Shown: in pieces, positions 1 through 64,000 of the stretch
Numbering within the stretch: the first letter of the stretch is position 1
How the letters are laid out: the number at the start of each line of letters is the position of its first letter
From: Roridomyces roridus
Lineage: Eukaryota; Basidiomycota; Agaricomycetes; Agaricales; Mycenaceae
Direction of reading: 5' to 3'
Assembly (NCBI GenBank): GCA_029378245.1
Contig: JARKIF010000061.1
Coordinates: 171,110-235,109 of the forward strand
DNA: 64,000 nt
Translations under genes and position numbers: made by a program
The notes under the pieces: model-generated
The model's database searches: none
What the model saw: only the letters and a program-made list of their open reading frames with translations
What the model was told of the DNA's origin: nothing

Positions 1-148
1 ATCTGAATAGTTGCCACTCGCGAATATTCGCGAATACTGCTTACAAATACACGAATATTTGCCATCAATATTCGTGCGAATGCGAATATCAGTTTTCAAA
101 GTTTGACGAATATTCATATTCGCAAATATGTATTCGTGCTACACTCTA
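1..148. mobile_element. Right end of a hAT-like element (rest lies outside window)
   Basis: The first 148 bases are AT-rich and built from repeated gaatattcg/cgaata words in both orientations, the subterminal pattern of a hAT-type DNA transposon end. Read inward from base 148 the terminus is tagagtgtagcacgaata, which resembles the other hAT termini in this window (all begin TAG followed by a G/T-rich stretch). The acyl-CoA ligase reading frame starts immediately after it. The other end and the target duplication are outside the window, so the superfamily is inferred from the terminus only. Confidence 0.55.
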
Positions 149-540
149 GTTTGTGGTTTTATCTCGGGTTGGACGGCAGAACAATCTGGAGGCAGCAAAG
201 GAAGATATTATGCGCTCTGTTCGGGAGACCAAGGTAAGTTAATTTAAACCGAACGCTCCAAACACTCATCTTGTCTTGCTTGCAGTCGGAATACAAATGG
301 CTGAACGATGTATTTTTCGTGGAGAGCATTCCACGCCTGCCTTCCGGGAAGATCATCGCAAAGCAGTTGAAGGCGATGTTGGACGGGGCGAATCTTGTGG
401 ATGTCGTGATTATGCCTCCAACGACTCTGCCTGCGAGGTCGATGTGGGATGCTTCAGGTTCGAAATTATTCGAGATGATGGGTCTTTTTTCTACGATTTG
501 GAAACGCGTTGGGCATAAAGTATATCAGTGTGCTATCTGA
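149..540 (+). pseudogene. C-terminal remnant of an acyl-CoA ligase (AMP-binding enzyme)
   Basis: Two exon pieces (149-233 and 286-540) flank a 52-bp intron (gtaagt..tgcag). They encode a stretch reading LEAAKEDIMRSV and then FFVESIPRLPSGKI with the catalytic-lysine motif PSGKI, which is the C-terminal domain of 4-coumarate:CoA-ligase-like acyl-AMP/CoA ligases. In the family this lysine takes part in adenylation of a carboxylic acid with ATP. About 110 residues of an enzyme usually near 550-600 residues are present. The frame opens directly behind the hAT end, at the 'FVVL' strand that normally precedes this region, so the upstream coding part is either displaced by the transposon or lies beyond it. 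The tail after LDGA looks longer than usual. It could be a native gene neighbour of the polyketide synthase at 9.6 kb, but linkage is the only support. Confidence 0.7.
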
Positions 541-565
541 AATCGGAGTTTACTACATGCACCCC

Positions 566-2071
566 TCACTGCGGCCATAGCTGCTCCAGGAAATCCTCCC
601 CATCCTGAGCATTGAGGAATTTGACGTCAAATCCATCATCCTCTAGATTTTGAATCCCTTCTTTCAACCTCTCCGGCACCAGATCACCGTCCAGGTCCGC
701 GCAGAACAGGCGGACATGATGTAGACGAGGACGGGACTGGACCATCCGAAAGAAAGCTGTACCCCAATCGTGCTGGTCGTCGTACCATCCCAGTGCAATA
801 GAACGGAGATTGGGGCATACATTGGAGTTGGATTGCATTGCAGTGAAGACGGCGCATAGGCTTGCAACGTCTTCCTCGCAGATACCGTCCACGACGAGGT
901 GTTCGAGCGACGCAAATAATGTGAGAAGTGAAACGACGGCCTCTGCAGGCGAGTGCGCTGTAAACACCAACATCCGGAGCCGACAGGAGGAGCGGCGGAT
1001 GAAATTGGCGACGGCGTCCGCCGCAGTTGAATCCTCTACCCCCGCATCACATACGAGCAGGTTCTCGAGGGCTGGTGCAACGATGTGGGCTAGGATCCCA
1101 CTTACTTCCACGCGAAGCTTGCGGAGAAGGGGAAGCTCCACGACGACATCGCCGAGATTGGAGTGGAAGGCGTCGAAGCTGATGCTGCACTCAACCAAGT
1201 TGGTAGCGCTGCAGAGGATGTCGAATTGTTGAACAGCGGAGAAGACTCCGCTGTACCGTGTGATTTGGGCCCAGGGAATGGAGAATTGCGGCGAGTATCG
1301 TTCGAAGCCTAGGTTGGTAATGAGAACATCGCGTAGACGCGGTGCTGTGGTGAAGAGATCCCATTGCAGTGGCCACGGCTCGTCGCAATCAATGAGAAAT
1401 TCGATTTTCTCCAGCTGAGGCAGGTTGCCTTTCGTCACTTGCAGGGATTTGAGAAACACCTCGGCGGACTGTATATCGGGGAGTTGGATGCGGAGTGATG
1501 CCCAACGATGGCAAAGTGGTAGGAATAAATCCCACGGGAAGCTACTCTGGGTGTCCTCCTCACGCCAATCGAAGTTGATGTGAAGCGGCGCGTGGCCGGC
1601 GTGGATAAGCTGGGTTTCAATCATAGCTCGGGGAAAGTAGTGCGAAAGGTAGGGAGCCTGGATGAGCGTGAAAGAGTTCCAGAGTGAGGGATATGTGAGA
1701 GCGATTTGCCGCCACGACCGACAGATATGGCCGAGTCTCCACGGAGGCTCTGGGATTATCGTCTCGTCGAGCAAGGTTCGCGTTTTGCGCGGCACCCTGC
1801 TGAATATCTCGCAGACCAGCTCCGGAGGAAGACGCCTCACTGGGGCAATGACCGCCTTGTACAGTCGAGCTTGAAAGAAGAGTTTGTCGCGTTCCGCCAT
1901 TAGTTTCAAGTCCAACGCGGGTCGGCGCTCGTGGATCTGAGCTTCCAATGTGTCTATGCGGGCTTCCAGCTCCGATACGAGCCGCTTGATAGAAACGACC
2001 TCGAAATCAAGCGGTCGTGTGTCGCCTTTGAAGAGATGCTCGTGGACAAGGTCAAAGGCGCCGCGGGCCAT
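566..2071 (-). CDS. F-box / leucine-rich-type protein, 501 aa
   Basis: Uninterrupted 501-residue frame beginning at an ATG. Residues about 25-70 form a heptad-rich helix (SELEARIDTLEAQIHERRP), followed by an F-box-like motif (LPPELVCEIFSRV..., then GHICRSWRQIALTYPSLW). The rest resembles the variable leucine-rich C-terminus typical of the very large Agaricomycete F-box families, with a conserved end of the form KEGIQNLEDDGFDVKFLNAQDGEDFLEQL. F-box proteins of this type are thought to be substrate adaptors of SCF ubiquitin ligases through Skp1 binding; the substrate cannot be predicted. It is the intact relative of the broken copy at 3404-4530, which shares the motifs YSPQxSIPW and LVECSI. Single exon, no visible lesions. 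Confidence 0.85.
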   Translation of the reverse strand: MARGAFDLVHEHLFKGDTRPLDFEVVSIKRLVSELEARIDTLEAQIHERRPALDLKLMAERDKLFFQARLYKAVIAPVRRLPPELVCEIFSRVPRKTRTLLDETIIPEPPWRLGHICRSWRQIALTYPSLWNSFTLIQAPYLSHYFPRAMIETQLIHAGHAPLHINFDWREEDTQSSFPWDLFLPLCHRWASLRIQLPDIQSAEVFLKSLQVTKGNLPQLEKIEFLIDCDEPWPLQWDLFTTAPRLRDVLITNLGFERYSPQFSIPWAQITRYSGVFSAVQQFDILCSATNLVECSISFDAFHSNLGDVVVELPLLRKLRVEVSGILAHIVAPALENLLVCDAGVEDSTAADAVANFIRRSSCRLRMLVFTAHSPAEAVVSLLTLFASLEHLVVDGICEEDVASLCAVFTAMQSNSNVCPNLRSIALGWYDDQHDWGTAFFRMVQSRPRLHHVRLFCADLDGDLVPERLKEGIQNLEDDGFDVKFLNAQDGEDFLEQLWPQ

Positions 2072-2082
2072 CGGACTGTGTA

Positions 2083-3400
2083 ATGAAAATGAGCGCTAGG
2101 GACCTCGGACAGCGGAAAAGCCGCTGGTCATTACCTGAATCTCGAGAAGTAAGGTCGTCTTCAGCCTTCAAAGGATGTGGCACGTCATGGCGGAAAGCAG
2201 GTGACGCCATGATCCGGCCAAAACTGCATCCGAGCCCATCGTCTCTTCCTCCAGGGCCACCACGGCCTCAATTACAGCCCAACTCACGCTAACCCGACGT
2301 TTCTGCGGAGAGGGCGGATACAGAGCATGATTGGAGCTGCAAATGGGTGCGTCGGCTCGTTACTCGTCTTTGACCTTGAGATGGCTCAGAGACACTCAGA
2401 GACTCCGAGTAGTGTATTTCGTGCTGCTCAGTGTCTTGTGGGGGAGGATAGCCGTAGCCGCTCAATCCGGCTCTCGCTGGGCATTTGATTCCCGCCTGGA
2501 TTGCGGACGCCCGCATTACCTGACTCTTCCCCATCGTCGACCGCCGAAACTCCATCGGACCATCCCTAACTCCGTATTTTTGCCTTGCCATTTGTCTTCA
2601 GGGATTGGGATCCTGATCATCTACCAGACGCTCTGTGTTTTGGCCGCCTTCGACTCAAGGCCCATCCATCTCTCGTGCACCGCGCCGTCTCCACCCCCAA
2701 AAGTTCGACCTTGGGTACGATGGAATGTCCCTGGTGTGTTTCCCCCTGCCTCCTCTCACTCCGCCCAACCTCATTGCCGAGTCCAGGACGCACCCTTGTC
2801 GTTATTCTCTCCCCCTCCGCGTCCTCCCCGGGCACGTTGACGGACGGATCGGAGGCACGCCTTTTCAGACCATCATTCCTCCAGATCTTACCTCACTGGC
2901 TCCGGTACCATTTCACACAATGCACAACGCGCTCCAATCCGTTTCTATTCGTACCTTCGCCTTGTGCTAATTCTTCGTACAGATCATGCGAGACCTGCCG
3001 GGAGAAAGATGGGCCGGGTGATTGCAAGCGGCGTGCAATACATCTGACGGAAATAATCCACAGTACCAAGACGTGTTTGCCGTCGTTGCAGTCGAGGTAT
3101 CACTCCACCTCGGCGATGTCTTTACCCGTTCTTTACATTCGTGTGGGAGGGAGCGTGACACTTGGGGCGGTTCGTGGCGGAGGGGATGCGCCCCGTGTTT
3201 GCCGGACGCTTCGGTGCGCCTTGCGCCGCTGTCCCTCAGCACGGATGACGCCAGCGCCACATCTAGCGACTGGGGAAGACAGTGGTGGCTTTTTATGTCT
3301 CCAGGATCGTTACCGGTGCTGTTTAGCACGCCTCCATGAGTAAATCTTCATTTCAAGCTCATCCACATTTGCGTTACCAAAACAAGTACGCCGAATCAAA
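2083..3400. other. Non-coding stretch, no supportable gene
   Basis: Between two minus-strand F-box genes lie about 1.3 kb of C-rich sequence. Several overlapping frames of 60-250 codons are open on both strands, but they are proline/serine-rich, lack recognisable motifs and overlap each other. I see no splice-consistent gene, no long repeat and no RNA gene. Confidence 0.5.
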
Positions 3401-3403
3401 TTC

Positions 3404-4530
3404 TTACACCCGCAGCAGGGCCATATAAACTGCCGCTTCCGTTTCACCCAGATACTTGATATCCAATCCCTCCTTCTCCACGCATGCAATCCCGTCCTTG
3501 AATGCCGGTGGAATTGGCTTCTCGTCATCGGCACTCAACAAATGAGCCGAACGTAGGCATTGTGATCCAACGCTACGAGACTGTAGCATTCTGAACAGAG
3601 CTCGAGTTTCCTCCGCGGGAAAGGGTGCGTGGTCCCTCCATCCGAATCCGAAGCATTCAAGTTTGGGACATATGGTACTGTAGAGTTTCGATCAATTCGA
3701 AAATGCACGTGACTTTTTATTTTTCCGACAAATCTCCAAAAATCCGAAAAATTGAGAAAAAGTTAATGGCGCTATTTCCAGAAATCGGCCGTGACGCGTG
3801 ACATTCGAATTGATCGAAACTCTACAGTAGAGGCGACCGAATCCGTTGCGTGCAGCGCAGTGAACAAGGGTGTTATGTCCCCAAGTTCGGGAGACGGCAG
3901 GCCGCCGAAGCTCAACACGAGATGCGTAAGGGAAGGACATGCCTCGAGAAGGTCGACGAGCCCGGCAGCGGAGGAACCCTGGTTGATGACGAAGGTCCTT
4001 AAATGACACGAGGAGCGTTGGACGAAATAGACCAGGCTGGGTGCTACTGTTGGCACCACCAGATCCTCGAGCGCTGGCGCCGTAAAGTGATCCAAGATGT
4101 TGCTTCCTTCTACACAGAGACGGCGGAGTAGTGGGAGAACAACCATGATGTTTCCGTGTGTCGTGGTCACATCGTCGAAGCCTATGCTGCATTCGACCAG
4201 ATTGGCTGATTGGCGCAGAATGTTGAGCTGTTGAGAGGATTTGAAGACCCCGCGGTACCGGCGTATCTGGGTCCACGGGATGGATAATTGCGGGGAGTAT
4301 CCATCCCAAAGTACATCGGTGATGAGCAACTCGGATAGACGTGGAGCGACAGAGAACATGTCCCACTCGGATGCTGTGTCCGACGGTCGAATGGCGTCTC
4401 CAACAAAGAATTCGACCTTTGCCAACTGGGCAAGGCGACCCTTGGTCGCTTGAAGGAGGTGGACACTGGAGAACAGTTCGTTCGGTCATCAAGTTGTGGC
4501 ACTGGATTCGCAGGTGCTGCCAACGAGAAG
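3404..4530 (-). pseudogene. F-box/LRR-type gene, truncated, frameshifted and MITE-interrupted
   Basis: Minus-strand relative of the 566-2071 protein. The larger part (about 4425 down to 3830) carries motifs shared with the intact copy (YSPQLSIPW, LVECSIGFDD, RSSCHLRTFV). The C-terminus (3675 down to 3404) continues with KDGIACVEKEGLDIKYLGETEA and a stop. A 150-bp TA-flanked MITE separates the two; removing it and one TA joins the frames exactly (VAST to CPKLEC). There are two further lesions: a frame change near 4490 between the RWQHLRIQ segment and the LLQATKGRL segment, and loss of the whole N-terminus, including the F-box, upstream of about 4530. So the gene was probably dead irrespective of the MITE. 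Confidence 0.8.
3678..3827. mobile_element. Tc1/mariner-type MITE with perfect inverted ends
   Basis: A 150-bp element with perfect terminal inverted repeats of 24 bp (starting ctgtagagtttcgatc) flanked on both sides by TA (3676-3677 and 3828-3829), the target duplication of Tc1/mariner transposons. It has no coding capacity. Excision in silico with one TA restores the F-box reading frame around it. The ends are identical, so the insertion is probably recent relative to the other decay in this gene. Confidence 0.9.
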
Positions 4531-5060
4531 AATGGGGAAGTAACGGGTCAGGTCGAAAGCAGACTGTCGTTCGTCATTATTCTAATTTACATTCCCAGCC
4601 AACGTTTTGTGAACTGGGAATAGTGCATTGGTTGAACAGTTCAAGTTTTGAACCACCGATGCCGCTCGCACGGATCACACGGGTGTGAACTTTACGTCAA
4701 GGGGAAACACTCGCATACACCTCTTGCTTCTTACTCTCATCTTCGACGTTGTACACCCGTCCATTCGCTCGCATCCTGCTTGACTCGGCTTGACCGTTCC
4801 TCTTGTTCATTGAACGTCGTCGTCGAGTGGGTTTTCTCGATAATGAGTTACAGTACGACCCGTCATTAAAAATCTGCGTGATGTGCCAATGACTTGGCAT
4901 CTGCACAGATTTCGGCCCTCCCATGCCAATGACGCATGGATCTGCCTTGAACCATCCCACACCCTCTTCATCGTACCCTCCCCCGATCGTACCTGTGTCC
5001 TACACATCCATCCCAGGGCAAATCGGCGGCCGAATCGTTGTGGAGCCGTTCGGCGAGACT

Positions 5061-6838
5061 ATGATCTTGGCAGCGGAGGGAGAATTTCAACGATTCAATC
5101 AGGAAATGGTCTCTCTACAGGAACGTAGCCGGAGCACTGGGCGCCAGATTGTGGCATCTGGCGCCAAAATCCCGGAGCTGCCAGTCGAGATTCTTCGCAG
5201 AATCTTCATCGCTTGTGTGGCCACACAGTCGGTCGATGGAAGCCTGGGTGTGGACCTCAATTTTGTATTGACGAAGACGGGTCCGGAAGTGCGCTTGGCG
5301 CTTTGTCAAGTGTGCGTCCGATGGCGCGCCATTGTTCTCGGAACACAGGAACTTTGGAGCGACGTGCGCGTCCGATTCGTGTTCTGGGAGGCAGATCACG
5401 AAATCTCAAACTTTGGCCCAGCTTTTAGCCTCCTTGACACCTGGTTATCCATGGGCGGCCAGTGTCCTCTGAATTTGACGATGCTTTGGACAAATAACCA
5501 TCCTCGTATTCTCCAAACGCTCGTCAAATCCGCACCACGCATTCGCTCTCTAAAATTCTCCCCTATCCGGTGGAAATCTGTTCGATCTTTCCTACAGTTA
5601 CCTCCCGTGTCTTTAGAGCGGCTGGAAAAGATTTGCATAGACAATCTTTCGGACAGTATTGCCTCTGCGGCGAAGAATACCACGGTGTTTCTCACTGCGA
5701 CCCACCTGCGTTCTGTCAGTCTGCGAGGTTTTCCCCGCATGAAACTCGACACTCTCGCGATACCTTGGGGTCAATTGACTGAACTGTTCATCCGGGAAGG
5801 AAACGTGCCGATGACGGAACTGAACTTCATTCTTCCCCTCTGCGTAAATCTCGCACGCGCTGGACTGTTCATTTCAGACACACAGCCCACTCCCCAACGC
5901 ATGGCAATGCCGACATTATGTTGGTTGAAACTGGATTGCAATATATTGGATGACGCCGCCCAATTTTTGCACCACGTCTCCTTCCCTTCTCTCCTCGAAC
6001 TCGTCCTCAACTGCGACGTGTTTCCACGAACATCCACACCTCCGACACTTCCCCCGTTTTTACCGACTGTCCGCCGTTTGTCCATCACTCGGTCCAACCG
6101 CAAAGCTTACGATCCGACGTGTCCTTGGAATTGGCCCTTCGCTGCGCCGTGGCGAACATCCAGGCATCCGGTGCCCCTGCCTTGGCTCGCTGCATGCAAC
6201 CTCGCACAAGAAGTCTTCCTCCCACACTCTCCGCTCGGCGAGGAGCTGGTGACGATGATATCTGAAGGCGCTTTGTTACCGAACGTCCAGTTGCTCGTCG
6301 TCCCTACCCAGGACTTCGGCCTGGCTCTGTCGATGATCTGTGCGCGGTTGGGCAGTATCCAGTCCTCGACCATCACGGAGTTTGGGATCAGCGGTTGAGT
6401 CCGAGATTCGTGGAAGGTGAACATGAAGCCCAACGGCGTGGATGAATTGATGGCGGCTGGTGTATTCATTTGCGACGAGGTGGTGTTGAAAGGGCTCGAG
6501 GATGCGGTTGCCCCTCACCTTGGAGAGGTGAAGCTTCAACCTTCAACCTCCAATGGCGACAGAAATACTGACTTTATATTCAGATTGAAGACCGCGCACG
6601 TGAATGCTATAGAAACCGTGTGGGTCTGTACGAGTCTTGCCAAGAATTTGCAGAAGACGAGGAGTATGCGTCGGAGGGGGTCCCGGACTCTGGAGAATCC
6701 GAAGGGGATGTTTCTGAGGATGATGCTTTAGCCGCAGTGCACTCTGAAGATGAGGAAGAAAAAGAAGACGACGAGTGCGACTCTGACGGAGAGCAGGGCT
6801 CTGGAGCGTCGGGAGAGGAGGATTGTGATGACGACTAA
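5061..6838 (+). pseudogene. F-box protein, tandem copy A, with in-frame TGA
   Basis: Exon 5061-6527, intron 6528-6583 (gtgaag..ttcag), exon 6584-6838. An upstream in-frame ATG at 4923 is possible, but homology with copy B starts near FNQEM at about 5100. The F-box-like segment is LPVEILRRIFIACVATQS, followed by LCQVCVRWRAIVLGTQELWSDV. The body aligns with copy B throughout. At 6396-6398 the frame has TGA where copy B has CGA (LSGR), yet homology continues beyond it (DELMAAGVFICDE, the intron, then IEDRAR and a long Asp/Glu-rich tail to a shared stop). This is a CpG-to-TpG type change. It truncates the protein to about 445 residues and removes the acidic tail. The rest of the frame is undamaged, so the mutation looks young, or the short form may still be made. 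Confidence 0.75.
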
Positions 6839-7685
6839 TTTTGTTACGAATCTTGCCATGTTTGATTGTACTTTCTTGTAAACCATGATCTTGTCGTCCT
6901 CCAGTAAGGCTAGAATGTCCTGCTTTTAATTGCACCCGGGCAGTTTTACCAGACCATGGAATTACGATTGATTCGCACTGAACAGACCTAAGGCCTAATG
7001 CTTCAAAGATTACGGAAAAACATGCCTGCATCATCCGACCGATGTACCAATTCGTATCGTTTGGCTCTTACAGTTCTATTCGCATCTATGCGGAAAACAC
7101 AAAAAAAAAAATCTCAGTCGATAGCAGTCTTCGGCAGACATTGTTGGGAATTCGTGGTTATCTTATCAACACCGCATCGAGCTCGGGCATCGGCGCGGCC
7201 TCCCCGAATGTTCTGGATTGTTCTCTGTTTTCTCAGTCACCCTCCCATAGAATATTCTAGATACATTTTGTACTATATAAGCCTGCTGAATTGTAGGCGT
7301 TGGGCATCCGTTTGCTAACGCACTGATCCCTAACCGGAGTGTGATTGCAAACTTTCTCTTGTGTTCGCTCTCGCGCTCGGCAAATCTCAACATCCATAGC
7401 TGCTAAGTACGCGCCGAGATGCCGAGTTTCCATCATGATCAACAGAAATTGATCCGGTGCAAGTCCACGTCACCCCTTGCTTCTTACCTTCATCTTCGAC
7501 GGTGGACTCGCACTCATCCGTCGGATATCGCTGCTCCTCCTTCTACTCCCGCTTTCTTGTTCGCTGGACTATCGAAAGACACGGACTCGCTTCTCTCATG
7601 AGTATGTTACGACGTCAGAGACTCGCGGCAATGTAATGACTTCCACTCGACAGCTTCCACCGAGCTTCGCCGATTTTTTCAGGAA

Positions 7686-9385
7686 ATGGGTTCTCTGCGA
7701 GAGCGTCGCATAACTTCTCAGCGCCGGATTGCCGCACATCCTGTTAGGATTCCGATCAATGGTGTCCTTCCAGTCGAAATTCTTCGCAGAATTTTCATCG
7801 CTTGTGTGGCAGCACAGTCCGGCGATGGAAGCCTCGCAGTCCACCTGAACTTTGTCTTGGAGACTAGATCGGACGTGCGCCTCGCTCTTTGTCACGTCTC
7901 CTCCAGATGGCGTGCTGTCGTTATTCAAACACGGGAACTGTGGAACGACGTGCGCGTCCTGTTCGAGTACGATCAGACCACTGGCCAGATGCTGAACTCG
8001 CGTCGCATATTTGCCCTCTTTGACGTTTGGCTGTCCCTCTGCGATACGTGTCCGTTGCACCTGACGATGCTTGCGACACAAACCCATCCTCGAATCGTCC
8101 AAACACTTGTCCGATGCAAGCACCGCATCCGATCCCTGAAATTTTATCCTAGGCGGCCAGAGTCCCTGGGATCTATCATTCGCCTACCTCCCTACTCTCT
8201 GGAACATCTGGAAAAGATCGCCATTGACTGTCATGTTGCATCTTTGGTGCACAAGACCCCAGTCTTCATCGGTGCAACCCGCCTTCGCTGTGTCACGTTG
8301 AGAGGGTCCGTGAACCTCGCTTCGCTGACAATTCCATGGCAGCAGCTCACCGAATTGGACATCGAGCATGTGCACGTGCCGATGATGAAGTTGTACCCTA
8401 TCCTGGCCGTCTGTGTACACCTCATCCGTGCCGGATTGCTCATATCTGGCACAGAGTCAGCTTCCCGACGCATCCTCTTGCCCACTTTGCACTTTTTGAA
8501 ACTGCAATCCAGAATATTGGACGACGCCGCACCGTTTCTAGTTGAGAACTCCTTTCCATCTCTCAACGAACTCGTTCTCAACTGCGATGCGTTCACGCAT
8601 CCTCGGGACCCTATGCCGGTGATTCCATTCATCCATCCATCCGCACTTGTGCTTCCAGAGCCAATTCCCCCGCCGTTTCTCTCGACGGTTCGCCGTTTGT
8701 CGATTACTGGTTCCTGGCGGAGTCCCTATGGTGGATCCCGGCCATGGTTGCCAGGATACAGCACTCCAGTGCCCCGATCTTGGCTCGCTGCGTGCAATCT
8801 CGCAGAGGAAGTCTTCATACCACACTCCCCGCTGGGTGATGCACTGGCGATATTGATCTCGGAAGGCGCGCTGTTTCCCAACCTCCGGCTGCTCGTCATT
8901 CCTGAACAAGACTTTCACTGGGCTGTCCCAATGCTCAGAGCGCGTTTGAGCAGTCATCAGTTTTCGACCACCACTGAATTGGGATTGAGCGGTCGATTTT
9001 GGTGGATGGATGGCCCCGACGCGGACGTCCAACCCAAGACAGTAGAAGAATTGATGGCGGCTGGGGTTTTTATTTGTGACGAGATGGTGTCGGAAGGGTT
9101 CGAAGATCCGGTTGCTCCTTGTTGTGGACAGGTACAGTTGTTCATCTGTTCGACGCGAATGCTTACTCAAGTACTCATGCTTGAATATTACAGATTGAAG
9201 ACCGCGCTCGTAAATGCCGTAGGGCTGGTGTCGGACTCTTTGCCGTTGTCCATGAAAGGGAGTACTCGGAGGGAGACGAAGAAGACGAATACGAGGAGTA
9301 TGCCTCGGAGGGAGATCACGACTCTGGCGCATCGGGGGAGGAGGATTGTGATGAAGCCTACGACTCGGAGGGTGATGAGGATTAA
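7686..9385 (+). CDS. F-box protein, tandem copy B, 545 aa
   Basis: Exon 7686-9131, intron 9132-9193 (gtacag..tacag, phase 0), exon 9194-9385. The join gives 545 residues ending in an acidic tail (GDEEDEYEEYASEGDHDSG...). The F-box-like motif lies near residues 28-75 (LPVEILRRIFIACVAAQS; LCHVSSRWRAVVIQTRELWNDV). The long middle is leucine-rich with hydrophobic repeats such as LPTLHFLKLQ and FPNLRLLVIPEQDF. Homology to copy A runs slightly upstream of the ATG (RFFQEM), so a short upstream exon is possible. Predicted role: SCF ubiquitin-ligase adaptor; substrate unknown. It is the only apparently intact member among four plus-strand paralogues here (copies at 5.1, 21.3 and 25.4 kb). Confidence 0.85.
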
Positions 9386-12300
9386 TTTTGTGCAAAAGGT
9401 CCGGGATGTTTGATTGTACTGTCTCGTGAGAAATCTTGTCAACCCATGATCTTGTCGTCGTACAGCAGGTCCAGAATCAACTGCTTTCTAGCTTCGGTGC
9501 CGAGGTCTAACCGGCTGGGTCAACAACTATAAAGTTGATTCGGACTAGACGGGTCGATGCATTTTTGAGTCAGACTACTTATGTTGTTACACCACAGAAT
9601 GCACTACAGCTCCTAGTACTCTTGAAGAAATTTTGCCGTTCGCTCGTCCGAGCAAATCCCATAATGACCGACCCCAGGGACATGCAGACACTTGACCGGC
9701 TTCCGACAACGGCGAAGACCCAGTTCCGCCCACGCCTCGCGCGAAGCCTCTGGTAGGGTGGTGACAATACCAGCTTCAGCGGCCACCAAGCTGAATGGCG
9801 CCTTGACGGATGAAACCCACTCGATGAACGAGTCCCGTGCAGCCTCGGGGTCGTTTCGAGGCTGGAATTCTCCAAGGAAGCTGAGCAACGCCTGGGTCAA
9901 GCGGCGCAGGATCTCGACATTCTCATGCCCTTCCATCTTGAATTCGTTACCCGGCCCATAGACAGAGTCCACACGAGACATATCCGCGACTTGTCTGATA
10001 GCGCTGTCTGCAGCCGTCCCAACATTCTCGTAGATATGCGCCCACATGGCTTCGTGCGTCCACAGGAGAGGAAAATGGTCGATGAACACAACCTGCGAAA
10101 CCTCCTCGCCGCTGGCTTCCAGCATTTTGGCAATAGCGACGACGAGTACACCGGACGCGCTATAGGCACCGAGGCGGTATGGTCCCTGTGGTTGCTTCTC
10201 GCGAATCTTTTCAACAAAGAAGGCTGCCTGGGCGGAGAATGGGGATGTCGGAGTGAAGTGCGTGACCTGGACACCCGAAAGTGTGCCCGAGAAGTGAGTT
10301 CGCAGCGGGAGGATAGGACCGAGGCCGCCATCGATACCTGGGAATAAGAAGAGGGGAATCCCAGGGCCGGCACAGAGCTCCACGATATTCGGTTCTTCGC
10401 CGACAGAATCGGCAGAAACGATCTTGCGGCGCAACTCGTCCCACGAGACACCGGCTAGAAGCTGCATCTGTGAAACCTGCAAGAACGGTTGGAGGGCAGC
10501 CGAAAGTCGCGCCGCGGTCAGAGAATCCAGGCCGTAGGATAGAAGTGGGCGTTTGTAATCGAAGGCCTCCTTTTCCACCTCCACGAAGGATAAAACGACT
10601 TCCAGCACCTCCTGCTCAGCGACCGGCTGAGTGGCAGAACTCTCCGGCGGGACTATCCTGCGTCGCAATTCCTCCCAAGACACTCCGGAAAGTAATTGAA
10701 CCTGCGAAACCTGCAAGAATGGCTCGAGCGCCGTGGATAGACGCGCAGCACTCAACGAGTCGAGCCCGTATGATAACAAGGGACGCTTGGAATCAAAGAC
10801 CTCCTTGTCCACCTCGACGAAGGATAACACGACTTCAAACACGTCCTCTTCGGTGAATATCGGGCTCGCATTATCGGCCCCGATTTTCGGAGAGTGCTCA
10901 GCTGTGCGGAGGATATGATGAAAAGCGCGTGGAAGGGGATAAGTATTGTGCATGGAGTGCACTCCAGTCGAGATCCGGAATGTAGCGGGTAAAAGACACG
11001 GAACCTTCCAAGATTTTTTGTAGGCCGTCCTGAACGCAACGCCATAAATCTGAAGCATCCTGTTAACCGCCGTCTGGGTGGAGAAAGGGGGAGCTCACGG
11101 GCAGGGGACATGGATATCGCAAAGACACCACTCTTGCTCTTGTCTATGTGGCGGGAGTTTGCGCGATGCTTTACGATGGTCAGAAGGGCGGGTTGTCGAA
11201 CACCAAATACGCACCAGATAGCCGACGTCCCTAATCTCGGGCAAAACAACAGAGAACGCGTTTTGGTAGCCAGAAAGGGCACCCTCCAACGCGGTGCACG
11301 CACTGCCAAAGATCAGGAACAGGGCTCGGTACTTATAGAACGTAAATGGTGACCCACCTCGCATAGTTACTCTGTCCCGCAATCCCGAAAAGCCCACTAA
11401 TGGAAGAAAACGCCACGTAGAAGTCCAGCTGGCCCACGTCGACCGCAGCGGAAAACGTTTCAAAAGCCTTGAGCTTCGAATCGCGGACAGTGGAGAATTT
11501 CTCCTCCGTTTGATTCACGAAGAGTGCATCGGACAGGACTAGTGACATCTGGAAGCACCCCCCAATGCGCATACCAACAGTTTCCAGCAATCGCGAGGTC
11601 GCTTGTACATCGGTTGCGTCGCATGCCTCGAGGCGGAGGGTAAGATCAGCTCGTCCACGTAGGTACGCTACTTTGACCACAGTTTCTTCGTCGGTCTCAT
11701 GGTCCAGCGAGGCGATTCCCCGACGGGAAGTGAGTACGATCTGTCTTGCTCCGTGCTATCCCATGTTTGATGAGAGTTTGAAGATACGCCGGAATGTAAC
11801 ACACCTGGTACATCCAAACAGCCAAATCAACGCCCAATCCACCGATACCACCCAGAACGATGTAACATTTATCAGCGTGGAATAACGCAGACGCTAGGGG
11901 CTGTTCCAAAGTGAGGTGAAGTGACGGAGACTGTGCACATGAAACTAAATCCAAAGCACCAGCCAGCCGTTCACTACCCTCCCGGATATGCTCTCGCACG
12001 AGAGCATTCCAAACGATAAACCGTCCAGATGCTGAGACTAGATGTCGGAGAGCCGGATACTGAGCGCTTGTCAGAGAATCGCTAATCACCACGTCTACCG
12101 ATTCCAAAGTTGTCGCTTTTTCGAGATCACAGTGAAACAAGTCGACGGTGCTGACGCTAGAGAAGTGCTTGATGAAGCTATCTGATAGCCTCCCATCTTT
12201 CATGGCAATAAAAACAGCAGGGCGCTTGCGACTGAGGGACTTTGGAAGGGCGTCGAGTGTCAATGACGGCGCAATCAATTCGATAATTCGATGGGGATCG

Positions 12301-14352
12301 GGGAACGACTGCGCGTCCAAATGGGCAATGCATCCAAGGTTCACGACAAGAATTGGTGCCATGGGTTGATCCGTTACTCCCAGCACAAGATTGCCTGGGG
12401 ACATTAGGGGAGAGGTCAAGACACGGCCGATGAAACCATGAACATGAAGTGCCGTCTTCTCGGACGAGACAATTTCGACCATCACATAGTCCGGATCCTC
12501 GGGCGTGGGTGGATAGTCCGCAGGAGCGAAAGTCGGTGGTGGCGTCAAGACAATCCTGGATACGCAGGGACTGCCGTCGTTTGAGAACAGCACCACCGGC
12601 TCGCCGTTGTCGAACACATTGCGGTGCTTGGAGAGATAGATAATGCGGTCCGAAGGCTTGATCGCACTGGAGAAGATGGCCAGGCGAATACTCCATCCGG
12701 GGAACTCACGCCGGAGTGCAGCACAGAGTCCCATGGCGGAGTCCCCATCGCGGCCCTCTACAGTCGCAATATAGACATCAAGTGGAGTGCCGGGGTCGAG
12801 CTCTTTGATGCGGTGCTGAAGGTCCACCTCGTTCCCCAACGCGTACGGGATGATATGATGCGGGTCGATGGCGCCCTGAGTGGAGACACTAGCGACAGGT
12901 TTTTGTGACGTGAAAAGGAAGTTGTGTCCCCCCATCCCCGGTTCGATGTTGGCATGACTGTTGATGAAGCCCAATCCCTTCAGCATCTCCATCCAACCCG
13001 CTGGGGACATCGTGCAGTGTGCCCGTCCATCGGCGAACCCGAACCACTCGGAGAATGACCCAAAGACACAGTCATACCACACGCTGCCCACTTTGCCTGG
13101 CCAGGACGTCCCATCCATTTCGATCACGAAGAGAGTGCCTCCCGGGACGAGAAGCTTGCGGAGATTCGATAAGCAGGTGCGGAGGTCGGGAACTGCGTGT
13201 AAGACGTGAAGCGCCACAATCACATCGTGGGACTCTGCAACCAGACCCTGGTCGACAGGATCCTTGGTGAGGTCGTACAATTTCGGGGTCATTTTCGGAC
13301 CTTCGATTGTCCGAGCGAGTTCTGAGGCCAAGCCCTGAGCGGTGTGGTCAGCTACAGTTTGAAGCAAAGAGGGAACAAAGTACGTATGAAGCATCGGTCA
13401 CTGTATACTCCGTGAGAAGGTCTGATTTCCGCAACACTTCAGCCAGGTATCTGGTCAGCAGTCCCGTTCCTGCCGCCATTTTGAGCACCGTTGAGGAAGG
13501 GAGCAGACTAAACAACATACCTGCGCCCACTTCAAGAATATTGACCACTCGTTTGCCATTCTTTTGAAGCGAATCGAGCAGCGACGAAAACGATTTGACA
13601 ACTTCGGGATAAACGGTACTGATCCCGCTGTGCTGGTTATAGAAGCGGGTCATCAAGTCGTCGGAATACAGCTTTCCCACTGCTTCCTGCGACCAGCGTC
13701 AGCCAGTCAAACATATTCTACTGCTTCATCGTACCTTTGACGAGGTGAACACCGTCTCATGAACCGAAGCAATTCGATCGGTGACCTCAAAGTGGGCAGG
13801 ATACTTGGTACGGAGATGCTCCTCGTGCAGAGTTTCCAGGGTTGCTTCCGTTGAAGCTGCTCGCTTGGCAAAGTCAAGGTAGCGCCTCCGGGAGACCTGG
13901 AAACACTGGTCAGAGCCGTCGAACCGTCGATATACGCGAGCACTTACATCATCCCCGACGGCAGGGTTATTTTGCAAAGATTTCGATATCATACGCGCCG
14001 CCAGAGAGTCCAAAATCGTAAACAACGCCGCCTCGTCGCTTGGCTCCCTCTGCGAATAGGTAGCCTCAGTCATGACCTCATCAGGAAGCACTGAAACAGG
14101 CTGGAAATCAAGATCATATCTGCGCAGAATGGGAGGCAGCGGCGCCGACAATCTCTGTAGTACCAGGTTCGTCAATTCACAGATGACAGTGCCCGACGTG
14201 TCTGCAACTGTGATATCATACGATTTCGAGTCTACTTTGATTCAGAAGCTGCACCAGCGAATGGAGTGGTGAAAACACACCTGGCGACCACCTCCGTCGT
14301 CGGATGTGGGAGAACCAATTTCCCGAAGTCACAGCAGTACCCTGATTGAATA

Positions 14353-14607
14353 CAGCCGTTTTCAAAACAGTATACGGGTTTGGAGCCTCGCTCCACGTAC
14401 GTTTGTGCTGACCTTTGTTTGATGGAGAGTCGAGCTTCCGCTCCACTCAACTCCACAACTCAATGCAAGGGCTGTGCCGTGGCTAGACGGCATTTCCCTT
14501 TCCGGGCAGGCAAGTGGAGTGGAAGCAGACTCACCGGCACACAGAGGTCAACGCAAACGAAGGTGGAGCACTGCATCAAAACCCGTATACTGTTTTGAAA
14601 ACGGCTG
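14353..14607. mobile_element. TA-flanked MITE inserted in the PKS dehydratase exon
   Basis: A 255-bp element with inverted ends of about 100 bp (outer word cagccgttttcaaaac, near-perfect for the first 30 bp, then diverging), flanked by TA at 14351-14352 and 14608-14609. It contains no gene. Removing it plus one TA restores the dehydratase frame (LPSKLGRFVL running on into FNQGTAV and then RRWSP before an intron). The 257 added bases would shift the frame unless the element were spliced out. A Tc1/mariner origin is inferred from the TA duplication. Confidence 0.85.
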
Positions 14608-17600
14608 TAAGACGAAACGTCCCAGTTTGGATGGCAGGTACATGGCTTCTCCACCTTTTTTGAGAACATCGGGATGGAGAATGATGTGGATGCATGCGTC
14701 TAGGGCCGCTGGGTGTAAAAGATCCCGCGCGAGTCTGGTTCGAGAACATCAGACGCGCGGACAGCCTGGATGATTGACTCACCCATCCTCCACGGACGGT
14801 GCTTGAATTTCGGCTATGGCCTCGGACGGTTTGCCGCGGCAACGGAGTACTTTTCGGAATGCTGGACCAAAATCTACAAACGGTCGGAGCGATGGGTAAA
14901 AGTCTAGAAAGATAAAGTTAGCAACTATTCGAGAAACACAGCGCATACTCGCCCTTCATAGACAATTCCGGTAGACTGGACCACAAGGACTTCAAGTCGA
15001 TTGACTTTGGAGTCTCCACGGTAAATACATCCATGAAACCTCGAGCATGCTCGCGCGCGCTTTGTAACTAAACACGTGTTATCAGTAATCAGGGGGAGAG
15101 CAAACAGAACTTCAGACGCACAGAGGATGACGAGTCGACGGACGTGAGGGACCAACTGCACCCAGAGCGTTCGAGCATCAGCCGCGCGGTGTTCTGCGCC
15201 GACAGAGAGAATATGGAAACGAATTCGACGTCCCACAAAAGGTTAGCACCCGTTCCCAGAGCCTGCACAATTGTCGCGGGTGTTTCAAGAATATTACTGA
15301 GTGTGTACTCACCATTTCGAGAAATCCAGTCGCAGGAAGGATCGACTGCCCTGCTGGGACATCAGCTGAGAAAGATGTGGAGAGCTCACACACGCACCGT
15401 TGATGATATGCTGTGCGAGTACCGGATGCGTGATGTCATTCACTACAGCGCCAGACAAAAGCCCTCCTCGCTCGGTGGAACGGGTGACGTCCGAGTAAGT
15501 TTTCGGCGGAGGAATGGGCCGATGCACCATCGGATGATCGAGGAACGACGGCTTGAAGTCTGAAACACCATACAGACCGCTGAGATCGCAGGAGTTGTAG
15601 CCAAGTAGGGTGATTCGAGCCAGCGTCTCCGAGAATTCAGCGTCTTCCGCAGAAGCTCGGCGCATGGGACACAGAACGGATTTGTCGGTGACCCCATGGC
15701 TAGCTATCAAGGTAGCCAGCACCGGATGGCAAGATATTTCGAGGAAGATGGGGGCGGCGTCGGTGTGGAACTCGAGGACACTCGAAATCGCGGAGCTGAA
15801 CAGGACGGCATGGCGACAATTAGACCAGAAGTAGGCTGGTGTGAAAGCGTTGACGAGGGTCTCCCCAGTGCACGTCGAGAAGACGGGAATACGAGGGACA
15901 CGTGGGCCGGTATACCGGGCAAAGATATCCTCCATCCGTGCCATGCATTCGTCGCGAATGGGGTCCATGTACGACGAGTGCCCAGGAACCATAGTCCGGA
16001 TTCTCTGAGCAAAGATACCGTCGGCGCGGGCCAGGTCAACCGCCTCCGCGAGTAGAGTTGAAGTGCCGGAGATGGTGACAGAGTTCGGGGAGTTGTAGCA
16101 CGAGATCTCGACTGCACCCGACATCCTTGAAATGATAGCCCTCGCCACGTCAGCGCTGCAAGCCAGGGAAGCCATGCCGAGATTAGGGCTCTCGGTGATG
16201 GTCATGGATTGTCCGCGCGCTATGGCAATCTCCAGAGCCATCTCCTTTGATCCCGCGCCCGAGGCGTACAGCACAGCTGTCTCGCCAGCAGAATGACCGG
16301 CCAGTGAGCTTGGTGTGATGCCCACTGACACCAGGAGATCGAAAAGGGCGATTTGAAGCATCGCGATGGCGGATACGGTGATGGTCACGGGCCATCCATC
16401 TGGAGAGAGAACGATGGACGGCGAAGAGGCCGACGAGATGAAGAGACCAGTCGTTTCGAGCAGCGATTCGCCGACAACACGTCGGTAGACCCCATCGAGT
16501 TCCAGGATGGTAGAGCGGAAAACCGGGAATACGGCAAAGAGCCCACGACCCATCTCCAGATTCTGTGGGCCCTGGCCACTGAAGATGAATGAGACTGGAG
16601 GGGGGTGCTGGGGACGAGCGTCGCTGAAGGGATATGACCGTCGGTGGTGGCAAGCGGAAGAGTAAAGTAAGTCCTCCACGGCAGTTGTCTGGCACGACGA
16701 GAAAGAGTGACGGCGCACGCGCGCATGGTGTCAACGTCGGAAAGGTTTGCTTTACGGATGCTGTTCGAGATCTGGTCGACGGCCGTGGGTGATAATCCGC
16801 CCACGACGAATGTGACGACGCTCTGGTCTGTGGGGATAGGAGGCGAAGCTCGGGGAGGCGGGGACTCGACGAGTACATGGCCTGTAGAGCCCCCGATGCC
16901 AGCTCCCGAAAGCGAGATCAGCGAACGACCAGAAGGCGAGCGACATCCCAACGGCGTGGGCGTGGTGGGAACACTAAGCCAGTTTTCGCCCCACTGTATC
17001 GCTGGAGATGGAGTGGTGAAATTGGCAGTGGGAGGAATCATCCTCTTCTCCAAAATCAGACACGCCTTGAGCAGGGAAGCAAGAAAAGCCGCCGCTTCGA
17101 GATGACTTGTGACACTCGTCAAAAGGTTTTGGGACAAGAAACGGGCTGGATGCGCACCCAAGATTGCCTTTGACAGAGCCCACACACAGAGTGTCCTCTC
17201 GCGCAAAGATTTCGGCCACAGCATTGGCTTCAATGGGGTCGCCGACAGAGGTGCCTGATGGGAGACGGTAAGGTTCGCCCGATCATTGATGCCGGATCAC
17301 CTGCCACCCACCGGTCATGTGCAGCTCCGCAAAATCAACATCAGTTGCATCCCTCCCGGCACGCAGATACGCCATACGGATGACCTCTTTCTGAGTCGAG
17401 CCATTTGGCACGTAGAGCGGCATCTTGGATCCCGTCGATTGGATCGCTGTGCCGCGAATCTGAGGCGAAATGAAAGACATGAACTTTGAATTTGCTCAAA
17501 CGACAAGACTTACCACGGAGTAGATGTGATCACAACCTCTAATAGCATCGTCAAGAGGTTTCAAAACCACGACAACAGCCCCTTCGCCCCGTGAAAATCT

Positions 17601-17631
17601 ACAGAAATCCCATCAGACACTGGGAATCGGA

Positions 17632-18521
17632 TAGTGTTGCCGCGAGACGAGATCAAGATGATCTCGAGATGCCGTTTTGGGCGTCTCGCTGTCATCTCGT
17701 CTCGTTCTCGTGAAATCGTCTCGCAAGATTGATGTGATAAGTACTGTCAATAATCTATACTTATTCGGTCTGGCGTGTATGTAGGTGAATGTACAATAAA
17801 TCTACTCCAATTCCTCAGCTAGCACCGGGCGGAAACTTTCCCGGATTCCATCCAATCCACCCGCCTCATCTATCTCCTCCTTCGATAAACCCGACACCAT
17901 CTGCTTGACGTCCTCCGTCGTGAGAATATCGTGCATAAACGGCTCTTGACGCTGCTGGCGGAAGCGGTATTTCAAGATTTGGAGCTTCTCCATGTGGAGA
18001 GTGGAGAGTCGGTTTCGTCGGAGCGCGTCGGTTTCCTTACTCGATGAAAATACGCGTTCACAAGGAACCGCCGATGCCTGACAAGGCATGATGTCGCATG
18101 CGACACGGCGGATGAGCGGGAAGCAAGCACGGGCCAGCTAGAGACATTAAGATGATTATGTGCTGGGTCGTCAATGATGCCTTCGTCATCCCATCTTTGC
18201 AGCTCCTTGTCAACGGCCAGCTCGTCCTCAGCCTGCTCTGGCTCACGGCGCGCCACCTCTTCAAGCTGAGAAGAGGGAGGGGTGGATTGGGAAGAGTCCG
18301 ACGTGCCTGGGGCGTTGGGACGCGCGTTTAGGTCGAGAGTGGAGGGAGCATGGAAGGCGTGAGCGCGAACATGGTGGGATGCCGCAACAAGAGCAGTATC
18401 AGCCAGACGCGATGAGACGTGAGACGAGACCGAGACGAGATCATCTCGACTTGCCAAATTTAGGTTGAGACGAGATCATCTCATCTCGCTGTCGAGATAT
18501 CTCCGTCTCGCGGCAACACTA
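17632..18521 (-). mobile_element. 890-bp hAT element inside a PKS intron
   Basis: Terminal inverted repeats tagtgttgccgcgagacg and its exact reverse complement, flanked by a perfect 8-bp target duplication gaatcgga (17624-17631 and 18522-18529), as expected for hAT transposition. Subterminal regions repeat tctcgtctc/gagacgaga words many times. The element carries only the C-terminal part of a transposase. It lies within a short KS-domain intron (gtaacc..ctgtag) of the polyketide synthase, extending that intron from about 55 bp to about 950 bp. Confidence 0.95.
17802..18089 (-). pseudogene. hAT transposase C-terminal dimerisation fragment
   Basis: A 95-residue stretch containing SAVPCERVFSSSKETDALRR followed by MEKLQILKYRFR, the hallmark C-terminal dimerisation region of hAT transposases (S/P-V-x-x-ER-x-FS ... 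R..L....L..LK). The RNase-H-like catalytic core is missing; only N-terminal scraps may remain at 18.1-18.45 kb (for example RREPEQAEDELAVDKELQRW). The element is therefore non-autonomous. Confidence 0.85.
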
Positions 18522-18724
18522 GAATCGGATGCTGAAACATGATCCGGGTTACCCATCAGCAGCCGCGTCAAAAGGTTTAGTGATCCCTCGGATCGGTGGG
18601 TAAGAAATATGAGCTGAGATACTCCACCCAATTCAATAATTCTTATTTCATACTTCTAGGTCCAGACCTGCCGGGAGCTCACTATAAGCTGCCCCGCATC
18701 TCAACGTTCCAGTCCGCTCTACCA

Positions 18725-19694
18725 ATGGCGCACCTCAATTCGAACATCTGCCTAGTGGGAATCCACCATGCCCCTCTCCAAGTTTCAAGGGACGAGTTCA
18801 AAGCTGGGTTGGAATCCATGCTTTCCAAGTCACTGGAGATGCCGGTCATGAAGGAGAATACTCTGGGATGCGGCTTGGTGAGCAATATAACGTCGGGGTC
18901 CTTGATTTAACCCTTCATTGTGTCTAGATCGTTTCGAACAGTCGACTTGACCACACCAATAAAGCGGCTGGTGTGCGTCCTCCACATGTTACGGCCGTCA
19001 TCACGGCAGACTACGAGGTGTGTACTACGGTAGTCTTGAAGAATTAATTCCCGCCTGACGAACAGGAAAGACCCGCGCACAACTAATCGCAGTGCATTCC
19101 AACAAATCTTTGTCTCGTACTTCCCACCTGAACACTCTCTAGGTCAGGGAATACCCAGCAACCAAGGCGTGGGCCGAGAGCCCCGAGCTCAACGACAGAG
19201 CGGCCTCGCTCTTCGCCGCCGAACGCAAGGTGTTCATCAACAAGCCGGGGATTCCCGAGAACAGAGTACACGGTATCGCGATTCTCCCAGTCCCCGAAGG
19301 CGGGTCTCCGGCGGCCTTTGCTGAAAAAGCGGAGAATATCATCCGCCGCGCGCAAGAGCTTCCGTGTGTTCAAAAGGGTGTTCTCAGACTGACGCTGGTT
19401 CGTTCATCTCCGTCTTCAATTCCGGTAATAAGAACTTATACCGGGCAGTTCAGCCAGGATGGCACCATTTCCAACCGTACCAACACTGCGAGACATACCT
19501 TCATCTTCGACGCCGAATACGAGGTATGTAATTCGCCAGAATCCCATGCCCTAGCAATCGACCGTTGTTTCTAGAACTCGAATACACACAAGGAGGTTGT
19601 GGACCATCCAGATTTTGCAGAGATTCATGAGATGATGAAGGACTACGACACACCGAGCTTCTTTGGAGCTGATCCCACTATCAGAAAGATTTGA
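18725..19694 (+). CDS. Unrecognised four-exon gene, 247 aa
   Basis: Exons 18725-18877, 18928-19017, 19143-19523 and 19575-19694, all phase 0 with consensus GT..AG introns, give a 247-residue protein ending SFFGADPTIRKI. I do not recognise the family with certainty. The segment VPEGGSPAAFAEKAENIIRRAQELPCVQKG, and a later FDAEYE..HPDFAEIHEM, look like the strands and helices of small dimeric alpha-beta barrel (EthD/Dabb-like) proteins; this is an inference. No signal peptide or membrane segment. It diverges from the truncated end of the polyketide synthase, and a TATA-like ctataag lies about 45 bp upstream of the ATG. An upstream in-frame ATG at about 18596 would add 43 residues, but a splice-like acceptor and promoter-like sequence lie in between, so 18725 is preferred. 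Confidence 0.75.
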
Positions 19695-19742
19695 TGTTAC
19701 GATTCCTAACTTGCTTAGGAATTACGATTCTTAAGTTGTTTA

Positions 19743-20878
19743 AGAATCGTTCTTTTTAACCGGGTCCTGGATATTGATGGGGCATCAAACGATCCCCGAT
19801 ATCCATTTGGAAATCCGGCCCATTTATCTGGTTGCCGCCGGGGCACACGGTGGATCAGTGGCGGCCGACTCCCGTGACGGCTGCACTCACCAAATTCCCA
19901 CTGGCTGCGCATGCAGCGTTATTCGCAGCGCCGCTTCAGAGCCGTGCAGGTGCCGGCTGATGATCCCACCGGAATGCAGATGCGCAGACTGCAGGCATCA
20001 TTGTCACTTGATCCGCTTAAGACTCATCTCCACTGGCCCCGCGCCTCTTTGAACTTTCTGGCCTTTCTCGGCATCGGCCAGCCGCGGACAAATTAAAGGC
20101 GGCACAACGACGAACCCGCAAGTCCAACGTCAATAATCAACCCGAGTCCCAATGCACGGAAGAAAAAAAAAAACCGGAATCGTACCTGCCATGCACAGCA
20201 ATGGCCTCAAAAGCCAGATCGTTCTTTTTAACCTGGGCCTTTGGGCATCAAACGATCCCCGATATCCATTTGGAAGTCGGGGCATGTTCCGATGTCCGTC
20301 CCGCATGTTTATCTGGTTGCCGCCGGGGCACACGGTGGATCAGCCGTGTCGCGAGTTGGTACATAACGAGTGCTGCCCTCTGACTCAGCCGTCATGCGGC
20401 GCTGCTCAACTCACCTTGAATTCACCTTTCACTTGCTAGTAGCTACTCTGTGTCTCGGAGACAACTCGGAAAGAGATTAGACCACAAGCCCCGCGTGCCG
20501 AGGATGTTGCGGGTGTTTTAGATCAAGATCTCACGATGATCGCTCTCGCCGCACACTACCGGCGATCATCCGCTTCGGAGCCGTCAAGGTGCCGGATGAT
20601 CCCACCGGGTGTGCACATGCAGAACAACTGTTTTGATCCCGCGAAGACCTTACTTACATTCACCCCCAAAACTTCCTGGGCTCCTCTTTTCCCGCTTTTT
20701 CGGCATCGGCGAGCCAGGGTCCTGGCCCAGGGAAAATGATTGGAAAATGATGGTTTTCAGTTCAACGCCCAAGTCCAACATCCACATCAAGTCCGTCAAA
20801 TAATTAATTGGATGCAAACTCATGAAGGAGCAAAAACAGAATCGTACCTGCCATGCGGAGCAATGGCCTCAAGCCCAG
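19743..20878. repeat. Diverged tandem duplication, non-coding
   Basis: Copy 1 (about 19743-20217) and copy 2 (about 20218-20878) share ordered blocks: cgttctttttaacc; gatccccgatatccatttgg; ctggttgccgccggggcaca; gccgt.caggtgccgg..gatcccaccgg; ttcggcatcgg; and aatcgtacctgccatgc..agcaatggcctca. The order is the same in both, with insertions in copy 2. No coding frame spans either copy. It may be a remnant of a non-autonomous element or a duplicated promoter region. The remaining 400 bp up to the F-box gene at 21284 hold no gene. Confidence 0.75.
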
Positions 20879-21283
20879 CTTTTGCTGAATCATATTTACC
20901 CGTGGGGCCTGGGCATCACAGTGAACCACTCGGCCTGATTAACTAGTCATTGCAATACGACTTGTTGAACGGTGTAACTATTTGCCGTTTCCGAAAAGCC
21001 GCGGAAGACTGAAGTTGCGCCGAAGCCGAGCTGCCGAAGTGCTTAAATCTGTGCGATCACAGCTTAAGTACGTCAGATCACGACTTAACTCTTGACTTGG
21101 ACCACAACGTCTGTCTCACTTCCTGTGCCCATCCCCCTTCTTTCGACCGCTGCCAGCTCATTCTAAAGCTTCCTACTCTCCGCCTTCCGACTGCATACGT
21201 AAACACGGGTTCTATCCCCAACCACAAGTCTGTATGTGTCCTGAAACATCTGCCCGGCGATGCGACTCACATACCCCTAGACG

Positions 21284-22447
21284 ATGGAACCACCTATCCC
21301 CCTCGCCACAGTCTTGTCTTGGGGCAACGAGCTCGCTCCCTTGCCTGAAGCTCTGGTCGCTCGCCCATGGATCGCAGTGGCCGAAAACGAGCTTGGCCGC
21401 ATCGAGCGCGACATCCAGGCTCTGGAAGCAAGTCGATTGTCGCTCTTGCACAAGGTCTCCACCTATCGCCAGGCATTTGCACCCCACAAAAACCTACCCC
21501 CCGAACTTCTCGGCGAGATTTTCATTGCATGCGCAGCTTCCCAGTCCGGCGACGGGAGTGTCAAAGCTAGTTTGAATTACGTCGTACGCACCCGCTCCGA
21601 CGTGCGTTTTACCCTGCGCCGGGTCTGCTCCAAATGGTGTGCCATTGTCATGGGGACTCCTAAGCTTTGGAGCGACTTGCAGATGAATTTCGCCATAGAC
21701 ACGCGGGAGGTCCATATTTCAGTGAAACTCTTCCTGACCTGGATTTCCCTCGCTGGAGAGCATCCGCTGACACTGGACCTTTCCATGGCGTATGACCGTT
21801 CTGATCTCGCACCGACACTCCTTGGTTGTGCGCGCCGACTTCGATCCCTTACGGTTGGCCCACTCGCTAATGCGTGTGTCCAGGATCTCTTCCGTTTGCC
21901 CGTAGGATCGATGGGTTGCTTGGAAAAACTGACTCTCACGTATTCCACATACGTCCGCGGCTATCCCCCTGCTTACCGTGAGCCCGAGCACTCGACCGTC
22001 TTTCTCGGTTCTGGTCATCTTCGTTCTGTGACCCTAGTTAGCTTCTCCGATGCGAAGCTAAAGACCGTCGCGATCCCGTGGGGTCAGCTGACCGAGTTGA
22101 ACCTCGAGCAAAGCCGCGTCTCAAGGACTCGACTTGAATCCATCCTTTCCCTCTCTCCTGCCCTCACGCGTGCAAGGGTCTGGTTACCACACGATAATGC
22201 GCCGAGGTCTTGGAACATCACCCTGCCGGTGCTGCGTAACTTGACACTGTACACTCCATTGCTGGACATCGCAGCCGAATTTTGTCAGGCAATCTCCCAC
22301 CCCGTCTGGAGGAACTTGCGGTCCGGTGCGATGACCTTTCTCACAGGCACTTGTCCATATCACCGAATCCATTCCCATCCGTGCGGCGGGGGCATCGGGA
22401 TCGGAATTTCGGATATAGGGTCGAAAAGTTTTTTTCGACCCTGGCTG

Positions 22448-22483
<36 letters not shown>

Positions 22484-23491
22484 TATATAAGGCAGATCAT
22501 TCCCACGGTCATGTGATTTACCGGCGGTCCGAGCAATCTGCGCCTCCCAACCATACAAAAAATATTGATTACAAGCTTGTTGAAGGGCCCCAGTGTCAAT
22601 CAGACCCATCTCATGTCTGCCTGAGCAATGATCCAGTTGTTTTCTGTGGGAATGTCTTGTCAGGACAGGCTGTATTATGTAATATATCAGTCCCAATTTG
22701 GAAATTTCGATCAATTCAAAGTTCTGGTGGTTGGGAGGCTACCCTGAGTGGTTATAGCACAATCTGAACTGGTAAAATGGTGTTTACATGCTCCAAAACA
22801 CCTTTACTAATATACAGGTAGAAGTTTTTTTCGAGCCCGCTCGGGACCCCCCCCCCCCCCCTCCCCCGGTACGAAATTTCGATCCCGGTGCCCCCTTGGC
22901 GGCGTCTGTCGATTGCAAATCGCAGATTCGTCGGTGGTACCATATATTCAGCAGCCCTACCTTGGCTCATTGCGTGTGGTAACGCAGAGGAGATTATACT
23001 TCCTCACTGCGTCTTGGGCACCGCCACGCCACTCATCTCAACAGGCTTGCTGTTCCCAAATCTGCGACTCCTCTTCATCCATTCACAGGATTTCCACGCT
23101 GTCCTCCCGATGCTGAAGGCGCGTCGGAAGAGCCAACAACATCCAACCATCCCTGAGGTGGGATTCACCGGACGAGTTCACGGGATCACGAAGCTGAACC
23201 GAGAGACGGTGGGGAGATTATTGAAAGCTGGGGTGTTCATTTGCGACGAAGACCAATACAAGACTGGAGAGCTCTGGCGTGGCGTATACCGCGGACAGGT
23301 TCGGAACCCTTTTCATGTCCTCAATTCGAATGACTGTTGACTTTCCTTTGCAGATCGAAGACCGTGCTGGTAAATGGTCAGACAAGGGCTTGGGTCTCTT
23401 CCGCTTTGTTGAGGAAACCAAATCCCCATTCAACTGGGTCGATTTTGACGTAGCAGACTTTGAGCGCGACGGGGACTCGGACTCGGATTAA
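21284..23491 (+). pseudogene. F-box protein, copy C, interrupted by a poly-C MITE
   Basis: Starts at ATG 21284 with a coiled N-terminus (ENELGRIERDIQALEASRLSLL) and an F-box-like motif (LPPELLGEIFIACAASQS; VCSKWCAIVMGTPKLWSDL). The frame runs to about 22387, where a 508-bp MITE enters at the FPSVRR segment. The homologous frame resumes at about 22896 (LSIANRRF, then LPWLIACGNAEE, GLLFPNLRLLFIHSQDF). The intron 23299-23353 sits at the position conserved in copies A and B. The last exon 23354-23491 begins IEDRAG and ends in an acidic DGDSDSD tail. Apart from the insertion I see no obvious stop or frameshift except a possible frame change just before the MITE (NPFPS versus the SHPVWRNL frame near 22300). 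Confidence 0.8.
22388..22895. mobile_element. MITE with C-tract-bearing inverted ends
   Basis: Inverted termini ggggcatcgggatcgg..tttcg and its counterpart (cgaaatttcgatcccggtgcc) enclose 508 bp. Each end carries a hairpin-like gtcgaaaa/ttttcgac or gaagttttttt segment followed by a long cytosine run: 31 C at 22450-22480 and 15 C from 22847. The centre has no coding capacity. Only a short direct repeat (gcggcg) flanks it, so the superfamily is not assigned. It separates two halves of an F-box coding exon. Confidence 0.7.
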
Positions 23492-23969
23492 GCGGTGTCC
23501 AAAATACCTATTACTGAAGATGAACGGAAGAGTATCCAAGAAAATCAGGGTGTGTTGATTATATATTTAAATATATGGCCTGTCTATACTTACCCACGGC
23601 CTCGATGTTGTACTTGGACGCGACTCCGTCGGCGGGACACCGGCGGCTCGGCATGCCACTGGCGGGGTGATGCGGACGTTCAAATTACTTTTCCAGGCCC
23701 TGCAGGAACAAGTAAGTTGTCGGTCGGATCAGGCGGATCAATCTGGCCGTCGCAGTCCTACCGGCTGATGCCGGTATCGATGCAGAGTTGATCCGCACCA
23801 TACATACGCGGCCATTGCCTGAATGCTGCAATGCCGTGAAAGCCGAACACTCGGCAATTGTTGTCCACTGTCATTCATCTCTGTCCTCTTTCCGTCAGTT
23901 GCTTCTAGCGCACGGTAGAGCTTCTTATCTTCAATCCAACTCCATCGCTCACCGTGGATTTATTCGATC
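23492..23969. other. Non-coding spacer
   Basis: About 480 bp after the acidic tail of F-box copy C. It contains CG-rich sequence with short inverted words (ggctgatgccgg) but no supportable gene. It is cut on its right by the hAT MITE at 23970; the sequence continues unbroken on the far side of that element from 24639. Confidence 0.5.
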
Positions 23970-24630
23970 TAGGGCTGGGCACCGTACCGTAACGGACACG
24001 GCCGTAGAAATTACGGCCGTTTTCGCACACGGCTGTAACATCACGGCCCGTAAATTGGCAGCAGATATTGCTGACGGTACGGTACGGTGCCGTATCCGGC
24101 CGTATTTCCGTAACACGGCCGTAAACTGATGGTCAATGTTTTCTCTGATTTCCTGCGGAAAACTTGTTATTGAACGCTACATTCATCAATTCCTACAGTC
24201 CAACTCACTCCTTCCATTCATAGCTACCCTTCCTAGCACAAAACATGGGCTGGGAACATCTGCCACCGTCAACTTTGAAGTCGATGGTCCCTTGATGCGT
24301 TGATGGCGGCTGCCGTAACATCAACGATGCCCGCCGCAGCTCCCGCAAGCCCGCCCACCTAAAGGGGAAGCCATCTCTGCACTTGCAAACCCTGTTGACA
24401 TGACTTGGTGAGAGAATTCCGACACAAATCTACCGCGCTGACAGTGTTCAGGACAGATTGCCGAGGATTCCCGTATTACGGCCGTACCGGCCGTATTCAT
24501 ACGGGAAATACGGCACACGGCCGTGTTGAGTACGGGCCGTGTAAACCACACTACCAGAGGCCACGGCACGGCACCGTCTCCGTATTACGGAGCCGTATTC
24601 CGTAGGGTACGGTTACGGTGCCCAGCCCTA
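23970..24630. mobile_element. 661-bp hAT-type MITE with perfect 8-bp duplication
   Basis: Ends tagggctgggcaccgtac and its near-exact reverse complement (gtgcccagccc ta at 24619-24630), flanked by the perfect direct repeat attcgatc (23962-23969 and 24631-24638). Subterminal regions are full of cggccgta/tacggccg words. No transposase is encoded. The 8-bp duplication and TAG-start terminus indicate the hAT superfamily. Confidence 0.95.
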
Positions 24631-24755
24631 ATTCGATCTCCAGCCAGGAGTTCCTTGAAAAGTGTGTGCATTGTGCAAAGATTCAGGCCGGCGATTTCAC
24701 TCACAGACTGGTAGAAAATGGAAACCGTTAAGCCACTCATTAGCGTGGAGACACC

Positions 24756-25434
24756 GGTATAAATGAAAAGCGAAAACGAAAATCGGCCACGATCGGCCGC
24801 ACCACACGGCTGCCCCGTGTTCCGGTCACGCTTCGCTTACGTCTCGGTACCGAAAGGCTGGGTTCCCGACGCTTAGCTCATGCCCGTCACTTGCTCCTCG
24901 CGACGCGCGCCCGTGTCACTGTCCCACTACTGGTGCTTTCTGCCTACCGGTACCCCTCCCTGTATCCTATGCCATGATAGCTCAATATACATCTTCAATC
25001 CCATTGATTGCCGGGAGAAGCTCTTGGATGCCTGAAGTTCTTGTGCGCGCTATGATAGGCAGCCTCGGCCTTCGATCATTCTCGTTTTGCGGCCGTCGGC
25101 ACTGATGACGAGAGCTTGGGGTATTGCGCCGTATGTTGTGGTATCTGATTTAAAACTCAGTGCTGAATGCCTGGATGATGCCCAGGGACAGTTCACTAAG
25201 CCCCGGAAGATATCCCAGGATGAATTTGCCAATTAAATGTGTATTTCAAGTACAGAGAGGCGCACGGTGAATTATCTTGACAGTGTTGATGGCGGTGAAT
25301 CGTAATTGATGCACCATCATGCCTTCCCCTTGGGAATTGAATGTGACTGTTACTTTGACCATCAACGGCGTTCGGCGGCAGTCCCTTGCCGATAGGTATG
25401 TATATCGTTTTCGTTTTCGTTTTCTGTATATACC
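24756..25434. mobile_element. 679-bp inverted-repeat element with 10-bp duplication
   Basis: Left end ggtataaatgaaaagcgaaa and right end, read inward, ggtatatacagaaaacga; both continue with gaaaacgaaaac. A direct repeat tggagacacc occurs at 24746-24755 and 25436-25445, with one extra C on the right. A 9-10-bp duplication suits Mutator-like elements, but this is weak evidence. The element sits at the 5' edge of the decayed F-box copy D. No coding capacity is evident inside. Confidence 0.7.
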
Positions 25435-25435
25435 C

Positions 25436-26842
25436 TGGAGACACCCCTGGAGGCTATATCATCGGATGCGTGCCTACCGCGCGGCCTTCGCACCTCACAC
25501 AAAGCTACCCCCAGAAATCCTTCGCCAGATCATCATTGCATGTGTGGCCTCACAATCTGTTGACGGGAGTCTCAGGGCCAACTTGAATCGGGTCATGGAC
25601 AGCCGCTCGGACATACGCTTTACCCTGCGTAAGGTCTGCTCCAAATGGCGCTCCATCGTCCTGGAGACGCATGAACTCTGGAGTCTGGAACGACGTGCAG
25701 ATTCAAGGGTTCCCAAGGACGAGCCCCAACTTGACGTCACTTTTTCGGTCCTGGCTTGCCTTGAGCGGGGAGCATCCGTTGACACTGGACGTCTCCGTCG
25801 AGTTGAAATATTCCGGAATGAATGATCTCCAGACGGTGCTCCTTGGTTGCGCTTACCGACTTCGATCCCTCACGGCTTCCGCGCTCCTTTCTCCCTGTGT
25901 TCAAGCCCTCCTCGCGTTACCTGACGGATCCATGCGCCGCTTGGAGGAACTCTGTCTGGACAATTCCAGACCTTCCCTGTCTCCTCCAGTGCACTCCACT
26001 GTGTTTCTGGAGTCTTCTCGTCTTCGTCGTGTGACCCTAATCAACTTCTATCCAACGACGCTGAACGCCGTCGAGATCCCGTGGGGATAGCTCACCGATT
26101 GCCATCTGTCGCGCACTTACGCACGCAGAGCTCCGGTTACCTGAGTTCCGGCTCAACGAACTCCGAACCCGGGACATCACCTTCCCCGCGGTGCGTAACC
26201 TGACGCTGTATTCACGAACGGTGGACAATGTGGGCAGATTCCTCCAGGGAATTACTCTACCCCTCTTGGAGGAACTTGCGCTCGAGTGCGAGCGCTTTTC
26301 ACCAGCCACCATACTGCCGAATCCTTTTCCACTTTTGCGGCGGTTTTCGATGGCCATGGCCCCAATCGACCGTTCCTCCCCAGCCAATCCAGTGTCCTTA
26401 CCGTGGCTCACTGCGGCCAACAACGCCGAGGAAGTCATTCTCCCCCGCTTCTATCTAGGAATCACCGCCGCGTCGCGGATATCAGCGGGGTCACTGCTCC
26501 CTAATCTCCGACTCCTTGTGGTTCATGCGCAAGACTTTCGCACTGTGGTTCCAATGCTTCAGATGCGTCTCACAAGTCAGGAGCATTCAACCATTACCGA
26601 GTTGGGACTGAATGGACAAGTCCTTAAAGTGACGCAGGTGGAGCAACAGGCGGTGGAGGACTTGATAAAAGCCGGGGTGTTTGTTTGCGACCGATATGTT
26701 CAAGGCGGATAGGGCCGTGCATCGCGGACAGGTCTGGTCCATTTCTACATACATTCGATTCAAATTGGCTCACGGTACTGCGTAGATTGAACATCGTGCT
26801 CGTGGTATCCACCACTTGCGTCCGTGGAGATTCTCCAATTGA
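25436..26842 (+). pseudogene. F-box protein, copy D, heavily decayed
   Basis: Homology to copy C begins at about 25465 (YRAAFAPHTKLPPEILRQIIIAC; VCSKWRSIVLETHELW). Visible lesions: (1) a 7-bp tandem duplication (tctggag/tctgga) at about 25674 shifts the frame inside ELWNDV; (2) TAG at about 26088 replaces the CAG codon of the conserved IPWGQLTE; (3) a deletion follows, with homology returning at RNLTLYSRTVD; (4) TAG at about 26710. The conserved last intron (26732-26785) and a shortened final exon (IEHRARG.., 19 codons) can still be seen. The N-terminus is cut off by the element at 24756-25434. Not expected to make a full protein. Confidence 0.85.
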
Positions 26843-27417
26843 TCGTGTTGAATAGCTATGAGGAAGATTCGGACTGGGCTGAAGTTGAACAGTTCTTATG
26901 GGTCTCCAAGTCAAAGGATTTATATAACGTACCGAAATGATTCACTTTTCCATCCACGCGTCTGAAATGATTCGTTTTTCCACTCACAAACGCAAGCACG
27001 TAAAACATAGAGTGTTTTGGAGGGTGACAATCATTTCATCTTTTGACCTCCACGTCCTCCGAAGAGTGAGTAGCTCAGGGGGTCGAATATTCCGTATTGT
27101 GGTAGTAACACGTTTGCTACTGGAGACCACTCTTGAAGCACGACGTCAAGCTCAAGAACACGAAGCGACTGATCTAAAACAAAGGGAAGGTGAGCTGCGC
27201 GAGAAGGTCCAGACAAAGAACAGGGACGACATGTGGGACGGATCAGTGCAAGATTGACAAAGGGAAAGTGTGGTACGTCGGGTGGATGACTCGGCAATGG
27301 GGCTCGGAAATAACGTTGACGAAAATTGAGTGGCACCCTGCGTCACGGTCACATTGAGCGAAAGAAAAGTGGTGTATATATGAGGGTGAGGCAGTAAGAA
27401 CACAAGAGGGTCTATCA
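26843..27417. other. Non-coding spacer between F-box copy D and the EB1 gene
   Basis: About 575 bp, AT-rich, including a doubled tgaaatgattc.cttttcca word near 26935-26985. It is probably the 3' flank of the convergent EB1 gene. No supportable gene. Confidence 0.5.
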
Positions 27418-28336
27418 TCAGAACGTCTCCTCCTCGTCCACCAGGCCGTCCTGACCCTCGCCCTCGGGGACCTCGAAGCCTTCCTATAGCGGGAGTGAGA
27501 AGCTGTTTCGGAGTAAGCGGGATATAGCAGACGCACCTCGGTGCTGTACAAGATCTTTTGGATCTCGCGCAACGTGTGGTCGTCCTTCCCCTCGCCCTCG
27601 AGTACCTCCAGCTGCTGTTGCACGAGGATTTCGATATCGCGGAGCTGTCGTCGTCAGTCAGCGCTCTTTCATCCCAACTCAGCAGACGCACCTTTTCGAA
27701 ATAGAAATCACGCTCCTTCTCCAAGCCCTCGACGTTGGCCGACAGCTCTTGCACCTGGCCCGTCAGCGCTTGCAGTGCAGCCGAGTTGCCGTCCGGACGA
27801 TGTCCGCTGACGGGGGTACGGCCACCAAGACGAGCAGCAGCAACGCTCCCTCCACCACCGCCACTCGTCGTCGTGGCACGCGCTGGGGCCAATGTCGCTG
27901 GTGCATCGCCAACGCCACCCTTCCGCCTTCCCACCGCATCGTACGCGTCCCCGGCATAGTTGGCCTCCCAGAACCGCTTCAGCCACTGCAGAAACTCGAG
28001 GTTATCCCTGCACACGCCATCAGCGCTCAGCCTCGGAGACGGGGTGGAGTGGACCACGATGACTCACTGCATCTTGCACTTTATGAGCTTCTCGACTGGG
28101 ATGGGCTTGTCGATCTTCTTGGCCTTGAAGACGTTCTGCATGATCTTGTAGTTGGCGACATACTCGTACTCTTGCTTTGCGCCCATCTTGACGCGTGCCA
28201 TGGGGATGTCGCCGTAGATCGAGTCGAGGACCTGGAGGTACGCTCCGCCAGATCCACACTGCTCGACTTTCGTGTAGTTGAGGGCTAGTAGCTCGTTGAG
28301 CCACTGTAGCAGCTCTGTCCTCGACGCGCCCGCCAT
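27418..28336 (-). CDS. BIM1: EB1-family microtubule plus-end-binding protein, 252 aa
   Basis: Exons 28068-28336, 27692-28007, 27537-27644 and 27418-27483 join without frame problems to 252 residues. Residues 1-130 are the calponin-homology domain (SRTELLQWLNELLALNYTKVEQCGSGGAY, QVLDSIYGDIPM, KIMQNVFKAKKIDKPIPVEKLIK, DNLEFLQWLKRFWEANY), which tracks growing microtubule ends. A Gly/Ser/Ala-rich basic linker follows, then the EB1 C-terminal coiled coil (LEKERDFYFEKLRDIEILVQ) and an acidic end finishing EEETF, like the acidic-aromatic tail that binds CAP-Gly proteins in this family. Length is typical (about 250-300). It acts at spindle and cytoplasmic microtubules. Symbol is by homology to yeast Bim1 / fission yeast Mal3. 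Confidence 0.95.
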
Positions 28337-28436
28337 CGTGATAAGTGAGAGGCGAAAATGCTGGACCAAATAATGACATGGCGTGATCCGTCGATTTATT
28401 ACATAATCACTTTAATTTCGAGGTAAGAAATATTGT

Positions 28437-29584
28437 TCAGCATTCCTCTCCGTCCACAAAAATATACAATAATCCCCAGGCAGCGCACGCCGGCATCCGC
28501 GCACGGATATTAGCCGCCATTGGCGCCCAAGTGAACAGCGCACCCACCCGCAACTCCACACGCTTCATGGCCGCATTTCGGTTCGCAATGAGGGTGTCCA
28601 ACGCCTCCCACTGATGCCGCGCGAATTTCGAGGGGTTGACCCAGATGTCGAGCACCAGCACCTCCATCACGGGCGATGCCAGCGTGGAGAGGAAAGTCAC
28701 GGCGAGGTCCACCATCGCGCTGCTCCCGAGCGTAAGCTCGATCGACCGCAGAGCTATACTCTTCTCGAGCGTGTAATTTCGCAGGAATGCCTCTGCGTGT
28801 CGTCAGTCGCGAAGAGTTTGACACTCAGGGGCTCACCTTCGACGATGGCGTCCGAAAAGTCAAGCGAAAAGTGACACAGCGACGGACCCAGACGGCCTAG
28901 CGCACGGGCTAGAAGCGTGAAATCCGGCTGCCCCGCTTCGTGCACGCGCAGCGCAGTCAACTCTGGCGCCGAATCCCGGCCGAAGTACGCCAAGAACCAA
29001 TTCGGACTCTTTTCATCCCCAGCCGAACATCTCAGAGCCAGCGTCTTGAGAGTCGGCGGGATATCCACCAACTTTGGCGGAGGCTCCATCTCGGGGTTGT
29101 GTATCCTCGGGAAGAACGTCAACTCCTCGAGCTGCACAAAACCGCAGGCGAACGAAATCGCCGGGGCTCGGTGGGCGAATGGAAAGTTGCAGATTTCCAG
29201 GTTGGTTACCGAGCGCAGTTTTCGATGTAGGAGATGTCGCATACGCTCTGTGAGCACCCATTTCGAAGTGCCCAACCGGAGCGTCGTGACATTGGGGAGT
29301 GGCGGAAGCCGGGGGAGTACGTCGGAGAACCAAGAGGATCCGGACCCGGACCCGCGGCTGCTAAGAGTCAATTCCTGTATCAACGACGCTATATCGCACG
29401 ACGGCGCGTCCAATAGGTCGACGAATTGATGGCTGTTGGCGTCGTCGAGGGCAACGGTGGCGAAGACGTGGAAACGGCTCGAGATGAGATGTTGGCGGCT
29501 GACGAGGCCCCAGGTGGCCACCAAGGCCTTGTCGGTGATGCAGTCGTCGAAGATGAGATTGAGGATCTCTGCGGGGAGAGACAT
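28437..29584 (-). CDS. F-box-like protein, 367 aa
   Basis: Exons 28837-29584 and 28437-28792, intron 44 bp (gtgagc..acgcag), 367 residues. The N-terminus MSLPAEILNLIFDDCITDK..WGLVSRQHLISSRFHVF is an F-box-like motif at residues 1-45. The remainder has leucine-rich strands (NVTTLRLGTSKWVL, FVQLEELTFF, TLKTLALRC, ASPVMEVLVLDIWVNPSKF) typical of Agaricomycete F-box proteins. This family is distinct from the 0.6-9.4 kb and 21-26 kb copies. Its 3' end lies about 100 bp from the EB1 start on the same strand. Presumed SCF substrate adaptor; target unknown. Confidence 0.8.
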
Positions 29585-29876
29585 CCGCTGGTGATTGTGG
29601 TGGTGGGAGGAGAGAGCTACGGGCGCTTATGTAAAAATGAAAATCAGTGACACTGACAGTGCAGGGGCGGTGTGAAGGGTAAAATCTATCACGAAGACTT
29701 GGAAACCATCGGACGCCCAGGTAAGTCAAAAAGCGTAACATTCACCACTTTAGAGTATAAAAAGAAATACCGGGCCACACCTTGATGAATATACACAAAC
29801 AGTTACAGAGCGAGTTCAACGAAACTGGGGTTGCACGTCGATTTCGAATGAGTCCTATGTAGTCGAACCTCGAGAT

Positions 29877-31793
29877 TCAAAACCACGGCTCGTTACCAAT
29901 CCACATCTCGACAATCCTCTGCGCCAAAGCCGGTTGGTCCGCGACCGTCTACAGAAATACGATCAAAATATGTACTGAAACTGCAACCGCAAGGGATTGG
30001 ACGCACAAAATGCCCAGCCTCCTCCAACAAAATCAACGTAAAGTTACCCGCCCCGGGGCCCACTGCGCGCACCGTCCCGACGTCCCGGGAATTTGGCGGC
30101 CACGGGACATCGGGCGCTTCGAGGAAGGCTTGTTGGAACGGTGTTTCGAGGAGTTTGAGCTGTGAGCCCTCTGTGAGGTGGACAGGGAATATTGGGAGGG
30201 GAGACGTACGAAGGAGAGGGTTCCGAGCCAAGGGCAATTGGCGTCTTGTTTCCCGATATAATCTACGCAATCAAGTCAGATATGACAAGGATTGGAGAAT
30301 AAAAAGTACGGAGGAGACGAATCCCCGCAGAAAGCAGGGGCGGGTACATGAGATGGTGGGCCTGGATCCTATTATCGAACAATGAGAATTGTTGCATATT
30401 CGCCAACATAACGACGCACATATCGCCGGCGGCTTGAAACTCTTGGTTAACCTCCATATTGAGTCCGGTAAAGTTCAAATTTTCGGGGACGCCGAGCTCG
30501 TTGCGAACGGTCGGATCGCTGAATATTTCACTGAACCAACGGAATCGAGGATGGCACGCCACCGGGTCGTTTTTGTCTTCCGGGACACACTGCGTTGGTT
30601 TGTTAGCATTGGTCAGTCTTTAACAAGTGCTTGTACCGTGCGTCGGATGTCCTCAGGAACAATTCCGTGGAAATCAGCCGAGTTAAGGCCGCCGTAGCAA
30701 AGGTGTGTGGCATTGACGCGGTTCGGCACGCTCGGGACCGCTAACGCCAACTCGATGCTATCGAGGCACGTCGGGAGCGCGGAATACAATTGTGTGCACT
30801 CCGTTTCGTTGTGGATATGGTGATCCATGCAGCGGTATTGGAGCAGCCAGCGGAAGTGCGATGCAGGACTCTGTGACTCGACTCAAAGTTCGGCGCAAAT
30901 AAATGATGGAGGCGACGCACGGTGAATGGATTGCTGATAATGAGCGCGTCGAGGTTGATAGGAATGGCACCCGGCTGACCTCGCCCAGCTTTGAGGAGCA
31001 GGTTTTGTTCGTGGATGACGGTGGCGATATTGGGGACGTACACGCCTCCGTACGATCCGCCGGATATGATGAATTTGTTTCTAGATGATGAGTGAAAGCC
31101 CTCGGGGGAAGATGAAACCTACCTCGCGAGATGCGGGAAGAGAACACAGAACTTTTGCAAGAAATCATAGGCATCGTATGCCGCACTCCTGCTATTGTTA
31201 ACATGCGTCCCGTAGGAGAAGCCGACGCCGATGGGCTGCGGAACGTGAGATTTGGTTATTTGCGAGAAAGTGCTACGGACATGATCCAACGCAATGAGGT
31301 TGTGTCTCTTGGTCCAAGTGTACGGATTGGCAGCGAGTCCGTGCTCAGTGGCAGAGCAAGGCGATTGTCCCTGCAGAGCATTCATCATCCCGCTGGTTCC
31401 GGGGCCACCACCGATGGTCAAGATAATAGGTGCGTCCTCTGGGCTTTCCTCCGCCTCGAAATACCTGGGAACGTATGAGAGGCAGGCGGAGAGAGGGCAC
31501 TTGTACTCGTACCAGAAAAACGAGCGCTTGGGGCTCTCCTCCGTGTCGCCGTGGAGACCTATGTGGCCAGCATACGATACGGCAGAAGAGTTGCCGCATA
31601 TACCCTCTGGTTTGTGAACTCGGTGGTAGAAAGAGCGCGGAGACTGTATGGCGATCGGTGGGTAAAAAGACCGCAGCCAAGACACGATAACCAAGGATGA
31701 GAGAAGAACGACTGTAATCCCGGCGAAGGTGGATTGCGGTGGCCGGCGGCGAGATGAAACGGGCAGCGCCAGAAGCTCGGACTTCGAGGACAT
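29877..31793 (-). CDS. Serine carboxypeptidase (peptidase family S10), membrane-anchored
   Basis: Multi-exon gene starting at ATG 31793. Residues 24-44 form one hydrophobic segment (FAGITVVLLSSLVIVSWL) with no obvious cleavage site, so a type II anchor is likely. Then FFWYEYK, APIILTIGGGPGTSG (oxyanion-hole region), QPIGVGFSYG, and the nucleophile motif ISGGSYGGVYVPNIA. After a further intron comes the aspartate segment GIRLLHYIGKQDANCPWLGT, and near the end LLEEAGHF with the catalytic histidine. The last exon (29877-29948) reads TVADQPALAQRIVEMWIGNEPWF. Introns assigned with good confidence are 29949-30006 and about 30240-30290; others lie near 30600, 30900 and 31100. S10 enzymes remove C-terminal residues from peptides in the vacuole or secretory route. 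The nucleophile context GGSYGG departs from the usual GESYAG. Confidence 0.85.
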
Positions 31794-32948
31794 GGTGGTT
31801 CCAGGTCAAGCGTGGGTGCCGCAGCCAAACACGGGTGCCCATCACTGTGATCGGCATTTCTCGGCCGAGACACGTTGACCAGCTTCGCGCACATTCTTCC
31901 AAGGCTCATTACTCATGCATGTGGAGACGCCGGCCCATATTTCCGCTACCGTTAGGTAAGGGTTTCTTATAGGGAGTACCTTTTGACAGCACAGTCGGTA
32001 AATCACACTGTTCGTCAGCGGGTTTAGTCAGTAGCACATTTTGGCTGGAGCCGCAGGAATGCCGGTCTCTCGGCACGCATCGGCTTGTGTCTTGTGACCT
32101 GCTGACCAACAATGTTTGCGTAAACGAGATCACCATTCCCTGCCATTCCCTCTCCTTCAATCTGTATGTACGCGTACGCGTACGCCCGAGCAATGGCACT
32201 GTGCCATTGCTCGGTTCTCTCATGGGCTTTGAATCTTACAAGAAGTGGCTGCTCGGTTGGCTCTCGTACGCCTTTGGTAGCGAAATCCTTGTGACCGTAG
32301 TATCGTTAACCTTGTTCCTCAGCCCTGGCGCTTGAACAGTTTGCGCGAGAGAATGGATACCTGCTTCCCGGCTGCACGGAACGTATGTTCTGCTAGTACT
32401 TCGGACGAGTCCCAGACCTGCGCTGTCAAGATTGGCCGCTTCTGCCATGGGTCGAGTCTCGACAGCACAAGCTTCAGGTGCGTTGCTGTCCTTTCGGAAT
32501 GTGTTTAGTTGACTGGCAGCAAGTCTATATGCACAGTGCAGGCGCTCACTGTCATCTCCATGGGCAGAATAGCAGACCGCCGTACGCATCTTCCTCCTAA
32601 GCCCATCCTTTTCTGAATCGTAGCCATTCCAATCGTAAACTGCTTCTCGTATCCTATGGAATGGCAGGCTCTCTCGCAGCAACCCCGCTCCTAATCGTCT
32701 CGTCTTCCTTTCCTTGACCCAGACCAACACCTCCGCGGCTTCGAGTTGACGTTTCTGCAACGCGGACACTTTGGAATGGATCGGCCGGAAACCTTTTGTC
32801 TCAATTTTGTCTGCTACTGTGGCCTTTCTGCCTCATCTAACCATGATGACTGCACTCGCTCTCGCTCGTCACCCAGTGGACTTATCAAGATTTGGGATAA
32901 CTGTAGGCCGAACCTCACCCGTGACACAGTGACACTCAAACAACCGAG
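31794..32948. other. Intergenic region with a long perfect palindrome
   Basis: Promoter side of the S10 gene and beyond. Open frames exist (for example 32236-32769 minus, 177 codons) but lack motifs, so I do not call a gene. A run tacgcgtacgcgtacgc at about 32169-32185 sits beside the palindrome at 32186-32214. Confidence 0.45.
32186..32214. repeat. Perfect 29-bp palindrome (14-bp arms, 1-base centre)
   Basis: Arms ccgagcaatggcac and gtgccattgctcgg are exact reverse complements around a single T at 32200, preceded by an alternating tacgcg tract. It could be a footprint of two abutting transposon ends or a cruciform/regulatory site. No gene is assigned to it. Confidence 0.8.
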
Positions 32949-33233
32949 ATGCCGTCGTCACAGACCAACAACTCCTTCAATACACTGAGTCGCGTGCGGC
33001 ATCTCGCTCACACTCTGAATCTCATGGCAAAGTCGATCCTCAAACCATTCATGGCACCCGATAAGCAAAAGAAGGACGGAGGCGGCGGCACTGGAGACGA
33101 CTTCAGCGCAGCATTTGCGGATGACACCGAGGGGGAGAGCGAGGAGGACAGCGAGAATGGAGCATCGGATTTGGACGCGGCGGAGGATCACGAAGACGAT
33201 GGTGACAACCAAGAGTCCCCGGAGAGAACATGA
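32949..33233 (+). pseudogene. Fragment of a hAT-type transposase core (short)
   Basis: The 94-codon frame contains RVRHLAHTLNLMAKSILKPF followed by a Lys-rich and then Asp/Glu-rich low-complexity stretch. The motif R-x-AH-x-LNL-x-x-K-x-I-x-x-F is the start of the RNase-H-like core segment of basidiomycete hAT transposases, which are often followed by an acidic insert. Nothing else of the transposase is adjacent, so it is a fragment, or a captured exon. The N-terminal 15 residues are not recognisable. Confidence 0.5.
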
Positions 33234-34591
33234 AATAATATCAGCAAAACTTAAGTTGCAAGTGATTTTACCGTCACCGCAACTTATATATAAGTTTTCT
33301 CAAGTCTTAAGTTCTCACCTCCCAGCGGGGTATCTCCACGCCACACTACCCAGACTGTTCCTGCAACTTAACTGAACTTAAGTTCTCAATCCCCCGAGCT
33401 CCAGTTGCTCTCTATCATCTCAACTACACAAGTTCACTCAAAGTTCACTCATGGGGAGGCCAGCCCCAAGGGTTGAGCCTTGAGGCTTGAAGTCTTGCCC
33501 CTTATAGGGGCCTTGTTGAATCATGTATGTCGAGTGATAGTCCCATTGTTCTCTTTGATTATTCATCCATTGTCCTTTACGCGAACAATAGACACGATGT
33601 GGACCAACTGAACGATTTTAATACCGCCCCGCGTGTCAAGACCAAGGACCCAATTGCACTCCGACAAAACCAGTGAAACGCAAGCAACCAGAGGTGATTG
33701 AAGTGTTCGACAACATCGTGAACAAGTAGCCATAATATGGTATGCAAATGGTTTAACTTGGGGGGAGGGGCCGCTGCAAGCACGGCATATACGAGAACTT
33801 CCAGGGGTTTGAGCTTGCCGGATCTGACTGAAAGGCAAGAACAGTGGAAAGAGACACATTAGGTGTGTGGCTGTGCGCCAACTTCAAGTTGGTGTGATGT
33901 GACAGATGTGATGATGGTTAGTGATCACTGATGAAATCAGATCACAGTGCACAAATGCTTCAGACTTTCTGCCACCAGTGGACCTAGCACTGTAAAAATA
34001 ATAGCCGGAGCACAACAAACTCTGTATCTTTGTCAACAAATTACAATGCAGCAGATATCTCACCCAGAAGTTTTGGAACCAGTGACTTAGTAGTCGGATT
34101 TTGTGCTTGGCCCACAGAGGAGTTTTACCCACGACAGTGCAGGTTGTCCTGCAGAATTCTACAGCAGCGGCAGGGGAGCCAAATTTGTGGGTAGGAATCA
34201 GAATTTATTGTCCGTGGGCACTGGGCATGAGGATACAGATTTTAATAGGCAACAGCACACATCACAGAATTCATCCCATTTTGACTGCCACAAATTTTCT
34301 CAATTTTTTCGGAAGCTGCCATACACATGAAGACATCCTAAGCTTCAAGACAACCCATATTGTGAAGTCCCAGTACCTTTGGTGAACTTGAGATGAGCTG
34401 ATCACAAAAAGTAAATAGATCAACAATAACATAGACACGGTGGGAGATGGCAGTTCAGACCTGCAGAGTGAAATTCAATTTCAACAGCGAAGAGTCTGCC
34501 CTGAGATTCCCAGAAGGATTAGTGCAAAACTGAATGCTCCAGAGCGAAAAGAAAAATGAGCTGATGGGAGCTGTCAAAATCAGTGATTGTG
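33234..34591. other. AT-rich spacer, target side of the KDZ element
   Basis: About 1.36 kb with no supportable gene. At 33240-33390 the word cttaagtt/aacttaag recurs five or so times in both orientations, suggesting a degraded small element. 33.5-34.58 kb is AT-rich with stops in all frames. The last 8 bases (34584-34591) are the left target duplication of the KDZ transposon. Confidence 0.6.
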
Positions 34592-34840
34592 CACCTACGA
34601 AGCCCTTATATCCCCACTAAATAGAAGGGACGGTGGGGGGTACCGTCCATTCTGGTTAGAGGGGATAGAGCCATCTGCCCCATACTGCGATAAAGTTGTC
34701 AATAAAGGCTGCAATAAAACACATAAAACTGCAATATATAGTAGGTAGAGTATGTAGAGTACAAGTACACTACATATGCTGCAATAAACCCAATAAAGTA
34801 CCTCATACCGAGGACTTGGTGAGACTCAAGTCCTTAGCTT
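34592..34840 (+). repeat. Left terminal inverted repeat of the KDZ element
   Basis: Pairs with 47060-47308 in inverted orientation. Shared words from the tip inwards: cacctacgaagccctta; ccccacta; ggacggtggggggtaccgtc; ttagaggggata; ctgcaataaa; gtaggtagagta; aataaagtacc; ggacttg. It includes a hairpin at 34623-34653 (12-bp arms, ggggggt loop). Confidence 0.9.
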
Positions 34841-35044
34841 AGTAATACAGTCGGAAACGGAAGAAAGAATTCCAAAACGGGATCAAGAATGATTCATCGA
34901 CATTATATCTAAGTACATCATTCACGGCGGCGTATATATATACAGATGGACACAGGATCGACTATGCAAACAGGTAAGATAGGGGACGTTCATTGAGAGC
35001 AAGATGGTAGGGAAAGCAAGAAGGTGAGCGATACTTGAGGAGGA

Positions 35045-37741
35045 CTATGCCGACACGATACGGCGGCCAGGCGGACCACCACCGCGGCTGCGGACGGTGT
35101 TGGAGCGCACACCACGTCCGGAAACATTGTTCCAAGCAGGACGGGGAACGATGACTTTGGGGGGTGGGATGTTTTCCTTCTGGCGTGGCTCTTCCGCTAC
35201 CTCACCACCCGTCTTGCGCTTCTTGGGCACGGTGGACTCGTCATCATTGGCACCCTCCGATGCCCGCTTGCGCTTTCCACCAGCTGTGCTGACCTTGGAG
35301 CCCGACGCCTTGCTCGCACCACCCTTCTTCCCCGCCCCCGCCTTCCCTACAGCACTCTTCTTGACGCTCTGCCCCGACAACGTGCGTTTCGACTCCGCAA
35401 GCGCCCTGGCCGCAGGCGGAAGCTTGCGTGCTTTCGTGGTAAACTTGGAGGCGGCGATCTTGGCAGCGAAGAGCTTGGAGGCAGAGGATTTGGAAGTTGC
35501 TGCGGTCGAGGACGACTTGCCCTTGCCCTTCCCCTTCCCCGGAACCACATCCTCCTCCTCACTCGAGCTCTTCTCCTCGTCATCTTCATCTTCATCATCA
35601 TCACCATCATCGGTCTCATCCTCGTTAACCCGACGCGACTTGTTGCGAGGCGGGTTCGTGCGTGTCGGCGGGGTAGGTTCCTCCTCCTCCTCCTCCTCCT
35701 GCTCCTCTTCTTCCTCGTCATCGTTGCGAGCCTGCCCACGATCGGAGCGAGGTGCACGGGGCTGGACCGTGCGGTGCTTGCCCCCAAGGTCAGAGCGCGA
35801 CTGACGCTCCGTTGGAGAAGGTGCGAGGCCAGCCTTGATGACCTTCTTGAAGCGCTTCTCCTCCTCGGCTTGCTCGGTGGGTGTAGCACGCTTCCAGAAG
35901 CAGGTGCGGTCGCGGAGGGCGTGGTAGACGAGGCGAACGTCCTCACTGACACTTTGTTGAGCCATTCGCTTCCACGGAACACCCTCAGGCCACCCAACAA
36001 TCATAACGCCCTTCCCGTAAACCATCACGCGCAGGTAGTTCTCGTAGTTGATAGCAATATTTGAGCGACCAAGAACATCAACTGAGAACTTGATCAGCAT
36101 GACAGAGGAAAGAGGTGAGAAGGAAGACATACTGAGATTATCCTTGAGCAGACCGGCGGAGATGACACGCATCTCAGGGATGGACACGGCCTGGACGGAG
36201 CCTATGATACAATGAGCTTGTTTTCAGCAGCAGCGAGAGCGGCGGAGCTTACCAGATGGCCCACGCTGAATCGCCCACAACTCGTACATTGAGCAAAAGC
36301 GCCGTTGGTCGCGGTTGAGGACCTCAGGCACAAACTTGAGCGCGCCGTGTGATTGTAGGGTACGGGTCTGAGCAGCGTCATGGTGGTCGGTGGGAGCGAA
36401 GCACGCAAAGCCAATGATGCCGGAGCGGTCAGCGAGGAGGTCCATCTACACGCAAAGGAATTAGTCAAGCCCACAAGCAAAACGAAAGAAAAACTCACCT
36501 GGTCCTGGACATGGTCCAAAGTATGCTTCACATCAAGTGCTGCCTTGATATTGTCACCACGAACACCGTCTTTCATTAACTTGCACTCTTCTTCCAGCTC
36601 CTTGATCGCCTCCTCCACGTCCTCGGGGTCAAGGTCATTCAGGAGCGAACAATCCTCCTTGATCATGGCCTTCGCCTCGATCATCCCAATGCGAGAGCCA
36701 ATCGAGACCTAAGACTTTGTCAGAACAGCGGCCAGAAGGTGAGCAAAGAGAGTACAAACCTTCATTGAGCTGCCGCATTACCACACGGACTTTGGCGTTG
36801 TAGCTACTCGGATTGCGCTTGTGCTTCAGACCGGCCCCATTGAAGATACGACGACGCATCTCCTTTTTTGTCACCCCATGACGAGCCGCCATCTCCGGCA
36901 GCATATCCTCGATGCCCTTGCGGACCTCGTGAACATCTTCAGCAAGCGACCTGAGTTTACCCGCCTTGGCTTTGCGTTTGAGTAGCACCACCGCGTCTGC
37001 GTTTCTCTTGCCACGGTACCGCACGCGAGAAGGGATGATTGGCTTGTGAGGATTTCGCGCAGCATGAGTGTTGGGAGGGGCAGTGGGTGGCTCCATCAAG
37101 CTAGGAATGACGGTGGAGTTGGGCGTGTCGGTGGAGACAACAACGGTGCTGCCAGACACGTTGGGAACGACGGTGGAGTTGGGTGTGTTGGTGGAGACGA
37201 CAATGGTGCTGCCAGACACGTTGGGAACGACGGTGGAGTTGGGCGTGTCGGTGGAGACGACGATGGTGCTGCCAGACGCGTTGGGAACAACGGTGGAGTT
37301 GGGCGTGTCGGTGGAGACCACAACGGTGCCGCCAGACGCGTTGGGAACAACGGTGGAGTTGGGCGTGTCGGTAGAGACAACAATGGTGCCTCCAGATGCG
37401 TTGGGAACGACGGTGGAGCTGGGCGTGCTGGTGGAGACAACAACGGTGCCGCCAGATGCGTCGGGAACAACGGTGGAGTTGGGCGTGTCGGTAGAGACAA
37501 CAATTGTGCCTCCAAATGCGTTGGGAACGACAGTGGAGCTGGGCGTGCTGGTGGAGACAACAACGGTGCCGCCAGATGCGTTGGGAACGACGGTGGAGCT
37601 GGGCGTGCTGGTGGAGACAACAACGGTGCTGCCAGACACGTTGGGAACGACGGTGGAGTTGGGTGTATTGGTGGAGACGACAATGGTACTGCCAGACGTG
37701 TTGGGAACGATGGTGGACGTGTCGTCCAGTTCAGTAGACAT
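35045..37741 (-). CDS. KDZ cargo protein with 20-residue repeats and charged tail
   Basis: Proposed exons: 36760-37741, 36499-36708, 36253-36445, 36133-36201 and 35045-36081 (about 830 codons). The first ~215 residues are 10-11 copies of a 20-residue Thr/Val/Pro/Ser repeat (of the type STVVPNASGGTVVVSTDTPN). Then comes a basic helical region (RYRGKRNADAVVLLKRKAK; GVTKKEMRRRIFNGAGLKHKRN; SYNAKVRVVMRQLNE), an acidic helix (LDPEDVEEAIKELEEECKLM) and a conserved module (MDLLADRSGIIGFACFAPTD..., NYENYLRVMVYGKGVMIVGWPEGVPWK). The C-terminus (~330 residues) is poly-Asp/Glu, then Ser/Lys/Ala-rich with nuclear-localisation-like KKRK motifs. I recognise this architecture only as a protein type seen beside KDZ transposases, probably nucleic-acid binding; no enzyme motif. 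The exon 1/exon 2 junction leaves the frame one base out, so either that junction is misplaced or the gene is damaged. Confidence 0.65.
37098..37725. repeat. 60-bp coding minisatellite, about 10.5 copies
   Basis: Eleven occurrences of a 60-bp unit, spaced exactly 60 bp and about 85-95% alike, encode the 20-residue repeats at the N-terminus of the cargo protein on the minus strand. Differences between units are mainly at synonymous or Ala/Val, Asn/Asp positions, and no unit has a frameshift, so the reading frame has been kept during expansion. Confidence 0.95.
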
Positions 37742-38693
37742 TTTGATATTCTACAGTGCATTGTCAGCATTGTTGTCGTCGAGGCCTGTATTGAGCTGCT
37801 CACCAACAAGAGGGCGGGGAAATGAGAGAAAGAGAGAGGAAATGGGGGTCAGTTCGCGAACGCGCTGCAATAAAAGAGTAGCCAGCCCAATGTTGACTGC
37901 CAGTGAAAAACTTTATCCCGGTTAGCCCGCGGAATGCATGTCGGATGAATTTACATACCTTGGGCAGGGCGGATGGTCCAGAACACGAAGAAAGAATTGA
38001 GCAACCAGAAGGCGCCACACCCATGTAAATCGACAACATGAGGAGGAAGATCTGCGAGTTCCTCTTTGGTGGATGCTACGAAGCAAAATGAAGAACATAC
38101 CTGTAATGGCCAATATCCCTGAGCCCCCCACCCAAGGATCGAAGAGACAGACCCATGCAGACTCTCTGGCAATAATGCGCCACCCACAGTGACCAGCTCC
38201 GTCCACGGCGAGGGCTGTTACGTGTAGATGTCGCTGTCGCATGTATCCAGGGACAAAGGCGTTCCGCCTCTTCTCGCGCTGAGCTAAAGGTCGCCGTGAC
38301 TTGATGGTTGCTTGTTGGCATGGTGGTTGAGCATGCACGCCGTGCACGCAGACGGCGAGGAAGACGTGCTCGAGCTGAGCGGTGAGATGTGCTGGCAAAG
38401 CGGAGAGTAAACAGAAGTCCTCATTCGGATGTTTGTTCTCTTGCCCCTTTCGGATTTTCCTCTCTCTGACCCGTTTTCGACTTTGCAATCAAAGGCATTT
38501 TCAATTCTATTTACATTTTAGCTACGTAGCTAGTATGCGATTTTGGTAGGTAAAAAATACAAGTATGTACAATCTTTTGGGACTCGAGCAAGATGAATAG
38601 ATGAATCAAGAAAGAAAAAACAGGCCGCCTCGCATGACTCCCCACCCAAGCCTCGCCCGCTGCACTCGCCGCACACTCTCTCCAGACCCGAGC
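37742..38693 (-). other. Unresolved stretch between two KDZ cargo genes
   Basis: On the minus strand, 38.49-37.96 kb has long open segments in two frames. One reads STKEELADLPPHVVDLHGCG and then AFWLLNSFFVFWTIRPAQ, ending at a good donor (gtatgt); another, upstream, contains WRIIARESAWVCLFDPWVGG. Linking them needs a 25-base intron (gtatgttcttc..cgtag), which is too short, so I leave this as a possible damaged or mis-modelled sixth gene. The rest is non-coding. Confidence 0.35.
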
Positions 38694-39480
38694 CTACAAC
38701 TCCGAGAATCCGATGAGCGCCTTGTGATGGCGGGAGCCCATGAGAGAGGGAGGGATGAGGTTTTCTGCCTGGGCTGCGTCCTTCGCCTCCTGCTCCGAGA
38801 TGAATAGCGTGCCCTCGATGCCACGGACAGCCCACATGATGCGAGCATAGGCAGGTGGCTCCGCATCCATCTGCGACCAAACCTGCTCAAATTCCTCGTC
38901 CTCGTCGCTGGTCGGCACATAATCAATGCTGACGGAGGAGACCGAGGAGGACGCGTGAGAGGGCGAGGCGGCAGATGCAGCAGCCGTGGGCACGTTGATT
39001 GAGAGCGAGGGGAAGATGGGGGTTGGGAGAGTTGGGAAGATGGGGGGCGGGACGGCAGGCATGGGTGCAATGGTCGGAGCAAATGGAGCAGGCATGGGGG
39101 CGGCAATGGGGGCGCCGATGGGGAAGGCGGTGGGGCCACTGAACCCCGGAGGGCAGTCGGGCAGAGGGCAGTGCGGGTGGTGATACCCGCGGCAAAGCTT
39201 CTCCCATTTGAGGAGAATGCCGGAGAGGGAGGCGTCAGAGCGCTGTTGCTGCCCTGGGTGGCCGTCGGTCTGCTCGTTGGCACTTGCTCTGCGAAAGTTG
39301 TTAGAACCTATAAACGAAAAAGAAATGCGTAGCGTACGCAGAAGTGAAGATCCCAACGTGGCGCCCAACACCGACTGCGAAATAGCAGGCACCTGCACCG
39401 GAGATCAAGGTCCCAGGGGTGTGCCAAAGGTATGGCTGACAGATGATTTTGTCGACATTGGTAGAGATAATGCTGGACAT
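38694..39480 (-). CDS. KDZ cargo protein with two RNase H1-N-terminal (viroplasmin)-like modules, 245 aa
   Basis: Exons 39338-39480 and 38694-39288 (intron 49 bp, gtacgc..cgcag) give 245 residues from ATG 39480. Residues about 17-75 (YLWHTPGTLIS..ACYFAVGVGRHVGIFTSA..QTDGHPG) match the caulimovirus-viroplasmin/RNase H1 N-terminal fold (FYAVxxGRxxGIYxxW..), which binds RNA/DNA hybrids or double-stranded RNA in RNase H1. It is followed by W..LCRGYHHPHCPLPDC, a ~70-residue Pro/Ala-rich linker and an acidic patch (PTSDEDEEFEQVW). A second weaker copy follows at the C-terminus (RIMWAVRGIEGTLFISEQEA..SRHHKALIGF). No catalytic RNase H domain. Probably a nucleic-acid-binding accessory of the element; role unknown. 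Confidence 0.75.
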
Positions 39481-39938
39481 TGGCAAGGGCGAGGGCAGGG
39501 CGAGGGAAGGGTGGGGAGTGGGGAAACGAAAAAGACGTCGCCGCGTTAATAAGGCTGCCAGAATTCTAGAAGTCTGCCGAATTGAGATCTGAATCTGCAG
39601 CAAGGTCAGTTTAGTTTGCGGTGGCGACGGGACAAGAACGACTTGAATACGTACGTACTGCTGCATTCGAGAACAATTTGAGTTTCAGAGGGCTCCATGG
39701 ACGTGTTCGAGAACATCCAGAGCTGGATGTGGTGGTAGGCAAGAGAGAGTAATGTTGATCGGCTTCCAAAACGGGAGCTTCCGGCAAAGTAATCGCTCAG
39801 GCATGTAGAGGAGGAGCAAGCATTTCTAGCTACATATTTACATTGTACAGAAAATTTGTTTCTAGCTATATGTCGTACAAAAAAAAATCGTACCAAGAAA
39901 CCAGACCGTCGCACCCAAAAAAAATGCCGACTCCGACG

Positions 39939-40884
39939 CTACTGCTCGCCACGCCTCTGCTTCACCCGTGATGCATGCCTCTTCTTCCTCTGCGACACAT
40001 GGCCACCGTGATCGACCCACTCGTCGCTCTGCGGACAGACGCAGACACACCCCGGGCAATCTTGGAAGCCACAGCGGGGACAAGTCGGAAAGAAATGGCC
40101 ACCCTCGTGGGTTATCCAATCGGTCGACGCGTCACACATACATGTGCACCCAATGCATTCCTCGGAGAAGCAATGGGCGCAACGCATTGGGTGTGCTGGG
40201 CGGGTGAAGATGTCAGTGACAGGGGAGCAGGGTTCTGCAGGGAAATTGGTAGTGAGAAGGTCCTCGTCCTCGCTTTCGGCAGCATGGATTGCGGAGAGGG
40301 AAAGGCCAGCAATAAAGGGGGTCGTACGGGGAGCTGAGGCAGCTTCTCGCTGGCGGCGTGCCGGAAGATGCTTCTCGTAGACCTCCTCTTTACGCTGGCG
40401 GCTGGAATATGTTAGTACCTGCCTCGACAAAAGAAATGGGACACGCACTTGGTGGTGGCCTGCTTGGCCTTCTCCTCTCGGGTAGCTGCCTGCGTCTCCG
40501 CCAATTTTCTGCTCCAGCAGATGAGAAGAGACACTTGTAGGTAGTTTCAATGCAACGTACCGGTCGCGATAGCCCTCCGAGTGTTGAGCAGCTTTGCGCT
40601 TGGCCTTGAAGTGTGTGATGGGACTTTTAGCCAAGGAAGCTCGTTTGCTACGCAGCGTGAACCCAAGCAGGAAGAATGAGATGGAGACGCACCGTTGCAT
40701 GCGCTCTCGGGCCTTTCGACGCCGCAGGTCGTGGTTGCTAAGAGAAACGCTTGGTCAGACAGGCATGAATGTCGACAGCAAATCTCAGGCAGACGAACCG
40801 ATCCTCGTATTCTGCCTTGGATTTCTTGCGTCGCCGCTCCTTCTCAGCAGGCTCCAGAGGCGGACGACCCACTGGGCGGGGCAT
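39939..40884 (-). CDS. KDZ cargo protein: AT-hook-like, basic helix, tandem Cys/His clusters, 246 aa
   Basis: Five exons (40799-40884, 40693-40737, 40561-40647, 40449-40508, 39939-40401), all leaving phase 2, join to exactly 246 residues. N-terminus MPRPVGRPPLEPAEKERRRK resembles an AT hook (PVGRPP) followed by a highly basic helix (RNHDLRRRKARERMQRKRAS) reminiscent of bZIP-like basic regions. The middle is Lys/Arg/Gln-rich. The C-terminus holds two tandem clusters with identical spacing, C-x2-C-x4-C-x2-C-x-C-x-C, each followed by W-x-x-H-x-(x)-GGH or close variants (CAHCFSEECIGCTCMC; CPRCGFQDCPGCVCVC). Likely zinc-binding DNA- or chromatin-contacting protein of the transposon. I do not recognise the Cys cluster as a named domain. 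Confidence 0.8.
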
Positions 40885-41397
40885 GGGAGGCCAAGTGTGA
40901 GCTGGTTGAGGTTAAGGTTGAGGCTGGTTTCGACAGAGGATCGAGTAGGAAGAGAGAGAGTAAGCGACAAGTGTAAATACGAAACCTCTTTGGGGGTACA
41001 ATATCAGTTCCCGAATCAAAATAAATCATCTTTTAATCTGGCTCCATCGTTCCAGGAGGTCTATGGCCTCAGCAATTTTATTGAACGAAGTACATATGTA
41101 GATGACCTCCCAAAAAAAAAACCAGCCTCGTGGGATGCCGACCTGACTTTAAATAAAATAAATTGTCCTGACGAACAAAATCAGTTAAAACGCTTCAAAA
41201 CGGCCGGTAGATAGCCTGGAAAGATACCACCAAGAAATGAGGAGAAACGGTGCAAGGAATAATGAGGTGGCAAAAGATGTTCCCGAATCAAATACCTGTT
41301 CCCGAAGTAAATCAGCCCTTCTTCATCTCAAGAATTCCATCCTTTCGCACAGGGAGTGAGCGCAAAGATTCTATTCAACTATATACTGATATGTTGA
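40885..41397. other. Spacer within the KDZ element
   Basis: About 510 bp between the start of the Cys-cluster gene and the stop of the dioxygenase gene. AT-rich, with a repeated ttcccgaatcaaa / ttcccgaagtaaa word (about 41012, 41281 and 41300). It should hold the promoter of the Cys-cluster gene. No gene seen. Confidence 0.5.
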
Positions 41398-43451
41398 CTA
41401 CTTGGGACTAAATCGCTGCTTCAACTCGTCCAGCGTCGTGAAATACGACAAGCCCTCCTCCCAGCGAGTCTCCGCCGCCGCCTCCTTTTCTGCTTTCTGC
41501 TCAGCGCTCGCCGTGCGTTTAAACGCGTCGTCCGTCATATTCCCGTTGGATGCCCAACGAAACAGAGCACCCGCGGTGTATTGGGTGAACGAGTGTCGAA
41601 TTTTGCCTGGGGCGATCGGAGTATTCGAGTGGGTGACGATTGAGGAGGGTACGAGGATGGTAGAGCCGGGAGGGAATCGGATGATAAGCTTGAGTTCCCA
41701 TAAGATGAGATGGCCGCCTCGGTCTGGATTGAAACGACCAAGCGCGGTGATGGGGCAAAGGCCTGCCGCCATGTTTCCGAAATCGAGGTGCTTCTCCGTC
41801 ACAACATTGACGAAGTTGAAGGTACATGCGGCGAAGACGCTGTGGGGAAAGTTCCATTGCAGGTCCTTGTTCCACTTGAGGAGGTCGTCCTTGTTTTGTT
41901 GGTACCGAGCGAGGAGACGATGAGCGTATATGTACATCAGCACTGCACAAAAATGAGCGGCTGGCAGATCAACAATAAAAAACGCACGCATAGTGAAACC
42001 AACGATGCGGCCGAAATACTCATGGGCCTTCAGTTCGTCGGTTACGGCCTTGTTCTGTGGATTATTTTGAAGAACGCCCGGTTCCTGCAGTGAGGTAAGC
42101 AAAATCCGGCTGAAGAGGTTATACACTTACCCCCTGGCCGCCTCCGAAGGATGCTCCGCAAGAAATAGGAATGTAAGGTTGCTGCGCACGACGATGGTCG
42201 TAGTCGTCATCCGAGACGTCGAGCTCTTGCGCTGCGGCATCCATCTTTGCCGCAGCACCGTCGGTGACAATCTGCCACCCTTCGCGATCCCTCGGCTGGC
42301 CACCCAGTATCACGATGATGCGGCCGTGGCAGTCGACAATAGGAATGGTGATTCTATATTGCAAATTAGTTTGGAACGACGGTCCGGGTTGTTGGGACTC
42401 ACACTCCTAACCAGGGAATGTACCGGAAGCCTGGTCGGCCCACTAGCTGGTCGATTTCCTCCTGAGAGAGGACCACGTCACCCATACCCGTGTCGCCCCG
42501 CTGGATGACAACCAAGTCGTCCTCCATGTCCATGTCAACGTGTGGATTGTACTGGCTGCTGCGGTTGCCGATCCACGCTGGTTTGCTGTGGGGAAGGTCG
42601 GCGGCGTCATTGGGTAAATGGAGCGCCGCTTGAACTGCTTCGTGTGCGCGGCGAGTGTGAATAGCCTTCCGCCTCGGGTCCCCGGATGCCAATGCAGCGG
42701 CAAGGCGCTTTTTGTTGCGCTTGAAATGTGATTTGACCTTGCCATGGTGGGTAGCGTTGTCGGCAGCGTTGACGACAGCGTTGACGAGGGTGGTTGTGGT
42801 GGAGGAGGACCCGTGGCGGCAGTCAAACCGCTTGACCTTGTCCTTGATTTTGCGTCGTTGTTTGGCGGAAAGGTTGGCGTCGAGGAGGTGGGCAGCGTGC
42901 GGGTTGGTGGTACTCATGGGAGGGTTGGCGTTGAGGAGGTGGGCAGCGTGAGGGTTGGGGGTCGTGAGCGTGATCATGGGGGTGGTGGACGTGGTAGTAG
43001 TTGTAGTGGTATCCGTAGTCGTAAATTCATGAGTCGTAAAGTCGTCTGGGAGGTGTGTTAGAAGCTGGATCGTTAAGTGGAAGTTTTGTTACACACCGTG
43101 AAGACTGAGCTCCTCCAGCCCCGGAATTACAACCTCCCCAGGCTCCACATTCTCACCCGACTGCGCGCGTTCCTTCAAGCAAGTCTGGAGACGTTCGTGG
43201 GCGTCAAAGTGTGGGACCTCAATGGTGAGCCCCAGTGCAAGGTCAAAGGGTGAATATTCTTTGTTGGAACGGAGCCGCCGGCGTGGCTGCGGGGTATAGC
43301 CTGCAGCTCAAATGAATTAGTCAAGATTTTGAAACGGAGGGAGGAAGGAAAGCCTGCGCCAAGTTCCGCGTGGGACCTCTTTGCAGGCCATGCTCCGGGT
43401 CACAGGGTCGTGTCCCTTCGCAAGGAATGAGAATGGGCACTCACCAAACAT
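41398..43451 (-). CDS. TET/JBP-family 2-oxoglutarate/Fe(II) dioxygenase, 572 aa
   Basis: Six exons (43445-43451, 43097-43300, 42403-43045, 42131-42353, 41988-42084, 41398-41942) with consensus splice sites join in frame to 572 residues. N-terminus RRRLRSNKEYSPFDLALGL is followed by a poly-Thr linker, a basic region (AKQRRKIKDKVKRF..KSHFKRNKKRL), then RYIPWLGVITIPIVDCHGRI and SCGASFGGGQGEPG. The double-stranded beta-helix core carries the iron triad H443-x-D445 (EKHLDFGN) and H496 (IVTHSNTPI), and R507 (IRHSFTQY) for 2-oxoglutarate. Family members in mushrooms oxidise 5-methylcytosine to hydroxymethyl-, formyl- and carboxylcytosine in DNA. All catalytic residues are present with no stop or frameshift, so the enzyme should be active. 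Divergent from the KDZ transposase across 165 bp. Start chosen at the ATG giving a 7-base first coding exon; this tiny exon is the least certain part. Confidence 0.9.
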
Positions 43452-43616
43452 CCCCGCCGCCAACGTTGAGGTAGAACGAGACACAGAAGGAAGGAAGAGC
43501 GTGAAAGACAAGCGAATAAAGGCGGCCTAGACCGAGTACGGCAACTACGTCAGCAAGTCACATGACCCTGCCGTTGTTGACGCATCTTGCCAAGTCGCCG
43601 CTCCCTCATAGTCTCG
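43452..43616. promoter_or_regulatory. Shared divergent promoter of dioxygenase and transposase
   Basis: Only 165 bp separate the two start codons, which face away from each other, so one region must drive both. It contains gcgaataaag, tacgtcag (CRE-like) and cacatgac (E-box-like). Shared control of transposase and demethylating enzyme is an inference from this layout. Confidence 0.6.
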
Positions 43617-46600
43617 ATGGTCAAGGGCAAGAACAACAAAAGGAAATGGCTCCTTACCGGCAGCGACGAGCCTCCACAGAATGCCTACACGCCTGCAGTC
43701 GTCAAGAAGCTCAATCTGGGTCCAAAGGCCCTGGCTGAATACGAGGCGGAGCAAGCCATGAAGAAACGGCAGGAGTGGGAGGGTAGGCTGCTGCACGCTC
43801 ATACCAGAGGCAGCTTCTGACCTTTGCTCAGATATGAGTCAATCCACGCGAAACAAGATGCACGTGCTGGCCGAATTATTCGACGACGACGGCTTTAACC
43901 CTGAGGAGGCTCTGGCCCAGGGTATCCCCACTCTGGACAATATTCTGGATGGGAGCGCGCGGGCAGAGCTTAGCCACGCCGGCGGGGATCTCGATCAGCA
44001 CGGTAACCAACAAGACGACGACGATGGAATGTTTGAGGAAGGGATTGAGGAGGATCATCGGCAGAGGTGCGTCCTGCTGCTTTCCTCTTCATTGCAGCAA
44101 ACTTACAATGGCATCCAGGTCTCACAGAAAGGACTGGCGCACGCGGCGTGACCGCACCATCCGACGAACCGACGCATTCAAAATTCAGATGCGCTACATG
44201 GCCACCGCTTACTCAAAATACACAGCGGGTGAACCTCTTCCAGAGTCAAGGGCTGGCGACCTACCTGAGACCTTCAATGTGCTTGTAATTGATCTCTTTG
44301 GTATGCCACTACCACTGTATTGCAATGACTTTAGCGCTGATCGCTGTGAGCAGAAGCTCGACAGGAGACTGTCGTCTTGCCCGTTGGTAGCGGGGGCTAC
44401 GCGTCGGCACTGCTCAGGATTGGGTTGGTGCCATGCGCGCCATGGAAACCCTCCGTTGTAATCACTGCGCGCGTGCTCGACATGTACCGCCATTCACTCA
44501 TTCACTCGGACTCTCTGCGATCTCCACGGCGTGAGTCATCCTCACTCCATATGTGTTTTGTTACTCACAATTAACAAAGGTACCTATGCGCTCATATCTT
44601 CACCAGCAGTTCTCCATCGCATATGATGTCTATCTCGAGCTTCGGCGCAGTATTGACAATCGGGTTCTCCAACATCTTGGTCGCGACGGCCCCGCGTGGC
44701 GCATGAAAAATTGCTGCCCAGCCTGCACCTACAAGCTCGAGGGTGAGGACGACCTCATTTTTGGGATGTTGGTCACCATGGACGGGAATGATTCCCTCAA
44801 GCGGGTTCTCCGACGAAAGGTGGATGGTGGGGATGATCCAGGGGACCCAAACGACCGTCCGGACAACCGGGATGCGGGGGACGGGTATTACCTGCCGCGA
44901 GAGCAGGTGGACGCATGGGCAAAGCGGAGGTTGGCCAATATCCTGCCTTCTGACGATAATGTAAGTCATCTGCTCCTCTCTCGTCCGAAGCGTATCTTCC
45001 TGCAGGGCCAGGAGAATCCGTGCAAGGAAAAATGGAAGAACATGACAAACGACATAACGTCGAGGATGTGGGGCATATTTGACGAGACAGGAATATTCCT
45101 CTGTCTCTGTCGCCATGGATTTGCCTTGGTCGTCGTGGATATGCTGCGCAGTGGCGAGCTGTGTGTCACAGTTCATAATCTCTGAGCACAACTAATTAAT
45201 TCACAGTTCTAAATATCCTCTTGCTGTCGTCGAGTGGCTGCTGGAGCATCTCGGCATCAAGCTCGGTGTCGGGTATGATATCGGCTGCCACTTTTGCACA
45301 ACCCTCAAGAACAGCGAGCTTGGACCAGCGGCAGAGGCGGCTCAGTTGCGCATGCTCGTTGGAGCATTCCATGGCCACGCGCACAATCGTCTGTGCCAGG
45401 TGTGCTTTCTTGCGCTGTACATCAAGGGTCTCGGCATCGAGGATCTTGAGGGTTGCGAGCGGGCGTTCTCCAAGACCAATGGACTTGCGGGCTGCTGTCG
45501 CCGGGCCAGTCGTTTCCATCGACAGCAGGAAATCACCGCCTTCCTGAAGCATCAAGACACATTCGAGACATATTCGTCTCTCAGTACGTTCTTTCGTACA
45601 CTATCTTCGAGCACAACTGACCTTCCTCCTCTTGTAGGTAAATTCCTTTGCTCCAACTACGAACAAGCTCTGAAGATTATCGAGGAAGAGCCAATCGTGC
45701 GGAAGCTCATGTTGGAGGAGGATGTCATCGACGGAGCGGAGTTCGAGCGTGCTCTTGCCGAGGAGAAGGAGTATCTCACCGAGTTGTGGAAGACGTCCAA
45801 GAAGGCGGGCGAGACTACGGAAACTCGTTATGTATCCTGTCTGGAGACCTTTGACGCCCTCAAGTAAGTCATCCCATTCGCACTGGCATTTGTACTGACC
45901 TTTCCTGCAGATTGAGAGCGGGAGAATGTCGTGTGGTGGCGCGCCGTTCGCGAGGAGATGACAGCGCATTCACACCGGGTCGTACCAAAGCGGAGATTGA
46001 GTTGAGGCATGCGGAGGAGAGGATGGACCGAGCAGCGGCGGTGCTGGAAGGGCTTGAGCTTGAGCTCGGAGTGCTTGAGCGTTGGAAGGAGGATGATCCG
46101 CGCTTTGTGGAAGCCCAGAAACAGGCGAGGGAATTCCGATATCAGCAGGCCTTGGACCGTCTGGAGCTGCTTGTCGTGGAGCGTCTCTTTGAGCTCACGA
46201 AGGTAAATCAGTCTGGTACAGGTGCGTAATCATATCCACGCAGTCCAGGCTTCTTTCTAACGAATTACAGGCTATAAAATGCGTACCCATGTGGCAAAAT
46301 CCCTGCAAGCTCGTTCCAAAGCCGTACGAACCGCCGTTGATCGATACAACGCAGCGGCAGCGGCCGTGATCCCACCCAAAGCTCCCCTCAATATTGAGCA
46401 AGTGCTCGAATACACCTTTGTCGCCGACTTCGATTTGCTCCGGCACAGCACTCACGATGTGGAGGGAAGAACCTGGTCTCGTCCCGCGTTCCGCTCGGTG
46501 ATGAATCGGTACTTTCGCATTGAGCGCGCACGCGAGGAGATCAAGCGTCTTGATATCGAGATACGCCGTTTCGTGACTTGGATGCAGGATGAGCGTGCCT

Positions 46601-47025
46601 TCCTTCTTACACGCGAGGCAGCGCTTCGTCGGACGGATGGGAAAACGGAAGATGCGGTCGAGGCGGATCGGGTGCTCGCATTCCACATTGCAGAGTATCG
46701 CCACCGTCGGGGCCGCTTTGATGCCCTGCACATGAGCCGTCTGCAGCAACTTGAGCGGCGCTTGGGTGGTCGATTTACAGGGTCGTTGGAGCCGGGTAAG
46801 GCGGTCAATGGTGTGGAGGCAGATGTCTCCGACATTGATATGCTGGAAGTGGAGGAGGAGGACCGACTGTTACTTGCAGATGAAGGGTATATGGAGGAAG
46901 ATCATGGGAGTGAGGACGAGGGGGATGACGCGCACGATGAGCAGGTGTCTGAAATGATCTATCAGCTGGCAGGGCTCGGTGTAGACACCGACCAGCGGGA
47001 GGAAGCCTCGGTAGATCTGTATTAA
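43617..47025 (+). CDS. KDZ transposase, about 988 codons, one apparent frame change
   Basis: Ten exons: 43617-43782, 43832-44066, 44119-44300, 44354-44530, 44580-44960, 45006-45160, 45207-45583, 45638-45863, 45911-46221, 46271-47025. Recognised by family hallmarks in order: SHRKDWRTRRDR; RIGLVPCAPWKPSVVITARVL; YLHQQFSIAYDVYLELRR; CCPACTYKLEGE..MLVTMDGNDSLKR (first acidic residue and CPAC metal motif); EKWKNM..GIFLCLCRHGF; VGYDIGCHF (second Asp); FHGHAHNRLCQ; LEGCERAFSKTNGLAG (catalytic Glu); KFLCSNYEQAL; coiled C-terminus and acidic end. At about 44491-44505 (cattcactcattcactcgg) the frame of VLDMYRH does not run into the conserved F..TLCDLHG frame; the exons sum to one base too many. Either a small indel has disabled it or the sequence has an error. 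Everything else is open. Confidence 0.9.
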
Positions 47026-47059
47026 TCCCAATTTGGTATTCTTCTTCCGGTGCATTACT

Positions 47060-47308
47060 AAGCCGGGCACTTGGTCAATCTCAAGTCCCCAATATGGGGT
47101 ACTTTATTGAGTTTATTGCAGTCTATGTAGTGTAGTGGTACTTGTGCTACTCTACCTACTGTATATTGCAGATTTATACATTTTATCGCACACTTTATCG
47201 ACGTCTTTATTGCAGCATGGGGCGGGTCACTTTATCCCCTCTAATTAGAATGGACGGTACCCCCCACCGTCCATTCTAGTTAGTGGGGACATAAGGGCTT
47301 CGTAGGTG
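47060..47308 (-). repeat. Right terminal inverted repeat of the KDZ element
   Basis: Inverted partner of 34592-34840, starting a few bases after the transposase stop. It contains a perfect 12-bp-arm hairpin at 47247-47277 (agaatggacggt / accgtccattct, seven-base C-rich loop) matching the one in the left repeat. Confidence 0.9.
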
Positions 47309-47643
47309 TGATTGTGGCCGCAAAAAGGAAAGTGCACAGCCGGCTTAATCAAAAGTCTGAATTTACTTGAAACCTCACCCAAAATTTGGCCCACTGAAAT
47401 TCTAAAAGAACGAGAACTTAACAAGTGAAGTTCTCGTAATATATGACACACCCACTCATTTGGCTACACTTTCAGACAAAACCCCGACGGTTTGGAAAGG
47501 CTCTATGCTATGCAGCTTTGAATTTGAATAGACTCAAATCCGGTAGCGGACCTTGCCGCTTGTCGGCCCTACACCCTTATATGGACCCGCGTGCGTGATA
47601 AGGATCGCTCCGTTGATGTCGGCGACACTCAGGGTATGGAGTC

Positions 47644-48131
47644 TAGGGTGTGGTTTTTAACTCTGGTTTATTAACCGGTTTATTAACAGGTGTTTATAAA
47701 CGTGGTTTATAAATGTTCGGAGGAAAAGGCCGGTTTATAAATGCAATTACATAATACAGTCGGCGCGAAGTGCATCTTTTCGCAGTCCATTCAGACCAAG
47801 TAAATGATGAAATTGGATGAACATTGCCACCAACCTTATGTGTGCATCATATTGTGGGTCAAACGAGGTTTGATCCAGGCCTGATCACCGTCTGATGTGC
47901 TCGTTGATGCGCACAGTGCCCACCGAGGGTTGATTGCATACAGGATAAGGTTTGAATGTACACAGGGAAATGCAGGAGGGGGTAGGAGGGGGTGGGGGCG
48001 AAAAATTCCTCTCTGGGGCCTTTTTTAGGCCTTTTGAGGCCTGGTTTATTAACCGGTTTATAAACAGCCCGGTTGCAAACCAGGTTTGTAAACCAGTTTT
48101 TAATGCTCCAGGAATTAAAAACCACACCCTA
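47644..48131. mobile_element. 488-bp hAT-type MITE with perfect 8-bp duplication
   Basis: Ends tagggtgtggtttttaa and taaaaaccacaccct a are inverted, flanked by atggagtc at 47636-47643 and 48132-48139. Subterminal regions repeat ggtttat(t)aaccggttta words in both orientations. No coding capacity. It lies 335 bp outside the KDZ element, so it is not part of it. Confidence 0.95.
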
Positions 48132-49071
48132 ATGGAGTCAACAGTCCGAATGCCACAGTCTGTCTTGAGTGCTCAATTGGAATGTGGAACTGAGAGGCAG
48201 AAAATTCATGGAATTCCAATTCACGTATTTACACATCCAGTATCATACTTGAACATCAATATTGTGCTCTAATTTCATGTTACATAATACCACACAGTGA
48301 ACCTACTTACTTATTCGTAGGCGGAAGGCAGAGAAATACAAACAAGAGGGGATCAAGGACCAAAAAAATAGGAAGAGGAGAGAATGTGTGATGTTGCACG
48401 GATTCGGAGGCTTCAATGGGTTGAAGGCGACGTGTATTTCGTAGCGTAGTCGTAGATAGACGAAGGAGCGGAGGAATGGACAAGCCAGGCGCCTTTGCAG
48501 GCGCGCGCAGCTGGTCACTAGTACGAAGTAGTAAGTAACCCGCGTACGAGACCTTCGGGAATCTCGGACGCGGAGAGCAGTTGTACGCATGCTCAGGCAT
48601 GTGTTGGGTTCTAACCGTGCGGTGGTTCGCCGCAGCTGGTACAGTACATACTTTGCAAAAGATGGTGCTAGGTGGCAGACCATGGTTTTGCAAAAGGAAG
48701 TCGCTAGTGGGTGTACAGCCACCTGGAGCCTATATATGGTTGTGGCCAGCCGCAACTAGTTGACCGGCTGGCACGGCACATCCGGCACAGGCTATATATG
48801 CTATTAAAATTGATTTTCAGGCATTTCCACTGCACATATTTAAAATATATGAGAAATAGCCAGAAAATCAGGTCTGAAATTTTCAATCAATCACAGGGTC
48901 CACTCCGGCCTTCTCGGAGAATCCCCAATAGGAAGAGAACATTGATGGCTCCTTCCAGATGTGATAACAATCCTGAAAGAGTAGCCGGCACATTTGGACC
49001 AGCGGCATGCATCAAAAAAAGATGGGGGATCAAAAAAAAAAAAAAAATCAAAGTTGTAGAGCCGCTTGAGT

Positions 49072-49185
49072 ATGGAAGGCCGGACAGTCGAGCTTGTCAA
49101 TCTGACGTCGGCTCATGTTTTTAGAAATCGGACCCGGGAACCTCTCTCTTATGTACAGTTACGTTCGAATCAAGAGGGCTTACAA
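49072..49185 (+). repeat. Dispersed 110-bp repeat, copy 1
   Basis: Begins atggaaggccggacagtc and contains agcttgtcaat, ggctcatg and aatcggacccgggaacc. It occurs also inverted at 50320-50437 and direct at 52282-52395, at about 75-80% identity. No coding function assigned. Confidence 0.8.
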
Positions 49186-49626
49186 AATAACTCATTCCAG
49201 AATCCAGATGTGTTGAAGGCTAGCCCTCGAGCCGGTCCAGCGGTCTGGTGACTCTGGTCTGGACATCTGGCCGCACCACCCTTATCCCGATTCTGAGGCA
49301 GCGCACTGTCATTTGTGAACCAACGATCTCAATAGCCGAGCACCGTTGATACCTCGATGAGGATGAAGAAGACTCCGAGACGAGCCTGATGCAGGAAGGA
49401 AGAACAGAAAGCCAAGAGTACTCCGTACGACACCACAGCCAGATACATGCGCCCACGCCCACAGCGCCAAGGATAATGGCAGTCCTCGATCGTACGTCTG
49501 ACAGTGTCAAGGGGAGGAGGTAGGCAGTAGTGGGACTTCATTAAGAAAATGTACAGTATAAAGAGCGGGAAGGCAGGGTTACTGAAATCGAGTCAACCGG
49601 ATTATTGAAATAAAACCACACACCAG

Positions 49627-49875
49627 GTGGCCATGCCGGAAGAACCCGTGCTCGACGATGCGGAGGGAGATGTAGACGTTGCGGATTCAGCTGCTCATTG
49701 TCAGCATTTTCAAGCGCAACTTTGCGAGACTATTGTTGTGCCGTTTCTACAAGGAAGACTCGACTTGGATCAGAAAGGAAAGGCATTAAGTGCCCACATG
49801 CACCAGTTGAATCTTGAGCACCTCAGCTTCATCCGGATCAGCGGCCTTACACCAACAAGAATAACTTTGTCGTAG
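49627..49875 (+). other. Small open frame, 82 codons, unrecognised
   Basis: Starts MPEEPVLDDAEGDVDVADSA and has an amphipathic middle (FQAQLCETIVVPFLQGRLDL). It may be an exon fragment; no partner exon or motif identified, and it sits among repeats. Confidence 0.25.
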
Positions 49876-50319
49876 ACTCGATGCCCGTGGGGTGGGTCGT
49901 ACTCGCAGGCGGAGACCGCCGGTTGTCGTCGTCATTCTCGTACCAGTGGCCGTCACAAGTATCGTTGTCGAATGAACTGGGTAGGCGTGGCAGGGTCATT
50001 GTTATTTGGCCGAGCACTATTAGTAGTGATGGTGGTGGTTTGAAGTCAAGAGGCGAGTCCAAACAAAGCGATACATGATGCGCCTCATCGCCCAAGTCAC
50101 GTGATCGTTACGCCGCTCCTTTGTAGGATCGCCCGAGACCCATGCCGACGTCAAGCAACTAATTCATCACGGAAATCTTGCGGAAAATCCGAAATATCAC
50201 TGGAACAACTGCTGCCATGACTATGCCGGGCTCCGCCGGAGCATGCCGATCGCGATAAAGGCGTGCGCGCACACGGCGCATTTGTCCACCCTGCCAACCC
50301 TGCTCATACGTAAGTATTT

Positions 50320-50437
50320 CAGATTTCTTCAAGCAGTCTTGATCCCAACATAACTGTCGGCGAGAGGTTTCGGGGTCCGATTTCCGAAACCATGAGCCGA
50401 CTTCTGATTGACAAGCTCGACTGTCCGGCCTTCCATA
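50320..50437 (-). repeat. Dispersed 110-bp repeat, copy 2 (inverted)
   Basis: Reverse complement reads atggaaggccggacagtcg, then agcttgtcaatcagaagtcg and ggctcatg, aatcggacccc. Closest to copy 1. Confidence 0.8.
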
Positions 50438-50459
50438 CTTGAGAGCTACAGGAGTTGCT

Positions 50460-51960
50460 AACATTGTTTTACATCAAACTGATTGGCTGGCCCGCAAAAT
50501 GCAAAATACTTTTTCAGAGCCGAGTCTTTGCAAACCAACCACCAGGTTTTGAAAGCTGAGTGTGTCCCAAGGCTTCATACCAAAGGAACCATTATGTTTT
50601 CTAACCTCAGAGTGGTATCATCAACTCTGAATTCAAAAAGTGTTTGACATTTCGGATGCTATTCCTGATTGGGCCACTATGCTTTCCTCCCAAAAAGGCA
50701 ATTTTCAGCTTTTGCACTCCCATTGGATCTGCCTCTGGGATCCTTAACAAACTTTACTGACAACAATTCTTCTTTCAATCCTTCCACATGTTTTGGCAAC
50801 AAGTGTGTTACCACTTTGTGTATATACCAGCTGTAAGAGTGGAAATGGTCTGTGCATTTTTGCACCTTTGATATCATTTCCATGTGGTTTCATACTTTTG
50901 TGATCTGTGAGCTTAGCATGTTTATGTACCACTTAGGATGCTAGATCTCAAATATCAGTCCAGATCTGAGCCATGGGAGAGTGTTATAAGTGAATGAGAT
51001 AAAAGGTAGATCTAGGTGCAGCTATTGATATTGGCAGTTGATAACCTGATCCTTAGCACCCCAAGACTTCAATGAGTATTATTAATGACTTTTGAAGTCT
51101 CTTACCATAAGGTGCATAATAGGCCAGGTGAAAGTGGGAAAAGTCATCAAATCCCATTTTCACTGTATTGCTCAGGCTCTTGATTTTTCCTCTGTGGTTG
51201 AAGCAAATGGGACAAGTACCCTAGAGTATAGGAAGCCAGCACAACCAAGATCAGCTGAATACCTGCATAGAAAGTAAAGTTATATGCATAGGGATTTTGT
51301 GATCATTTTGGATCATTCTGTTGATAGAAGACAAAGGGAATGGAATCTGGGATATTTGAAGTCACCAATGAGGAAAGGGAGCTCAGGGGGTCCAGAAAGT
51401 GTCCTTGATCATGAAGGTTGGTGGAGAATCCATGGAGTTCTGTTCAAGAGCTCCACCGGACATTTGACCAAATTCTTACCCTACAATCCTGCAAGACCCA
51501 AACACAACCAGTGGAATCTTGCAAATACTCTTGCAAATATGGATGGGTGGAGCAATTCTAAGATGTTCCATCTAGTTCTTAGACTCCCAATACATGTATA
51601 TGGCCCTGTAGGTGCACAACAAGGGGGATCAGCTCAAAATGATCACACTCATAACTCAGGTTTCTCCTCATGTTCTAGCCAGTTTCTTTGCTCTAATGGG
51701 GTCTACTGGCAAGTGAAATGCTCACTGTGGTGTTGGAACCAATGCATTAGCCAGTATACCCGATACTGCCCCAGGATGCCGCCCTGATCCCTGTGATGGA
51801 TACAGTCAGAGATAAGAGATTCGGTGCCTTTTGGGTATAGATAAAATTTACTGGTAACTTTTGCAAAACCACGGTCTGATACTTAATGTATCTTTTGCAA
51901 AAGATGTACTGTATGTAGTGTTCGCCGAGAGGCCCAGTCGTCGGATGCATAGTCGACGAT
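50460..51960. other. AT-rich region without a recognisable gene
   Basis: Base composition drops to clearly AT-rich compared with neighbours. One 167-codon frame (51284-51787; HVYGPVGAQQGGSAQNDHTH) is open but has no family I recognise. Probably old transposon sequence. Confidence 0.45.
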
Positions 51961-52281
51961 GTAGGCAAAAGTAAGATTAGTCACTATTATGTAAGTACAT
52001 GAATTAGGTGCCGCTCGACCGTGTCTTTACTCGTATCCAACTCGTACTCCGGCGTCACAGAATGAAGTGTTGAACTTAAACAGCGGTTTTGCCTTCGTTG
52101 GCCTTGCTGCGCATTGTCGACTCATGCATAGTGCACGGAAACATTTCTATGCACAGCGCCCGCAAGAAAGGCGCACTAGTAACGGCACGTGGAGCGTGAC
52201 AGCGGGCAGATAGCTCTTGTAACCAATCAGTTGGAGAGTGCACGGAGTGCATGCAGGTCGGAAAATCGAACACGGATCATT

Positions 52282-52395
52282 ATGGAAGGCCGGACAGTCA
52301 AGCTTGTCAATGAGATGTGGCTCACATTTTTGGTAATCGGACCCGGGAACCCCCCGCTTAGATTTATGTTCGGAGAAGACAGACTGAATATATTC
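52282..52395 (+). repeat. Dispersed 110-bp repeat, copy 3
   Basis: Begins atggaaggccggacagtca, with agcttgtcaatgagat, ggctcaca and aatcggacccgggaacc, then atttatgttcgg like copy 2's attatgttgg. Same orientation as copy 1. Confidence 0.8.
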
Positions 52396-52399
52396 AAAG

Positions 52400-53464
52400 A
52401 GGTAAGGCCGTATTTATACAAGTCTCTTATCTATGTAGCATATCAGAAGCAGGACCATGGGGTCTTATCCTCATGGAATACATACGGTACGAGTCTTGAA
52501 GAACAATAGAAAGTAATAAGAAGTATCAGAAAGAAGCGATAGGAAAAAGATAGGAAATACAAAGTTTGCCGGGTCTTCGTCTCAACATCTGAACAGCCCA
52601 GCAGACACGCAACGGGCCCATTTACAACAAGTGGGTGAACGGTCACGTGACCCGACCTAAGTAGCGCAAGATGCCACGCGCCTGTGGATGCTTTGCTGAT
52701 TCAGGTAGTGAATCCCGTCATCTATCATTCTATTATCCATCTTTACAATTTCCAAGTGCGAGCGACGCGGGAAAAGCGGTCTTCAAGCATTGAATGACTT
52801 GAGACATCATGATCATGGAAACTTGGAAAGTCAGGGAGACACCTGAATTACCGCACTTACTCCGTCCGCGCGGCTGCGTCGGGAGGCCTTGTTGTCCTCA
52901 GAGATTCACCCTTGGATGTGTCAATAATGCATCATTCCAGTAATCCATGGAATCCATGATGCATTATTACCGACCTGTTACCGCCGGTAGTTTAGTAGTG
53001 TAATGCATTATCCCGCAGGTGTTGCACAGCACTGTCAAATAACTCCATAGCTGCACTTATTGCTCACCTAAACTGAAAATAAGTCCCCTCAGCAGCTGCG
53101 GCATACTCCGAGAACATCGGACTTTCCACCAAATGATGATGCCGCCTCGGCCGAGGGACACAATCGATTGTGCAACATTTTTTTTGTTGATCTTGGCAGT
53201 GATATGATTGTAGATCTTGTTCCATTCCTGTTCCGAGACTTGCTTTTGTTTGATCAACTATGTATGCTTTGTCACTGGTCTTATTGGTGCTCGGCGACCA
53301 GTTGGTGCCACCCCGAATGCATGGGTCCCGTTGTATGAGGAGTGGGACGAAAGAACCCGCCGTGCCAAGAAAGCGGACACCACCGGCATGAGTCTCAAAA
53401 GCCTACCGCCGGTCTCCCGGGGCATCACATCCTCGAGGGCGCCGGGCGGGCTGGTGCGCCCAGC
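52400..53464. other. Non-coding spacer
   Basis: About 1 kb with short frames only. At 52925-53010 there is a cluster of ccatggaatcc/tgatgcattatt words forming short inverted repeats. No supportable gene. Confidence 0.5.
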
Positions 53465-53860
53465 TAGTGTTGTCAAAGTCCGGTTCAACCAAATGGTTCG
53501 AACTCGAACTGAACCGAACTGAACGTGAAGTTCAGGTTCGAAGTACCGAAAATACCTGAACCTGAACCTGAAGTTCAGTTCAAGGTTCATCGAATCCCTG
53601 GACATGCCGAACGCGTTTGAACCGGGTATGATCTGGTATGATTTATGAACAGAAATGTGTCAAATATATTAGCACATCATCGGATTTCTCCGGATTTCTT
53701 CCCAAGTCCGAAACAGCGAGTCAAAATGGGCCATTTGTGATGGCCGCATCAAGGGCGGCTAACAGTCAGGTTCGGTTCGGAATTCTTGCGAACCTTGAAC
53801 CTGAACCCGAAGTTCAGGTTCGAAAAGTTCAGTTCGGCGTTCGCCGCAACCCGTGGGAAC
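53465..53860. mobile_element. hAT-like terminus with GAACCTGAAC subterminal repeats
   Basis: Starts tagtgttgtcaaagtccggt, the TAG-type end shared by hAT elements here. It is followed by many gaacctgaac/gttcaggttc words at 53500-53590 and again at 53765-53835. A matching right terminus and 8-bp duplication were not found, so it is a truncated or diverged copy. Confidence 0.5.
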
Positions 53861-54271
53861 AGGCCAGATACCGCCGCATATGCCGTCTTATGCCGTCCAC
53901 GAGCATAGGGAAGACAAAGACTGTTTGGAAGGGTAAAAACCGACATGGGTGACACTGCCGGTGAGCTGCCGTCATGCTGCCACTTGATCTAGGATACATC
54001 ACGGGCAGTTGATCAAAGTCGGCATTCAATTGTGCCCACTTCCCGTTAGTTCCGATGCAAATTTATGCGTCCTGTAAGCATATTTCAGTACTTGATGGAC
54101 AATTTCACCACCTAAGCCTGCCAACAGGTCAAAAATCCTCCGCGGGTACCACGGGCCACGGGACACCCGCCAACCCGCCGCCAGACCCGTACCCATGATT
54201 GCGGGTACGGGCTTTGGCGGGTATGGGTACGGGTCATCGCGCTAATACCCACGGGTGACCCGTGACGATCA

Positions 54272-54547
54272 CTAGATGCGACCACAACGATACCCGCTCT
54301 TGAGAAGTTGAATGCACTCAAAGGTCTTGGGGCTGAGCCGATTGCGGTGTTTAGTACCAATCAGACTCGCACTGGAAAACGCACGCTCCGAGATGGTGGA
54401 GAAACCCTGGATGGGCAGATAGTCGAGCGCCATTCGGCGAAGGGTTAGGCAAGAAGTGAAATGCTAAGAATGATAAATCTGGACATGAGTAAATAAAAAA
54501 AGTGACTCACGCCCCAGTAGCGAACAACCACTGCATTCCGCACCCGT
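54272..54547 (-). pseudogene. hAT transposase C-terminal exons (3' part of split gene)
   Basis: Reads NAVVVRYWG, an intron (gtgagtcac..cttag), then LTLRRMALDYLPIQGFSTIS and ERAFSSASLIGTKHRNRLSP, ending LLKSGYRCGRI and a stop at 54272. This is the hAT C-terminal dimerisation domain. The preceding part of the same transposase is found at 57.2-60.0 kb on the same strand; a 2.6-kb insertion separates them. Just downstream (54150-54260) cgggtacgggt words mark subterminal repeats of the element. Confidence 0.85.
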
Positions 54548-54992
54548 GTAGGCAAGGCTGTGTGTAGCTGTGCCCACGTGTGCCTACGTGTGCCTACCCC
54601 ATTAGGCACACCATTTTGGGCTGTGCCTAGGTGAGTTCATCGAAACTCTGCCTAGCTGTGCCTACCCTCTGCCTACACTGTGCCTACATCGGTCGGCACC
54701 CAAGTGCCAGCTGTGTCTCCCTCTGGCTTCCTCATCCAACCTCCCCAACTGCCCGCGCCTCGACCACCGAGCCATACTTAATTGACACATGTCGCCTGTG
54801 TGAATCTTGAAAGTTAATTCATGATTTGCGTCGGTGCGAGCTGATCTTCGGCGTCGTCGTCGCGCTGCCAGAAAATGTTCTTGCTGTTGAGGTTCGGAGT
54901 ATCGGAAGGTATCCCAGCCATCAGGGTTGGACTAGTGGGGCCTGGCGAGGAGGTGACGACGAGCTGAAGAAAGCGGGATGTCGCGAGTCTAT

Positions 54993-55336
54993 ACCAAAAT
55001 GGTAGCGTTAGGCGTGTCCGACGCCTATTGCACGTGACAAAACCTATCCATAATGCTCGGCAATCATCCCTGGCTGCCTGAAATTTCACAAGTCCCTCCC
55101 CCGTGTTTTTTACACCATCCCTTGGGTCCTAACTTTAACCAACCTAACCTTTAACCACCCAACCTATCCTAACCCAACCTAACCGAACCCAACCTAACCC
55201 GTTTTCTAACCGCCACTCACTGCTGAACCCGAGTCTTGGCATTTGATGCCGAGCATTCATGGATAGGTGTCGCAACGATCACGGCAATCTGGCCTGATCA
55301 ATAGGCGCCATCAACGCCTAACGCTACCGTTTTGGT
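54993..55336. repeat. Inverted repeat pair, 38-bp arms
   Basis: Arms 54993-55030 and 55299-55336 (accaaaatggtagcgttagg .. and its complement cctaacgctaccgttttggt) face each other across 268 bp that include the AACCTAACC-rich tract at 55135-55205. Probably a small hairpin element. Confidence 0.7.
55135..55205. repeat. AACCTAACC-like degenerate tandem tract
   Basis: About 70 bp of imperfect aacctaacc / aacccaacc words. A similar tract is at 63020-63160. It resembles telomeric CCCTAA units but is irregular and lies inside transposon sequence. Confidence 0.7.
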
Positions 55337-55892
55337 CGTGCCTCGGATGTCGCCGAGTTCAGGTCGCCGTGATGGCTCCCATGGCAAGTCAGATGCATAT
55401 CAAACACATTTCTCATTATCCGTTCTTTAACGAGATGTCTCTCGATTCTTTGGACTTTGTTTGGTTCCTTCCCTGTTTGTCTCCTCCCTCATCTTGCCGT
55501 CGACCCAATCCCTTCTCTACAGCTCTCTCATGCTTTTTCTCCCACAAGTGCCATCGAGATCGCCTTCCATTCCCCGATCGAAACCACTGTTCAACAGCTT
55601 TTCGGGTCATTCACCAACGGCTCAAGGCTACGTATGCTTGCCGATAGCTGTGGCATTTATGCCAAATTCAGCCCCCTCTGCGCCAGCCACCGTCCACGTC
55701 TCTCGTGTTATTGCTCAGCCTACGGACCAGATCCGTTCTTATCAGACTGACAGTGAACTCGGCGGGGACACGCGTCCTCGGGCTGCTGGACTGCTTGGAG
55801 CTCCACAGCCTCCGTTCAAGTTCTGTAAAGGCACACCTGGCCATGACATCCGCCCCAGCGTCCCAAACATTACTCTTCTCTCCAGCCTGAAT

Positions 55893-56307
55893 CAGTGATG
55901 CTGATAGGGCCCCTAAATCGACCCCCGCCGACCGATAGGGCCCTATGAGGCCCTAATCCCCTATAAATAGGGCCCTGTGATAGGGCCCTATCGAGGCGGG
56001 TGGCCAAAAAGGAAATAGGTCCGTGATGGGTTTGATCCTCTGATATTGCTCTGATATGTTGATTTCTGCGGCTCCATCTACTCTGCAGTTGCATTGATGG
56101 CTGTGAGTTCTTGCTCCTCGGTTACCTCCCCGTTTCCAAGGTGTTTCAGAGGCTCCCGGCCTCTGGAACGTCACGTGAAGATAAGATAAGATAAGATTTA
56201 GGACCTCAATAGGGCCTATGACTTGACCCCAGACTCGATAGGGCCCTAATTTAGGGCCAGATAGGGCCCCTATCGCTTGAGGCCCTATCGCCCCTCAAGC
56301 ATCACTG
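55893..56307. mobile_element. 415-bp hAT-type MITE with tagggccc subterminal repeats
   Basis: Ends cagtgatgctgatagggc and, inverted, cagtgatgcttgagggg. Flanked by the perfect 8-bp repeat gcctgaat at 55885-55892 and 56308-56315. It carries many atagggccct words. It is nested inside the 54.5-57.2 kb insertion. Confidence 0.95.
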
Positions 56308-57178
56308 GCCTGAATCCCAGGCCTCCCTCAAATCTGTTCTGCCCTCTGCCCACAATCTGCTGCTCAGTGCTGCTACTTATCACGCTTGCATGGGTCCTCA
56401 AAGTTCAACATTCAACATTCAATTGCTTTCTCGAATGTCCCTGGAATGAATGGGAAAAACCACGACTCTCCGTCACGGTCTTGCTCTAGCAGCTCGAGAT
56501 TCATACTGGGTTCATCCCCGCCCGGCCCACGTCTCGCCCACCTTTCCCTGTAGACCTTTGCCGCCCGTCGACATCCCGACCATCAGATTCTCAACTTTAC
56601 CACTGCCTAGGCTCTCTCGTGCGGCGGGAGATGTATTCCTCGGTGCGACGTCATTGGATCTTCAACACCGCAGTGGCTGGCTACCAGCATTCATTTCAGA
56701 AAAATTCTCGTGCTTCAATGCTTTTCTAGGGAAGACAATTGACTCCGATCGCTCAGGAATCTCATGAACGCACACCGCTGCCATCGGTTATACTCATGAG
56801 ATGCTACTTATCAGGTCTGTCTGCATTTCGAATCCATTTGCTGTTTACCCACGTACTTACAGAATTCCCTCGGATGGATCATTGTTATTGGTTCCAACGT
56901 AGGAGTCCTCATGTGCACGTAGTCGGAATTCATTGTTTCAAAAATTCGGATCGCCATAACAAGATTTCCGGAGCGAAGCGAAGGAGCGTCTTGTGTTCTG
57001 TCAATGTTCTGTCAACTCACCATGGCCTTGCTGGAGCCCGCCTTACACGTCGGGGGGCGCGTACAACCACAGAACTGAGCCACGACTACGTAGGCACAGG
57101 TATACTCATGCAACTCAGCTGAGTTTATCTCAAGTGTGTCTACCTCTGCCTACACTACTAGGCAGACCCTGTGCCTAC

Positions 57179-60010
57179 CAGCCCTCGGAATGCAGTGAAC
57201 ATCGTCAGTGGGCTCAGGGGGAGAGCCAAGATATTTGTTGAGTTCCTCCCGTGGGTCGGCCAGGCGAGTGCTTGCTTTGAGTGGCCAAGACAGTCTGAAG
57301 AAGGAAAGTACTGCCATACCGTCCAAGCGGGGCTTGGGTCACGGGTGTGGGACGTCGCAGGTACCATCTCAACGTCCGAGTCGAGTTCCTCCTGACCTTT
57401 GGCGTAATACTCGTCGAACTTTGTGTGCATCAGAAAGAAAAAACTGGCTGTCATTGGGAGACAACGTACAACTTTACCGAGAGCATCCATACCGTTCTTG
57501 TAATCTTTCGCAGTCCAAACGGAGCTGAAATAGATGTTCTTGACGTTTGGATCGAGAACTGAGCCAATGTTAGTAAAAGAACCAACACACCCTGGAACCG
57601 CTCACCGAGGCAGATGAAATAAGCGGAAGACGTGGTGTCGACACAACGATACCACTTGTTCAGACTTGCAACACCATCGAGAAGGGCATCCTTGATCTCG
57701 GCGTAGGCCGCCTGTGTTGCCATGGACTCCCAGCGCTGGATGAGAAAGTCGAGTGTCGGAATGATGCGAGCGACGGTCGGGCGGCGTTCGGAGGAGAAAC
57801 TTTGGGTCACATTTGCGGGCTCCTAGGAACAAGCCTGGGTCAAATGAAGCAGCACACAGAAGAGGGCATCGTACACGTAGCGCCTCGTGGATGTGTTTGA
57901 TCTTCTCCCACTCCAGTTTTGTCAAGGCAAAGTCGTGGTAATACTTATTTCTGAGGTCGGGCACCTCGTCACTATCATCAGCGAGTTGACAGAATAGATT
58001 GATGGCCTAGATGAAAGAAATGTTTAGTGGGAGATGCGCCAAATGTACCACACGTACCTTCTGAACAACCAAAGTACAATTGAGGCACTTGTACAGGGAG
58101 GCCCACCGAGTTACCACCCAGAGTAGAAGCTGGAGAACTGGGACCCCGGAACGGGTGCAGCAGCCCATGAAGAAGTCGCGTGCCTGGGGAGACACACAAA
58201 TCTATATGATGTACATAGTCAGAAAGCGGAGAAACAGACAAGAAGGACTCTTACCTGCTTAATGAGAGCAAGTAATTTGCCGACAGCATCACCAGGAGTC
58301 CAGGGAGAGTCTTCAGTTGAAGTGGATGAATCATCATCTTCCTCACCACCCACCGAGCGCAGAGATGATGGACTGAACCTCGCCGTCATCTAGCTCGCCG
58401 TTGTCAGTTGCTTGGCGAAGCAATGAGCGAATCTTGGCAGAAAGTGTTTTGACCAGTGATGGCCATAGGGGCCCTATTTCGACCCCTGCCGACCGATAGG
58501 GCCCTATTAGGCCCTATTAGGCCCTATGGCCCTATAATAGGGCCTCCAGCATAGGCCCTATTTCCCAAAAGGAAATACTCCGAACACCACAAACACCAGT
58601 GGTTGGTTCTTGGTTGGTTCATTTCACAGCACTCTTCAATCTTTCAGCTTTCCATGGACATGGATGGGCTCCCTGAGCTTGCAGACCATGTCCGTGTGCC
58701 CACTGGGGCCCCATCGGAGGAGGTGAAGAGGCTTCGGCGGCGTTTGATCCGGTTTGATGGTATCAATAGGGCCTAGGTAGGGCCTAGTACCGCTGAAGGT
58801 CATGACCTGTAGGCCTATGTAGGCTGAGGAGGAGTGTGAGATGATGTTTGAATGAGACTTGGGGACACACATAATCGTTCGAAACAATCATCTCCACTAC
58901 GTAGTCCATCAAACCCTCCGTGGTAAATGCAGGTGGCCGAGGCGTCGAGACCACAACATCGTATAAGGTACCTTGGACGCTGGGTGTAATAGTCAGCGAA
59001 AACAACATGGAGTGTGATCAGAGACCGACCTCTTATCCTTTGAGGACTTGGGGTCAGCTCGGCTGTTCGTCTCAATGCCCAGTGCGGCGCAACGGGACTG
59101 ATAGACTTCAAAATGGCCTTCCTGGCTATAGGGGTGTCAAAGCGAGTGAGGAGTCAAGTAGATCAGCTTACCGAGCAATGTGGAGACGCAAGGTGGTGAC
59201 ACTTCCGCCGAGGATAGACCTGAAAGGCGGTAATGTGATTAGACACAAGTATAGGATTGGAAAGAGTGACGCACTTGCAAATGAGGCACTTGTAGCCCTT
59301 ACCAATCTTGCCGGTGACTGTGTTCGTCGCCTGGTCGACTCCCTTGAAGACGGTGCAGAGATCGTTTGTGGCGGCGGATCGACTGCGCCCGGAGCTGGCC
59401 TACACCACTTGTCAGTAATAATAAACATGCAAAGGAAGACACGTACTTGAGAATGGGCATGATCAGCATCGCCCATCGCCTTGAGTTCCTCGTACTTGGC
59501 GGTTGCGGCGGCATCCTCAACATCCTCATCACCCGACAGCCCATCCATCATCGCATCATCGTCGCCGGGCTCAGCAGCCTCCGGAGCGTCCGAGGTCTCG
59601 GCGCCGTCCCCACCCGCAGCGTCGACATATTCATCACCAGAGTCCCCGGAGTTAGATGCCTCGTGGACCTTTGCGCTCTTGCGAGGAACGGTCCGGCTGG
59701 CGGGGGCCTTGCGCTTGGAAGTAGAAGCCGATGCCTCAGCATTGTCGGGGTCGTGACACGAGCGGAGGGGCGAGGATTACGGCGAAGGGAGTGCCGGCGA
59801 GGAGAGGTATGGCGGACTCCAGCAATTTTGCGAAACGGGGGCTGTCCAGTGAAGATGGGGTGCATGGGAATGGGGGACGAGGGAGCGGCAGTGGATGATC
59901 CAGAGGCCGTGAGGGGATTGGCGTCGTCGCGGTCGTTGAACCACGGAATGTCGGCGGCGTCTTTCAGAGAGCCGTCGGGGGTTTTGGGCGCACCCGGGGG
60001 AAGCAGACAT
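57179..60010 (-). pseudogene. hAT transposase N-terminal and core exons (5' part of split gene)
   Basis: From about 60.0 kb downward: a Pro/Ser-rich leader (PGAPKTPDGSLKDAADIPWF); then, after a frame change near 59755, DNAEASASTSKRKAP and an acidic run to GDADHAHSQ; a BED-like region (GYKCLICK / LGGSVTTLRLHIAR); FTTEGLMDYVVEMIVSND; KLLALIKQ; ARDFFMGCCTRSGVPVLQLL followed by VTRWASLYKCL; AINLFCQLADDSDEVP; LTKLEWEKIKHIHEAL; FSSERRPTVARIIPTLDFLI; LVLDPNVKNIYF; and ELNKYLGSPPEPTDD at the insertion point. These are core segments of Ac/hAT transposases. A second frame change lies near 58370, and a MITE-like insertion at about 58454-58790 disrupts an exon or intron. With the 54272-54547 part it makes one dead transposase gene. 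Confidence 0.8.
58454..58790. mobile_element. Partial relative of the tagggccc MITE
   Basis: Starts cagtgatggccataggggcc and repeats tagggccctat words like the 55893-56307 element, with tagggcctag words again at 58765-58785. A right terminus and target duplication are not recognisable. It lies within the split hAT transposase gene. Confidence 0.6.
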
Positions 60011-60179
60011 CGGGAGCGCAGAGAAAGATGTGGGTCGACGAGTCAATGGATAATGGAGACGATTCCTGGGTCTTAAATACCTGCTGCGAGGCCTGGGCAT
60101 CCTATACGACTCAAAACGGAGTGGGGAGCCGTCAAAGTGCCCAGACCTCGTCTATGTTCAGTGCTCACTGCTCGGTGTC

Positions 60180-60400
60180 AAGATCTGTAATAGCGCGAAT
60201 AGCGCGTACATCAGTTCACCCACAATGTGGGATAAAAGACTGAGATATTAATCACCTGTAATAGCGCGAATAGTGCGTACTACGATACAAGTAAGTAAAT
60301 AAAATATATAAAGTGAAAGGCTGTGCTCACCCTCAGTTCACCCGCAATGTGGGATAAAGACTGAGGGTGAGATGCGAGCATGAGCAGTATATATACGTAG
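60180..60400. repeat. Paired direct repeats beside the Copia 3' end
   Basis: ctgtaatagcgcgaatag occurs at 60185 and 60255; cagttcaccc.caatgtggga occurs at 60212 and 60334. The second copy of the latter lies in a hairpin (caccctcagt ... actgagggtg). It lies just beyond the Copia stop codon on the minus strand, so it may be LTR sequence; not proven. Confidence 0.55.
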
Positions 60401-60414
60401 AGTGTGGTATGAAT

Positions 60415-61366
60415 CTAAGAAGAGATGGGAACTGTCAACGGAGGCCCGGGCGGAAGATCATCATTTCTGACACCCCCACTCGACCCAGGCCGTAGTCCCA
60501 TAGCAAGACAGAACTTCATGTGTTTCTCATGTGGTAGAGCTTTTGTGAATATATCTGCCACCATCTCATCTGTTGGATACCATAAGACTACACACTCTCC
60601 TTGTCGGACCAGGTCATCTCGCACATAATGATATTTGCGCTGAATATGCTGAGTCCGTGCTCGGAACTGTGGTTCATTGCAGAGTATGATAGCGGCTCGG
60701 TTGTCACAGCGTAACTCTGTTGCGTCTTTCTGTGGTTGACCAAGCTCTTCAAAGAATGAACGAAGCCACGCTAGATGTTGTCCAGCATTTGCTAGCCCAA
60801 TGTATTCACTCTCAGTAGAGGAAAGAGCCACCATAGACTGGCGGCGGCTTGACCATCCAATTGCTCCACTGTTTGAGATGAAAACATATCCTGAAGTTGA
60901 TTTTGAGGTATCTTTATCTCCATTCCAGTCTGCATCACTGTATCCATAGAAAGTCATATCCATGCCCATGTCAGCACCATTGTAATGCAAGGCCCAGTCA
61001 CGAGTGCCCTTCAAGTATCGGAGCAGTCGTTTGGCTGCAGCCCAGTGGTTTTCTTGGGAGTTGCACTGTAAACGACCAAGTACTCCAACAGTATGTGCAA
61101 TATCTGGTCTTGTCCCTCGCATGGCATACATTGTAGATCCAACAACACCAGAATATTGGACTTCTGGTCCACCAGTTGCAAGTTGCATCGCTGGTATGAC
61201 CTGGTCATCCTCTGGGTCTTCAGTGGTAAGGTGGGATCCAACTGCCATGGGAGTAAAGACTGGTTTGCAATCAGACATGCCGTTGATGAGCATGGAATTT
61301 GACTGCCCTTGAAAACACGTATTTTGCACGATTTCAGATGTGGTTTCCATACTATATGATCTCAAT
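60415..61366 (-). pseudogene. Ty1/Copia polyprotein, C-terminal part (RT end and RNase H)
   Basis: Continuous frame with the Copia reverse transcriptase C-terminus (CKPVFTPM, YSGVVGSTMYAMRGTRPDIAH, HWAAAKRLLRYLKGTRDWAL) and RNase H (FYGYSDADWNGDKDTSKSTSG; MVALSSTESEYIGLANAG; LRCDNRAAIIL; TDEMVADIFTKALP), ending LTVPISS. It is cut at 61366 by a 2.4-kb insertion; the preceding reverse-transcriptase segment with YVDD is at 63734-64000. The upstream gag, protease and integrase are outside the window. Confidence 0.95.
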
Positions 61367-63733
61367 ACGAGAGCTGATGTCGAGCCCAGAGACAGTCAGT
61401 ACGGTGGATACTTTAGAGTACTATACAGGTTGAAGGGTATTTACCTAAATACGACTGATGGACTTACTCCGAAACATGTAGGAGGTGTGGATACCTGCCT
61501 TACCAATGGGATACACCAATTAAACAGTTCTTAACCGTTGTACGATTGTCAGCAGTTCGAACCTTGGTGCAAGTGCAATTCGGAGGTTCGGGAGTTCACG
61601 GAATGATGGGCAAGTCGGCTGAATGACCTGAAACATGAGCAGACCGCCGAGACGGGTCCGATGGAAGTGACGTAGTAGCCATCACCTGTCGGAACAAGTG
61701 GATTCCGGCTAGGATACGGACTTTTGGTCAAGTATCTGCTGGTATCCGAGACCAAGAGTGGGAGATATGGGTATCAATCGAAACCTACAACACGTGGGAG
61801 TACGTTTTGAGGCCATACTCTGGAGGGGAAGAAGGGATACAAGATATCCAAACTGTGCGAGTCATGATCAGCGATGGAATCACGAGATAACATGCTGAAT
61901 CATGGCTTGGCGCTCTGGCTGACTGAGCACCAGTGCCAGATCAGCCAATCAGGTCGTTTCTATTCAGGATACGTGGGAGATTCATCATTATTGCGCCATT
62001 CGTTTGTACTATCATATGATTCCCGGACATGTATAAAGTAGATAGAGTGTTACCCAAGAGGGCAGCGGATACTTCCCCCACTAGCAAGCTACCAGCTGCG
62101 ACTACGGGATTTGTCCGAGGCTTTCGAAGGTGCATTGCGTAGAATAAGCAATCGTCCTTGAAAATCTAAATTGTTGTTTTGTTGGCTCCCGTTGTGTGAA
62201 TCGAGTTTGAAGCATAGTTTGGTTCGAGTGCAAGTTGGATTGTGATTAGGGTTTCAGCTCAGTGGCAGCTTTGGAAGGCTTGCTACGGCTTGGTACGGTT
62301 TGTGTGTCAGTTAGGGTCTGGTTGTGTGTTCAGTGTCAGGAATTGGTTCAGGAATTGTTGGAGACTACGAAATCCGTGTAGTATCGGTCGCTGCGTTCTT
62401 TGGATACCAGTGTAAAAGGGATCGAGAGACCCAAATACCTTGCTTTGTGCAACCCGGCTTTTAGCCAAACCTTATACCTCTTTTGTGTTCAGCTGAGAAG
62501 CTTAAAATCTACAAAAACGCTTTAGAATTGTCATTCTTGGTTCATATCAAGGATCTTGATTCGCAATACAAAACTCGACCACTCATATCGAGACAATATT
62601 ACAGTATTCCCTACACCTTTCATGTAGGGACGGTAACAGCAATGGAATGTGCCCTGCAACTACAATGGGGCTCAAACCAATGTGCCCTTTCTGACACAGT
62701 ACTGTAGGTTGGCGGGACAATGCAATGTGGCAGGGAACAGGATTTAGCATGCAGCCGTAAAATAGAATGCAACCAGCCAAAATCGAACCCAGAGCCTTCC
62801 AAAAGGCCCATCAATTACAACCACAAGACATACCACTACAACAACTGAGAATGTATAAGTAGCAGATTTGATTCCACCACTACCCGCCTGTTTTTTTTGC
62901 CCAGGTTAGGTCAAAGGGTACCCTTGACCTAACCCAGGCAAATTACAGCGGAACCTGGGTCAGCTTGCCTGACCCAGGTTCAGGCGGATGTCATTCCTGC
63001 TGAAGATGTGTTTTTTTAAGGTGTATTACCTAACCTAACCAAGCCGAACCAAACAAACCCAAACCTAACCAAACCGACCTAACCTCTAACCCTTTTTTAC
63101 ACTGTTCCTGGGGGTCCAAACCTACCTAACCGAACCCTCCTAACCCTCCTAACCTAGCCTACTGACCAAACCGAACCTGCGAGCCTAGACCGACAATTCA
63201 CGCTGAATCTGAGTATGGTTTGGTACAATGATGCTACCTGTCTACAATGCTGGTTGGGCTCGCTGGACACTTGTGGTTTACATTATGATCATGAGACTCA
63301 AGAGGTTTTTGGTTCGATCCCCCCCGCCTCTGCCATTTCCTATTCTTTCCAAATCCACCTCTTCCCTGCCACATTGCATTGTGCACTCAAGCCACAGTAC
63401 TGTGTCAGAAAGGGCACAATGGGTTTGCGCCCCACTGTAGCCGGGGGGCACAATTGCATTGTCCCTACGTCTCTTAGTGACCTTTCATAAGGCCCTGTAC
63501 TAGGGACTTATACTCGCCTTTGCCTGCTGTCAATATAGTTGTCACTCGCCCCGGAGCTTCGTGATTGGGTTGTTTAGATATAGATTCGTCTGTATCGAGA
63601 CTCATCTAGTCTTGTTGTTTCGAGTTGGTTGATTTCTATAGTGGTTTAGAGCACATACATCACCGTAGCGGGCAAGGACCTTGTCATGTATTGACGCTGG
63701 CTAAGGGATATGGTTCGCTTTTTCCGGTCACGG
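61367..63733. mobile_element. 2.37-kb insertion in the Copia pol gene
   Basis: The direct repeat atgatctcaat occurs at 61356-61366 and 63734-63744, exactly at the two broken ends of the Copia frame, so it is the target duplication (or part of it). No long inverted termini and no gene are visible in the insert. It contains a smaller inverted-repeat element (62624-63479). Superfamily not assigned. Confidence 0.75.
62624..63479. mobile_element. 856-bp element with about 115-bp inverted ends
   Basis: Left arm 62624-62742 and right arm 63363-63479 are inverted copies (shared gtagggacaatgca-like tip, ccctttctgacacagtactg and acaatgcaatgtggcaggga). The direct repeat acctttcat lies at 62615-62623 and 63480-63488. 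The centre holds irregular aacctaacc tracts (63020-63160) and a ccaggttaggtc..gacctaaccc inverted word. No coding capacity. Confidence 0.75.
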
Positions 63734-64000
63734 ATGATCTCAATTCTAGAAGGTATTTTGCAGGACCAAGATCTCGCATCTTGAAGCTGGAAGCAAGCAT
63801 TTCTTTGATTTTCTTGGAGAACTGCGGAGACGTAGTTGCGAGTAATAAATCATCAACATAGACAACCAGGAGCATGTCTGTTTTCCATGCTTGTACACAT
63901 AGAGGCATGACTCTGAGTTGAGACGGTGGAAACCCAACTTCATGAGCTTGCATTAAGTGTCCTGTTCCAGGTTCTCCCAGCTTGCTCAAGCCTAGAGGGA
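63734..64000 (-). pseudogene. Ty1/Copia reverse transcriptase segment with YVDD
   Basis: Minus-strand frame containing LLVVYVDDLLLATTSPQ and SSFKMRDLGPAKYLLE, the catalytic reverse-transcriptase motif and following thumb region of a Copia element. It runs off the window at the right. The next part of the protein is at 61366-60415 beyond the insertion. A frame change is likely near 63930, since the upstream sequence (MKLGFHRLNSESCLYVYK) is in another frame. Confidence 0.9.

Follow-up and report, generated by a model that had tools for sequence, protein, structure and literature searches.

A KDZ-class transposon of the mushroom Roridomyces roridus carrying a diverged TET/JBP-like gene and recurrent partner genes

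Mushrooms are said to hold TET-bearing Kyakuja and Zisupton (KDZ) transposons, as reportedly described by Iyer et al. in 2014, and the TET genes within their transposons number in the dozens. Among the closest described systems are those in the available part of Kojima 2025 (PMC12730594). There, TET-bearing Kyakuja/Zisupton elements of the AG-type combine a KDZ transposase and a TET/JBP gene in one mushroom element, their enzymes are close relatives of CcTet that keep Asp337 and have Gly or Ser at position 331, and they are speculated to act without target specificity. PE-type TETs, from transposons of Agaricus, Laccaria, Gymnopus and Pezizomycetes, are strongly diverged, are recognised mainly by predicted structure and have HxE as their hallmark. 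PU-type TETs are those that group with sequences from Pucciniomycetes. PHISTA and IS3EU elements add a further gene to transposase and TET/JBP, an unnamed third protein in PHISTA and an alpha-kinase gene, in fixed gene order, in IS3EU. Here we describe a KDZ element in a 64,000-nucleotide stretch (the window; C460:171110-235109) of the 90.8-Mb, 501-contig genome of Roridomyces roridus; positions without a contig name are those of the window. The element shares the KDZ-TET combination with the AG-type, the additional cargo with PHISTA and IS3EU and the fixed gene order with IS3EU, yet PHISTA and IS3EU belong to other transposase superfamilies and other hosts. That part of Kojima 2025 mentions no partner genes of KDZ elements, and the available parts of PMC9674265 and PMC8889193 hold nothing on them.

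The element spans 34592..47308 (12.7 kb). The earlier note had claimed exact ends with an 8-bp duplication and inverted termini, and both claims held: TGATTGTG stands immediately outside each end (34584..34591 and 47309..47316), each end begins with CACCTACGAAGCCCT, and the 227-nt terminal inverted repeats (TIRs; 34592..34818, plus strand, and 47082..47308, minus strand) are 84% identical. The CA..TG ends are shared with the TET-bearing Kyakuja and Zisupton elements and the 8-bp duplications with Zisupton (PMC12730594, available part), and TIRs with 8-bp duplications were likewise found at C201 and C301; the two Kyakuja families of L. bicolor described in the same source have 7-bp duplications and no TIRs. 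An empty site, which the earlier note had proposed to look for, was found in the same genome: the two flanks, joined with one TGATTGTG, are 100% identical to the 575 bp of C57:1144052-1144626. The boundaries are therefore exact and the same sequence also exists without the element, at a site that was either never occupied or vacated by exact excision. Roughly the first 415 bases of the joined flank are another repeat, found at many places at 76-94% among the matches listed. Beyond the insertion site, collinearity between C57 and the window is only partial. Pieces at C57:1115519 and C57:1107751 (99%), which are repeats, keep their mutual order and rough spacing but lie about 27 kb too far off, and relative to the window the C57 site may be an allele or a duplicated locus.

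Within the element, genes A, B, C and TET all lie on the minus strand in that order, and the KDZ transposase gene (43617..47025, several exons) diverges from them on the plus strand. The KDZ domain PF18758 is matched twice (E 1.4e-27 and 8.2e-41; 97.2 and 140.5 bits against a Pfam cut-off of 26.6), so that the earlier identification of the transposase stands, but not as an intact gene: compared with the copy at C235, one exon is about 29 bp short and the frame is interrupted near 44490. Splicing around the gap may be possible. Because of the interruption the window copy is probably not autonomous. Copies were found by genome searches with either TIR and by mapping. A sister copy at C201:339088-349582 is flanked by TCGAAAAC as its target duplication and lacks about 2.2 kb of the transposase; the copy from C235:421711 onward carries TET, C and a transposase with about 0.7 kb extra, its similarity stopping after gene C; C480 holds a diverged relative. 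Clean target duplications surround both C201, where much of the transposase is missing, and the window copy with its interrupted frame. They fit either movement by a transposase supplied by another copy or damage after insertion.

The putative TET/JBP dioxygenase gene (41398..42977; exons 42977-42403, 42353-42131 and 42084-41398) encodes 494 aa, and its model, like those of B and C, uses GT-AG splice sites. Pfam and PDB sequence searches gave no identification: the Pfam score was 11.7-13.5 bits against a cut-off of 34.9, and profile matches at E 10 to a PDB library including CcTet were to unrelated proteins. Previous work would lead one to expect a CcTet-like enzyme, and this one is not of that type: there is no sequence match at E 1 to CcTet of Coprinopsis cinerea (7vpn, 8jkk), and Cys stands at the Asp337 position. 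A search with the PF12851 profile found nothing in this genome, and the control genomes that served as a check on the profile gave nothing either. The gene has 341 homologs at E 1e-3 or better. Among 88 of them scanned with Pfam at E ≤10, ten matched 2OG-FeII_Oxy_3 and six Tet_JBP, the best Tet_JBP match not below E 0.02. Pfam thus appears to miss many transposon TETs, and current fungal TET counts are probably too low. A close homolog, P0002 (not the window protein), is modelled as a double-stranded beta-helix of the TET/JBP fold, nearest TET enzymes, and retains the residues for iron and 2-oxoglutarate; the Foldseek TM-scores of this model to CcTet are moderate, at 0.34-0.38 by query and 0.48-0.54 by target. 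A generic 2OG oxygenase was set aside, as TET structures stood clear of the AlkB, FTO and PHD rows. Identity to known TETs is 10-15%, and CcTet (13%) is matched by fold only. Fold and profile evidence on homologs thus indicates that the window gene is a highly diverged TET/JBP relative, recognised, as in the PE-type, mainly by predicted structure. The sequence relatives found for it outside fungi are phage proteins of phrog_24024 (Caulobacter phage Cr30 gp129), which share an HxD..HxNTPI..R core but, unlike the window gene, have no transposon context.

In the window protein the candidate active-site residues are H365, D367, N370, H418, R429 and Y435. The HxD..H..R set is complete in this protein and in 104 of 114 alignment rows, and D of the HxD motif is kept in 115 of 117 lettered rows, which sets the family apart from the HxE of the PE-type. 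As judged by motif spacing, the CcTet Asp337 position holds Cys in 117 of 118 lettered rows and the 331 position Asn in 114 of 115, so that the family departs from the AG-type in both residues as well as in closeness to CcTet. The position of CcTet Arg393 and hTet2 His1904 is Ala in 116 of 119 lettered rows; that of hTet2 Asn1387, a residue that contacts N4 of 5mC (PMC11040006, available part), is Asn in 114 of 115. Given the Ala and the Cys, the substrate of the family may differ from 5mC. The earlier identification of a TET/JBP enzyme is upheld by fold and profile evidence, with a Pfam score below the cut-off.

Gene A (35045..37741; five exons in the present model) belongs to a 38-locus family in this genome and has 60-bp tandem repeats at its start, a conserved middle and a basic/acidic tail. 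Its exon 2 is 2 nt shorter than in C201, which breaks the frame in the present model, and the C201 gene has a 1-nt difference of its own in exon 3; the NCBI model P0128 (822 aa) matches the entire query. A homolog search gave five matches and was probably spoiled by the low-complexity tail. Gene B (38694..39480; exons 39480-39338 and 39288-38694; 245 aa) has an RNase H1 N-terminal (Cauli_VI) domain, PF01693, at residues 33-65 (22.1 bits, narrowly above the cut-off of 21). Gene C (39939..40884; five exons, 238 aa) combines a basic N-terminus with two Cys/His repeats (CxxCx5CxGCxCxC..HxGGH); its seven homolog matches include a single one outside Roridomyces, in Mycena olivaceomarginata. The NCBI model FB45DRAFT_1041456 (P0121) fuses C with B. 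We treat them as two genes because C with both Cys/His repeats also occurs in P0123 and in Mycena P0127. At lineage-1 TET loci another small basic gene, D, occupies the slot of C. It was recognised by eye in L034, L035, L037-L040, L043, L044, L048 and L050, with D-like stretches in L018, L031 and L033. D resembles the basic start of C weakly: one pair aligned at 36% over 47 aa with E 4e-6, the database holding three sequences, and the other pairs reached 0.006 at best. At L035, L037 and L043, which the B search missed, the beginning of B can also be recognised by eye.

We then asked how often these genes occur together in R. roridus. Loci were built from exon matches, short exon matches at already listed loci being left out, which gave at least 58 TET loci (87 of 177 candidates scored), at least 103 KDZ loci (150 of 209 candidates), 38 of A, 20 of C and 11 of B; because duplicated contigs are among the loci, these counts are not independent. 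A, B or C lies downstream of TET on the same strand at 38 of the 58 TET loci. At wider limits 39 have a partner, 29 of them also a KDZ match diverging upstream; 11 further loci have a KDZ match and no partner match, and eight have neither nearby among the matches listed. At 18 of 20 loci gene C lies on the strand of a TET gene and no more than 3 kb downstream of it (0.02 under uniform placement). The same is true of gene B at nine of 11 loci (0.01), with ten of 11 B loci within 6 kb in any direction, and, at a limit of 6 kb, of gene A at 21 of 38 (0.08). KDZ loci with TET have C nearby in 16, B in seven and A in 15 of 46 cases; for those without TET the counts are one, none and two of 57. The presence of the partners thus goes with that of TET and not with the class of transposase. 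Lineage history accounts for some of the difference, since the TET-less KDZ exons compared are far from that of the window: among twelve tried, one was 50% identical (C469:1279k), nine were 22-36% and two gave no match. The recurrent co-occurrence that the earlier note took as support is largely found in this genome for TET with its partners, but all five genes were found together only in the window and C201.

This full set is a chimera of two TET-transposon lineages. TET loci have C in 18 cases, B or A in 22, and both in two, the window and C201. In a tree of 55 TET sequences, with L036 excluded because of its length of 109 aa, the ten sequences included from TET-C loci group as a single clade (UFBoot 100), and the window, C201 and C235 TETs fall outside it, grouping with C480, C212 and C334 (98) in the A/B lineage (88). 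The KDZ exons of ten lineage-1 loci share 79-83% identity with that of the window and the exon of C24 shares 66%; among eleven lineage-2 exons the identity is 29-34% in seven, and four gave no match. The tree placement and these identities indicate that gene C entered a lineage-1 element. A block at 39576..43607 (best change points) is nearly unchanged in C201 and C235. Identity to C201 is 91.2% from 38600 to 39576, 98.6% inside the block and 78.3% onward to 44300, and C235 places the right edge identically (98.4% versus 81.1%); the change-point likelihood gain was 200, and 20 shuffles on a coarse grid reached 9 at best. The left edge of the block falls about 95 bases upstream of the start codon of B and the right edge 10 bases before that of the transposase. 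Spacers inside the block are 98-99% identical, against 79% (560/708) for the A-B spacer outside, so constraint does not account for its conservation. Inside the block synonymous divergence is 0.02-0.04; it is 0.25-0.26 in B and in exon 5 of A, and 0.6-1.2 in three transposase exons. Values of dN/dS are 0.07-0.11 for those transposase exons versus C235, 0.149 for B versus C201, 0.25 for A exon 5, 0.32 for TET, and 0.37 and 1.1 for C on very few changes; a value of 2.3 for A exon 1 was discarded, as it came from a wrong reading frame. By these comparisons the backbone is old and seems to have stayed functional, and the TET+C cassette was recently exchanged between backbones.

Taken together, we think it rather likely that this is a KDZ-class cut-and-paste transposon carrying its own anti-silencing kit, and we infer an anti-methylation role for the element. 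A single spacer, located inside the exchanged block, separates the divergent transposase and TET genes; the enzyme would oxidise 5-methylcytosine on the element's DNA and so free the transposase promoter from silencing, a reading that agrees with the proposal in the available part of Kojima 2025. The partners, namely basic Cys/His C (or D in the other lineage), B with its RNase H1 N-terminal domain and basic-tailed A, would position the enzyme or aid its use by binding to DNA, to chromatin or to RNA:DNA hybrids, and exchanging C for D would change its placement. Since AG-type TETs are speculated to act without target specificity, the partners need not target anything. A bolder version is possible but doubtful: that the KDZ transposons of Mycenaceae carry a fourth TET/JBP type, not described before and set apart from AG and PE by their described features, together with a multi-part, target-directed demethylation system of TET, exchangeable DNA-binding C or D and RNA:DNA-hybrid-binding B, in which partner swaps re-target the enzyme and the TET+partner cassette spreads between backbones by recombination. 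The earlier suggestion of a multi-gene system rather than a lone passenger gains from the recurrent partners in this genome, and is limited by the chimeric nature of the full set.

TET and its partners could instead be ordinary cargo of KDZ lineages, without joint function, the linkage reflecting common ancestry and amplification and the cassette gene conversion, which needs no selection. Some loci are indeed duplicates (C342, C162 and C57 share one insertion), and for 15 of the 38 gene-A loci the matches listed include no TET within 8 kb. Yet all three partners go with TET and not with KDZ, the linkage persists at protein identities to the window's of 40-63% for C and about 44-55% for A, B and exon 5 of A show low dN/dS, and when gene C changed lineage it again came to lie directly downstream of a TET; we regard shared descent alone as rather unlikely. 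By analogy with phage TET/JBP systems, the enzyme might, rather than remove methylation, produce a modified base by which the element is marked or protected, as the phrog_24024 relatives and the altered Asp337 and Arg393 positions would allow. This we consider improbable, given that no glycosyltransferase or other modifying enzyme was among the Pfam matches of the 13 pieces scanned and that the Asn contacting 5mC N4 in hTet2 is retained. It is more improbable still that most copies encode a protein without catalytic activity, whose role in transposition is structural or lies in DNA binding: the low identity to known TETs and the ten rows with an incomplete catalytic set would agree with this, but the other 104 rows and the window protein have it complete. 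For the anti-silencing reading, this one genome offers natural experiments: its TET elements differ in their partners, a chimera has both, relatives without TET share the same ends, and an insertion site is present in occupied and in empty form.

The TET-less relatives are elements of 5-6.7 kb at C301, C342, C162, C57, C442, C456 and C13, which share terminal similarity and short pieces only. The earlier note had raised the possibility of termini enclosing transposase alone; no such case was seen among the matches listed at these seven loci. As they have no KDZ or TET inside among those matches, they look non-autonomous; one KDZ match sits 86 bp outside the C442 element. Given the insertion common to C342, C162 and C57, the seven loci represent five distinct insertions. 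Their 8-bp duplications are readable by eye, and further TIR matches lie on C469 and C1.

Seven loci (L013, L014, L015, L016, L017, L020 and L021, representing five distinct insertions) hold elements of 5-6.7 kb that share their termini and 8-bp duplications with the 12.7-kb KDZ transposon of the window. No KDZ or TET sequence was found inside these seven among the matches listed, and they look like long non-autonomous relatives of the window element, with filler inside. For the one of these on the R. roridus contig C442, a KDZ match lies 86 bp beyond its boundary. On contig C57 of the same genome, a remnant TET end (1347237-1348088) is 85% identical and is followed 0.5 kb downstream by an exon of gene C; together they are probably a relic of a window-type TET+C pair.

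Outside the fungus, three phage genes, at L103:3170-4498 (Caulobacter phage Cr30 gp129), L104:3089-4507 and L105:3200-4546, all exceeded the Pfam Tet_JBP cut-off; two are annotated as SNF2 DNA repair protein and one as hypothetical. The phage protein family phrog_24024 is listed as of unknown function; it is most likely a TET/JBP family, because all three phage genes score above that cut-off.

The window element sits within another repeat of ~415 bp, which forms both flanks of the insertion (window 34301-34591 and ~47317-47440) and has many copies, at 76-94% identity among the matches listed. Between the element-free site on C57 and the next shared pieces (C57 ~1115500-1144000), this contig has ~27 kb extra relative to the window. 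Either further insertions or deletions separate the two contigs, or the pieces are other copies of repeats.

Gene A begins with approximately ten 60-bp direct repeats (window 36984-37823), each encoding a Ser/Thr/Val-rich unit of 20 residues; in the sister copy on contig C201, this stretch is shorter and different.
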